Position numbers and translations under genes: made by a program. Below, piece after piece: positions 1-64,000 of a DNA stretch of 64,000 nucleotides (positions within the stretch are counted from its first letter, which is position 1; each line of letters starts with the position of its first letter). The stretch is from Siphonodentalium dalli. Taxonomy: Eukaryota > Mollusca > Scaphopoda > Gadilida > Siphonodentaliidae. Location: the NCBI GenBank assembly GCA_032622095.1, contig CP136065.1, positions 25,863,141-25,927,140 of the forward strand, given 5' to 3'. The notes below the pieces were generated by a model. It ran no database searches. It was not told the DNA's origin and worked only from the letters and a program-made list of their open reading frames with translations.

Positions 1-494
1 GCATCATAAATGTAAAGTGAGGGAAAGAAAAATGCGTTTAAACGGAACAACCGCAGTCTTCAAATGTCGGGCATTATTCGGATATCGGAAACCGATATTT
101 AAGTTTTCCGATATTGCATTCGTTGCTATATAATCATAATTAACTACAAACGTGACATGCCAGCTAGATTCGCGAATTGCGTATGTACTATTACTAGTAT
201 TAAATTCAGCACTCTACTTTGCTTCAAACATAAGCATGTATTTTTTCTCAAGCCGAACAAAGGACGTATACTAGAACATATACGTCAAAATTATACAGTT
301 TTCAACAAGTCGGGATTAAAACATAAAATATATCGTGTTGAGTACCGATGGTGATAACAAAAACATACAATCAACTCCTGGTCGATTATGAAGTTACCAC
401 TTTGCTGTGATCGCTAAAACACAAAACGATAACATACACTGGTAGATGCATGGGTAGTACCCCTCTCTTTCCCATTAAATATTCAAATACTGGA

Positions 495-665
495 AGGTTA
501 ACGTTTACGTGCAGTGTAACCGCAGTTAAGGGTTATTAACTGCGGTAACCTAACCGCATGTAACTGCGATGCCACCGCAGTTACGGCAAATAACTGCAGT
601 GCGGTTACGGTTTAACCGCAGTTGTAAACGGATTATAACTGCAGTTAATGGGTCATTTACTTAGG
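495..665. repeat. Degenerate AACTGCGGTTA-type palindromic repeat
   Basis: The stretch repeats short motifs on both strands, such as TAACTGCGGTTA and TAACCGCAGTTA, with variable spacing. They form overlapping small palindromes. No open frame of note crosses it. It may be the end of a non-autonomous transposon, but no target duplication was found. Confidence 0.6.
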
Positions 666-689
666 GCATAACAGTAAGTACGGTAAATC

Positions 690-832
690 TATTAGTTGAC
701 AGTTAACATTGTAGGGGATGCGGGGGACAGATGAGTTGTTGTAGGGGGCACGGGGGAGAGATGAGTAATTTATTAGTTGACAGTTAACATTTTAGGGGGC
801 GCGGGGGAGAGATGAGTAATTTATTAGTTGCT
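690..832. repeat. Three-copy G-rich minisatellite
   Basis: Three imperfect copies of a unit containing TAGGGGGCACGGGGGAGAG and ATGAGT can be read. Two copies are preceded by TATTAGTTGACAGTTAACAT. The G-rich strand is +. No coding content is seen. Confidence 0.65.
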
Positions 833-923
833 TCAGTGTCTTTGTTGGGAAATGTCAGGACCCCCTATTTCAAACTGAAGTTCACACCCCCTGAACCAAG
901 CAAAATTTTGAGATGGGAATATT

Positions 924-1032
924 CATGAGTGGACCTAACACCCCATGAGTGGACCTTACACCCCATGAATGGACCTAACAGCCCATGAATGGACCTAACA
1001 CCCCATGACTGGACCGTACACCCCATGAATGG
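924..1032. repeat. 21-bp tandem repeat (CATGARTGGACCTAACACCCC)
   Basis: Five to six head-to-tail copies of a 21-bp unit occur here, differing at single bases (GAGTGG, GAATGG and GACTGG variants; CTTAC, CTAAC and CGTAC variants). It is a simple minisatellite with no open frame. Confidence 0.8.
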
Positions 1033-2520
1033 AAATTTTGTGTTATCACAGGCCCACTTTCAATGTACTGTTGGACGTTTTGTAACCAAAAAATTTGAAG
1101 TGGCAAGTCGGTTTTCTGTTGATTACTAGTTAGTGTTGGTATCTATATCATAGTATATAGCTTATCAGTTAGTTAATCATGCATGGCATGTGGAATTCAA
1201 ATTGTGCATACTATGGACAAAGTAAAGGTATTCTATATGTAATATACATGTATCTTACCATACCACAATACAACATCCTGTTCATGCAAAGTCATTCCAT
1301 GGGCTTCATTTTGTGTTTTATATCTGTTGTAAATTGCGATTATATGCGTATGAAAAAAATACAAAGCCCTGCACTTGCTAACAATCAGCACAAACTTTCT
1401 GAGTTTTCGATCGCAAATCTTGCATGTTTATGGGAAGAGAACTATTATTTGAGTTAATATTTAGATGTAAATGATATTTCTGGGTTTTATATATATGAAA
1501 CGAGCGATTAAATCACGTACATAATTGAATGTGAGACAACATTTATAAGATTTTTATCAACACATCCTGAATTTTGTATGCACCCAGTAAAATTGTGATC
1601 TGGCAATCCGATCATTGTTGTGTTCTTGTGACGAAAAACCATCTAATTGATGCGCCAAAAATCGGATTCAGTAACTTGTCAATTCTTGAGAAAGAGAACG
1701 ACATTCGAAAACAGTGTATTTTGTGCTATCAAACCGGACGATATAACTCCGAACCAGACACCGAAAGAGGAACCTGATTGCATCGATTGTAGTCTGTGGT
1801 TATACAGCTTGTAAATATTAAAGAGAATACGTCTCCATTTTAACCCAGAGACTTCGAATCGACCCATATGCGCCAGCCATCGTTGAGATGAACTTGTTCG
1901 AATCGATTCGGTTCGATTTGAATCAACCGCGGAAAACATCGATGTTTAATGTAAATATCAACAAAAACACGTGCTTCCGGTCAGTGAAGAGGAACGATAA
2001 CTCGTGATCTTCCGGTATTGCATCAGATCGTATTAAATTTGACTTTCCGTTAGAGTGACGATGTGGCTTTGCAAAAAATATATAAATATATCAAAGATAT
2101 TATTTATCTCGCAAGGTGAATCAGATAAAATGGAACCACGTGTACATAGTTTGGTTATCAGTGCGTCGGTCGGTTTATAGATTGATTTTTTTTATTTAAA
2201 ACCAATAAAAATGAACTTGGGTCCGGGGGGTTTGAAGACGGTCGGTCTGGATACGGGAAACACGCATCATTTTTGTTTTTGGCCTAAGCCGTGGTGAGTC
2301 GGGCTACAGTACAGTAGACAAAACGAGCTACGTAGACCGTTTTGGATGTGTGCCCGACCTGTTTGTGTAACGTCGAAATCGGTTAGTGCTTGGATGGGTG
2401 ATTCCGGACGATGCCAACTTTCGGTACGACTCCGGCACCTCTCTCTCGTTCTGTCCTGATAGTGACACAACTTACAAGTGCTTCGAGTTCGAACTTCGAG
2501 GCTCCGATAATAATCGGCGA
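1033..2520. other. Non-genic region with a possible 5S rRNA-like fragment
   Basis: No exon or complete element could be supported. At 2380-2400 the + strand reads GGTTAGTGCTTGGATGGGTG, close to the 3' internal control region of 5S rRNA genes. The rest of a 5S gene is not recognisable, so this is at most a 5S-derived relic or chance. Open frames here are short and show no family features. Confidence 0.35.
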
Positions 2521-2529
2521 TATTTGACA

Positions 2530-3638
2530 TAGAGGTGCCACGATTATTTATTTTGATAATCGATAATCGTCAACTATAATCGATTAATCGTACATAATAA
2601 TAATAACATCAGTAGAAGTATTCCATAATATGGCCTATTGCCATATTGGCTGGGTGCTGGTTAACTGCTATCGCTGCTTGTTTGAGGCATCGGCTGATGT
2701 AATTTTTCTGTTAATAAAGTGCATCATAAACCACCGGTAATGACTAATGAGCACAATGTGTTCAATACAAGCACAGTTCTCGGCGATGTCATGGTTATAA
2801 TATTTGTGAGTTCATTGGAACGAATGTAGCGATTAATTTAACAGCCAAACATACAAGCAATATAAAAGTAGGAATGCACGACGGACCGACGGTGGTTCCT
2901 AAAAAAAAGGAATCTAATGTTACGGAAACTATAAGTTTCAGCGAACTTCCAGAGCATGGATAACAATTACAAAGGTGGGCCCCTGCCCGCAAATTTCAGG
3001 ACTCATAAAAAAATAAGTATTTGGTAATAGTTAATTTCATTTAGCAGTCACCACACTATAAGCGATAGCCTGTACTAGTAACATCTAAGTATACTTATAC
3101 AAACAAAGTATACTTGCTGCAAATGACACCGCCGAGAATATCGCTGATTAAAATGCCGTAGGTTCCCTGATATCGAGAGAATGTCAATCAACTCCCCTTT
3201 GGTCCAATGAGATTCAAGGGTGAGGGCATTCAGTTCACTGACAGTCAGTCCATTTCAAAGACGTAGTGCCGCCTTTCTTGTAGAAATATACAACGATGTC
3301 GGCATAAGTTCAAAGCTGCAGTGCCGCCATCATGGCGCCATGCAATTTGAAGAATATACAATGACTCGAAGAGTAACCATGTCATCAAATGAACTGCCGG
3401 CTGTTTGCAACATATACTAGTAGTACTCAAGTTGTCGGAATCTCTTTGATACATGATCAAATGTTGTTAACCCCTCGGTTGTATATTAAACTGTGAAAAA
3501 CAATCAGGGTATTCAACAATAACCGGCATTTTCCAACGTCCGAAATAAATAACGCAGATTAATCGACGACGGAAATGGTAATCGATTATCGGCTTTATCA
3601 ACGGTTCATCGATTATACGATTAATCGTGGCACCCCTA
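2530..3638. mobile_element. Non-autonomous hAT-like DNA transposon, 1.1 kb
   Basis: Terminal inverted repeats begin TAGAGGTGCCACGATTA on the left and end TAATCGTGGCACCCCTA on the right. A perfect 8-bp target duplication, ATTTGACA, flanks them at 2522-2529 and 3639-3646. Subterminal regions are rich in ATCGATTA-type palindromes. An 8-bp duplication with a GGTGCCACG terminus fits the hAT superfamily. No transposase frame remains; the interior has only short open frames, so mobilisation would need an enzyme supplied in trans. The perfect duplication suggests a fairly recent insertion. Confidence 0.85.
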
Positions 3639-3646
3639 ATTTGACA

Positions 3647-4491
3647 ATTTGTATTGAATTTGTAACTGAAATTTCACATTTCCAAGAACTGATTGGTCTA
3701 TGTCTATGATTAACAATATACTATAGAACCAATGGCCATAAACCAGGAAATATTACCTGTTAGTATTGAACTGTCTATATATGCCCGACAAACACGATCG
3801 TCTAAACATCCGAGATGACATTTTTATTTTTTCTTCCAACTGAAATTCTGTAAATAGTTAGCGAAATTTCCGGATTATCTCCCTTCCACTTCCAGTTAAT
3901 TCCGCATTAAAAAATTTAATAAAAACATCAACAAATATTTCCAATTGCAAGATGAAGTTATAGTTTAGCATATTATTATTATTATATTCTTGACAAATGA
4001 AGAAGATCGAACATTGTCAATTTTATGTTCACTGTGTTGTATAACAAGGACCGCAGTAAATATGCGGAAGTGAAAACGCGTCCTTGGAAACTCGAGTCAA
4101 AAGGCTATCTCGCGACTGTCGTCAGTCAGTGTCTACTAAATCATCAACAACATCAGATAATAAAATAACAGACTACGTTATTTTTTGCATAAACTGTAAG
4201 TTAGTCAACTTAGTGTTTAGTAAAACTTAGAAGGGGGGCATATATTTGTTTGGATAACCTCTGACCAGCTGACAGTGACACCAAAAACTTTAAAAGGTGC
4301 TGAAGTTTTTTTTCAGTTTATTTAATTTTCATTGGATTGAACCTAAACATGTTTTCTCTAGCTAGTAGTAGTAGCTTAAAAATTACAGAAGTCATTGCAG
4401 ACATGAAAACTAAACATCATTTAGAATGAGATTTCAAAACTTGTGTACCCTTTCAGTCATGAATCACATGAACGTACTCACGTAGTGCATA
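3647..4491 (+). other. Non-genic stretch with a possible UPF0728 5' leader exon ending at 4195
   Basis: No coding region is seen. A good splice donor, AAACT/GTAAGTT, lies at 4195/4196. The sequence before it (about 4080-4195) is a plausible untranslated leader exon, because the first coding exon of the UPF0728 gene starts right after a splice acceptor at 5834-5835 and so needs an upstream exon. This is inference only. Confidence 0.25.
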
Positions 4492-4499
4492 TCTGAGAA

Positions 4500-5061
4500 G
4501 GAAACGGGCCAGCTCGCCCCGGCCCAGGGCCCACTCGACCCAGTCGACCTGGGCCAGCTCGCCCCGAGCCAGCTCGCCCCGGGCCAGCTCGCCCCAAGGG
4601 ATAATGTCTTATTTAAGCATCAAAGGCGTCGCGGATATGTTGCAATGGCAGGAAGGGGAATGCGATGATCTGCCGAACGAAGTCTGTCAACGGCACTCCC
4701 TTCGGTCTGGCAGGTCAATGGAAAACGAACGAAAAATATATGGTCGATGCCAGAATCGCAGAGTCGATGCCAGAATCGCAGAGTCGATGCTGCCACTGGA
4801 GTCAAATGTCACACTGAAGCGCATGCTGGAGTGGTCTCACTTCGCTACCACGCTTGCACAACGGAACATCTTTGTGGTTATGATGTCTGAAATATATATA
4901 TCATAATCTGAACTTAAGTCAAGAAATTAATATATTAATATATATTAACTTATTTAGAACTTTAATACAAATGTAATATCCGGGCCAACTCGCCCCTGAA
5001 AGCTGGGCCAGCTCGGCCCAAAAACTGCCTGGGGCGAGCTGGGGCGAGTGGGCCCGGATCC
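4500..5061. mobile_element. GC-rich-ended MITE with 8-bp target duplication
   Basis: The element starts GGAAACGGGCCAGCTCGCCC and ends GTGGGCCCGGATCC. The 8-bp duplication TCTGAGAA flanks it at 4492-4499 and 5062-5069. Both ends carry several copies of GGGCCAGCTCGCCCC in opposite orientations, making GC-rich subterminal repeats in an AT-rich neighbourhood. The core holds an 18-bp tandem duplication (AGTCGATGCCAGAATCGC, about 4739-4788). No transposase is encoded. The 8-bp duplication points to a hAT- or P-like mobilising enzyme. It lies upstream of the first UPF0728 coding exon, probably inside a leader intron. Confidence 0.75.
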
Positions 5062-5069
5062 TCTGAGAA

Positions 5070-5838
5070 AGCGTCATGTTGACCTACCTTTCAGCACATT
5101 TCCAAAACATGTGTACATTTCAAGTTCATGACTTGTTTTGGTGAGAGTGACCCCTTCACTGGCTTCAGCCTCGAATCAGACGAAAGATTCGGATCGAATG
5201 ACTCCATACATGTATGACTTCCCTGTCAAAAGTTTTGAGTGTCTCAAAGAAATATAACACTTTACCTTTACTAAATGACGGGCATACCTGTTTACCAAAA
5301 GATTCACACCACCGCACGGAAAGACTTCTAACTTTCTTCAGCCCAAAATTAATTTGACAGGGAAGTGGCGTGAGATTGCTAGCCACTTATTTCCTAGGAT
5401 TGGTAACAACTTGGGACAATAGGGCTCTGCGAATCAATTCCATACATGTAGTTTTTCCAAAGTCAATCTACCACCCGATTGGAGTGGAGTCAGTCGAAAA
5501 GCCTTAGTACTATACTGTACTTGTGATCATTTTATATTACAGATGGTCAGCCTCCGAAATTATGAAAAATGTCCCATGGCAAATTTAATGCTGTGGCATG
5601 TTATATTCCACATTTTGCCATGGAATTTACCACAGCATTGCTTATTGCCATGGCCAATTTTGAGGACTGGATGGTGAAACGTTTTGTGGACTTTATGCCA
5701 ACAAGGGGTGATGGATCAGACTCAAAAGGAAACTGTTCAAGTATGGTACATGTATATACCGGTATACAGATATGATATTATCATGCTTGTTCTGTTTAAT
5801 TTTTAATTTATAAATTATAACCTTTATTTGTACAGATC
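5070..5838. other. Non-coding region before UPF0728 exon 1, with a small inverted repeat
   Basis: Around 5570-5660 there is an imperfect inverted repeat built on GCCATGG and AATGCTGTGG. An open frame over it reads as hydrophobic sequence but has no family features. A second possible acceptor-ATG context is at about 5543. No coding exon is supported here. Confidence 0.3.
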
Positions 5839-5932
5839 ATGCCATTCAACGCAAAAGTGTTTGTGAGATATGGTCCTTATGAAGGATGTGGCATTGTTGA
5901 ACACAGACTTTCCAGACTGAAAGGTCTAGAAT
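5839..5932 (+). CDS. UPF0728 protein (C10orf53-like), coding exon 1 of 3
   Basis: This exon encodes residues 1-31 plus the first base of codon 32. The acceptor TTTGTACAG ends at 5835 and ATG follows three bases later; the donor is GAAT/GTGAGT. Joining it to 20162-20281 and 30642-30706 gives an uninterrupted 92-residue protein, with phases matching at both junctions (1/2 and 1/2). It matches the UPF0728 family (about 93 residues; human C10orf53) along its whole length. Landmarks are VRYGPY at residues 9-14, VEHRLSRLKGL in this exon, then DWN at 48-50, a NGQIVYKC strand at 57-64, DLDYG at 68-72 and an acidic/basic C-terminal helix. The family is conserved in animals but has no established biochemical function. 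No signal peptide or membrane segment is seen, so it is probably a small soluble protein. The start is fixed by the family and is the first ATG of the exon. Confidence 0.88.
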
Positions 5933-6420
5933 GTGAGTATTGTTACACAGTTATTGCTACCGTATCTTTCGGTTGATTATGTTATTTCAGCCTGTGTTGT
6001 AAATTCACCCAAATGCAACAGAGCGATCTCAATAGCTTGCATGACAAAATGACGACATGCATGAAAACCCAACTGGTACTACAATAATGATTCAACATCA
6101 TAATGAGTTGAGTAGATGACAAACTACAATGTAGCCTGGAAACCAAATTGAAACATTTGTTTGATACTAATGAATATTGACTGTTGTGTAATAATGTAAT
6201 AAATACAGAACCGCATGGACATGTGAAGGAAGTGAACTTTATCACACTCGTTTGTTATATTCCTGATGGCTCTCGTTGTAACTTTGCACTACTACAAACT
6301 CATGCAATAATGTTTACCACATTCACACGCTGTGTGGTTCTGTCTACTTTTAATTAATCCATTTAATTGTGTGAAATATAATTATGTCATGATATTAATT
6401 CCCTGCATTGTTAGTTTTTA

Positions 6421-6960
6421 GCTCACCTGAGACGAGGTCTCCGGTGGAGCTATAGTCATCACTACTCGTCCATCCATCCTTCCGTCGTACCGTCCACCCG
6501 TCCGTCAACAATTCTTTGAACATCTTCTTCTAAAGATTCATAGGACCGAATATGTTCATATTTTTTGTGGATGTTCCCTAGGTAACTGTTAATCAGATTT
6601 GTTAAAATGAGGTCTCCAAGTCAGATAGTTGTGAAACCAGGGCCATAACTCTTTCCCTCCATGGTCATTCTTAAAACAACTTCTTCTGAAAAACCACTGG
6701 GCCTATGTAGCTTATATTTGGTATAGAGGGTCCCTATATGACTGAGATTCAGATTTGTTCAAATGGGGTCAAATAGGGGCAGAATCAGGGACATAACTCT
6801 ATTCTCCCTAGTAATTATTAGAACGACTTCTCCAGAATCATTAGGCCGATTTAGATAATATTTTGTATGGTGGGTCCTTGTGTGACTGGGGTTCAGATTT
6901 GTTCAAATGGGGTCAGTGTGTCAAATAGGGGCCGTGTCAGGAACATAACTTAAAAAAACA
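6421..6960. repeat. Dispersed repeat with periodic CAGATTTGTTCAAATGRGGTC units
   Basis: The block starts AGCTCACCTGAGACGAGGTC, followed by a run of TCCRTCCGTCC. It then shows repeated blocks of about 150-180 bp containing CAGATTTGTTMAAATGRGGTC, RGGACATAACTCT and TATTTGGTATAGAGGGTCC. The same blocks recur at 8500-9360. This is a typical dispersed repeat architecture of mollusc genomes and carries no gene. The copy lies in UPF0728 intron 1. Confidence 0.7.
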
Positions 6961-7019
6961 ATATTTTTAAATTTAAATCCTTGCTAAAAAAAAAAATCAA
7001 AATTCAAAATGAATACAAT

Positions 7020-7160
7020 TTTTTTTTCATTTTAACCCCTGATTTTTTTATTTTTGTACACAAAACACCCCATTCCACCCCTTCCCCTCCTCACCCCTCC
7101 ACGCCCCTGTCCCCACTACCACCCCCCCCCCATCTGCGCCGCCCCTGCACCCACTGCAGT
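7020..7160. repeat. Pyrimidine-rich low-complexity tract
   Basis: T-rich then CCCC-rich sequence, including a run of nine C at about 7121-7130, makes a strongly strand-asymmetric tract. Open frames through it are proline- and serine-rich artefacts of composition. Confidence 0.6.
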
Positions 7161-7339
7161 CAAGAAAAAATTAATTAGAAAAACTGACACCATTGTAACA
7201 TCCATAGAGTATGGTATTAGCCCCAGACAGAAAGAGTTAATAACACAGTCATCAATTCAGATGTTATCTGGCTGACAGGTAGGTGTAAACATTCATGCTC
7301 TGTGTGTATCATTAACATCATTTCAAAACAAAATGCTGT

Positions 7340-8385
7340 ATGTCTGACATTTGCAGAATGAGGTCCCCAGAGGCAGGCCTTTAGATTAGGCTAATTTGGG
7401 GACATTTTGGGGGACCGAGGTGGTGGGTTTGCGAGGAGGGGGGGGGGGTACCCCCTAGTGACTATTGGGGGTACGGGGTTTTCCCCGGGGAGAATTTTTT
7501 TAAGTGAGCCTAAAATGGGGGCTGTCTGGTTGTTTATGAAGCATATGAAAGGTGAAAGAAATGAACCAATGGCCCCCATATCATTTCCTGGCAACTTGGG
7601 CTTGTTTCAGCATTCAGCAAGTTATATTACCCTTACATTTTCAAGTTTTGTAGGTCACAATTTATTGAATATTGGGAATATTGGATCATTTGACATCAAC
7701 AAAGCCATTTTATAGATGTATGGTGCTTGAAAGTTCACCAAGCAGTCCACCAACACACTGTTCATGGGTATTTCCAATTAAAATTTAATTTAATCTAACT
7801 ACATGTACATGTATATGTGAACCTGAAAAAAAGTTAGAAAGTTGATTTGTTGTGGTCAAATGAAGCAATATACACACACAAACAGGTCATAAAAAGGGTG
7901 ATTTTGCGGTGACATTTTGTCAAATGTGCCTTCTAATTTGGGGACATTTCTATAATTTGGGGACATCGGTAAACGCTGTGAGTTGTGGGGAATATTAAGG
8001 CCTGCCAGAGGGTGAATTTAGTGATGCTACTCTGCACAGTAGGCTAGCATCACCAAATACACTCTCCATGGACCTCATTCTGCTTAGGCCTCATCTTCAG
8101 GGAAGTATACAGGGTCTTAAATTGACATTTCTACTTACTTTTTCCCTTCTGTTCAGTTTCTATATCCCCTAATTTGCTGAAGATAAAATTGACAATTGAA
8201 GTGCCCAATGGGTGCACATCACCAATTAACTGGACAACTTCAATCTGTTCCTATGTCTCCCATAGCAGTTGAGGCCTAAGCATAATGAGGTCCCCAGAGG
8301 GTGAATTTGGTGATGCTAGCCCACCTTGCAGGATTGCAGCACTAAATTCACCCTTTAGTGACCTCATTCTGCAAAAGTCAGACAC
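7340..8385. mobile_element. MITE of the GCAGAATGAGGTCC family, split by a nested element
   Basis: The ends are inverted copies of GTCTGACWTTTGCAGAATGAGGTC. Each end also carries a small hairpin (GAGGTCCCCAGAGGGTGAAT ... ATTCACCC ... GACCTCATTC, with GATGCTAGC at the turn). The core includes AGTGCCCAATGGGTGCACATC. Related copies lie at about 34405-34825 and 56150-56545. The left hairpin is interrupted by another transposon at 7374-8004. No coding capacity is seen. Confidence 0.7.
7374..8004. mobile_element. Nested 631-bp DNA transposon with CAGGCCT termini
   Basis: It starts CAGGCCTTTAG and ends ATTAAGGCCTG, and is flanked by a 7-bp direct repeat CCAGAGG at 7367-7373 and 8005-8011. It interrupts the left arm of the surrounding MITE, so it inserted later. 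The CAG terminus and near-8-bp duplication suggest hAT, but only 7 bp match. GTACCCCC and GGGGTACGGGGTTTTCCCC make a GC-rich subterminal block, and a similar CGGGGTTTCTCCCCC block occurs at about 42297-42315. Confidence 0.7.
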
Positions 8386-8459
8386 TATATTCAGGCTTGG
8401 CTGTTCCACTATTATATTCTTAACCACCACCTATCCAGTTGTACTCATTATACCCTGAT

Positions 8460-9460
8460 TTGCAAAGAAAACTTGGGGGGGGGGTATATTGGATTGAATT
8501 TGTCTGTCAGTATGTCCTTCCATCCCTCTGTTGGGATGTCTCCATCCGTCCATCAATTTTGTTCTTTCCACATACATATTAAAGACCGAATGGGTTTATA
8601 TATTTTGACTCACATTCAGATTTGTTCAAATGAGTTCATCAGGTCATATAGGTGAGAAGCCAGGGCCATAACTCTTTCCCTCCATAGTAATTCTTCAAAA
8701 ACCATCAGGCCTATTTAGCTTTTGGTATGGAGGGTCCTTTGGTGAGTGGGGTTCAGATTTGTACACGTGAGGTCATTTTTAGGAAACTTTTGAGGAAAAT
8801 CAGTTTTTTTCAACTCTTAAAATCTACCGTTTGAAATTTCTAGATGAATGGATCTCATAGATGGGGATTCACATTTGTTCAAATAAGGGCAGAGATAAGA
8901 GATTTAACTCTCAACCATCCACCCTACCTGTATGTATGCTGTTTGATACTGGTATAATAATATATAGATTCCTATTGATTTCTAAGCTGCCTGGGTGGGG
9001 GCAATGAGGCTGTAGATTTGATTTTTCAACCAGTAACAGTCCATATTTTCCTACTTCGGGTTAAACTGTTCGACCGAAATAGCCACAAATTTTAACATGC
9101 TTCCACCACAAGGACCATCAGGTCTATTTTACTGGTATTTAGTATGAAGGGTTCTTTGGTGTCTGGTATTCAAATTTATTCAGATGTGGTCACCAGGTTA
9201 AATAGGGTGGGACCAGGGACATAACTATGTCTCTATAGTCATTCTTAAATTGTCTTCTCAAGAGAGGTTGGACTATTTAGCTTACATATAGTATGGAGGA
9301 TCCTTTAGTAACTGATATTCAGATTTGTTAACATCATGTCAACCTGTTAAGATATGACAGGGCTATGGGGAGTTAACACTTTTGTGTTTAAAAAATCATT
9401 GAAATACCAAATTCATTAAAACATCTTCCTTGGAACTACCTAATTGATTAATCTGACATA
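8460..9460. repeat. Second block of the CAGATTTGTTCAAATG dispersed repeat
   Basis: After a short G run (8475-8484), TCCATCC-rich sequence is followed by about five diverged blocks containing CAGATTTGT, GGACATAACT or GGCCATAACT, and TATGGAGGGTCCTTTGG. They match those at 6421-6960. The block ends next to the truncated retrotransposon at about 9.5 kb. Confidence 0.65.
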
Positions 9461-9466
9461 CATGTA

Positions 9467-10822
9467 TTGTGTTTTGGGTCCATGGATAAATGGGCTTCAA
9501 ACATGTCTAAATGGTTTTATAAAGATTTAGAAGAAATCAAAGCAGAGGAGTTATCATATATAGAAGAATACAATGAGACAGTATGGGTTGAAATTCCACT
9601 ACAAAATAAAGACAAACTTGTCATTGGCACAGTATACAGAAGCCCAAATAATAGCACTGAGGAAAAGGACAAAATACTAAAAAGGGTGCTGAAGAAGATA
9701 TGCAATGATAAGAAGAACACCCATATACTGATAATGGGAGACCTGAACCACCCAACTATCAACTGGGAAAAACATACGTCATCAGACAAGAAAGGAGAAG
9801 TATTCCTGAAGACAGTTGACAAATGCTACCTAACACAACACGTAAAGGAGGCAACAAGATATCGACATGGACAGAAAGCAAATGTACTGGATCTAGTCCT
9901 AACCAACGAAGCGAATATGGTTCAAAATCTGGAGATTGGGAACCCCCTAGGGAAGAGTGATCACTGCTCCATTAGTTTCTACTATAAATGCTATAGCGTA
10001 AAAAAACAAGGAATGAAGAAGAAACAATATGCTGCAGGAAACTATGACAAAATGAGGGAAGAAGTTGGGAAGATAGACTGGAAAGGAGTATTTGAGGACT
10101 GTAATAACGACATCAACATCCAGTGGAAGAGATTCTGCCTAGTACTCGAAGAAGCTACAGACAAACACATACCAGAAAGAAATACATCCAGCAAAAAAAA
10201 TAGAATGCCGCTAGATGCAAAAACAAGAGAAGTGGTAAGGAAGAAGCATAGAGCTTGGACTCGCTATATGGAAAACAGGACACAACAAAACTATAACATA
10301 TATACAAAATATAGGAACCAAGTGAGAAATTTGACAAGGAAGAAGCAGAAAAATCACGAACGAGATATTGCTGACCAAGCTAAAGATAACCCCAAAAAAT
10401 TCTGGGACTATGTATCGAGACGTACGAAGACGAAGACAGGGATAGCAAACTTAGAGAAAGCAGATGGAAGTGTAACAACAAGCGATAAGGAAAAAGCAGA
10501 AGTGTTGGCAGATTTCTTCTCCGAAGTATTCACACGGGAACCTAAAGGAAACATCCCAGATATCGATATGAAGACAATAAAGCATGAGATGGAAGACCTT
10601 GAAGTAACTGCAGAGGGAGTAGAGATTAGACTATCAAAACTCAAACCATGCAAGTCCCAGGGTCCTGACAATATACACCCTAAAATACTAAAAGAGCTAG
10701 CGAAGGAACTAAGCATACCAATAGCACAAATCTTCAATAACAGCCTACGACTAGGAATACTACCAAATGAATGGAAAACAGCAAACATATCTGCTATATA
10801 CAAAAAAGGGGGAAAAATCTAA
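9467..10822 (+). pseudogene. LINE endonuclease plus start of reverse transcriptase, frameshifted
   Basis: The first 15 or so residues are probably flanking sequence. After that the frame shows endonuclease landmarks: GTVYRSP (54-60), the catalytic-type GDLN at 91-94, VLDLVLTN at 140-147 and the terminal SDH triad at 164-166. A basic linker follows, then the N-terminal reverse-transcriptase signature with SQGPDNIHPKIL and NEWKTANISAIYKKG. The upstream catalytic Asn and Glu of the endonuclease are missing through 5' truncation. The frame runs off at the 10802-10817 A/G/A homopolymer, and the protein continues in another frame from about 10815. Confidence 0.9.
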
Positions 10823-12295
10823 ACCAAACAACTATCGCCCAGTCAGCCTAACCAGTATAGTAGGCAAAGCTCTGGAGGCAAGAATAAGGGATAAAATAAT
10901 GGACCATATGAGAAATAACCAACTATTTAGTAAGAAGCAATTTGGATTCATCAAGGGACGATCTACAACATTACAGCTACTGCACTCATTGGAAAAGTGG
11001 ACCAAGACCATAAATGAAGGATATGCAACACATGTAATTTATATGGACTTCCAGAAAGCATTCGATACCGTTCCACATCAAAGACTACTGCATAAAGCAA
11101 GAAGCTACGGAATAAATGGAAATATATTGGAATGGATAGAGAATTTTTTACAGGGAAGACAACAAAGAGTGATGATAAATGGCGAAGCGTCAACAACACG
11201 AGAAGTAATAAGTGGAATACCCCAAGGAAGCGTGCTCGGACCCATATTATTTGTCATATATATAAATGACCTCCCATCCAACGTCAAATCGGATGTCATG
11301 ATGTTTGCAGACGACACTAAAATTTACAGGGAAATACAGGGTATACCAGATGTGGATGCATTACAGAATGACTTAGATGAACTCCAGACATGGTCAGACA
11401 AGTGGCTTTTGAAATTTCACCCAGATAAATGTGTGACAATGAACATCGGCACGAAAACAGAAGAGCCAAACTATCACATGAAGAACAAAGATGGACAATA
11501 TGTACAACTAAAGGAGGTAACTGAAGAGAAAGATATAGGAGTCACAACTGATAACAAACTGAAATTTGACCAACATATAAATGAGAAAATACAGAAAGCA
11601 AATGCAGTCACTGGAGCTATACGCAGAGCATTTACGCACATGGACACCAAAACAATGCTGAAACTATACAAAAGTCTGGTGAGACCACATCTAGAATATG
11701 CCCAACCGGCCTGGAGTCCACATTTAAAGAAAGACATTGAAATGCTCGAAAAAGTCCAAAAAAGATTCACAAAACTAATACCAGAATTAAAAGAACTACC
11801 ATATGAAGAAAGACTAAAGAAGCTAAATATACCAACACTTAACTACAGAAGAATAAGAGGAGATATGTTAGAATGCTTCAAGATATTTAACACCTATGAT
11901 CCGGAAGTGAATGACATATTAAGAAGAAGCACCGAACTCCGAACCAGAGGACATAATTATAAATTATTCTTGGAAGGAGCAAACAGGGATGTGAGGAAAT
12001 ACTCATTTAGCCTAAGAGTGGTGGAGCCATGGAATCATCTAGCAGAAGAAGTCGTCTATGCAGAAGACATGAATTCATTCAAAAACAATCTCGATTACCA
12101 TTGGCAGGACCAAGAGATTAAATTAAATTTCAAGGCTGAATTGAGGCTGACAGACCCTGATACGATCAATCAAAAAAAAAAAAAAAATGCAGGAGAGTTC
12201 GGAGAAATAGAAGATGAAGAATCAGAGGTGGATATAGTGGCATCTATAGAAGCCAGCGTCCACTAACAACATAAGGTAACATAAGGTATAAAAAG
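9505..12295 (+). mobile_element. 5'-truncated non-LTR retrotransposon (CR1/Jockey-type LINE)
   Basis: The element carries the C-terminal part of an apurinic-like endonuclease domain followed by a full reverse transcriptase and C-terminal region. It is cut at its 5' end inside the endonuclease: homology-like sequence begins near 9515 and no ORF1 or 5' UTR precedes it, as expected from incomplete target-primed reverse transcription. The 3' end has short repeats of AACATAAGGT (12267-12292) rather than a poly(A) tail, as CR1-group elements do. A single-base shift at the homopolymer 10802-10817 breaks the frame. It lies in sense orientation in UPF0728 intron 1. No target duplication could be fixed. 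Confidence 0.9.
10767..12266 (+). pseudogene. LINE reverse transcriptase, main part
   Basis: True homology starts at KSKPNNYRPVSL (residue 17). Palm and finger motifs are intact: KKQFGFIKGRST (57-67), MDFQKAFDTVPH (93-104), SGIPQGSVLGPILF (149-162) and the catalytic FADD at 180-183. The thumb and C-terminal segment around RPHLEYAQPAWSP and LEKVQKRFTKLI are typical of the CR1/Jockey group. Apart from the upstream frameshift the catalytic core looks undamaged, so the copy is young or the shift is recent. An A run at 12172-12186 sits near the end of the frame. Confidence 0.9.
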
Positions 12296-12427
12296 GTGCT
12301 TGTGAGATTGGAAATTTCCAAAAATTGAGAAAGTTTGAGATGTCGGTTGTGAAATTCCAACCCAAGACTTGGGAGTCTGGAGCCCGGTCGGGAGGGGACT
12401 TGTTGAGCTGGAGGCGGGGTGATCAAT

Positions 12428-12482
12428 AGTGTACACAGGGTAATTTCAAGGTGGATATTCACCTTGAAATTACCCACTGTAC
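12428..12482. repeat. Near-perfect 55-bp palindrome
   Basis: GTACACAGGGTAATTTCAAG at the left is mirrored by CTTGAAATTACCCACTGTAC at the right, with GTGGATATTCAC as the turn. It could fold into a stable hairpin. It lies between the LINE 3' end and the next element, and could be the end of another element or a minimal MITE. Confidence 0.7.
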
Positions 12483-12797
12483 GCTACTGAAGCCTCTCTA
12501 GCCACATATCGTGTTTAGATCTACTTCTTTCAAAGTGATTATGAAAAGTTCTGACTATTGTGGTCTCCAGAGTCCCAGTCTCATCAGTCTTTGCAGTCTG
12601 GTGAGCGACCCCACAGTCTTTGACTGTCTTATTAATATTAATATATTCTTTTGCAGTCAACCTACTCACATGTTTTTGTGTGGGGGTAGGTACAATGGTA
12701 CATATAGATTGTTTTTTTGTATTTTGTGGGTAGGCTATTAAAATACATGTACCCGTATATATATAATGTCGATCTTCTCCAAAATCTGTCTTTGAAT

Positions 12798-14162
12798 TAG
12801 TCCAAGTCTTCTTGTACTAAAACCAGCTAAGATATTGGGATGGCGATGCTGGCGTTTAGTCCAAGACCGCCCTATATGCTCGCTTATGACACGGCTTAAG
12901 CGTTAGTGACCCGCTCAAATAAAACCACAATTATATGAAATAAAATATCACAATTGCGACAATAAACGGATATTTTCCGCAGAAGACATGCTATTTTATC
13001 TGAAACCCACATCAGTTGTGAATTTAAAACGGTAATTTAATGCGAAAAGAGACATTTACCTCAATGTTTACAATTTTTTAAAAGTATGCGAACTCGGTTG
13101 ACCTCGCGAACTGTGTTCGGCATTTTCCGTTGAAAATATTCCGTAGATTTTGGACAACAACGCAAATTACGAAGAATTCTCCATTGTAATCGTAATTATG
13201 TGTGTCAATAAATAAAATAATAAATAGATTAATTAAACATTGAAGATATAAATGTAATACATTAAATAAATTACGGGGAATTACAACCCTCTCAAAGTTT
13301 AAAACAGTGTAAACACAACGAGTATTAGAATAAATAATATGGTGCTACATTTCCCACATTTGGTGGACTTCGGCGAAATTAAGATATATACTAAGCGAAC
13401 AGAGCAATATACTGCTCTTGTTAAGCACACAAAAAATCAAACAAAATTTGTATAAATTTTTAACCTTAAGTTTGAAAAGTCCCACTAAAACGGAAGAACT
13501 ATATTTCGAAACTGTGTGATTCGGTTCTGCGATTATTTTATCAACACAAAGGTCAAAATGCACATGGATGAAAATCACACGGATGGAAAGTCAGACACAA
13601 GAGTTCTAATTTGCTCCAATTTTGACAAGTTGCTTGCGAAAATTGTCAACAAAACTACCTTTCTGATCCTCCATTATGTCATTAAGTTTTTAGTGCGGGA
13701 ATTGTTCTCAAAGCACATTGGAAACTGGACTTTGCGGCGATCGGTTTTCGCTATTTTGTTCGGAAAACCCCGCGCTATATATAGAAACGGAAAGTAGAAT
13801 TCTCAGAACAAACAGCGGATTATGCCGAACTTATTCGGACCACTTCGGCTTTCGGTTAAAACGTAAACAAACAGAGAAACAAATCGATGTTTATGGCAAT
13901 CAACCGGAATATTCTATGTGTAATTTAACATTAAAGTTAGATTATTATACACCACTGTGACCATAAGATGTAAGCCTTTCCGATGTATATAGCATCATGT
14001 ATTGATTTGCTAGGTAAATCGAGTAAAATACACCACAGATTCCCGCCACAGATCGTGGGCGTAAGTCGTGTGGTAGGATTGGTATGCAAGCGGGCTTGGA
14101 CTAAACGCCAGCATCGCCATCCCAATATCTTAGCTGGTTTTAGTACAAGAAGACTTGGACTA
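12798..14162. mobile_element. MULE-like non-autonomous transposon, 1.37 kb
   Basis: The terminal inverted repeats are about 70 bp and almost identical. They start TAGTCCAAGTCTTCTTGTAC and run through CCAGCTAAGATATTGGGATG. A perfect 9-bp target duplication, TCTTTGAAT, flanks the element at 12789-12797 and 14163-14171. Long inverted repeats with a 9-bp duplication are the hallmark of Mutator-like elements. Internal frames are short and carry no MULE transposase or zinc knuckle, so the copy is a passive derivative. It sits in UPF0728 intron 1. Confidence 0.85.
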
Positions 14163-14171
14163 TCTTTGAAT

Positions 14172-15025
14172 GTGATTAATTATATAACTTAAGTTATACT
14201 GGTAATTCATATGGCATAACATATCCAGACAATTAAAAAAATTAATAATTTATTCAATATCTGTTGCATTTTTGGGCCAATCATTCTGTTGACTGCAAAC
14301 AACAATTATTTTTTATTATGGCTTTTTGAATTAAAAATGTGTACTATAGTATAGGGACAAAATGCAGGAAACAATGAAACTTTTCACAAAGAACATGCAA
14401 TATTTCTTCATGAATACCAAATCTCCCAAGAAATCAACAATAAATAAGATATTGGTAGTCAATGAAAAGCTTTATGATGTCAAGAATCTGTATCGGTAGC
14501 CAGTTGGTTTTCTGATGAGAACTGCCACAGGGATTCAGGAATATTTATTTATGCTACATACTGTATTTATTATAAGATTGGGATAAATATCATGGTATAA
14601 TAGTATAATAAACATCTTCCCGGACCCCTGTAAATATGATTGAGACCACTTATATTATTTGAAATGAAGCTTTGTGTTACTGAATTCATAACTACAGTAC
14701 ATGTATGGAAGAGGGCATATTATTTCCATAAATGGTTGATTTAATGCTAATTTTTAATTTGAATGTAAGATCAAAATCAACTTAAATGAGGTGTCTCACA
14801 TCATGCCTGCATTCTCTACAAAAATCAGGCTACACATGCCGTTCTACTTTTGTATGATACATATGTCGTTCTACTTTTGGAGAGGTACACCACAGGGGTT
14901 TGTTTGTTATAATGGTGCGCTCATTTTGAATTTATATCTATATGTTTTACTCGCTTTTTAAACAACAAGCCCATGTGTGCACAGTTAATAATAGCTCCAG
15001 ACTCAGTACCATACATACATTGTAC
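14172..15025. other. Non-genic intron sequence
   Basis: AT-rich sequence without a supported exon or element. It lies inside UPF0728 intron 1. Confidence 0.4.
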
Positions 15026-16304
15026 CCCTTACCAAAACCGAACGCCATTATTTAGCGTTTGCTTAGCGATTACCCTTAGCGTTTTCTTAGCATTTCCTTA
15101 GCGTTCAAATGCATAAAATAAACGCTAAGATGAATGGGGCAAACAAATGTTAAGCTTAGCGTTCAAACGCTATCTTAGCGTTTGGTTAGCGTTTGGTTAG
15201 CGTGTATATAGGGTGAAATATTTATGAGCTTAGCGTTCGAACGCTAAGCTTAGCGTTTGAACGCTTACCTCATTTGCATATTGTTGGTATGTTGGCAAAT
15301 ATACTGTTGCAATTCCTTAGCGTTTCCTTATTCCTTAGCGTTTCCTTAGCGTTTCCTAAGCGTTTTCTTAGCGTTTCCTTAGCGTTCAAATATAATCATT
15401 TAAACGCTAATATTAACCCTCAAGTTACTGAATGGTACAGTCTTCTAGTTATGACTTAAAAGGCTGCTTAGAAATGCCTCTCCGTTTGCTCACACATATT
15501 TAGAATATGCATTTTTTTAAATGTTACAGTACCTTACATTCTTTTCCTAAAGATTCACTAACTCATTCACTGATTGTTGACTCTCCCAAAATATTCCTTC
15601 CTCATGGTGGAATTATGAACTGTAGGCTACTCCAATTTCAGAATCAATAGAATTTATTCAAATATAATCAAATGATCTTAGCCTGATTTTCCTCTCATCT
15701 TCATATGCTATAATTACTGGGTGAAGGACAGTGTGAAATTCATCAAAACCTGGTGGTGACGTGCTATAAAAGATTGAGTGAAACATATATAGCAGGGTTT
15801 TGAAGTTTTTTAACTCTGTCTTTCACTCGGTCACAATAACATGTGAAGGCCAGAGGAAATTCAGGCTATAACAAAACAGTAATTAATATATAACATTCTA
15901 TCCTGATCGAGTTCTTTTCTTTACTTTAGTGATTCATTTCTGAAAACAATAAAAGAAAAAATTAAGATTTCCAAGAATCATTGATGAAATTTCCTTCAAT
16001 TTAACACAATTAAGCAACTTTACTCTGCATGCTTTCTTTGTTTTATGCAAAATGGTCCCCCACAGTTGTATTTGACAAACTAATTTTCAAGGACATCCCT
16101 TGCGATCAGGCACAATCACCTGCAGGTCTTCTGATGGAGTTACTTTACACAAATTATTTGTCTAGCTGTGCGGTCATAAACTTGGCATTAATATATACTT
16201 ACACGATGTACCAAACAATGTTGCACATTCTTATGACGCATGAAAAGGTATGATATCATACATGCTGGACAGTATGACATCCATATGAGACAAGAATAAC
16301 TTAC

Positions 16305-16443
16305 CCTTCATTAGACTTGAAATTATCATACGAAATCTTCATCCGACTTCTGTCATTTGTACACTTTGAGCATATTTTAGCATTAACGTCAGTCTCCTTC
16401 ATGATGTCCCACATCTCTTTTTTGGAGACCGAAATTATGAATT
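16305..16443 (-). CDS. Putative CxxC-containing exon of the TTAGCG-element gene
   Basis: On the minus strand an acceptor TTTTCAG precedes 139 bases of open frame ending at a strong donor GAAGG/GTAAGT. It encodes FIISVSKKEMWDIMKETDVN followed by AKICSKCTNDRSRMKISYDN, with one CxxC pair. The composition looks like real protein and the entry phase matches the previous exon. The downstream exon could not be fixed. One segment near 16090-16165 reads TPSEDLQVIVPDRKGCP and then a stop, but it joins in the wrong phase. A DNA-binding or transposase-accessory role is only a guess from context. Confidence 0.4.
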
Positions 16444-17866
16444 CTGAAAATTGAAGAATTAATATAATGATAACTATTTAAAGGCTTCGTACATGTATCA
16501 CCTGATTATTGATCAATTTCATGATTGGCTTATTTATTACAACTGTAATGCATAGCATGACATATTTCCTGATTTGCAGTTTGGAAAGGGTGCAGTGCTG
16601 AAAGTTTGAATGGATGTTAATTAATGGATGAAATAGTTTGTATGTGGATATCCTTCTTCCCATGCTGGTATATTATAGTAGTACCAAAGGACATTACAAT
16701 CCAATAATTGGTACTGAAGCTACATTCATACAATGCAGAATATCTGTACAGGGTTACAGGCTGAGCATATATCTGTTTCCAAAGTCAAACATAGGGCATA
16801 TGTTCTTCTTATTAGGTGCACTACAGCCAACTTATAGAATATATGTGTTTTATGTGTATTGTCAAACCATGAAATATTATCTGCTGAGAAAATTTATAAC
16901 TCATCAATTCTGCTGTTAAGTTAATTTTTTTGGTAATACCCAAAATTTAATATGGAGTTCATATATTCATTATAAGTAGAAATCCCATACAACAAAGCAT
17001 ATAAATGACAGATAAATGTTTAGCACAATGGAAATTCTATATTGAGGGGACCTGGTAAATTAACCTATTAATTGTACTGTATTTAAAGTATGAAGCTTAA
17101 TTACCCTTCTAATATTGCTATCTTTACTAAATTTGACAGATATAATTGTTTTGACTCCTTGCACTGGTACATTTCAAGTAGATTTCCTTACTGTAGTCAT
17201 GCAGTTTCTTCTCAAATCTTCTGTGACTGTTTCTTTGAAAAAGAAATTGTGATCTCTGAAATTGAAATAGAATAAGTCATAGTTAAAGCTATGCTGGTGT
17301 TATTCAAGCCATATTTTTATTTAAAAAATTGTAGGTAGAAATTTAATTAGCACTTCAAAGTTAATTCGCATGCATGGGCATCATGCATATATATATACAC
17401 CCATAGTAAGTTTCATTTAAATATTGCAATATATCAGGGGTGGCATCAGCATTTCCCCAATGCAGGGGCTACTTTATAATACAATTGACCCCTCCCCTGA
17501 TTCCACCCCTACAATATATTAATATGTAGATTAAACCCTGGATATGTGAGTCATTTGTTTTTATTCAAATTGGTTTATCCTTATGAGATTGATATATTAA
17601 ATCCCATTTATACAGGGTTGCATGTGCATGGTTTAAAGGGAATCCAAAAATCTGTGAGAGAGTAGTTGAATTGTGGAGGGCCTAGCTAGCTTGTATGGTT
17701 CGATCCCTGTAGCTAAGATTTAATATTGCCTTTGTGTGTGACTGCATGAAAGATGATCATGCCAATATTAATTGTACTGTACATTCTCTCTATATAAAAT
17801 ATCATATTTTGAAGTTTCATGAGGCTATAAGCAACATAAATTAATTTGAATTATGAAAGTACTTAC

Positions 17867-17920
17867 CAGAGACACAAATAATGGTTTCCCGGCCATTCAG
17901 GTGCTGTTGATTCTGTGAGA
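17867..17920 (-). CDS. Putative middle exon of the TTAGCG-element gene
   Basis: The minus strand has a pyrimidine-rich tract then an acceptor ATGAAG at 17921, 54 bases of open frame (SQNQQHLNGRETIICVS), and a strong donor TCTCTG/GTAAGT. The entry phase fits exon 19365-19413 and the exit phase fits exon 16305-16443. The acceptor is the weakest element; a longer frame reading GLIYEVSQ exists upstream but meets a stop. Confidence 0.35.
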
Positions 17921-18779
17921 CTTCATAAATTAATCCATCAAAAACACAGAAAAATGATCTCTTTTCACATTGCTTTTTAGAACAAAATCTGAGTATAAAG
18001 CTGCATAAACATGTACATCATTCATCAGTGAGAGACAAACTGGCCAAAAACAAAGAGTCAACACTGGGCCACACATCTGTTACATAGTTTAAGAAGTATC
18101 AAATTCCAAGCTTATGGGCCAGTTCTCCCAACTTAACAACTTTAAATTGCCCCCAGGGGATTGTCATGCAGACTCAATGATTGCATAAGGCAGTGATTTA
18201 ATTTTATGTATAGGCATTATCTGGTTCTTAGAATATTTTAGGGGATGCAGAGATCTGGATGGAACTAGCAAGTACAGTGAGACAAATTCATTACTTGAAT
18301 TAGTTAAGCAAATATTCTCGCACTTTAATTTAGAATTGGGGTAGTTTCAATTCATATTAATTATACAATTTTAAATGTATCTAAAATAGCCACATTTTCT
18401 GTCCCTATTCAGATGGAATAATTAAAGAAAAATATTTTCAAGTGATAGAAACTCATATTGACTGGTCTGTCTGACTTTAAATATAATTATTATTTTATAT
18501 AAAAAAATAAAATAATAATTAATAATGTTCATAAAATCACTTCTTTTGATAATGTATAAAGCACAGATGAGCCAATATTTCTTACAACAATAGATTTCCC
18601 CCCCCACTTTTTCCTTGTTGAACATGGACTTAATTAGTTTAATTACAAGAGATTCTCTGCTTGCACTGGCTTGCATGAAAGAAACAAAATTCTCTGTATT
18701 CTGTGCACTATACATTAAATATTAGTGTTTGAAAAAAATCCCATAAACATATTACACTTATTTAGTGATTTTTTTTAAA

Positions 18780-19340
18780 GAAAGGGTATACAGTGGTACA
18801 TGTATGGTACAATGTACATGTAAAACCTGCCAGACATGTCAAATATTTATCTCTTGTTCAGTTAAATGTGTGGAGTTTTCAAAGTATTTCCAAGACAACA
18901 AAATGTACTCAATATATGTATTGTAAAAAAAATATTTTTTGAATTCTACATCATTGTTCAGTTTAACTAATTCTGGCCATTCTCATAGGTAGATTAAATT
19001 GTCAAAAACATTAGTCACATATAGGAGATATGAAAACAAAAAGAAACAAATTACCAGGTACTTGTTGTTGGAAGATATTAGACAGTAGTACATGTACAGG
19101 TACAGGTACATATGTCATACCTGCCAGAATTGTCAAATATTATCGCTTGTTCAGTTAAATGTACATGTCTGGAGTATTCAAATTATTTCCAAGGCAAACT
19201 ACCAGTACATGAACCTATTAAAAATGTATTTAAAAAAATATTTTCATAATTCTACATCATTTTCTAGTGTAAAGAATTCTGGTCATTCTCGTATGTAGAT
19301 TGTCAGAAACAAGTCACATATATAGGAGATATGAAGTTTT
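18780..19340. repeat. Tandem duplication, two copies of about 290 bp
   Basis: The sequence from about 18800 (CCTGCCAGACATGTCAAATA) to 19050 recurs at about 19115-19335 with roughly 80-85% similarity by eye. Shared blocks include CTTGTTCAGTTAAATGT, ATTCTACATCATT and CACATATAGGAGATATGAA. It lies inside the TTAGCG element near its right end. Confidence 0.7.
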
Positions 19341-19364
19341 GATAAATTTTTCCATAAAATTTAC

Positions 19365-19413
19365 CTGAACTCGACTTCTGAATTTTATTTTTATTTCTCA
19401 AATGCACGGTCAT
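19365..19413 (-). CDS. Putative first exon of an unrecognised gene inside the TTAGCG element
   Basis: On the minus strand an ATG at 19413 opens 16 codons (MTVHLRNKNKIQKSSS) and one base, then a donor G/GTAAAT. It lies directly inside the right TTAGCG cluster, where a transposon gene would start. It joins in phase with the candidate exon at 17867-17920. The short basic peptide has no recognisable motif. The evidence is splice signals plus phase, with no homology. Confidence 0.35.
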
Positions 19414-19843
19414 GCAAGAAACACTAAGAACCATTTACTAGCGTTTATGAAAGGCTGAAAATCGCTAAGGAATACAAAGAAACGTTCAGATCTATCAATG
19501 CTTATAATAACAGAGAAGAGATGTTAGCGTTTTTCTTAGCGTTTAACTTTCAAAACGCTAAGGAATAAGAAAATCGCAAATATATTAACGTTTTTCTTAG
19601 CGTTTAACTTTCTAAACGCTAAGGAATAAAAAAAATCGCTAAGGATCATCGATGCTTAACGTTCAAACGCTAACAGAAGCGTTTTCTTAGCGTTCGAACG
19701 CTAAGAAATGTCTTCTCATAACGTTCAAACGCTAACAAATTGCCCCAAACGCTAAGGAAACGCTAAGAAAACGCTTAATAAGCGATTATGTTCGGTAAGG
19801 GACGGTACAAAGATCTCACTTTCTGATTCGGCACATACATGTA

Positions 19844-20084
19844 CAGTAATGCCCTAAATAATCGATTCCTTAACCACAGCAGAATTATGGGTAACTTTTC
19901 AGAATTTATTCGGAAATATGGCTTGATGCCATTCATTGGAAAGCTCTCATTGAGAGCTTTCCGATGAATGGCAACAAGCCATCTCACTGAGATGAATGGC
20001 AACAAGCCATATTTCTGACTAAATCCTGAAAAATTACCCATAATTCTGCTATGGTTAAGGAGTCGATTATTTAGGGCATTACTG
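19844..20084. mobile_element. 241-bp foldback MITE with TA target
   Basis: The whole element is an imperfect palindrome from CAGTAATGCCCTAAATAATC to GATTATTTAGGGCATTACTG, flanked by TA on both sides (19842-19843 and 20085-20086). The TA duplication and the CAGT terminus suggest a Tc1/mariner-like family. A short internal duplication around GATGAATGGCAACAAGCCAT adds a second arm segment. It sits 77 bp upstream of UPF0728 exon 2. Confidence 0.8.
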
Positions 20085-20161
20085 TATATGTAGGCCGAAT
20101 TACAAGCATGAATTTACTGAGCTTAGACATGCATATCTATATATTCTGTATTTGTTTTCAG

Positions 20162-20281
20162 CTTTACTGACTGGTGATGGCCATACTGTGTTCTTTGAAA
20201 AATCAAAGGACTGGAACAGAATAGAGCTTAAAGTCAATGGACAGATTGTGTACAAATGTGACATAAGGGACTTAGATTATG
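20162..20281 (+). CDS. UPF0728 protein (C10orf53-like), coding exon 2 of 3
   Basis: The acceptor TTTGTTTTCAG ends at 20161 and the donor ATTATG/GTATGC follows 20281. The exon supplies the last two bases of codon 32, codons 33-71 and the first base of codon 72. It covers the family core: TGDGHTVFFEKSKDWN, then RIELKVNGQIVYKCDIRDLD. Trp49 and the DIRDLDYG segment are characteristic family positions. Reading is uninterrupted and similarity to the human protein is clear by eye. Confidence 0.9.
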
Positions 20282-20369
20282 GTATGCTGTTAATTATACA
20301 TGTACAACTAGTACTTATAGGCTTTTTATTCTAATGGGGCTTATTTCTTTATGGTGATTCACAAATATC

Positions 20370-20868
20370 TGTACACCCATATTCGAACCTGACCTGTATT
20401 TTGGGCTGATAAACTATCATACTAAATTTGATTCAGATATGATCACACAAACTAAAGTTATCATCCGGAATCCAGAAATTGACAGGATTCTAAGTTGAAA
20501 AAGGGACACAACTCTCGCAAAAATGGGCGGAGCAAACCCATATTCGAACTTGACCTGTATATTGGGCTGATAAACTGACATACCAAATTTGGTTCAGATA
20601 TGATTACACAAACTGAAGTTATCATCCGGAAACCAGAGAATTAAAAGATTCTAAGTAAAAAAAGGGCCATAACTCTCGCAAAAATGGGCGGATCAAACCC
20701 ATATTCGAACTGTGTTTTGGTCTGATAAACTCACCTATGAAATTTTCTTTTGATCTAATAACCGAAACTAAAGTTATCATCCGGAAACCATTTCCAGACG
20801 GATGCACGGACGGACACCGGCTATTTTAATAGTCCCCCGAAATTATTTTTTTCGAGGGACAATAAGTG
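20370..20868. repeat. Three-unit dispersed repeat, about 160-bp period
   Basis: Three copies of a block starting ACCCATATTCGAAC begin at about 20378, 20536 and 20696. They share TATTGGGCTGATAAACT, AAACTRAAGTTATCATCCGG and ACTCTCGCAAAAATGGGCGG. The block ends with ACGGACGGACACCGG and a small hairpin around CCCCCGAAATTATTTTTTTC. It is a common architecture in bivalve genomes and lies in UPF0728 intron 2. Confidence 0.75.
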
Positions 20869-21201
20869 AATAATTCTTCAAATATGTTCATGCAGCAGAT
20901 CTCCACTCTCAAGCCTGTCACCTAGACCCTGAAACCACAACAAATAGTTTTCGCGGCTGGCTCAACCAATTTCGTGGCTGGTTAGCTATAGCTAAGCCGG
21001 CTCAGTCGCGAAGTTCGTGGCTGAGACGTTATCATTCAGCGTATTTTCGTTTCTGAAATTGTCCTAATCCCCAGTTATAGACCCTAAGTCCTTCGTTTAT
21101 TTTCGTCATTATGGAAAAGCCTAACACCAAAAGAAGACATGTGGTCTGGAATTCTACGGGTTCACCACAAACGCTAAAAAACGCATGGATGTACATGTAC
21201 C

Positions 21202-24200
21202 CACAGGAGCTTGGAATTTGGTCAAAACCCCTCTTTTATTGGCGGAACCACCACCCGGGACCAAAGGTCACGGAAGGAACGAAACAGAAAATTGTTGCCA
21301 CCTATTTTGAACTCAACTGTATTCCTACAAAAAATATATTTTCACTAAAAACTTTTGGTAACTCTTACACCTTAGATGCCAATCTACAACATTCCATAGG
21401 TATATTTTTCCAGTTCTTCGAAAACCTCACTTTATTTCGGTAATGTATTGTAAATTCACCAACGAACACAAATCTGCGACACCTACATCACCCGTTCTAG
21501 AATCTGAATGACAAATGGCACAAAACCATTTTCCCGGAATAACAAAGTCGGAACGAAATAAAATCGAAACCTAAATTTAAAGCCCGCGAAATTCAAAAAT
21601 ATTTGAAAGTGCGTGCGGTTTTCGAACTTAGGCGCCAGAAAACTTAAATCTGTTTATGTTTGCGTCATACTATGCTCATTTTTGAAGATCTAATCCTGAT
21701 GTTTTGTGCATTTTCCTGAAAATTTCTGTATTTTTCTGTGTCTGCTGTTCTTCATTAGACTGAATGGTAATTTGTACATATATTTCATATTTAATTTATT
21801 TCTATTTATGGCACGACCACCTGGTATTGGTTATTTCTTCTTGTTTTATGTTCGTTATGTACAGGTAGGCCTATATGTACTACTTGACTTTGTAACGCTA
21901 CTGGTTGCAATGATTGGTCATACAGGGACCAAAACTCTCTAGCTCCCTCTCTCTCTCATAGGAGCTTGTGTCGCGCTCCGTTGTATAGGCCTAAAATATC
22001 CATCATATAATAGTAACAGTAATCAACCAACTGATTACTGGTCGAATATCACGAAGTAGAAGAAAAAGATATATAGACTCACGGGGAGGCCTGGTATATA
22101 TGCCTATGCATGAAGCGATTCCTTTGTGCGTTTTGGTGCAGATTCGTTGCCGGAATATCTTAATTATTTCCACATCAAATGCTGTTTTTTACTAGTTCTG
22201 ACGAACAAATATATGTCTTAGTTGATGAGAGAAGACATTTTTCTTGAGTTAGGTAACGATATTGGCCATGCATATATAGAACGAGTGTTTAGTTTCGCGA
22301 AATTCAAATTTGTCTATGTAGGGTACAAAAACTCGCCATTAATATGCCAAATACAGTAACAAAATGTAATAAGATTCTTTAATGTAAGAGCACAAAATTA
22401 ACCTGCGTATTCTTCACAGTATACGTTTTATTTGTGCGTTTGCAAGTTGTATATAATACAAACTGGTTTACCGAATAACTAGTTTATAAATTTGAGTTAG
22501 TGATAAACTCGCTAACATAAATTTTATTTAATAAGCAACTATAAGTATTGTCAACTGTACCGGTACCAGGATCTATAAATAGTATACGTCACTCGTGTGT
22601 CGTAACGAATCAGCACCAAAACTCTCAAAGAATGGCTTTATGCATATGATTATATAGCCTGTGCTCATGAATTGGAAATTCAATTTTTAAATTCAAGACA
22701 GCTAGCCACCATCGGCATTGTTTTAATCAAAATCAAAAATACCAAAAAAATATTAAAAACATTACTTAATGTAACTTTCGCTGATGGGGTCACTGTCACA
22801 AGGCTCCGCGATCCGATCACATTCGTAGCCAGGTTTTTTAATCGATCACAAATGTAGCCAGCTTTTCTATGGCGATCACATTTGTAGCCAGCTTTTCATA
22901 TTCAGGCGAGCCTCAATGAACACGATCAGGTTAATCTAATTTTTCTGAGTTGATGGATGAAAACAACTTGAATTTAGTTTTGATATAAGTTCATTTATAA
23001 CCTGATGTTTCGGATCAATGTCGTTGGAATGCTCGAATTATATTCCAATATAAGTTGATAAACGAAGTCAGTTTTGGAGCATGACGTCGACATTTTAGTC
23101 ACGAACGTGATGACGTCATATTTCGGGCAATATAAACCACGAATTAGAAAAGCTGACTACGAATGTGATCGCCGGTGAAATAAGCTGGTACACTGGCTAC
23201 GAATGTGACCGTCACTGACCGGAGTCTTGTGACAATGACCCCATCGGCGTAACTTTCTTTTTCGATGAAACGAGTGGCTGAAATCCGACGGCGGCCATGT
23301 TTCTATGACTAATTACACGACGATCGCACCAATGTTACAGTCTCTAGCAATGATTCGTTCTCATTTTGATACCAATGTCATGACCCATGAACAATTTAAC
23401 GATGATCGGTTCATCGACATAGGCCTAGGCTTTAGACAGTGTTATTGATTTAATTATATATGCGGTGTTGTCGCTGAAATCCGACGGCGGCCATGTTTCT
23501 TTGAGAATTCACAGCAAAATGACTCGTTCCCATCTATATGTCAATGTCAACCTCTGTGACAAATTTAATTATGATCGGACCAACAGTGCGACCTCTTGCC
23601 CACGGTGCTAAATGATGCAATTTTGAAATCCAAGATGGCTGTTGGCGGCCATTTTTTTTCATGCAAATAAGCCCAAAATGACTCGATGTTGTCTATATAT
23701 CAATGTCATGATCGATGAACAATTTCGTGATGATATAGGAGCATCGACACAGGCTCTAGGCTGTGTAATTGATTAAGATTTATCTAGTATTATATCACTT
23801 AAATCCACGATGGCTGCAAGTGGCCATGTTTTTATGCAAATGAGCCCAAAATAATTCGTTCCCATCTAGACGCCAATGTTATCATCCATCAAAAAGTTCA
23901 TGATGATCAGTGCATCGGTACGGTCATGTAATAAACATGTAATCAGCAGCTATGTTCGAAATTATAAACGGTACTTTCATGCTATCCGTCTCCGGATCAT
24001 AGTTTTAAAGTTTCCGCATATTTTGGTACCAGTTCCGCTACTCAGATTCTAGAACGGGTGATGTAGGTGTCGCAGATTTGTGTTCGTTGGTGAATTTACA
24101 ATACATTACCGAAATAAAGTGAGGTTTTCGAAGAACTGGAAAAATATACCTATGGAATGTTGTAGATTGACATCTAAGGTGTAAGAGGTACCAAAAGTTT

Positions 24201-24347
24201 TTAGTGAAAATATATTTTTTGTAGGAATACAGTTGAGTTCAAAATAGGTGGCAACAATTTTCTGTTTCGTTCCTTCCGTGACCTTTGGTCCCGGGTGGTG
24301 GTTCCGCCAATAAAAGAGGGGTTTTGACCAAATTCCAAGCTCCTGTG
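21202..24347. mobile_element. 3.1-kb transposon with long (about 307-bp) inverted repeats
   Basis: The left arm 21202-21508 (CACAGGAGCTTGGAATTTGG...) and right arm 24042-24347 are inverted and close to identical by eye. A 7-bp direct repeat ATGTACC flanks them at 21195-21201 and 24348-24354. The interior holds a nested element (22780-23248) and a run of diverged blocks with GCGGCCATGTTTCT (about 23270-23930). An open frame crossing the left arm has no family features and is broken in the right arm, so it is not supported as a gene. The superfamily is undecided. Confidence 0.75.
22780..23248. mobile_element. Nested 469-bp MULE-like MITE
   Basis: The termini GCTGATGGGGTCACTGTCAC and GTGACAATGACCCCATCGGC are inverted matches, and a perfect 9-bp duplication GTAACTTTC flanks them (22771-22779 and 23249-23257). 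The left half has three direct repeats of GATCACATTYGTAGCCAG, about 30 bp apart, and the right half has inverted counterparts (CTGGCTACGAATGTGA). A 9-bp duplication suggests a Mutator-like mobiliser. It inserted into the interior of the 3.1-kb element. Confidence 0.8.
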
Positions 24348-24354
24348 ATGTACC

Positions 24355-25809
24355 ATACTGTGTAGTTTCACACCTAATCGGTATAAGTTACACTGGACTT
24401 CTGTCAACTTCAGACTGCTATCATCACGGGCATCTTGCGATATATGCATGCATCATTGAAGGATGAATCCGATAGTAATGATATATATAATATTTCAAAC
24501 TATTTTCTATTCTATTCTACAGGTTATATGAATATATTGACAAATGCAGCAATGTCTGAGACTTGAGTCATGTCGAAATAAACAATTTATATTTTAACCC
24601 TTTCAAGTTTAAATAACCAATGGATGCTCCCATTCAGTTATATGAAAGCATGCATAGGAATAGTCTAATCCACATTGAGATGTTCAGATAATATAACTAC
24701 ATGTACCATGCAGTGTCCATGCGCATATGCCGGTAATGCGGTTTAGTTCTTTGCGATTCACAGTACAGTTGTGCTTGACATATAAGCCCATGCACACAGC
24801 TCAGCCATATTACAATTCCAGTGGCAGAGTTTTTTTCATGTGGCTGACATTAGGATAATATGGCTAGTGGCGGCTTGTGGCCAATATGGCTGGCGGCAGC
24901 TTGCGATGGCGGCTTCGGGCTCTACTGTCTACTGTCAAAACTGACCATGGCTCAGTGCTGTTACCCTCTGTCACTCATCTCAGCTAATTATTTGCTCAAA
25001 ATCATGATTCATCTTCCCATGGTACTCTCTTCCAGAATTGAGTTATAAAAGTCTGTCAGTGCCCAAATTACCCAAGGGTGACAATTTAATTGAAATTGCT
25101 GAATGTTGGGTCAATTAATTGAGCCAATATGTTTAAGGCTTAACCAAAGCAGTCCAATATGGCCTCCAGGGATATGTTTATCAAATTTTAAAATTGGTAG
25201 AAAAGTATCAAAAATGTCACAAAATTCGCAGAAAACAACTTGCAATATTACCATATGTAGTAAATAACACTATACTGGTACAGATTAAAAAAATTATGTG
25301 GCACTTACTTACCAACCAAAATCTGACTTTGTGCGCATGTACAGACATAAGTCAGATAATTTCCATAAGAGAAATTATATTTTGATTCAGGAAAACTCCA
25401 TAAGAAATGCTTTGTTGTACATGTACATGTACATGTATGTGAGGGTATGAGTTTTGACTCAACTTTAACAGAAAGTAAACAGCCATGTTTGGTTCCGACT
25501 GGTAGTGGTTTGTTTAAAGTATTATACAGAAGGCCAAGTCATCTGTAATATTTGACCAGGGAATGCTTAGATGCCCACAGAATCTTTTGATGGATTAATA
25601 GGCAAGGAGTCTAGTCTATAGTTACCTGTTAGAGTGTCAATGTGAATATTTATCAATTTCCCCCATCCCAAAAGCAAAAATAAGTCGGTTAATAAGCTCA
25701 ACGTTGGTATAGATCGTGCTGCAGAATGAATTAATTCAAGTTTTTACCCAATGCTTGGCTCATTTTCAATACACATGGATCTACTATATTGCATGGGACC
25801 GTGATTACA
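24355..25809. other. Non-genic intron sequence with ACATGTA microsatellite
   Basis: No exon is supported. GTACATGTACATGTACATGT lies at about 25418-25437. GGCGGC/GGCTTG-rich sequence near 24860-24915 produces short alanine-rich frames that are compositional. It belongs to UPF0728 intron 2. Confidence 0.4.
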
Positions 25810-25839
25810 CTATTATAGGGACATGACAATCTGCGGGAT

Positions 25840-26255
25840 GGGATGGGATATGGGACAAAACGACAATCTGCGGGACAGAATTTCAAATTGCGTGGGACGG
25901 CCTATATCTCGAGGAATACAGGGCGTAAGGGGCTCATTTTGGTGTCTAACGAAAGGCACACGTTCGCCCTATCCAAACATATTAACCCCGCCACTAACCA
26001 AACACCAGAAGTTGCATTATTTGATCGACAACTGACCTAACATGGGGTGGAATTTGGGATAGCATGACAATCTGCGGGACAGGATTTTCAAATTGCGTGG
26101 GACGGCCGATAGCTCGAGGAATACAGCGCATAGAGGGCTACTTTTGGTGTCTAACGAAAGGCCCACATTCGCCCTATCCACACATATTAACCCCGCCACT
26201 GACCGGACACCGGAAGTTACATTATCCGGTCGACAACTGACCTAACATAAAATGC
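25840..26255. repeat. Direct duplication inside the left foldback arm
   Basis: Two head-to-tail copies of about 215 bp begin at about 25860 and 26065. Each contains GACAATCTGCGGGACAG, CAAATTGCGTGGGACGGCC, CTCGAGGAATACAG, GGTGTCTAACGAAAGGC, CGCCCTATCC and CGACAACTGACCTAACAT. The inverted copies lie in the right arm at about 30050-30470. The outer copies are about 90% similar to the inner ones, so duplication came before the arms became symmetrical, or the arms are being homogenised. Confidence 0.75.
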
Positions 26256-26794
26256 CACAAACACGAAAAACTGCGTTCGACATTAATGTTTAGAATTTAG
26301 ATTTCTCGATGAATACACTAGCAAACAACAAGTTTTAGGTATCAAATAACGCAGTGGAATACTGTGCATTCGTTTTTAGCTACAATATGGCTGTTTTAGT
26401 GCGAATATTGTAATGGCGAACACGCAAACACGCTCCGATAAAACAGCTAAAAATAGACTCGATGTTTACAATTACAGGATCGATTTCAGCCGGTATATTC
26501 AATATAATGGGGCGTATAGTATATCAAAATGTAGAATTAGACACAGGGAATGCATTTGTTTCCAAATGGGTCCACCAGGCGGTGAAATTGTTGCAGAAAT
26601 TCGCTCCAAGATATTCTCACTTATTTTTATTTCAGTTGTGACTAAAAGCCCAGATGCCGGAGCCCAGCGAATAAAAGCCAAGTTACAAAATAGATCAACT
26701 GGTTTGAACGAATGAATATGTCAATGGTAAGACTATTCAAAAGAATATTCAAATCAAATAGTGTTTATAGACTTAAAAACTTATGTGTCCGCCA

Positions 26795-27105
26795 TTCATA
26801 TGCGGTGGAGGTTCTCATATTATCTGCCAGTCATACGCGGGGGAGGTTCTCATATGAACATATTATCTGCCGGTCATATGCGGTGGAGGTTCATATTATC
26901 CGCCGGTCATACGCGAGGGAAGTTCTCATATTATCCTCCGGTCATACGCGGGGGAGGTTCTGATATGAACATATTATCTGCCGGTCATACGCGGTGGAGG
27001 TTCATATTATCCACCGGTCATACGCGAGGGAGGTTCTCATATTATCCTCTGGTCATACGTTGGGGAGGTTCTCGTATGAACATATTATCCGCCGGTCATA
27101 TCCTC
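26795..27105. repeat. Left minisatellite array of the foldback element
   Basis: About eight units of 33, 35 and 43 bp have the sequence GGTCATACGCG plus a GGAGGTTC...ATATTATC core. The 43-bp form differs from the 33-bp form by an extra 10-bp TTCATATGAG-type insert. Polarity is opposite to the right array. Long open frames across it are artefacts, because 33 and 35+43 are multiples of three. Confidence 0.85.
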
Positions 27106-29510
27106 CCTCGGGTGTGACCGGTGGATAATATGAGAACCTCCCTCGCATATGACCGGCAGATAATATGTTCATATGAGAACCTCCACCGCGTATGACCAGT
27201 GGATAATATGAACCTCCACCGCGTATGACCGGCAGATAATATGTTCATATGAGAACCTCCACCGCGTATGACCGAAGGATAATATGTTCATATGAGAACC
27301 TCCACTGCATATGACCGGCGGATAATATGTTCATATGAGAACCTCCCCTACGTATGACCGGTGGATAATATGAACCTCCACCGTGTATGCCCGGCAGATA
27401 ATATGTTCATATCAGAACGTCCCCCACCTATGACCGAAGGATAATATGAGAACTTCCCTCGCGTATGACCGGTGGATAATATGAACCTCCACCACGTATG
27501 ACCGGCGGATAATATGTTCATATGAGAACCTCCACCGTGTATGACCGGCGGATAATATGTTCATATGAGAACCTCCACTGCGTATGACCAGCGGATAATA
27601 TGTTCATATGAGAACCTCCCTTACGTATGACCGGTGGATAATATGAACCTCCACCGTGTATGACCGGCGGATAATATGTTCATATCAGAACCTCCCCCAC
27701 ATATGACCGAAGGATAATATGAGAACTTCCCTCGCGTATGATCGGCGGATAACATGAACCTCCACCGCGTATGACCGGCGGATAATATGTTCATATGAGA
27801 ACTTCCCCAACATATGACCGGAGGATAATATGAGAACCTCCCTCGCTTATGACCGGTGGATAATATGAGAACCTCCCTCGCGTATGACCGGCAGATAATA
27901 TGAACCTCCACCGCGTATGACCGGCGGATAATATGTTCATATGAGAACCTCCCCAACGTATGACCGGAGGATAATATGAGAACCTCCCTCGCGTATGACC
28001 GGTGGATAATATGAGAACCTCCCTCGCGTATGACCGGCGGATAATATGAACCTCCACCGCGTATGACCGGCGGATAATATGTTCATATCAGAACCTCCCC
28101 CACATATGATCGGAGGATAATATGAGAACTTCCCTCGCGTATGACCGGCAGATAATATGAACCTCCACCGCATATGACCGGCGGATAATATGTTCATATG
28201 AGAACTTCCACCGCGTATGACCAGTGGATAATATGAACCTCCACTCCGTATGACCGGCGAATAATATGTTCATATCAGAACCTCCCCCATGTATGACCGG
28301 AGGATAATATGAGAACCTCCCTCGCGTATGACCGGCGGATAATATGAACCTCCACCGCGTATGACCGGCAGATAATATGTTCATATGAGAACCTCCCCTA
28401 TGTATGACCGGAGGCTAATATGAGAACCTCCCTCGCGTATGACTGGTGGATAATATGAGAACCTCCCTCGTGTATGACCGGCGGATAATATGTTCATATG
28501 AGAACCTCCACCGCGTATGACCGGCAGATAATATGTTCATATGAGAACCTCCCCTACGTATGACCGGTGGATAATATGAACCTCCACCGTGTATGACCGG
28601 CGGATAATATGTTCATATTTAGAACCTCCCCCTCATATGACCGAAGGATAATATGAGAACTTCCCTCGTGTATGATCGGCGGATAATATGAACCTCCACC
28701 GCGTATGACCGGCGGATAATATGTTCATATGAGAACCTCCCCAACGTATGACCGGAGGATAATATGAGAACATCCCTCGCGTATGACCGGTGGATAATAT
28801 GAGAACCTCCCTCGCGCATGACCGGCGGATAATATGAACCTCCACCGTGTATGACCGGCAGATAATATGTTCATATCAGAACCTCCCCCACATATGATCA
28901 GAGGATAATATGAGAACTTCCCTCGCGTATGACTGGCGGATAATATGAACCTCCACCGCGTATGACTGGTGGATAATATTTTCATATGAGAACCTCCACC
29001 GCGTATGACCGGTGGATAATATGAACCTCCACCGCGTATGACCGGCGAATAATATGTTCATATCGGAACCTCCCCCACGTATGACCGGAGGATAATATGA
29101 GAACCTCCCTCGCGTATAACCAGTGGATAATATGAGAACCTCCCTCAGATATGAGAACCTCCCTCGCGTATAACCGGTGGAAAATATGAGAACCTCCCTC
29201 GCGTATGACCGGCGGTTAATATGTTCATATGAGAACCTCCCCATCGTATGACCGGAGGATAATATGAGAACCTCCCTCGTGTATGACCGGTGGATAATAT
29301 GAACCTCCACCGCGTATGACCGGCAGATAATATGTTCATATCAGAACTTCCCCCGTGTATGACTGGAGGATAATAAGAAAACTTCCCTCGCGTATGACCG
29401 GTGGATAATATGAACCTCCACCGTGTATGACCGGCAGATAATATGTTCATATTAGAACCTCCCCCGCGTATTACTGGCAGATAATATGAAAACTTCACCG
29501 CATATATGAA
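27106..29510. repeat. Right minisatellite array of the foldback element, about 65 units
   Basis: Units read GTATGACCGGCGGATAATAT followed by GAACCTCCACCGC (33 bp), GAGAACCTCCCTCGC (35 bp) or GTTCATATGAGAACCTCC plus CACCGC (43 bp). The three forms alternate in higher-order groups, such as 43-35-33, repeated several times with base changes. The array is about eight times longer than the left array, so the element is asymmetrical only in array length. Overlapping minus-strand frames here are shadows of the repeat, not genes. Confidence 0.9.
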
Positions 29511-30641
29511 TGGCGGACACATAAGTTTTTAAGTCTATAAACACTATTTGATTTGAATATTCTTTTGAATAGTCTTACCATTGAAATATTCATTCGTTCA
29601 AACCAGTTGATCTATTTTGTAACTTGGCTTTTAGTCGCTGGGCTCCGGCATCTGGGCTTTTAGTCACAACTGAAATAAAAATAAGTGCGAATATCTTGGA
29701 GCGAATTTCTGCAACAATTTCACCGCCTGGTGGACCCATTTGGAAAAAAATACATTCCCTGTGTCTAATTCTACATTTTGATATACTATACGCCCCATTA
29801 TATTGAATATACCGGCTGAAATCGATCCTGTAATTGTAAACATCGAGTCTGTTTTTAGCTGTTTTATCTGAGCGTGTTTGCGTGTTCGCCATTACAATAT
29901 TCGCACTAAAACAGCCATATTGTAGCTAAAAACGAATGCACAGTATTCCACTGCGTTATTTGATACCTAAAACTTGTTGTTTGCTAGTGTATTCATCGAG
30001 AAATCTAAATTCTAAACATTAATGTCGAACGCAGTTTTTCGTGTTTGTGGCATTTTATGTTAGGTCAGTTGTCGACCGGATAATGTAACTTCCGGTGTCC
30101 GGGTAGTGGCGGGGTTAATATGTGTGGATAGGGCGAATGTGGGCCTTTCGTTAGACACCAAAAGTAGCCCTCTATGCGCTGTATTCCTCGAGCTATCGGC
30201 CGTCCCACGCAATTTGAAAATCCTGTCCCGCAGATTGTCATGCTATCCCAAATTCCACCCCATGTTAGGTCAGTTGTCGATCAAATAATGCAACTTCTGG
30301 TGTTTGGTTAGTGGCGAGGTTAATATGTTTGGATAGGGCGAACGTGTGCCTTTCGTTAGACACCAAAATGAGCCCCTTACGCCCTGTATTCCTCGAGATA
30401 TAGGCCATCCCATGCAATTTGAAATTCTGTCCCGCAGATTGTCGTTTTGTCCCATATCCCATCCCATCCCGCAGATTGTCATGTCCCCTATTATATCGCT
30501 TTCGGCTGAAAAAACAAAATTTGCACACAAAAACAAATCCCTGGCAACCTGTCTGGAAAATTTTCCCAATGCTATCGGAAAATAGAGAAGAAGTTTTTTG
30601 TTTTGGTCTTACAGAGTTTGTTGTTTCTTCTATAATTTCAG

Positions 30642-30706
30642 GCAGTGACGGAGAATTAGATGACATATGCAAGGAAGCACTGAAATCTGTTAAAACAGCA
30701 TTCTAG
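30642..30706 (+). CDS. UPF0728 protein (C10orf53-like), coding exon 3 of 3
   Basis: The acceptor TATAATTTCAG ends at 30641. The exon completes Gly72 and encodes SDGELDDICKEALKSVKTAF before TAG at 30704. Length and ending agree with the family, whose C terminus is a short amphipathic helix after a GxDG(E/K)LD motif. Only 154 bp separate it from the end of the foldback transposon (30487), so the branch point and acceptor are intact but the transposon lies almost against them. Confidence 0.88.
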
Positions 30707-32290
30707 CAGATAATGGTCATCTCTATGAACCAAGGGCATCAGTCCTGACTATCTGTGATATGAACGGTTGCAATTTCTTTCATCAGCATTATTCACCATG
30801 ACAAAAGTATTTTATCGGCAACGAAAGCTAATGTGATATTTAAAAAATTTATGTATATTAATGAAGTTGTTTTTGTTAATCTTTTACTTTCTTGATTGTG
30901 ACATGAGTTTACCTTGTTACTTGGTCAAGGTCGACATTGCTTCATCCACATTTAACCCACTCATGATGGGAGCTGCACTGGTGCAGCATTAAATATCAAT
31001 CATGTGCCGGTGCATTCTCTTGTATTTGCGAGTCTCCCATAGGCAGGGCTTGAAATTTCTACTTGTCACATTGGACAAGAATTATTTCTTACCTGTCGCA
31101 TGAGAATGTTGCCTTGCATACCCTTATACCGGTATGTGGGATTATATATATTATATAACATGTCTTTGAGGATTTGAGGAGTGGACAGATGAATTTATTT
31201 CATTCTATATGAATAATACTGATAGACAACAGGTACGATAAATCCCAGCAAATCAATATGAAAATATAACTCATAAGAAGATTTCTCAATTCGACATAGA
31301 TATTTATCTATAATTAAAACAAAGATTGAATATAAACTCGTGGAGTCACAGGTGACATGTATCACAAGAATCTAGTTGTCTCCCAGAAGCAGTGACCTGT
31401 CATGGACAGGTGTGCATTTTAATCCCTACCCATAGGGGAGCCTCACATATATAAGACAATGCACTAGCTTACAAGGTCTCTTATACATGTATATGCGAGG
31501 CTCCCTATGGGAGACTCGCATATATAAGTGAAAGCATTTGCACAGGGTTTTCGCAATATTTCAGGAAGCTCCAGTCATGGAAGGGTTTACACTCTAAAGA
31601 TTCACCCATAAAGTTATCAAAGAACTAGGACAATTTTTGACATACTAGTATGCACAGTTTGATAATGGTTAATTAGCTGACCAGACCTGTTAAGTTTCGC
31701 AGATTGTCTGTGAGTCTCCCGGATAGCCACAGGATGTTATAACAAAAAAGTTTCCAAAAAAAAAATAAATTCATTATTTTGTTTTAACAATATATTTTTT
31801 TTCACAACTTTTAAATGTTTTTTTTACCAATATATCCATATATACATATTGAACATGAGCTCAAAATATATGTCTACTGTGTGAATAATAATAAATAATC
31901 AATTTTTAAGGGTTATTTTCTAAAAACAATTTGGCAAGCCAACATGACACATACACATGTACCTGCCACAAAAATCTCCCTGATTGCCATTTTTAAAACT
32001 TAACAGGACTCCAGTTGACAGAAAATGAAGCTGTCAGCACAGTGGTCAGCATGAAACATATTCTAAAATTAGTGTTCTTTTTCCATGTTAGTTGGAGAAC
32101 TTCATTGGAACAAGCCTGTGTACATCTGGCTCAACATTTAAGTCAACCAGGATACAACCAAAGACATGTTTCTCTTTTATTAATCTAACTTTCCCTGAGC
32201 CTATAAATGTATTGACTATGGTAGTAATGTGTTACTTTGTTTGCCTCAGTTAAATTCATTTAAAGCTGAAATGGTCATTATCCCATGGTT
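30707..32290. other. UPF0728 3' region and non-genic sequence with related hairpins
   Basis: No further exon is seen. ATTAAA at about 30988 could serve as a polyadenylation signal. At 31424-31530 inverted segments around CCCATAGGGGAGCCTCACAT and TATATGCGAGGCTCCCTATG resemble the hairpins inside the 392-bp piggyBac-like MITEs. A further partial copy (GTGCATTCTCTTGTATTTGC) is at about 31011. Confidence 0.45.
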
Positions 32291-32298
32291 ACTTATAT

Positions 32299-32812
32299 AT
32301 TATGGGCAGCCAAATTAACATACCGTATACTCATATATTTGGAGATATCTCTAAATATTTGAAGATATCTCTTAATATTTGGAGATATCTCTAAATGATT
32401 TGGAGATATCTCTAAATGATTTGGAGATATCTCTAAATGAATTGAAGATATCTCTAAATGATTTAGAGATATCTCTAAATGAATTGAAGATATCTCTAAT
32501 TCATTTATGGATAAGTACGACAAATCAAATTTACTTCTCCTTAAATGCTTTTGTGGATATCTCTAAATGATTTGAAGAGATCTTCAAATATTTTGGAGAT
32601 ATCTTCAAATATTTGGAGATATCTCTAAATGTTTAGAGATATCTTCAAATGGATTGATGTCCTAAATAATTAAGGTATGATTTGAAGAGCTCTCCAAATG
32701 ATTTAGAGATATCTCTAAATATTTAGAGATATCTTCAAATGATTAGAAATATCTCCAAATATTTGGAGATATCATCAAATATTTGAGTATATGTTAATTT
32801 GGCTGCCCATAA
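32299..32812. mobile_element. MITE filled with GAGATATCTC palindromes
   Basis: The left end reads ATATTATGGGCAGCCAAATTAACATA and the right end is its inverse, probably inserted at TA. Between them are about 20 copies of a loose unit of the type GATATCTCTAAATGATTTGG, in which the core GAGATATCTC is itself a palindrome. The element can fold in many alternative ways. Open frames through it (repeats of LEISLNDLEISLN type) are products of the repeat and are not supported as genes. Confidence 0.75.
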
Positions 32813-32819
32813 TATATGG

Positions 32820-33828
32820 GCACCTCAAGTTTTCAAATGCTAGGGTACCTAGGTTGGTCTGATCTCATAATGTTGAAAATGACTCCATCAGTGGTACGTA
32901 TTCTGTATAGCTCCCTTTTCAGTCACAGGTACCTATCATGGAAACCGGAAAATGAAACATTAGGAATTCCAGGTTCTTGCAACTCCTGTAAAAAACACAT
33001 ATTTTCAGCAGTAACGGAAAATACTGGAAAACCTAGACATTATATTTATAGCACTGGCTGTTCGTATCCCACAGCGGGGAATCACATGGTTTTGAGGTTG
33101 GTGAGTACCACACATTTAAGATGGTCAAGGCGAGTTCAAACGCACAAAAACATAGTATATGAGGAACTGACACAAAACAGAGCATTTTGACTGTTACGAG
33201 CTTATGCTATTTTATTTTTTAAACAATTTTATACCTTATTTGTTTGGAAATACTCAGTAGTTTTCTATTCTGACCAAATTTAACAGTCGGAGGGTCGTGG
33301 AACACACAAGTCCATATATCTAGGAGAATCCTTCGACTGACAACTTTGGTCAAAATGTTAGAGAAAAATGTTGGACACAAATGAGGTATCGGCTTGTTTG
33401 AAAAATAGTATAGTTGCCAAAATACTATGTAATATATCATTATCCTAATTCATTACCTTTTTCCTCATTTCTGATCGCGTTTTCGATCGCCTCGGCCATT
33501 TTGAATGTGTGATACTCGAAACCACGTGATTTCCCACCATGAGATCCATTCTTTCTGGTTCAACTTCCATTCTATTTCAATTTCACACCTGTCTTATGAA
33601 AGCAGTTTGCTGTTAACATTCAAATTTCACATCGCTATTCTCATTGATGATTGCTGTTAACATAAGATTTCATGAAAACCATTCTTATTTATTATTAACA
33701 ATCTGTTTCTAAAGCCTATTTGAGTGTTTTAACCTTTCTTTGGTGAGTATTGTATATGTAAAAACTTAATAGATCTCTATAATATAAAACATATAAATAT
33801 GACCTAAAATTTACTGGATATTTGGTCT
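32820..33828. other. Non-genic region; a 124-codon open frame not supported as a gene
   Basis: An open frame at 32816-33190 starts inside the end of the adjacent MITE and matches no family I recognise. Sequence at 33440-33560 (TTTTCGATCGCCTCGGCCAT) is mildly GC-richer and could be promoter-like, but nothing firm can be said. Confidence 0.3.
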
Positions 33829-33832
33829 TTAA

Positions 33833-34224
33833 CCCTTTACCCAACAAACCGGCCAAAACCGGCCAAATAAAGCTTCAACAGCCTAAAATATCTTCGGTCT
33901 GTCTCAATAGAACCATACACATATGGATATCATTGGAACCGGCTCCTTGACCACATTGTGATAGTTACAGTTATGTCCTGTGCCAATGCATTCTCTTATA
34001 TATGCGAGTCGACCATAGGTCGCCTCGCATATATAAGAGAATGCATTGGCCTAAAAAAAATCTTTTTTTAACACTTTTTACCATTGTTTCTTACATTCTT
34101 TAACAATTTTATAATTTTTAATGTGTTAAGCCAATGCATTCTCTTATATATGCGAGACGACCTATGGTCGACTCGCATATATAAGAGAATGCATTGGCAC
34201 AGGGCCGTTCTGTTGGGTAAAGGG
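33833..34224. mobile_element. 392-bp piggyBac-like MITE, copy 1
   Basis: TTAA flanks both sides (33829-33832 and 34225-34228). The termini are CCCTTTACCCAACA and TGTTGGGTAAAGGG; a CCYT start at a TTAA target is the piggyBac signature. Inside are two inverted hairpins, each with CCAATGCATTCTCTTATATA and TGCGAGTCGACC/ATAGGTCG at the turn (about 33988-34050 and 34130-34197). A second copy of exactly the same length lies at 56802-57193. No coding capacity. Confidence 0.9.
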
Positions 34225-34404
34225 TTAATACTTGAAATGTACTGGAACAGTACTGGAATTTCACTTTTAAATATTTTCAAACCCTGCAGTCAGGATAAGA
34301 AATTCAAATGGTTTATTTTTCATATATCAGTGCTAATATTGTGCTTCATTAGTTCCAGTTGTAATAAATTAATTAAAATATTCACAAAGTTTGTGGTAGC
34401 CTCA

Positions 34405-34825
34405 TTGAGGCTGCCTCAAAATATGATGCTAGACATTTTCCAAATGAGGTCCACAGAGGGTTAATATAGTGATGCTAACTGCAAAGTGGGCTAGCATCAC
34501 TAAATTCACACTCAGGGACCTCATTATGCTTAGCCTCAGGACTCTGGAAAGTATCTTTAATATCAATTAACAGGTTTTTTAGTTTGTTTAGAAACATCTT
34601 TTTTAGTTTAGTTTCCGCTCTATATCGCCAAATTAGAAGATGACACAAGCATAATAGATGTGTCCAATGGGTGGACATCACCATATGCACCCTCTGTGTC
34701 TAGGTCTCCCATAGCAGATGAGGTCATGCAGAATGATGTCCGCAGAGGATGAATTTGGTGATGCTAGCCCGCTGTGCTAAATTCACCCTATGGGGACCTC
34801 ATTCAGCATATATTTTGAGGCCTGG
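34405..34825. mobile_element. Second copy of the GAATGAGGTCC MITE family
   Basis: Ends are inverted around CCTCAAAATATRATGCT. The copy contains AAATGAGGTCCACAGAGGGT, GGGCTAGCATCAC, a core with GTCCAATGGGTGGACATCAC, and GGGGACCTCATTCAGCATAT. It is related to 7340-8385 and 56150-56545. No coding content. Confidence 0.65.
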
Positions 34826-35335
34826 TTCGTGGGATTTTTGTCTCAAACTATTTGAACCATGTGATAACATGTAAAACATGTGCAAATGAGGAATGTTGAC
34901 CAACCTGGGTATCTATATAGCTCAGAGGGATCTCAAATTGTGATTTCTTTATGAAGCAGTATTATTGTCGTTAACGATTGGAGTGTACCTGTGATGTAAC
35001 CGAGTAACAGTATTACCTCATATTTTATACCATGAATAAAACTTTGTTGAGCCATTAACTGTTTTCATTAAGTGAAGCTGTACCATCCACAATGTTGCCA
35101 ATGCATAGACGCAGGTCCTGTATATACTATAATGGTCACATAACGAAAATATCAACCCAAAAATTGAAATAAATCTATATTTCATAGTATATGTTATAAT
35201 TAAATGTTATCATAACATTTTTAAAATCATTTTTAGGATATTTTGTCCACTTGTACAAGAACATGTTTCCATAGCACCTTAACTGACCAATGTGCATAGT
35301 TATACTTTGCTTTCTCATTTTATGACCGACATTAA

Positions 35336-35845
35336 AGGCGTAATGTGCACTTAATTTGACCATTTATGGGACCATCTCCTATTATACTCAATAGAATATA
35401 TGCAACAAATGAATGAATTTGAGCCATGCATTAGGGCAAAATAGACTCATGTGCTCTATGAAGGATGCAAACAGCATGGTATTTATAATGAAAATGAGTT
35501 TATGACTCCAAATTCATTCATTTGTCATAAACTTAATTTCATTATAATTACAATGTTGTTTGCATCCATTGAGCATGTATTTTGCACTAATCCATGGCTA
35601 AATTAATTCATTTGTTGCATATATTCTGTTGGGTATAAAAGAACTCCAAATACATTCATTTGTCATAAACTCATTTTCATTATAATTACCATGTTTGCAT
35701 CCTTCATAGAGCACATGAGTCATGAGTGTATTTTGCACTAATCCATGGCTAAATTCATTCATTTGTTACATACATTCTGTTGGTATAAAAGGAGATGGTC
35801 CCATAAATGGCCGGATTTAGTGTAGTACAGTACTACAGTCCCCCT
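35336..35845. mobile_element. TTAA-target (Kolobok-like) foldback MITE with three arms
   Basis: TTAA flanks the element (35332-35335 and 35846-35849) and the ends are AGG... and ...CCT. The left arm (about 35361-35520) contains ATTTATGGGACCATCTCC and AACAAATGAATGAATTTG. It is mirrored twice: by an inner inverted arm at about 35505-35640 and an outer one at about 35641-35815. The right side is therefore a tandem duplication of an inverted arm. A TTAA target with an AGG terminus fits Kolobok-like families; piggyBac is less likely. Confidence 0.75.
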
Positions 35846-36188
35846 TTAAATATCCTATTTTATTATTTTTATTCTGCATAATGCTGGTAACTTATAAAAT
35901 GGCAGAAACTTTTCAACGCATATCTACATGTATAAGCCAAATCACTTGGTAGCGACTACAAGATGGCCGGTCCCTGCAGTGAGAATCTCAATCCTATCGT
36001 GTTCGATTCATAAATTATACACAACCCATCGGCAAAGGTCAAAGTTCTGAAGTAGCATCCGTTTGCAAACAGTCGCCAGTGCGAGCAGATTTTTAGTGAA
36101 AAATATAAAAACAGTAGTTTAGTTATTTTTGGCGCAAGTACGGTTTTTAGAATGCAAAAGAGTTATTTATGTGAACCCAACTAATTAA

Positions 36189-38551
36189 AGGTGTTATATA
36201 CCATTTGAAAGAGGAAGCTCCAAAACATTGTATTATTAACTGATCGGTCGAATAAACTGGGAACATGTTTTTGTCGAGGTACCAAGGTGTGTCCTGCATT
36301 TAGTTTTGATCCGGACTGTCCTATAAAGTCTATTATACTCAATGGAAGGGGAATAACTATCTCTTAGCTTGAATTTTGATGCATTCTGGGTTAATTGACA
36401 AGGGAGAAGTCTTGGAACGAATCCCTATCACTTGGTGGACAGTCCTAGGCCATGCACAGCTGCTTCGTATTCGTGGAATATGTATTTTTTTGGTTCCTCT
36501 TCCAAATAGTATATAATATGGAATAATGTTATCTGGGCATTCTGGGTATATAATATGGAATAATGTTATCTGGGCATTCTGGGTATATAATATGGAATAA
36601 TGTTATCTGGGCATTCTGGGTATATAATATGGAATAATGTTATCTGGGCATTCTGGGTATATAATATGGAATAATGTTATCTGGGCATTCTGGGTATATA
36701 ATATGGAATAATGTTATCTGGGCATTCTGGGTATATAATATGGAATAATGTTATCTGGGCATTCTGGGTATATAATATGGAATAATGTTATCTGGGCATT
36801 CTGGGTATATAATATGGAATAATGTTATCTGGGCATTCTGGGTATATAATATGGAATAATGTTATCTGGGCATTCTGGGTATATAATATGGAATAATGTT
36901 ATCTGGGCATTCTGGGTATATAATATGGAATAATGTTATCTGGGCATTCTGGGTATATAATATGGAATAATGTTATCTGGGCATTCTGGGTATATAATAT
37001 GGAATAATGTTATCTGGGCATTCTGGGTATATAATATGGAATAATGTTATCTGGGCATTCTGGGTATATAATATGGAATAATGTTATCTGGGCATTCTGG
37101 GTATATAATATGGAATAATGTTATCTGGGCATTCTGGGTATATAATATGGAATAATGTTATCTGGGCATTCTGGGTATATAATATGGAATAATGTTATCT
37201 GGGCATTCTGGGTATATAATATGGAATAATGTTATCTGGGCATTCTGGGTATATAATATGGAATAATGTTATCTGGGCATTCTGGGTATATAATATGGAA
37301 TAATGTTATCTGGGCATTCTGGGTATATAATATGGAATAATGTTATCTGGGCATTCTGGGTATATAATATGGAATAATGTTATCTGGGCATTCTGGGTAT
37401 ATAATATGGAATAATGTTATCTGGGCATTCTGGGTATATAATATGGAATAATGTTATCTGGGCATTCTGGGTATATAATATGGAATAATGTTATCTGGGC
37501 ATTCTGGGTATATAATATGGAATAATGTTATCTGGGCATTCTGGGTATATAATATGGAATAATGTTATCTGGGCATTCTGGGTATATAATATGGAATAAT
37601 GTTATCTGGGCATTCTGGGTATATAATATGGAATAATGTTATCTGGGCATTCTGGGTATATAATATGGAATAATGTTATCTGGGCATTCTGGGTATATAA
37701 TATGGAATAATGTTATCTGGGCATTCTGGGTATATAATATGGAATAATGTTATCTGGGCATTCTGGGTATATAATATGGAATAATGTTATCTGGGCATTC
37801 TGGGTATATAATATGGAATAATGTTATCTGGGCATTCTGGGTATATAATATGGAATAATGTTTTCTGGGTATATAATATGGAATAATGTTATCTGGGCAT
37901 TCTGGGTATATAATATGGAATAATGTTATCTGGGCATTCTGGGTATATAATATGTAATAATGTTATCTGGGCATTCTGGGTATATAATATGGAATAATGT
38001 TATCTGGGCATTCTGGGTATATAATATGGAATAATGTTATCTGGGCATTCTGGGTATATAATATGGAATAATGTTATCTGGGCATTCAATGGTATATAAT
38101 ATGTAATAATGTTATCTGGGCATTCAATGGTATATAATATGGAATAATGTTATCTGGGCATTCAATGGTATATAATATGGAATAATGTTATCTGGGCATT
38201 CTGGGTATATAATATGTAATAATGTTATCTGGGCATTCTGGGTATATAATATGTAATAATGTTATCTGGGCATTCTGGGTATATAATATGTAATAATGTT
38301 ATCTGGGCATTCTGGGTATATAATATGTAATAATGTTATCTGAGCATTCTGGGTATATAATATGTAATAATGTTATCTGAGCATTCTGGGTATATAATAT
38401 GTAATAATGTTATCTGGGCATTCTGGGTATATAATATGTAATAATGTTATCTGAGCATTCTGGGTATATAATATGTAATAATGTTATCTGAGCATTCTGG
38501 GTATATAATATGTAATAATGTTATCTGGGCATTCGAAAATTAGGTGGGCCT
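36189..38551. mobile_element. TTAA-target MITE carrying an expanded satellite
   Basis: TTAA flanks the element (36185-36188 and 38552-38555), with AGG at the left end and CCT at the right. The left arm reads TTATATACCATTTGAAAGAG and GAAGC. Its inverted partner, GGTTCCTCTTCCAAATAGTA followed by TATAAT, is at 36492-36516, directly at the start of the 37-bp array. The right terminus and this partner are separated by the array. The satellite therefore seems to lie inside the right terminal inverted repeat. The 300 bp between the arms (36220-36490) are non-coding. Confidence 0.65.
36510..38534. repeat. 37-bp satellite, about 54 copies
   Basis: The unit reads TATATAATATGGAATAATGT then TATCTGGGCATTCTGGG. 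About 36 consecutive units from the left are identical by eye. Towards the right there is one truncated unit (about 37860-37880), 38-bp units with CATTCAATGG, and a set of units with GTAATAATG and TGAGCATTC. Variants cluster at the right end, so the homogeneous left part is the younger amplification. No coding potential is implied. Confidence 0.95.
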
Positions 38552-38619
38552 TTAAAATACAAGCAAACATTTTTTTTCGGACGTCAACAATCTACTCGGT
38601 TTTGGTTTTACGTTTGAGC

Positions 38620-39488
38620 CAGGGGTGGCGCCAGTGGGGGGCACGGGGGGGGGGGGGGGGGGGGGCTACAGCCCCCTTGTCGGGGAGCTCTAGCCCCCTC
38701 GTCGGGGAGGACTTGTCAGGGATTTTCTATATGTAAGTCGGTTGTGTGTATAAGATGAAGTAAAAATGTACAGACTGTCAGTGTGGGAAAGTGTCAGCGA
38801 GAGAACATACAGCCGAATATATCCCACACAAAATATTCATGGCACATGTTCCCATTAAATATGGGGGTATTCCCCTGTATTGTTACACCATCAGCGTTTT
38901 AGTGGTAATGAAAATCTATTGAAACATGTGTGCTTTATCATTGCTGGATATTCTGGCATTCGTCACAATGGCCACATTGGTCTATAGAACAATTGAGTAC
39001 CTACAGTATGGCCACATGTTAGCTATATCCCCGACAGTGAAACACCATTCTGGCACTTGCAACTCATGAAATTAGAAATTAGAACTGACACAGAAGACAA
39101 GTGTCCTACCTAGAATATAGGAATTTTCACAACAATTCATGGGTTTTAATCTTCGAGTTATCTCATCTGCTAATTATGGCTGATGTATTGTTCAAATATT
39201 AGTGTGGCGAAGCCTTAATTCAAGTTTAATTAACACCACCATAATATACGTGTTATTATTTACATATGAGATAATGTTCATCAATCATAAGCAACTGCAG
39301 ATCTATTAGAATTCTCCAGGCTCCAGCTAAGGGACTACAATTACTTCAATATGGTTTTGTTCATTGGTTCGCCACACACACTATGTGCGCTCATTTCATA
39401 TACCAATAGGCAATATGGTGTAATTTAGTGTAGCCCCCTTGTCGGGGAGCACAGCTCCCCTGTCGGGGATTTTCTGGTACCACCCCTG
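38620..39488. mobile_element. 869-bp non-autonomous hAT transposon
   Basis: The element starts CAGGGGTGGCGCCAG and ends CTGGTACCACCCCTG, with a perfect 8-bp duplication GTTTGAGC at 38612-38619 and 39489-39496. These are standard hAT features. Subterminal repeats of GCCCCCTTGTCGGGGAGC occur at both ends, and a run of over 15 G lies at about 38645-38663. There is no transposase frame. Confidence 0.9.
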
Positions 39489-39659
39489 GTTTGAGCTCAA
39501 TTCAATTAGCCACATAACTGCTTAATATCATAATAATGGATCATATACACCCATCGTCACAACAAATTATAATGCAGTTATGTTCTACTCGATGTACATT
39601 TCCGTCTTGATGGTCTTTACTACACACGCGTATCTTTTGGAGCGCTTATAAGAACTGAC

Positions 39660-39985
39660 ACTGTCATCAAACACAGGATCTTTTCTAAAACAATTTTGTC
39701 AGTTTTGAATTCGCGCAGCATGGTGCGCGATATTCAAAGTGCGCGAATTTAAAACTGAGCGAAAAATAGTACTGCGCGAATTTAAATACGAGTAAGGTAT
39801 GCTAACTGTTTCCCGCCATTTCGAAGAAAACGCGCCAAATAGATTGTCTCCCTTGCAATCGGGGACTGTGTTTACATCGTTCACGTTAATTTCGTGATTT
39901 CGCTTATCGAAAGGGTGACCCAAGTCACCAAACTTGAAGTTGACAAGGACATCGATTAATGAATCTCGGATCTGTGGAATGAGAT
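39660..39985 (+). promoter_or_regulatory. Candidate promoter and leader exon for the MGMT gene
   Basis: This segment has locally raised CpG and GCGC content in AT-rich surroundings (TTCGCGCAG, GTGCGCGAAT), an E2F-like TTTCCCGCCATTT at about 39808, and ends at a splice donor GAGAT/GTGAGT (39985/39986). The MGMT ATG at 45432 directly follows an acceptor, so a non-coding leader exon must lie upstream. This is the best candidate seen, but the link is inferred. Confidence 0.3.
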
Positions 39986-39989
39986 GTGA

Positions 39990-41750
39990 GTATTTTTAAT
40001 TACAGTGCAGCTCGTGATTATCGAGTGGAACTCAGGAGAATATTCAGTTCATGTGGTTTATTTACATTTCCCCAATGCTTTAATGACACTTTTAGAGTTA
40101 TCCCGCTGCTGCCGCTAAACATTGTCTAAGTTACGTTGATATGAGCGTTGATATGCCGCTAAACATTGTCTGCGTTCCATTCGCACCATATATATAATCT
40201 GTCTGGGATGTGGTTCGTTTCAAGAAGGGTGTGACTGGGTGTCAGTTCCCCTTTCTGATGCCCTGTTTACTGGAACTCATAATGCCCAATTTAAACAGTT
40301 ATAGTGATTAAACAAAAAGGCCAGCGTACGGAAGAAAGGGTCAGGTCACTACGTTTTCAACTTTTCGGTGAACAAAGATAAGGACCAGTCTATCGCGCGA
40401 AATTCGATAACAATTGTCTACATTTCTAGTTAATGGAAGTAAACGTACAATTTAATGAATGACTTTCGTCTCAAAGTTGGTGTGACTGCTTAGTGAATGA
40501 AAATTTCTTTCTATAATAATGTCGTCTGCCATTGATTTTGTAACTTTCGTGACTGTTTATTTGCGCGCACTAAATTGTGGAATTGACTGGTTCCTGATCG
40601 AAAGCTGCAAAAATCTGAAAATGTGGTAACCTGACCCCCTCCATCTATAGTGCGCAGGGGGGGGGGGGTGTCTACATATATTTTTTTCAGCACAAGGCGG
40701 GGTGGGTTGGTGTGTCGGGTGACCTGAACAATTAGTAATGCAAGTTTTTTCCTCCACTGAAATTTTACTTATGTTTGTCCTCAATTAACTTTATATAGAC
40801 TCTTATCTGCATGGATATATCATTTAGAACACATTTATCTCCCTGTATGCGCTCTATATATGGTCTGATGTACCAATAGCGGTATAAATGGAGACAATAT
40901 TCTGGCAAACATAACTCGAAATTTTTATATAGGGGCTCAGCGTAGTCTCCCTTGATTTGTATTACCTTTGCAACACCTTTTATACCGACAAAATGATTAT
41001 AGTATCACCGTGACCGGCAGATGGCGTCCGTCATTTTGATATATAGAAATGAAAAATGCGAGGTTTTAGTTTTAGTCGCTACTGTTGTCATTTTGTGTTG
41101 TTTTAAACAACAACGGTGAAGTCGGCACGTGGTGATCATATTGTGAATATTATGATCATGTTGACTATATATATGATAACAATGACGATTATCGACGCTA
41201 TGATGAAGATGATCGCGACGACAATGATTACATGTGGTGATCAATGATGATGATAATGATGACTATTATTTTGAGGATGAAACTGGTGATGATGACGGTG
41301 ATGATGATAATGTTGATTATGACGCCCGAGAGGTCGCTGTATATTTTGTACATTCAAAATTTCCTCGTTCTATCTATCTTTTGTATATAATTTCGTTTTC
41401 TCATGTCAAATTTGATCAGAGAATAAAGCAATTATTAGGGGGGGGGGGGTGTGCAACGAAACTTGAAATGTTCAGGATTGGCTAACATGCAGACTATGGT
41501 TGGTTTCACAGAATAAAATACCTATATTAATATGATTGAAGCGGATAGGGATAGAATTGTTTCACGCCATTTATTTTGATCAGTTATAGTCAATAATAAT
41601 GATGAAGACTAAACTGTATGGTATATGGCACATATATTTAGTGACTTGTAAAATAGATAGTGGAACGGGATTGGAATCAAAGAGTGAACAGCGAATGCAT
41701 TTGGGATGGTATTCCAAGTCCGTAGCCAGCCACTAGCAAAGACAGTTCGT
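39990..41750. other. Non-genic region with G run and GATGAT microsatellite
   Basis: No exon is supported. A G run is at about 40656-40667. GAT/ATG-rich simple sequence spans about 41140-41310. The block TTCCTGATCGAAAGCTGCAA, AATCTGAAAA (about 40591-40622) recurs in diverged form at about 46827-46860, so a dispersed repeat is present. Another G run is at about 41439-41448. Confidence 0.4.
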
Positions 41751-41758
41751 CATATATA

Positions 41759-41890
41759 ACAAGAAACCAATGTCAGAAATGGTAACGCGCTCAAGATCAT
41801 ATACCCATACTTTTAATTATAGAATATAAAATATATTGGTTTCGCGAATGACCAACTCAGAATTCCGTTAGAATAACAACCAGCACATAA
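41759..41890 (+). repeat. Left member of an inverted repeat pair around MGMT exon 1
   Basis: ACAAGAAACCAATGTCAGAA through AATATAAAATATATTGGTTT matches, in inverted orientation, 46590-46724 with gaps. They may be ends of one 5-kb element or two solo copies of one family in opposite orientation. Confidence 0.6.
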
Positions 41891-43192
41891 TTAACGAACC
41901 GGCGGCCGTCTCCGACCACAACCATCAGTGGGCTGCAGAACGAAACATATCTATAAAAGTTGAAATATAAGACTTACAAATTATCTTTTAAATTTCTTTT
42001 ATTGTTAATTGACATAGCTTGTCACAAACCAAAACTCAACATTATTGACTTAATGTAAAGGACAATAAACGAAATTGAAATTCCCAACTACACCTTTTAC
42101 CGGACTCGGCCTCCTGGTCGCGCAGTTCGACTTTTAAACCGGGAAAAAACAATTATCTATAAATAAAATGCCCATCGGACCACAGCTTTCAACAATTTGC
42201 CGAACAGTATACACGCGGCGCGCGCTAATGCGGGCATTGGACACGAGCTGCGAATCGACGAGAGGGGGTGTCTCCCTATAGAATTGAGGGGGGTCCGGGG
42301 TTTCTCCCCCGGGGGAAATTTTGGAAAAATACGATGCAAACGGCGTAATTAGATCCACCCTGACACAAAAAGTTTTGATTTTGCCAAGTTTTCTCTCACA
42401 TGCAGGCCTGGATTGAATGGTATCTATATAGCCTAGCTTTTCTGAATTAACCAATTGTCTTGTGGGTGAGTAACAGAATCCACTGGCCCCGACCATGGTT
42501 CGAACCAGTATCAGACAAGTTTGTGACCTGAACCTAATTGCTAAATCCTAACATCTGTAATAGTCTATCTGCAGGGAATCCCCCTCCCTCAATTTGTTTC
42601 TCTTAAGTTATTTATAAGTTTTTAACTGACCATATGGGAGGGACCAGGACACACTGGGCCGACCATGGTTCGAGAAAATTTTGAAATCTGAACATACAAA
42701 TTGCAATTTCCTAGCATCTATTGAGTAGCCTCAAGGTTTCAAACTGTTAGAAACTTCAAACCTGACACCCCCTATAAGGTTGGAAAATTTCCAACTGATG
42801 GTCATTTCAGTCCAAAATTTGGATAAAAAGTAGGAAAATATGCAAACGATGGTCTAAAACAAAATATTCCACACCAATAGATTGTTGGAAAATCGATCTA
42901 TACGAAAACGATTTCAACCTATATTGTTTCGTGTGAAATTTCCAACGATTGTTGTGTCGGGCATCATATTTCGAAATTTTGACCAAGGTTGGTGGAAATA
43001 GCTTAATTGGCACTGTGGTATTTGCGTGTACCCAGCTATAGGCTGATATGATATTCGCCGGACGTTCGAAGAGATGTGCTTTACACGACACCCATTCGCT
43101 GTATGCATGGGTCTTTATATATCCAGTGATTCCGTCAGGCTACTGTTAGTTGGTTATGTTGTTGAACCCCATGCAGATCGAAATCCGGAGCA

Positions 43193-43443
43193 ATAAGCTG
43201 CTTTCACATACCTGCGGCTGACGCATGCGGCCAATGCATGGGGCTATCGGGACGTTTCAAAGCATACATATTTATCACGGGGGTTGCATGCAGCTGATGA
43301 GTTAAACGCATCCGATTTCAAAACGTTGCGCTTAACCGCGTCAGCCGCAACCCCAGTGATATATACCTGTATGCTTTGAAACGTTGCGCCTATATAACCG
43401 ATAGCCGCATGCATCAGCAGCATGTCAGTGAAAGTAGCTTTAT
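43193..43443. mobile_element. 250-bp foldback MITE
   Basis: An imperfect palindrome runs from AAGCTGCTTTCACATACCTG to CAGTGAAAGTAGCTTT. Its arms contain CATGCGGC, CTATCGG, ACGTTTCAAAGCATACA and GGGTTGC, mirrored around CATCCGATTTC. No target duplication could be fixed. Confidence 0.65.
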
Positions 43444-44882
43444 ACCGACATGGGTTGGCGGTCTATATTTATTGAATTTGTGTGCACCATGCAGTCTCTA
43501 TTCAGACTATATTTATATACGTATACGTCGTTCGTTCGATGGGAGGTCCCGCTCAGCAATTGCCGTTTGGTCAACTGCTGCACATGACACGTTCGCCGTT
43601 CGGTGAACGGTAATTACCACCACCGGGCACATGCAGGAGGAAGGGCCGTTCGTTCGAATGGTACAAACCCCTTTGGATACGGGCTTGTATTCCTAATACA
43701 AAAAATTATTTTAAAAAAAAGAAGCTTTAAAAAGTGTAAAATATTGAATGGGGGGGGGGGGGGGGGGGGAGGGTCCAAAATTTTGTCGAGGAAAAAGATA
43801 TTATTTTTTTTGCAAGTAGGTGGGGTGGTGGCTACATTGAGGCTGGAATTTTCTAGCAATTTTGGCCTCGTGTCTGCAAATTTTTCCAGACCCCATTGTA
43901 GTACGCGGCTTTTTAGATCATGCCATGGATCTCTGGTCTGGTTACGCCCGTACGCACGCTATATGCATACTCTGTCATCATTTGATTGCGGTTCGGTGTC
44001 ACTCCACGTTCTGGGGTATATATACATATATAGATGCCGTGGTGTTATGATAAACAGACAGACAGATGGTTTTATTAATAATTCCTCCATTATTGGAGAT
44101 GATGTATATACAAACAATATACAATGGCAGGATTAGGTGGTACAGAAGATATGTAGTATTGATTACAAAATATTCAAATGTGACATCATAATATATATGG
44201 GTTATATCATAGTAATAAGCTGTATATATTCCTGAAAAATCACTTAAATGGGTAAACGGAATTTAGTGACTTTGGGAAAGCCGGAATATGTGGAGGTTAA
44301 CTATTCACTCCAGAACCGTATCGACGGGAGATGAAAGTTTTCTAGAGAATACTCAACTCGCGCATAATTCGCAGATAAATCGAATGCAGGATCTGAAGAA
44401 TTGTTCTTCGTTGCAAACTAGGTTTACCACAGTGCTTATGCATCCGCCAAAACAGTACGCAAGAAACGTTTCATCACTCAATCTTTCCAAAATATTGAAC
44501 TATCAATTCCATAACAATCAATAATGTACCAGAATGAGTTGCGTCTTTCTTGAGCGAAGATGGAACAACAGTCTTTGTACATGTGCAACACTAGATTGGA
44601 GTATGTTTCGCGGCAGTGGGAGCACGTTGTTTGGTTATCGTATGATGTTATGTTCAATATTTGTGCCAGACATATATATAGGCACATTGCGAGATGCATG
44701 CATGCACACACAATTCGGCATCAAAAGCATATAAGAAGCAAAATTGAGCATATGTTTGTGCCTCGAGATCATTATACCGTTGTGAACATGCCGGAGTTGT
44801 AAATTTTTGACTGAAAATCAATGCTCAATTCTTCTTCAAATAGCACTTTTATATGTTGGGTGTTGAATTGTGTGGGCAATAT
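43444..44882. other. Non-genic region with G run
   Basis: A run of nearly 20 G is at about 43751-43769. Short open frames, including one of 177 codons that reads through the poly-G as glycines, have no family features. No exon is supported. Confidence 0.4.
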
Positions 44883-45127
44883 TTAAAGGCACTCAATCAG
44901 ATCAGACGCTCCTAAATTACTATTTCTTTGGCTTCTGGGGTAAAAATGTTTGATTCGAGTCGAGGAACCCAACCATCAAAGCTCAGAGTGATCAGATATC
45001 GCTTTTTGAAGTTTGTTATTTCTCGAGATCTGCAGGAATAAGTGGCCCAGAAACACGTGGTCAAACGGACGGTCTTGCGGATGAAGATGATAACTCTAAA
45101 ATCAAGTGGTTATGCCGAGCAAAGGTG
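44883..45127. mobile_element. Relic of the AGGTACTCAA TTAA-target family
   Basis: AAAGGCACTCAATCAGATCAG, TTGATTCGAGTCGAGGAACC and CATCAAAGCTCAGAG, ending near AAAATCAAGTGG, match the element at 62958-63426. It is one diverged half copy without a clear right end. Confidence 0.6.
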
Positions 45128-45431
45128 TTGACTATTACCAGTTACCTCGCAGTGCGTTTTTTACATGTTTTCTGTGATCCATGCATGCAAGCCCATACGT
45201 GCTCAGTTTTGGGGTCTGAGGCTGGGAAAACGACACAATCTGCCAATCTATATATGGGGATCGACAGTCAACGACAACGGTAATATTTTTTCTCACCCTC
45301 CCTGATTCATAAATCGAGCCCATCAGCATGGGCCAATGCATCTAGCTGATCGTGAATGACATCGCGCATCCATGTGTGTTCAATTGTGTACATATATCGC
45401 CAAGCTTATTGATCTGTTCTTCACCCCACAG

Positions 45432-45595
45432 ATGACATCGACGAAGACTCAGAAATTTCGCTCAAGTGATGACCATGACACCATGGTTTTGATGTTGTCA
45501 TCACCTATCGGCGACCTGAAGGCATCGTGTTGTCCTCGTGGTCTTCACTCCTTAGCGCAGACAGAAGGGACGGGCGAGTTTACCGGCGACATGAG
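45432..45595 (+). CDS. MGMT: O6-alkylguanine-DNA alkyltransferase (MGMT), coding exon 1 of 3
   Basis: MGMT is a nuclear suicide enzyme that moves an alkyl group from O6-alkylguanine (or O4-alkylthymine) to its own cysteine, directly reversing the lesion. Exons 45432-45595, 50255-50403 and 51853-52109 join in phase (2/1 and 1/2) to 189 residues, near the usual length (human 207). This exon encodes the start of the N-terminal domain. It includes LSSPIGDLKASC, then CPRGLH, where Cys34 and His39 align with two zinc ligands of the human enzyme; the first human zinc Cys has no counterpart here. The ATG lies directly after the acceptor CCCCACAG (ends 45431), implying a non-coding upstream exon. The donor is ATGAG/GTGGGT. 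Confidence 0.88.
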
Positions 45596-46589
45596 GTGGG
45601 TGCAATTCATGCCAAAAATAAAATCTTTGAAAGTATTCATTCTTGGCCATGCACGCTTCATATAAATAAAGATGGTATATCTCTTCTCAGCAAGTTTTCT
45701 ATAGATTGCAGGGTATAACATAGCGTATAATTATATGAATCGAGAACATTTGTCCGGAAAAGATTCTATCAATTTCATTTAGAATTTTTTATGACATTTG
45801 TGGGGCAATGTTATGGGCTATTTATAGAACATAAATCTGTACTGTATTAAGCTATTTTGTAGTCTTGAAATCACGATTTATAAAAAAAATTATGTTGTAT
45901 TTGTGGCCCGGAAATGATAGACCATCTTTAATTGCTGGGGGCCTGGGGCGATCGACATCAAGCATCCGAAGACGAAAATGTGAGCACTTTTAAAGATGGT
46001 CTATATCTTCCAGGCATGCAGCACTTCCAACAACAGTAACACAATGCTTTTTCAAGGCACGTTTCAACTATAATTAAAAAGTGTTAAAAGATAGATTTCT
46101 AAACAAAAATGATGTTCATATAATACAATGTAACCACCATTTGTTGTTCCGGCTCATAGAAAATACTTGGAGAAAATGACAAGCTGATGTCCCCTCTGGC
46201 AAAAGGGGACAAAGGTAACTATACAAATTGGGACGCTGGTTACATTTGGGGAAACTAGGACCATGCATTATAATGTGCGCAATTGGACACTGCCAAAGTT
46301 CCTATATAATTCACGAAAGAAAACGCGTGTACACTTTAATAATAGATTTTCATCTCAAAGCTGATGCATTTGGTTATTACGCCATATATGGGTCTATACT
46401 GCCAGCGTGATCTGACCGTGTACTGGATTCATGGGGAATTCTCGCACATTTCGGGTTTCACACGAAGCTAGTTATTTTATGAATTATGATTTAAGGTGTA
46501 TACTAGCTATATTGCATACCGGTTAGACTTTTTGCAGGATGCTTTCTATTTGGTGAATGAGAAACATGCAGTGATAATATTTTGCCGTA

Positions 46590-46724
46590 GTTGGTGTAAC
46601 AATTTGAAGGGTTAGTTGTTTTAACTGAATTCATGAAACCAATATATTTTATATTATATAATTTAAATAAATGCCCAATAATATGGTATTGAGGGCGCTA
46701 CCATTTCTGACTATGGTTTCTTGT
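46590..46724 (-). repeat. Right member of the inverted repeat pair around MGMT exon 1
   Basis: Inverted counterpart of 41759-41890, ending CTATGGTTTCTTGT. It contains TAGCGCCCTC (reverse strand) and AAAATATATTGGTTTCATGA (reverse strand). It lies in MGMT intron 1. The right flank (TAAACATTGCGG) shows no clear target duplication with the left flank. Confidence 0.6.
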
Positions 46725-48132
46725 AAACATTGCGGCAAGGATTATATATAGCTGTCGCCTGTCATTGTTTTTTTTTGGGAACTAATGTATGTTTGTTTGC
46801 GGCCACTTGTCTAATATTGTATAGACTTGTTCCTGGCCAAAAACTGCGAAAATCTGAAAACGTAATAACATGGCTCTAGTTGCTTCTCTATTCTTCAAAT
46901 TTACTATTGTATACGCCATAATATGAAAATCTATACAGAAAGTTCAGGGAACAGATACACCATTTTTAAAACTGCTCCAGTTTTGCTAAAACAACTGATC
47001 ATTTTAAATTAGCATCGATTACACGAGGCAGTGCATGTCATGCACTGTTGTTATTATAGTTAATACACTTGTATTCTAAAGCTGAGGCACCCATGCATGC
47101 ACAAATAGAAAAAAAACCCAAAAAAAAACACTAACCGTAATTTGACAGCTACTGACATAATATTTATCAAAGTGATTTCCCAGAGGGTACTAACCATGAC
47201 GTAATGCTATATCGTGTTTCTTGGGTAGTACTCATGCCACACACATCTCAAGATTCACGCTAGAATTATTCATGAGTAGTATAGTACCCTTTGGGAAGTA
47301 TAGCTTCGAAACATCGTTTTACTTTAACTAGCCACTGGCTCTATGTGGCTACGTCGTTCCAATCTGCATGTACGCCGTCGTATGAACAACGAAAGCATTT
47401 GAGCTTCATAAAGACTACGTCTGGTCTACGCTTTAATTGGCTCATGTCACGAATCTCAAGTCTGGCTATATTCCATTAGAGATCATATTCGTTATACGCA
47501 CCATATACTCCACCAGTTCAAACCTTGGGAACTTTTTCAGATGTTCATACAATCAAGGCGGTTTATAACATCGAAAACAAAAAAATGGACAAGAGTTAAG
47601 GGCCGTTTTCGACTTTTCTTGTGCCGGATGGTAACTTCAGTTAACGTTGATTAAGTGAAATGAAATTTGGTATTCATGTTTTAAACCATAAAGTACATGT
47701 CTAGTTCGATCTTCGGCCCCGTCCGCCCATTTAAAAGCTTACCAGAGTTACGGACCTTTATTCGACTTTGAAATTCGTGTTTCTTGTTGATACTGAAGTC
47801 AGGGTTGGTTGATCGCACTAAACTTGGTATGTAACTCAATTGGCTCAAAATACGTGCAAGCTGTGCTTGATTCGGAGTTTAGCTCGATGATTCTCACTGG
47901 ACTTAAATTGTGGATACTTTTTGATAGATATTGGTTATTGGCTGATAACTACAAGTTGTGGAACCTTTTTTAAATGCAATATGAAACAAGCCAACAATTT
48001 ACTGCCAGCAATCCGGGGCAGAGGCACACTGTTCTTGGGCCGGTTGTCCCTCCACTGTTGGTCGTGGAGCTGGACTCCGACACCACCTTCGACGACAGAG
48101 ACCAGCTCCTTCCATGTCCCGAAGACGCCGTA
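46725..48132. other. MGMT intron 1 sequence with a possible coding fragment at 47974-48132
   Basis: Most is non-genic. At 47640-47850 a dispersed repeat contains AAATTTGGTATTCATG and AGTTACGGACC. From about 47980 one frame reads GPVVPPLLVVELDSDTTFDD and continues to the CACTA-like insertion. The same frame resumes after it as MAFSTRILHDAEEASRRN and ends at TAG (49529). A stop lies at the reconstructed junction, so it is at best a broken relic of unknown identity. Confidence 0.35.
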
Positions 48133-48134
48133 TA

Positions 48135-49327
48135 CACTGTTAGAAAAAAGACCGTCGGTTTAACGGTCTGAGACCGCGCAACATCGCTGCCAACCTTTGA
48201 CCGTTAAACATACGGTCAGGCCGTAACATGTTCCACGGTATAAAACCGTTTAAGTAACTGGCAGACCGTAACCAGTAACTGTCAGACCGTTGTATTTTTT
48301 ACGGTTCAACACCGTTTAATTAATTTCAAGACCGCAACTAATAAAGGTCAGACCAATGGTATTTTTCATGGGTCAACACCAATTTTTTTATCTTAATTTT
48401 CTAATTTACCATAGAATTAGCCAGGTTCCCATGGTGACAATATGATTTCCCGGGAGGCATTACGATTCATATGTTTTGAATGGTGGAAACTAGTATTATT
48501 CGTAACTGAAAAATACATCTTAGTTCTTATGTTACGATCATAGTTTTGATGAAATGTAAATCCTAAATGCATAAAGTGATAGACAATACCTATGAAACTT
48601 TGCAGTTTGCAGAGGATCAAGCTTGTTATCTGCCTCGTAGAATTTAATCTGGAAAAAGGCTGCACGCACGTAATGTGTTCGCCTTTCACTAACTACTGTA
48701 TAAATATGGCTGTAAATAAAAAACGATACTAGTAATAGCTGATAAGCCAACCCAAATGAAACCCATCACTATTCAGTTATGAGTAATACTAATTTCAACC
48801 ATTCTAAAACATGAATCGGCATGCCCTTTTAAGCCATAAAAAGAACAAAGCTTCACAGTTAATACTCAAATTTATGTACATGTAAAAGTAAAATATCTTA
48901 ATGGCATACTTTTTGTCCACAATCGAAAAGGTAACAGTTTCCCAAAAACAATAGTTTGCGATCAACGATAAATGGCGAAGAAATGAGCTGAGTGCTAAAG
49001 CGGGAACTTAATCCCGGAATGAGAATAACGTACCGTATTCATGATAATTCGTACGGACCCGCATAACACAGAATGAATGCCGGATTAATAATACATATTA
49101 AATAATCAGCAGAGTAAGATTAAGTCATACTGTATGGAGTCATTGCCGTATATTATATGGTCGCCGATAAATATACTATTGAATTTTGACGGCATGACTT
49201 TGAATCACGAAAATATTTAATTTAGACAATTTTCATGGGCACATAAATCGTCAAACTGATGAAACGGTATGGGACCGTCGATTATGACGGCCCGAAACCG
49301 TCGAACCGACATTATTTTCTAACAGTG
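48135..49327. mobile_element. 1.2-kb CACTA-like (CMC) non-autonomous transposon
   Basis: The ends are CACTGTTAGAAAA and TTTTCTAACAGTG, flanked by TA (48133-48134 and 49328-49329). The left subterminal region is dense in ACGGTC and GACCGT repeats in both orientations up to about 48350. The right end (about 49260-49312) has GGGACCGTCG, GACGGCCCG and ACCGTCG. CACTR ends with subterminal repeats are diagnostic of CACTA/EnSpm relatives; a 2-bp TA duplication resembles the Mirage branch. No transposase frame. It lies in MGMT intron 1. Confidence 0.82.
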
Positions 49328-50254
49328 TAATTTCACCAGCCGGAGTATTCCCTCTCACCATTCACCATCACTATGGCTTTTTCAACAAGAATACTTCACG
49401 ACGCAGAAGAGGCATCAAGACGAAATGCAAATATAAAGGCCATGGCCGAGAAACATCTTCGTCATCAGCATAAAAAAAACCCCACCCTGTTCTTCAGAGA
49501 TTCCTCCACCAAAAAAATAAAGAAGAAATAGAAAATTCTGTCCAAATGTATTGTAAAGTGTCAGTTTTGTTTCATGTTTTCTAACTAAAAGTTAAATATG
49601 AGGGGTGAAGGAATAGACCCTTTGAACTATTCGACTATCCATCCCCAAACCACGTACCACTTCGCGAACGTTACCATATTTTGTTACAATCAATCTGCTT
49701 TCAAATTGCCTATTTTCTAGAAATTACGCGAGGCCGATGGTCCTTACTATTAGCACGGTTCTCATACAAACTCCATACAGCACCCTCTACGATATCACTG
49801 CGATATATCACGGCCACAATGAGTGTACTTTGCAGACGATAAATCTATTTTACATATCGTCGCGGAACTGTATTAACTACTATTTAGTCACCTATTATCT
49901 TGTTTTGACCACTTTTTTTTTTTAAGTTTGCAATAATGGTAATTCGTTCGGTATTGATAAGAACAATCTGAACTGAGCAAGACATAGACAATTTTAATCC
50001 TAAAACATAAGAACTAAAACACGTAAGAATTCCTTACAAATTAATGTCCTTATGGCAGTGGTATCTCAGCGGAGCGATGGGAGATAACTCTGCCTGGAGT
50101 TTGGTTCTGATATAGAGTACATGTGTGTATGTTCATTTGTGACTTCAGGCGTGATAAAGGTATGACATTGACTAGCTATATATAGCATAGTAATATCAAT
50201 ATTCGATGGGAGCTGACATTGTGGAGTTTGCTGGAAGTTATTGTCCATTTCCAG

Positions 50255-50403
50255 TGTTCCAGTTCGAATACATAACCCAGCCATTCTCGATCAATACTGC
50301 CATAATGCTGTCGAAGAATGTACGCGATGGCTCGAGGACTACTTCAACGACCCATCAACAGTGAAAGGCGCTCCATCTATATGCCCATCAATATACAAAG
50401 AAG
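50255..50403 (+). CDS. MGMT: O6-alkylguanine-DNA alkyltransferase (MGMT), coding exon 2 of 3
   Basis: The acceptor CATTTCCAG ends at 50254; a second AG at 50261-50262 gives the wrong phase. The donor is AAAGAAG/GTAACT. Residues 55-104 close the N-terminal domain: HNPAILDQYCHNAVEECTRW, LEDYFNDPST, then SICPSIYKEG. The pattern of a helix with CTxWLxxYF followed by a Pro-rich link to the catalytic domain is characteristic of eukaryotic MGMT. Confidence 0.87.
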
Positions 50404-50929
50404 GTAACTGCATGGTGCATTCATATCATGCTATCTATAGCAAAAGCTTTGTTTCACATATATAATTAAAGTTGTATTCATGGTTTCAGGCCCCCCAGTG
50501 GCAACAGCAACGTACTAAATCTTAGATCAGCATCATTGATATTAAATTTGTTCCTTGGAAAACATATGTTAACAACCAAATGTGAAATCTAAACCCAGAC
50601 TTATACATGTAACTACCAAATGATGTACTTTTGTTGATGTCAGATTGACGAGACAATTCTTTTTCCCTATAATCATATATATATACTGTCTGAAATAAAT
50701 GGATGAATACTTCTGTACCAAAATTACAAATAAGACAGTGCATGCGGTTCTTGTAGCAATTTTCATTTCAAAATGTGTATATACTATAGAATTAAAAAAA
50801 AGAAAGCAAATTGGCTTCATAGAAATAGGCATGGGAGTTTCATCATACACTATGATAACTCATGCGTGTCTGATAGTGATGCGATGAATATGGAAAATAC
50901 CATTGAACTGAATATATCTCCCTTATAGA

Positions 50930-51330
50930 AAAAGCACCATGGTACTACAATGGTACTACCATGGTACTACCACGATAAAGTAATATTTACTATATTATAG
51001 TATATACCATATACTACCATGGAACTCTACTAGGGTACTTTACTATATTAGTACCATAGCAATACCAAGTAACGTGATATTTACCATGGTGCCATGGAAC
51101 TATACTAGGATACTCTACCACGGTAAGACCATGGTACATACTATCAAGTTAAATTGATATGCCATGGTACTACCTTGGAACTGCACTAAGGTACTCTATC
51201 ATTGTGCATGCAGTTGGTAGTAGGTGCTACGATGGTAGTATATATGGTATAGCCTACTGCCATGGTACTACCACGGTAAAGTGATATTTACCACGGTACC
51301 CTGGATCTGTACTGGGGTACTCTACCGCGT
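50930..51330. repeat. Degenerate CCATGGTACTA repeat in MGMT intron 2
   Basis: The block is made of some 15-20 diverged copies of motifs such as CCATGGTACTACCATGGTAC and TGGAACTNTACTAGGGTACT. The sites are self-complementary, so the tract has many overlapping palindromes. No open frame. It ends about 500 bp before exon 3. Confidence 0.7.
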
Positions 51331-51852
51331 TACAGTAATGTTGGTGCCGTTGTAACGTGTCTTTTGTCATAGTAGACTAGATTGTGATATATCGGTTGGA
51401 TTAATCGGCTGTTTTGGACCGAGTCCCGTCCCGTTACTCTTCTATAACGGACAATCGTGGGTGGGAGTTTTCTTGTCTTCGGATTAGGTCAAATGGACGC
51501 TTTGCGTATATGAACATATATCAGAGGTCCGAGATTTATAAGTAAACAAAGCCTTATTCTCCAGAGAATTTCGATTTGTTGCGCTATCAGAAAATGTATG
51601 TAAACAATAAATTAAATGACCGTATCATCACTAAGGGAACGTTCAGACGACCACGATTGAATCGTAAGTGGAAAGATTTCCGTCGTAGGTAGTAACCGAT
51701 AGTTTGACTGCGTATGCTCACGACAACATCGCGGTGGTTATCTGAACGTTATAACTAACTATCATCATCGCGAACATCGATATACACATTGTTAGTTATA
51801 ATCCTTGGAGTATTGGCTGCGATTTTCAATTGTTGTAAATGTATCTTCACAG

Positions 51853-52109
51853 GGACGTTCACAGAAAAGGTGATGAAAGTTCTACAAAGGGAAGTTTGTT
51901 CAGGTGAAGTGGTGTCTTACGGCAAATTGGCTGAGAAGTGTGGGAATGCAAAGGCTTCTCGTGCTGTTGGACAGGCAATGAGAAACAACCCAATACAACT
52001 CATCATTCCATGTCACCGAGTCATTTGTAGCTCCGGAGCGTCCGGGAACTACGCTGGTGGCAAGAAAAACGGCGTCAAGCGATGGCTGTTGGAACACGAG
52101 GCCACATGA
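51853..52109 (+). CDS. MGMT: O6-alkylguanine-DNA alkyltransferase (MGMT), coding exon 3 of 3 (catalytic)
   Basis: The acceptor ATCTTCACAG ends at 51852 and the stop TGA is at 52107-52109. This exon holds the whole DNA-binding and catalytic part, residues 106-189: GEVVSYGKLA with Tyr127 (human Tyr114), the KASRAVGQAMRNNP helix with the arginine finger Arg141, the Asn hinge at 149-150, the active site PCHRV with acceptor Cys158, SGxxGNYAGG, and the WLLEHE tail whose Glu187 corresponds to the catalytic Glu. All key residues are present, so the enzyme should be active. The protein ends a few residues after the Glu, lacking the human C-terminal extension, which is dispensable in the family. Confidence 0.93.
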
Positions 52110-52191
52110 TTCGCGAACTGAGTGATATGTGTTTAGAAAACGACATGCAGGGATGTACTGTATAATTAATCGTATACTGTTAATAAAATCG

Positions 52192-52197
52192 TGCATG
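52192..52197 (+). promoter_or_regulatory. MGMT polyadenylation signal AATAAA
   Basis: A canonical AATAAA stands 82 bp after the MGMT stop codon and is followed by GTGCATGTGT, a GT-rich element of the sort found downstream of cleavage sites. The 3' UTR would be about 100 bp. Confidence 0.7.
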
Positions 52198-52199
52198 TG

Positions 52200-54120
52200 T
52201 ACGCGCGTATGGCTTACATGCATATGTTGCTTGATATTAGCGAAAGAATAATCAGTCACGAATATCGTTGACTTATTAAAACTAGATGATGTCTCCTATG
52301 TTGCGATGAGTAAAATCGCCTGTGTATTCAGTTTTCCAATGGGTTTGACAATGCGTGGGAAACTTGTCAACACGTCATCGACCTCTGATCTGTGAAGTGA
52401 TCTGTTATGCCATTTATTAAACCAATGAAATCACGCGCGTTTCGCCACTCGCCACTCGCCAATGAAATGGAGGGAATCCCATCATTAATTGATGCAGTAA
52501 CTGATTATGAATGAGATATCTAGAGACGTAATTATTGTAAATTTTCATCGGCTTTTTAAATAGACTGAGAAATGACCAGGTACAATTAATTCCCGTGATA
52601 GACAATCTATATACACAGAGTTTGATGGGCACGAAAGTGGTCACCAATGAAACCTCGATTTCGAATTCCAGTACAGCTCGGTTAATCGTAGGCCTAACAA
52701 AGGCTAGTTCTGGGCTAGTTATATATCCGATGTCGCCCCACCATCATTTACAAACCGATGACGTAAACTTTCAAAATTCACCATAAAATTCAAGCGGGTT
52801 GAAGCAATCACCCTCTGGTATACTTTGGGACTTTGGCGAAAATAATCTCTCTTTACGGACTGAGCACTCTATTTTTTTTTTAAATAAGAACTTTGTTATG
52901 TAGGCACATATAGGTCTATACAAACATTTGAAGACTTCTAATTCATTGATGCTGCTATCGACTCCCTGCAAGCTGCAGGTTTTTCAGAGAATGAACTTCA
53001 GTCCTCGTTGTGATTGACCCAATCTCAGATAATGGTTGGGTTAGATTAGTTTATTATATAGTTTAGTTTATAATCACTGGTTTTCGGTTGCGTCCCTTGA
53101 TAAAGATTTGCCGGATGTGAGCTCTCTTTATCCTATTTTCTTCTCTTTATTGTTATTAAACTCAAATATATACACGGTGAAGGCATATGTTATATGTCGG
53201 AATTATATATTTGTAGCATTGTTTTTTGTTACAAGTATTCTTTTCTACGTTGTTAATTTATTCCCGTAAAGGAAGTCCTTATATGTTACACATCGTTTCG
53301 ACTTTCATATTACATGCTAGGTTCGAAGTCAGATTTAATTCAATATCTCTCCTCTTGTCAGACGTTAAGGTCAGAAATGAATCCATTGATATGACTATTT
53401 TGGGGAAACTTAATTAATGATCAGAATCTCAGATTATATATATATGGTAAAAACTCGTCCATTATTTTTGGATGTTACTTTGGTTAATTTAACCCAATGT
53501 GTGGTTACATGCTTCTAGCTAACCCGACTAGTTTGGTTAACAGCTCCAACCCAACGTTTAATCTGAATCGATTGACTAAACGCTGTGTTAGAGTGACTAA
53601 ACTTTAGATATATTCAACCCAATTTGTTTATTGTTGCAATGAGCTTGAGGACCCATCCCTGCATGCCGCACATTCACATTGTGATTCTATAACCATCCCT
53701 AGCACATCGATCGAAATGTCGATTCTTTACACAACATATTTTGACATCGCCGCGTTGCATACACTTTGCACGAACAAAATTACATCACTATACATCACTA
53801 TGCTGCACTATGGAGGTATTCTGTGTTGCCATTCTAACTTACTTTAGGTATATTTCATAGTACATTGTGACCAATTTTTCGTCAAGCTTTTTTTCCAATC
53901 CGGCCAGATCCGGCTAAGTATTTTATGACGTCATCTTTTAACATAGCAGGGAATTGAGTATTGCTGATCTCTGTCGTCAGGTAGTTTCATCACATATTCA
54001 GGTTCTACTGACTGTTTCATATCAGTTTTCATTAATTTTGTTATAGAAATCTAACATGAATACTTTTTAATCGCGTAAGTATGTATACCGATTCAAGTTT
54101 ACATCTTCCACCAATCTCAA
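52200..54120. other. Non-genic region downstream of MGMT
   Basis: No exon, RNA gene or bounded element was supported. Short AT-rich open frames only. Confidence 0.4.
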
Positions 54121-54130
54121 CTGACACAAA

Positions 54131-55066
54131 TGACACGAAGAAGCTTATATGACACGAAGAAGCTTATATGACACGAATAAGCTTATATGACACGAAGAAG
54201 CTTATATGACACGAAGAAGCTTATATGCCACGAAGAAGCTTATATGACACGGAGAAGCTTATATGACACGAAGAAGCTTATATGCCACGAAGAAGCTTAT
54301 ATGACACGAAGAAGCTTATATGACACGAAGAAGCTTATATGACACGAAGAAGCTTATATGCCACGAAGAAGCTTATATGACACGGAGAAGCTTATATGAC
54401 ACGAAGAAGCTTATATGACACGAAGAAGCTTATATGACACGGATAAGCTTATATGACACGCTGCTTATATGACACGAAGAAGCTTATATGACACGAAGAA
54501 GCTTATATGACACGGAGAAGCTTATATGACACGGAGAAGCTTATATGACACGAAGAAGCTTATATGACACGAAGAAGCTTATATGACACGGAGAAGCTTA
54601 TATGACACGCTGCTTATATGACACGAAGAAGCTTATATGACACGAAGAAGCTTATATGACACGGAGAAGCTTATATGACACGGAGAAGCTTATATGACAC
54701 GGAGAAGCTTATATGACACGGAGAAGCTTATATGACACAGAGAAGCTTATATGACACGGAGAAGCTTATATGACACGAAGAAGCTTATATGCCACGAAGA
54801 AGCTTATATGACACGAAGAAGCTTATATGACACGAAGAAGCTTATATGACACGAAGAAGCTTATATGACACGAAGAAGCTTATATGACACGAAGAAGCTT
54901 ATATGACACGAAGAAGCTTATATGCCACGCTGAAGCTTATATGACACGAAGAAGCTTATATGACACGAAGAAGCTTATACGACACGAAGAAGCTTATATG
55001 ACACGAAGAAGCTTATATGACACGAAGAAGCTTATATGACACGAAGAAGCTTATATGCCACGCTGC
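54131..55066. repeat. 19-bp satellite with a HindIII site, about 48 copies
   Basis: The unit is GACACGAAGAAGCTTATAT, repeated head to tail. Variants are GCCACG, ACGGAG and ACGAATAAG, and a shortened unit GACACGCTGCTTATAT recurs at about 54455 and 54605. The shared spacing of the shortened unit indicates higher-order duplication of about 150 bp. The array starts and ends abruptly in unrelated sequence. Confidence 0.95.
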
Positions 55067-56149
55067 TTTTGCTGAGCCCTTTCCGACAAATAAGTAATAA
55101 GTAAACAAGTTAATAAATAATTAAAGGTACGGTTGGCCTTGGCGGTGGGTATCCTGTGAAAATATTTCCACCCGTCAAAAACCGCCACAAACAGAAAGAA
55201 CAACAAAATGTAGACAGACTTTGTCCGTATACAAATAAGAAATATCGCATAAACAGTATGTTATTGTCATATATTTGACCATTGTTATGTAAACAAAAGC
55301 ATAAAAAGTTACTTTTCTGGTGTTTGTTTATATTATGATGGTAAACACAAAGAGCGTTCTTTGTTGGTGAATTCCTGATATGGAACGAATAAAGAGCGTT
55401 TATGCCATTTGTGTGTGATTAGCCAGCAGCATTGTGCTGTCTTCTGTAACACAACCAGGCTCTTGCTTAGGTAAAATATAGTAAAATTTTATGATAACAT
55501 GCTGTTTACGCGATGGTCATGGTATATATGAACGAAACTGTGTGCGTTTTAATGTTTTTCTGTTTACGGTGATTGGAAAAAAATATGAATATATTCGACA
55601 ACTAAGGCCTCACGTGCCTTTAAATGATTGTGTACACATAATATTATGTGCGCTTTGTGTGCATCACATGCATTGAAATTATATAGTAACGATTAGCCGA
55701 CAACCCGTGCGTACTTTTTCATGTCATTCGATTTGATGAGCAATTTTGTCATAATTAACTTTCCTTTGTAGTTTCAACAATAATTATAGAAGAAAAATGC
55801 ATTTGATTGTTTCATTCTAAATATTAAATATTTTTTGTAACGTTCAGACAAGAAGGAAACATATTCAAATATAGCGCAAATTGAAAGGTAATTTCAAATA
55901 TATATATCTAATCAAGGGGATTTAATCGATTATTGTTGATCGCAGGTTACATAAATCATACGCATCGCAGAACAGGTTTGGTTCATTTCAATCGCGAGCA
56001 ACCACGAGGAAGGCCTTGGCGCGAAATACACCACCGACGACAATCGCAACATCTCGGATTATCGTACTTGGCATTTGCGTACGAAATCACCGAGGTTGGC
56101 CGATTTCACCGACGAAAGGAGTAATATTTTAAAAACCAAGTCTGAGTTT
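55067..56149. other. Non-genic region; weak exon-like segment at 55945-56130
   Basis: All three forward frames stay open for long in 55945-56130 because of CG-richer composition. None matches a known family, so no gene is called. Confidence 0.3.
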
Positions 56150-56545
56150 AGTGTGCCTGTCATTTGCACAATGAGGTCCACAGAAGGTGCATTTAATGAC
56201 GCTATACCACATAGCAGGCTGGCATCACCAAATTCACTCTCTGGGGACCTCATTCTGCTTAGGCCTCAACTTCTCTGGAAAGTTTCTCTATTATCAAATT
56301 TCTATAGAAACTTCTTCACATGGATTCTATTTCTTTTTTTAGTTTATAGTTTCTCTATATCCCCAAAAATGGCAGACAACACATTGCATAATCGAGGTTC
56401 CCAATGGGTGTACATCACAATATTCACCATTTGGGAACTTCAATCTGAGTCTATGTCTTCTATAGCAGATGAGGCCATGCAGAATGAGGTCTCCAGAGGG
56501 TGAATTTAGTGATGCTAGCCCGTTATGCGGGGTAGCGTCACTAAC
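56150..56545. mobile_element. Third copy of the GAATGAGGTCC MITE family
   Basis: It contains CTGTCATTTGCACAATGAGG, GGCATCACCAAATTCACTCT, GGGGACCTCATTCTGCTTAG, the core CCCAATGGGTGTACATCACA, and GCAGAATGAGGTCTCCAGAG. The right hairpin ends at about GTAGCGTCAC and the right terminus is missing, so the copy is truncated. Confidence 0.65.
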
Positions 56546-56801
56546 TATTCAAATATTGATATGCGTGTAAGAAACACGATAATATTATCCGATTTGCTCG
56601 TGAGGCGGTGCCGATTGACAAATGGCAAATCTGTTAGATTGGGTCAAATATATGGCCGACAGCTATTGTGTGTCGTGAACAATAGAGAAAGTACATTATA
56701 GTTTGCTGGTTTATGAAATAAACCGGATTGGCGAATACCACATCCAGGAGTTGAATATTACATCGGTCTACCTCCTGTTGATGATGCAGTTGATATTTTA
56801 A

Positions 56802-57193
56802 CCCTTTACCCAACAAACCGGCCAAAACCGGCCAAATAAAGCTTCAACAGCCTAAATTATCTTGGGTCTGTCTCAATAAAACCATACAAATATGGATATC
56901 ATTGGAACCGGCTCCTTGACCACATTGTGATAGTTACAGTTATGCCCTGTGCCAATGCATTCTCTTATATATGCGAGTCGACCATAGGTCGCCTCGCATA
57001 TATAAGAGAATGCATTGGCCTAAAAAAAATCTTTTTTTAACACTTTTTACCATTTTTTCTTACATTCTTTAACAATTTTATAATTTTTAATGTGTTAAGC
57101 CAATGCATTCTCTTATATATGCGAGGCGACCTATGGTCGACTCGCATATATACGAGAATGCATTGGCACAGGGCCGTTCTGTTGGGTAAAGGG
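56802..57193. mobile_element. 392-bp piggyBac-like MITE, copy 2
   Basis: TTAA flanks both sides (56798-56801 and 57194-57197). It is about 97% identical by eye to 33833-34224 and of the same length. Differences are scattered single bases, for example TATACGAG for TATAAGAG in the last hairpin. It inserted right beside the decayed LINE fragment. Confidence 0.9.
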
Positions 57194-57204
57194 TTAAACA
57201 AGCT

Positions 57205-57905
57205 TTATTATCCAATGTGAATAAAATCAAGGACACATTAAACAGTTTTCCAACAAGCAACAACAAGAGTAGCAGTCTAGATTGTATATCTAATGAGATG
57301 TTAAAATATGGTACTGGTATGTCAAACGTGCTGCCATTTGTTCGCAAACTATTCAATATGATCATACAAACCGGCCTTTGTCCTACTATATGGAAGAAAT
57401 GCATTCTTAAAATGGGCTTAAGACTTAACCCCATTTTCAAAAGTGGAGAAATCAAAGGCCCTAACAACTATAGAGATGGATTTCTTTCATAAGTTGTATT
57501 GGTAAACTTTTCGCGGCGATTATAAACGAAAGTCTTGTTAAATTTAAGAGTGAACATCAAGAATCAATATTTCAAATCGGATTTGACAAGGGTATATAAG
57601 CGCCACTCAGGTCATGTTTATGTACTTGGTGTGAAGGAGAATATCACTTGATCTTTTCGACAATCCTGGGCGTCTCGCGCCCAACCACCATCATCTCTTT
57701 GTTTATGTACTTAGGTCACTCAATGATAAATATGTTATTAAACAAACTGGCCATGGTGTAAAATCTGATCAATATATATCTGTGCCTCATTTATTTGAGA
57801 AGGCATTTTATTTTGTATGGAGGAATCCTATATGTTCTATAAATTACAACATAATAAAATAGGCTCACATCTTTGCACTTGGACCCCTAGAAGAATCGTG
57901 TATGG
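57205..57905 (+). pseudogene. Decayed LINE reverse-transcriptase fragment
   Basis: The frame from 57217 reads SNNKSSSLDCISNEMLKYGT, then IIQTGLCPTIWKKCILK, PIFKSGEIKGPNNYR. These are the N-terminal reverse-transcriptase blocks of a non-LTR element. A frameshift near 57475 leads to SCIGKLFAAIINESLVKF and FQIGFDKG before decay. A further segment at about 57695-57850 (VYVLRSLNDKYVIKQTGHGV) may be another part of the same element. The catalytic FADD block is missing. It belongs to a different family from the 9.5-kb LINE. Confidence 0.75.
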
Positions 57906-58234
57906 TTAAAGAGCCGCCCTATTAGTAGATTTTCCAAAAATCTCAGTCAATTTCTATCTATCACTTTGAAGGAAAAAATCATTATCCGTCATAACCAATG
58001 CATGCTATAGTATTATAACAACACAGGTTTACCTTCACAATATGAGAGATATGTTTGAATTATGTAAAAAAAAAAATGTTGTCATGTAGGTCACCAGAGA
58101 GTTTGACCTGGAATGAATCTCCGAAACAGCGGCACGGGTCTGGGTGAACCCAAAACGGCCGCGACTCGGTGATCTCGCTTGTTGAACTCTTATGTGGATT
58201 CCGTGATTGAGTATATATTATTGAGTATATATTA

Positions 58235-59620
58235 TTGAGTATATATTATAACCTACACGTCTCTGATAACGAGTGGGGTGAAGGAGAAGGTCACTCGATC
58301 TATTCGACCATCCCGTCGAATTCCATATATGGAAATGCTACTCCAGACTTATCACCTGTAGCACTAAAACTACGGAACCGTGCCTGGTGGATCCAATATG
58401 GCCGCGAGTTAGTGACAGGGTGTATTTGACCTCTGTGGTGACCGAGATCGGTTGTTTCTTTAAGTAGAACCGAAGCAGAACTCTTCATATGAGTTTGAGC
58501 AGGCCATTCTTATAGGATTACATATCAATAAATACTTAATCGGAAGTGTGATTAGATGTTGTTTAATATCTAACCCCAACCACAGGGGACACACGTGCAT
58601 GATCACTGTATTAAATCAAGATATATTAAGATTGATCTTTGGATTAATCGAGGATTAATAATGACTAAATAACGATAAGATTTGAAGAAGTGTTTTAAGA
58701 TTGTTTTCAAGGAACTTCGCATGTGAAATTCGTGTTTGGTGCGTTGAGCACTCGAGCAGGAGCGCAGCATCATATAGTATTGACTCGCGATCAATGGTTC
58801 TGGTAATATCATCCTATATTATCGATCAAGTGAGCCTTTATCAGTAGGGTGGGTTAACTTCTATAGGAGGAGGTGCACATTGGAATGGTTCCTTGTGCAG
58901 AACTTATTTACGCAGGTCAGTCCGGTTACTTACTATTTGCATAGTCGTGAATGTGATTTGGCTGTAGTTTGCTAACAGTTTAGACAGACAAGCACTCTTA
59001 TGCATACGACTGTGGACTTTAGAATGGTTCTTGCTTAGTAATACATGCTGTATTCAGATATATGATCATATATAGACATCCACCCACATGCAAACTAACT
59101 GTGCCATTATGATGTGAATGACGCGTGCGGCCATTCTGTTAGCCATCGTGGCAGCCATTTTGACATATTTCGATCGCTTATATGCGTTAATATTTTTTAT
59201 TCTGGTGTTTTAATCCACATTTAAAGGTATTCTGACGAAAATCGGATCTATTTCCAAGCAATAAGCGAGAACACTGAGTCGCGGCTCTATTGGATTCATC
59301 ACTCCCCGTTCGTGGTTTCAGAGATACATCCAGCCCCGGTTCCGCGGTTTTAGTGCTACAAGTCAAAGTTCTGGAGCAGCATTTCCACATCTATGGAGGC
59401 CTAATTATGGAACTTTTGAATATTCATGACTTCCATATATGGAAATGTTATTCCAGAACTTTGCCCTGTAGTACTAAAACCACGGAACCGGGCCTGGTGG
59501 ATTCAATATGGCTACGGGTTAGGGACAGGGCGTATCGTAGAATTTCTTCAAAATATCGGAATATCGCGATTTTTGGTCCTTTTTTTTTTTACCAATTATA
59601 GGGCCTACACTGAAAACTGA
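58235..59620. repeat. Family of dispersed copies around CCATATATGGAAATG
   Basis: The block CCATATATGGAAATGCTACT, CCTGTAGCACTAAAAC, CGGAACCGTGCCTGGTGGAT occurs at 58323-58420 and, close in sequence, at 59433-59525. An inverted copy lies at 59285-59395 (reverse strand: GTGGAAATGCTGCTCCAGAA). The pair at 59285-59525 forms a foldback. Short open frames over the copies are similar only because the repeat is shared. Confidence 0.65.
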
Positions 59621-60965
59621 TTCCAAAATTGCTTCTTGAGAAAATTATTGAATAGTAGATATTTGTTTATGATAAATCAAGGCAATTTTGTCGGCCTGTT
59701 GATCGTGATTCGACCCTTCCCTGCCACAAACGGACTAGACTATGCGGGAAAGGGTGATTAGCTGACCGGCATCCCATCTTTTTTCGTTCCGGATCCGATT
59801 CCACCAAACGTCATTTACCGTCGTTGGTAACAATGCCACGTGACGTGTTTACGTCAGATTGTTGTCATCATGGACGGAGATGAGATATAATGCAGTGGAA
59901 TTGAGAGTTTGATGACGATTTTGCTCTAACTTTAAGCAGGTTTGCTTATAAATAATGCCCAATTAGCGGCAGTAACACAATTGACATTTATTTACGTTTC
60001 GAAATATTGGTTTATGGTATATATATAGTCTAAAACGTACCGATATGCAGGGTCGATCGCACAGACTTTATTATTAATAATAAAATTAAGTGGGCCTTTA
60101 TTCAAATTATTGCTTTAAATTTTAATGATCTTCAGTACATGCTCATGAGCGATCAATATTCACATGTAACAAGTTCTATCCATTCATTTCTTCTGATGTT
60201 ATGTCCCTTAGATAGGGTGTAACGGTATATGCATGGAACTTGGAAGCCATATTTGAATCTTGATCAAAAATCACTCAACTTGAAAAAGTCCAACGCAGAG
60301 CAACCAAACTAGTTCTATAGAGTATAGTACTAGTAGAGTCGTGGGAATATTTTGAACAAATGTAGAGACTATAATATTATGATAGGGCATCACTTACTTT
60401 GTCGAAAAAAGTTTGTTAGGCTACATGGGTCCGCGACTGGAGAGAATTATGACGTCACAAAAATGACGTCATTGTTAGTTCAGTTCTGACAGATGTAGGG
60501 TTGTCATAAGAACTGAATAATTCTGCGCATATTTCTTAATTGTTATACATTTTTCTCAGTAAGGGCAATTCATCAATAGCAGTTCTCAAAGTACAGTACC
60601 CAAATTCACGGGGAAATGTTATTCCAGTCAAAGATGACTGCCAAAATGGCACCAGAATATCAACAATGTTGCGATTTTCAAGAATCTCATGTAAATGATC
60701 TTTTCTAGCGACTGCGAATTGTGATAAATCAGTGTTTACTTAATACTTCACCAATGTAGTGCACGAATGTTATTGTACACAACAAGTTCGATCTGTCAAA
60801 AATCCACTTTAGTCAAGTTTAGACAAGCGAATTATAGCATTTTTATCAAAAATCTATTCCGATATTCTATCGATAGATTTAAAGAAATGAGCGGAACTCA
60901 TTGACTCATTGATGGGGGGGGGGGGGGAGAAATATTCGTGTCGCGTGCGGAATTATTAACACACA
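59621..60965. other. Non-genic region with G run
   Basis: No exon or bounded element is supported. A G run is at about 60914-60927. Confidence 0.35.
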
Positions 60966-62391
60966 TTATTACCACTTTATAGGGCGTTCTCTAGGCCATT
61001 GATAATGTTTTTCGGGGCGTTCCAAGTAGCGTATTGTTACCAAAAACAGCGGGCCGCGGGCCGCGGGCCGATAACGAGAAGCCTAGTTCAATATCGGCCC
61101 GCCGCCCGGAAACTATAGATCTCGTTTATTATCGCGAGAGTTACGTCCCTTCAACTTCCGATCTGGCGTGTTTATTTCAAGAAAATAATGGGAAGATGTA
61201 TCCGATTTCCTCGACACTATAGTGGTTTTATGATTGGAATTCACGCTATATGATTGAATTATTGTATCAAGCGTAAGTATGCATTGATAATTTTAGCTGT
61301 CAACCTCTCATTGGTTGTTACTCGTCTCCAATGCTGGGTTTTCCCCTGTCCTATTTTCGAGACTCCGTCAGTCCGTGTCAGCTGACAAGTCAAATGGTAT
61401 CAAATTTAAATGTTCTTAAAAATATTTCTCTCTTAATCTACTTCATTATTCCACTAAATCCTCAAATGGGTCAAATGTCCAAAACTGTGGTAATAATACT
61501 AATAACATGATTTCATCGGGCATTATGGTTTATTAACGGCCCTCTGGAATGATTAACAGCCCTCGGGCATATTAGCGTCCCTCAACTTCGTCTAGGGCCG
61601 CTAATAGGCCCTTGGGCTGTTAATCATTCCAGCCGGGCCGTTAATAAACCATAACGCCCTCAAAAATCATGTTATTGTTATATTATTACCACTTTATAGG
61701 GCGTTCTCTAGGCCATTGATAATGTTTTTCGGGGCGTTCCAAATAGCGTATTGTTACCAAAACAGCGGGCCGCGGGCCGATAATGAGAAGCCTAGTTCAA
61801 TATCGGCCCGCCGCCCGGAAACTATAGATCTCGTTTATTATCGCGAGAGTTACGTCCCTTCAACTTCCGATATGGCGTGTTTATTTAAAGAAAATAATGG
61901 GAAGATGTATCCGATTTCCTCGACATTGTAGTGGTTTTATGATTGGAATTCACGCTATATGATTGAATTATTGTACCAAGCGTAGTATGCATTGATAATT
62001 TTAGCTGTCAATCTCTCATTGGTTGTTACTCGTCTACAATGCTGGGTTTTCCCCTGTCCTATTTTCGAGACTCCGTCAGTCCGTGTCAGCTGACAAGTCA
62101 AATGGTATCAAATTTAAATGTTCTTGAAAATATTTCTCTCTTAATCTACTTCATTGTTCCACTAAATCCTCAAATGGGTCAAATGTCCAAAACTGTGGTA
62201 ATAATAGTAATAACATGATTTCATCGGGCATTATGGTTTATTAACGGCCCTCTGGAATGATTAACAGCCCTCGGGCCTATTAGCGGCCCTCGACTTCGTC
62301 TCGGGCAGCTAATAGGCCCTTGGGCTGTTAATCATTCCAGCCGGGCCGTTAATAAACCATAACGCCCTCAAAAATCATGTTATTGTTATAT
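60966..62391. repeat. Direct tandem duplication, two units of about 715 bp
   Basis: Unit 1 (60966-61681) and unit 2 (61682-62391) both start TATTACCACTTTATAGGGCG and are about 97% identical by eye. Unit 1 has one extra GGGCCGC triplet block, and a few bases differ elsewhere. A third partial start is at 62392. Each unit contains CGGGCCGCGGGCCGATAA and ends with a 210-bp foldback hairpin. Two nearly identical short open frames (61034, 61716) reflect the duplication only. Confidence 0.9.
61483..61693. mobile_element. Foldback hairpin element, copy 1
   Basis: The palindrome runs from GTGGTAATAATACTAATAAC through GGTTTATTAACGGCCCTCTG to inverted GGGCCGTTAATAAACC and GTTATATTATTACCAC. Its centre is CTTCGTCTAGGGCC. 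Copy 2 is at about 62199-62404 and a third, carrying an insertion, at about 62880-63560. The ends coincide with the junctions of the 715-bp duplication, so the repeat may have mediated it. Confidence 0.7.
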
Positions 62392-62879
62392 TATTACCAC
62401 TTTAGAGTTTAGAGGGCGTTCTCTAGTAGATTAATAGTATTTTACCCGAACGGTAAAAAGCCGATATTAACGATATTAACGGCCCGCATCCGGTTTGCGA
62501 TTTGCTAGAAATCCAATCGAACGCAACCTTATTTCGGATTTCGGAATTTCTGTTAAAACAAGTTTATAGTATATTATTACGAATAATACTGAAATTTTAC
62601 TGTAGTAGATGTAAATGATGTAATAACAGACCAACAACAAGTAAGTGTTACCTAACAAATGGAATAAATTAGATTTCTGACTGAATTTTCGTTAGATATG
62701 TCACTATTTTCGTGGTAAATAATATAATTAGTCACGTGACAATTTGTTTGACAACAGACGACACATGGTTTGAATTGTGATCGTTTTGAAAAAAAGAGTT
62801 ATTACATGTATTTCATTTGACGTATTGTTGCTTACTCACTCTTCTATGTTCTAGTTGGGTTTCATTTCAGAAAGTGGTA

Positions 62880-63560
62880 CCGGTAATAATAGTAATAACT
62901 TGATTTTGTCGGGCGTAACGCGTTATGGTTTATTAACGGCGCTCCAGAAATGATTAAAGGTACTCAACCCGATAAAACTCCTCTCAATTACTATTTCAAT
63001 GGCTTCGGGGGTCAAAAATATTTGATTCGAGTCGAGGAAGTCACCCATCAAAGCTCAGATTTGTTAGATATCGATTTTAGAAATCTATTATTTTTCATTA
63101 TCGGGAATACTATCTGGCCCAGAACTCAATCAAAATTGCGTTAAAATTACCACTTGATTTTAGAGTTATTCATCCTTCTCTGTTTGAATAGATTTGGAGT
63201 ACACACCCAGAGCAGATTACGGCAGTTATTAGTACTGATCTCGAGAACATAACAAATTTGAAAAATCAATATCTAATAACTCTGAGCTTTGTTTGATGGG
63301 TTCCTCGACTCGAATCAAATATTTTTTACCCCCAAAGCCAAAGAAATAGTAATATAGGACCCTCTGATCGGATTGTTGTTGTTGGAATCTGTTGAGATGG
63401 GGACCCTCTTCACGGGTTGAGTACCTTTAACAGCCCTCGGGCCATTAAAGGCCCTCGACTTCGTCCCGGGCCTTTAATGAACCCCTCGGACTGTTAATCA
63501 TTTCTGGAGGGCCGTTAATAAACCATAATGCCCTCCAAAATCAAGTTATTGGTATATTAG
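62880..63560. mobile_element. Foldback hairpin element, copy 3, split by a nested element
   Basis: It has the same arms as 61483-61693 (GGTTTATTAACGGC ... GCCGTTAATAAACC) with base changes. Its left arm is interrupted at ATGATTAA by the TTAA-target element 62958-63426. The turn reads CTCGACTTCGTCCCGGGCC. Confidence 0.7.
62958..63426. mobile_element. Nested 469-bp TTAA-target foldback element
   Basis: The ends are AGGTACTCAACCCG and CGGGTTGAGTACCT, flanked by TTAA (62954-62957 and 63427-63430). Inner arms with TTTGATTCGAGTCGAGGAA and CATCAAAGCTCAGA are mirrored at about 63275-63330. An AGG terminus at TTAA resembles Kolobok. A diverged half copy is at 44883-45127. No coding capacity. Confidence 0.82.
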
Positions 63561-64000
63561 TATCACACTTCAACAGACTGTTCAATTCCACACAAGATGG
63601 CTACCAAAATCATGAATGGCAGTCAAAATGCAAAAGTCAGTGTTCGTTACACCACCAAAGGTCGCCCTGGCATTCCATCATGGGGAATTAGGTTAATCGT
63701 CTATTTTTAAGCCAATGCGCATAGCTTTAATTTATTATACACATTAACGGATGTTCTACACTGAATGCGCTTCCTGGTATTAAGGGAAGAGAGATTTGAA
63801 GAGAAAATCCAACACTCTATGTGAAATTAGAAATATGCGTAGACCTCCATCTTAGCTTGAGGGACAAGTGTTACCATCCCAATGTCTAACTTTCTGTGTT
63901 ATATTCTGAGGCCGGAGTTCTGAGAAATATTGGTGGTTACCATATCAAATGACAATTGGTGACGCAGATAAGCGTTGATATTATTTCTTTTCGTGACATC
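63561..64000. other. Non-genic end of window
   Basis: A 37-codon open frame from 63598 starts in a good initiation context (AAGATGGCT) and reads MATKIMNGSQNAKVSVRYTT, but there is no family match and no convincing splice donor. It is not called a gene. Confidence 0.3.

Follow-up and report, generated by a model that had tools for sequence, protein, structure and literature searches.

A probable non-autonomous foldback-type DNA transposon with opposed minisatellite arrays and an 8-bp target site duplication

Mutator-like elements (MULEs) are described as having target duplications of 8-11 bp, and most of them have long inverted ends (PMC6446971). In Aedes aegypti, 14 of 14 MULE families have duplications of 8-9 bp, 12 of the 14 have ends longer than 100 bp, and short subterminal tandem repeats are reported in 10 of those 12 (PMC5225508). 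The element analysed here, located within a 64-kb window (the whole stretch of DNA that we analysed), falls within the MULE range with an 8-bp duplication and inverted ends of ~1.28 kb. Duplications of 8 bp also occur in the sea-urchin TU elements. Among the described Mutator-like elements, Muta1 from A. aegypti resembles our element in its 8- or 9-bp duplications, in inverted ends of complex structure that carry subterminal tandem repeats (its authors class it as a type 2 Foldback) and in having many derivatives that lack a transposase, but its ends measure 145 bp and contain 12-bp repeats (PMC5225508), whereas those of our element reach ~1.28 kb and hold a 205-bp duplication as well as array units of 33-43 bp. 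The duplication of the Mutator-like Spectre is 8 bp and thus equal in length to ours (PMC6446971). Rehavkus, a DNA transposon treated as a relative of Mutator, is similar in carrying a minisatellite beside an inverted end, but it is described with a 9-bp duplication (8 bp here), ends of 26-400 bp, a minisatellite placed before the 3' end and a transposase, and its source records it from arthropods and annelids only (PMC6446971). Tm1, a Mutator/Foldback element of Meloidogyne, differs in its 9-bp duplication, asymmetric 7-bp terminal motifs and repeat motif of ~14 bp (PMC3169594).

Comparable ends are described outside the Mutator group. Galileo, a member of the P superfamily in Drosophila, has ends that reach ~1.2 kb (18-1,250 bp in D. 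mojavensis), and its subfamily F carries ~210-bp tandem repeats within its ends, which may be compared with the 205-bp duplication found here (PMC3573991). Copies of Galileo that consist of two ends only, and copies in which the number of repeats is unequal between the two ends, are similar to our element (PMC3573991). Each Galileo end has several transposase sites, and binding of the THAP domain has been demonstrated at additional sites located in its tandem repeats (PMC3688188). The likeness is one of anatomy, and Galileo differs in its 7-bp duplication and in that its cited accounts describe no minisatellite of 33-43 bp (PMC3573991, PMC3688188). Tetris, a foldback element of Drosophila virilis, is also similar, being non-autonomous with ends of up to 1,735 bp that contain expandable tandem repeats; its duplications are 8-9 bp in three complete copies and 9-10 bp in four rearranged ones, and its authors report that an autonomous partner was not found (PMC4079207). 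It differs in its repeat unit of ~220 bp and in having a further inner domain, whereas the 33/35/43-bp units of our element reach its centre (PMC4079207). The non-autonomous Helentrons of oysters are mobile and carry tandem arrays but belong to another class (PMC9659126). The sequence-only reading of this locus had regarded an 8-bp duplication as a poor fit to known foldback elements; Muta1, Spectre and Tetris all include duplications of this length, and we see no anomaly in it (PMC5225508, PMC6446971, PMC4079207).

Structure of the element

The element spans 4,670 bp (25818-30487) and is flanked on each side by an exact copy of the 8-bp sequence CTATTATA (Table 1). The inverted GGGACATGAC ends abut both copies without a gap, which bears out the proposal in the sequence-only reading of a foldback transposon bounded by a perfect and intact target duplication, a proposal that the anatomy supports well. 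The bases next to the two CTATTATA copies differ and the duplication cannot be extended, so the element ends exactly with GGGACATGAC and its complement, and the flanks outside the duplication are unrelated in sequence. When 2,000,000 pairs of points were drawn at random from the window, flush direct repeats of 8 bp occurred at a frequency of 8.25e-5; base composition alone predicts 2.4e-5. No second copy of the element was found in the 64-kb window. With up to three mismatches allowed, the 14-base end matches the window six times, equal to the expected number (6.0); the four matches other than the exact ends are thus no more than chance would give.

Table 1. Coordinates of the features of the element within the window.
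Feature	Position	Strand	Details
Left target site duplication	25810..25817	.	CTATTATA
Left arm	25818..26801	+	984 bp; ungapped inverted repeat of 29504-30487, 12 mismatches
GACAATCTGCGGGA copy 1, left arm	25825..25838	+	element base 8; predicted (candidate transposase site)
Outer copy of direct duplication, left arm	25838..26042	+	205-bp duplication
GACAATCTGCGGGA copy 2, left arm	25862..25875	+	
Inner copy of direct duplication, left arm	26042..26248	+	
GACAATCTGCGGGA copy 3, left arm	26066..26079	+	
Non-repetitive inner domain, left arm	26249..26787	+	539 bp; 7 mismatches to right arm
Left tandem array	26788..27100	-	313 bp; 8 units by the anchor used
Polarity junction of arrays	27100..27101	.	
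Right tandem array	27101..29505	+	~2.4 kb; 63 units by the anchor used
Outer part of right array pairing with left array	29204..29496	+	17 mismatches in 293
Right arm	29504..30487	-	984 bp
Non-repetitive inner domain, right arm	29518..30056	-	
Inner copy of direct duplication, right arm	30057..30263	-	
GACAATCTGCGGGA copy 3, right arm	30226..30239	-	
Outer copy of direct duplication, right arm	30263..30467	-	
GACAATCTGCGGGA copy 2, right arm	30430..30443	-	
GACAATCTGCGGGA copy 1, right arm	30467..30480	-	
Right target site duplication	30488..30495	.	CTATTATA

Long inverted repeats form much of the element, as in foldback elements generally. The two arms align without gaps at 98.8% identity, and their differences (six transitions and six transversions) are spread along the arm, with 0/20 in the tip, 3/205 in the outer direct copy, 2/206 in the inner copy and 7/539 in the inner domain. 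An arm length of about 0.98 kb had been read from the sequence; this holds for the ungapped portion, but the inverted repeat does not stop there and continues into the tandem arrays to ~1.28 kb. A BLAST alignment pairs 25811-27100 with 30495-29204 at 97.4% identity, a span that includes seven bases of the target duplication.

Within each arm lies a direct duplication, and the claim that the arms are far more alike than these direct copies is upheld. The two copies differ at 27/205 aligned positions in the left arm (86.8% alike) and at 30/205 in the right arm (85.4% alike), while equivalent copies in opposite arms differ at only 3/205 and 2/207 positions. It follows that the arms have had a common history since the duplication arose, and that the direct duplication predates the event that most recently equalised them. 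The earlier proposal of a recent origin, or of gene conversion between the two arms, is a fair reading of 98.8% against ~86%; the equalising event could have been the inverted duplication that gave rise to the element or a later conversion, and a single copy is compatible with both.

The motif GACAATCTGCGGGA occurs in three exact copies per arm, starting at arm bases 8, 45 and 249. With up to three mismatches, it has 11 matches in the window, six of which are the exact copies in the arms, compared with a mean of 3.3 in shuffled sequence, and none of 100 shuffles reached 11. By their position and iteration these copies are the best candidates for transposase sites, and their layout resembles the repeated binding sites shown for each Galileo end (PMC3688188).

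The inner parts of the arms are tandem arrays of opposite polarity that are joined without any unique spacer, at 27100/27101, close to the position near 27105 given by the sequence-only reading. They are strongly asymmetric (8 versus 63 units), a feature missing from that reading, with the left array corresponding to the outer end of the right one. Unit lengths are mainly three (A, 35 bp; B, 33 bp; C, 43 bp), and 60 of the 63 units of the right array have one of these lengths. Read from the centre outwards, the left array and the outermost part of the right array share one unit order, C-A-B-C-A-B-C-rim. When the seven complete units of the left array (265 bp) are placed along the right array, the best position is its outer end (15 mismatches), and the next-best placement has 26 mismatches. 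This match between the left units and the outer right array is what carries the inverted repeat through the arrays to ~1.28 kb. The layout is therefore one of a common outer array plus ~2.1 kb of additional array on the right, and both arms contain tandem repeats within the inverted ends (the 205-bp duplication and the 33/35/43-bp arrays), as foldback elements do. The collinearity of the arrays in both arms indicates that the minisatellite belongs to the inverted end and was not inserted later; it also implies subsequent expansion on one side or contraction on the other.

Segmental duplications are present within the right array, the largest covering 490 bp at an offset of 788 (24 mismatches), followed by 359 bp at 273 (20), 334 bp at 590 (29), 328 bp at 934 (19) and 303 bp at 146 (15). 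These are ~5-9% diverged over their full length, with identity rising to as much as 98% in the best 250 bp, and they contributed to the length of the right array. They diverge more than the arms do, and the data thus do not date the extra array to after the arms were last equalised; shrinkage of the left array is just as possible. Within the inverted repeat, the array portion is more diverged than the rest of the arms (15/265 versus 12/984; Fisher p = 8e-5). CpG transitions account for 6/17 differences in the 293-bp array block and 2/12 in the arm, so CpG decay explains the excess in the array only partly. Across the 67 of 71 array units included in the count (the four units of other lengths were left out), transitions affect 55/428 consensus CpG positions and 47/2095 positions elsewhere (Fisher p = 3e-18), a value that overstates the significance because the units are related by duplication and the events are not independent. 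The direction of this pattern fits a putative methylation of the array.

Coding content and surroundings

We scanned 30 ORFs from the window against Pfam. Thirteen of them lie within the element or overlap it; of the 16 ORFs of 38 aa or longer that overlap the left arm the scans covered 10, and they also took in a single array ORF and two ORFs that span the right end. None of the 13 reached a Pfam family cutoff, and three matches below the cutoff (E = 0.074, 0.074 and 0.37) were attributed to chance. A 111-aa ORF, the longest of the inner domain and shared by both arms, has no Pfam match, and when relatives were sought in viral contigs its peptide patterns matched 100 stretches, none of which was confirmed by tblastn. 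As no Pfam match at the cutoff was obtained for the scanned ORFs, the element is taken to be non-autonomous. Scans of the window for tRNA genes and Rfam families gave no matches. Exact-pattern scans with the 21-base end gave no matches in viral contigs or in prokaryotic genome contigs, which says little, and the same was true of the array pattern in viral contigs and of the direct-duplication pattern in the genome contigs of the prokaryotic collection. A text search of the literature for GGGACATGAC returned no transposon title among the matches listed.

Several other repeats were observed in the window. The segment at 12798-14162 is DNA transposon-like, with 73-bp inverted ends (TAGTCCAAGTCTTC..., 98.6%) that directly adjoin an exact 9-bp duplication (TCTTTGAAT); its stop-to-stop frames do not exceed 102 codons, and by its duplication length it is a candidate non-autonomous Mutator-like element. 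A further element-like segment at 21202-24347 has 306-bp inverted ends at 99.3% (CACAGGAGCTTGG...) and a flush 7-bp duplication, ATGTACC; in duplication length and its CA end it resembles P/Galileo-type elements. Two copies of a short element (33828-34228 and 56797-57197) are 98% alike over 401 bp, and their CCCTTTACCCAACA ends adjoin TTAA, as in TTAA-targeting MITEs. A LINE-type retroelement at 9452-12266 contains an endonuclease-reverse transcriptase domain (PF14529) and RVT_1 (PF00078) in two overlapping frames. Two further tandem arrays are present, one of them very homogeneous with a strong GC skew (36509-38534; 37-bp unit, 55 copies, 98% matches) and the other built of a 19-bp unit (54130-55062; 49 copies, 94% matches).

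An ORF similar to O6-methylguanine methyltransferase is found in the neighbourhood of the element; together with the LINE-type retroelement it is consistent with an animal host, although it does not single out a bivalve. A possible last exon (30642-30706), in which a frame ending in SDGELDDICKEALKSVKTAF and a stop follows a splice-acceptor-like TTTCAG, lies ~150 bp to the right of the element. This putative exon and its acceptor-like site suggest that the insertion may be intronic.

Alternative readings and superfamily

We consider the element to be a copy of a non-autonomous foldback-type cut-and-paste DNA transposon, with a probability of roughly 0.8. This reading rests on the flush target duplication, the inverted ends, the repetitive arms, the opposed arrays and the finding of no Pfam gene in the tested ORFs. 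A locally formed giant palindrome, made by inverted duplication, or an assembly artefact would be the alternative to a transposon. Long, near-perfect palindromes with central minisatellites are fragile and difficult to assemble, and the central 281 bases are predicted to fold strongly as a single strand (-117.4 kcal/mol versus a mean of -36.0 in 200 shuffles). However, an exact flush 8-bp direct repeat between unrelated flanks is unexpected under either origin, given its rarity at random ends (8.25e-5). Nor is one half a mirror copy of the other, given the 12 differences between the arms and the inequality of the arrays. An artefact of assembly is disfavoured, and we regard a non-transposon origin as a whole as highly improbable.

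Two further alternatives concern the superfamily only. The element could be a Galileo-like member of the P superfamily, that is, a two-ends-only copy with long repetitive ends and a THAP-domain transposase. The anatomy of Galileo is strikingly similar (ends of up to ~1.2 kb, ~210-bp tandem repeats, two-ends-only copies, unequal repeat numbers and several binding sites per end), but its bounding sequences are 7 bp in length instead of the 8 bp seen here, and the ends of our element begin with GGGA, unlike the CA with which P-type ends begin. The THAP core motif, TNNGGGNW, is not enriched in the arm (three occurrences versus a mean of 2.9, with 1133 of 2000 mononucleotide shuffles reaching three). 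We consider this affiliation unlikely. Somewhat more plausible, though still doubtful, is a non-autonomous member of hAT, Merlin, Zisupton or an undescribed superfamily with 8-bp duplications. The length of the duplication does not by itself discriminate among these; hAT ends usually begin with CAG or similar, however, unlike the GGGA found here. One survey places hAT among the richest transposon groups of bivalves, which is relevant if the host is a bivalve, but Merlin and 'Zisrupton' are nearly restricted to cephalopods in its automatic libraries, and Merlin elements are few. Foldback-like ends with tandem repeats are, moreover, described for Mutator-like and P-type elements in the sources cited here (PMC3169594, PMC3573991, PMC4079207, PMC5225508).

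Given a transposon, the enzyme is most likely Mutator-like, although this is unproven and carries about even odds; a hAT, Merlin or other enzyme takes the larger share of the remaining weight and a P/Galileo-type enzyme the smaller. The two characters used for this choice, duplication length and end architecture, are compatible with Mutator, and one survey reports MULEs from every mollusc genome that it covers. Under the transposon reading, a transposase encoded elsewhere would act in trans on the predicted GACAATCTGCGGGA sites in each end, pair both ends and excise the element, which would then insert at a staggered 8-bp cut. Conversion or repair between the arms would keep them alike, and slippage or unequal exchange would change the length of the arrays, leaving ~2.1 kb more array on the right.

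The element appears to represent a new family of a known kind of mobile DNA; no account of the family came up in the open-licence papers searched. It is improbable, in our estimation, that it stands for an undescribed lineage defined by 8-bp duplications, GGGACATGAC ends and an ordered 33/35/43-bp minisatellite that would travel in the end, seed arrays and aid end pairing. With its two boundaries preserved, the locus provides a clean example of a foldback element, and further genomic copies would reveal the way in which tandem arrays are seeded by transposon ends and the arms stay alike.
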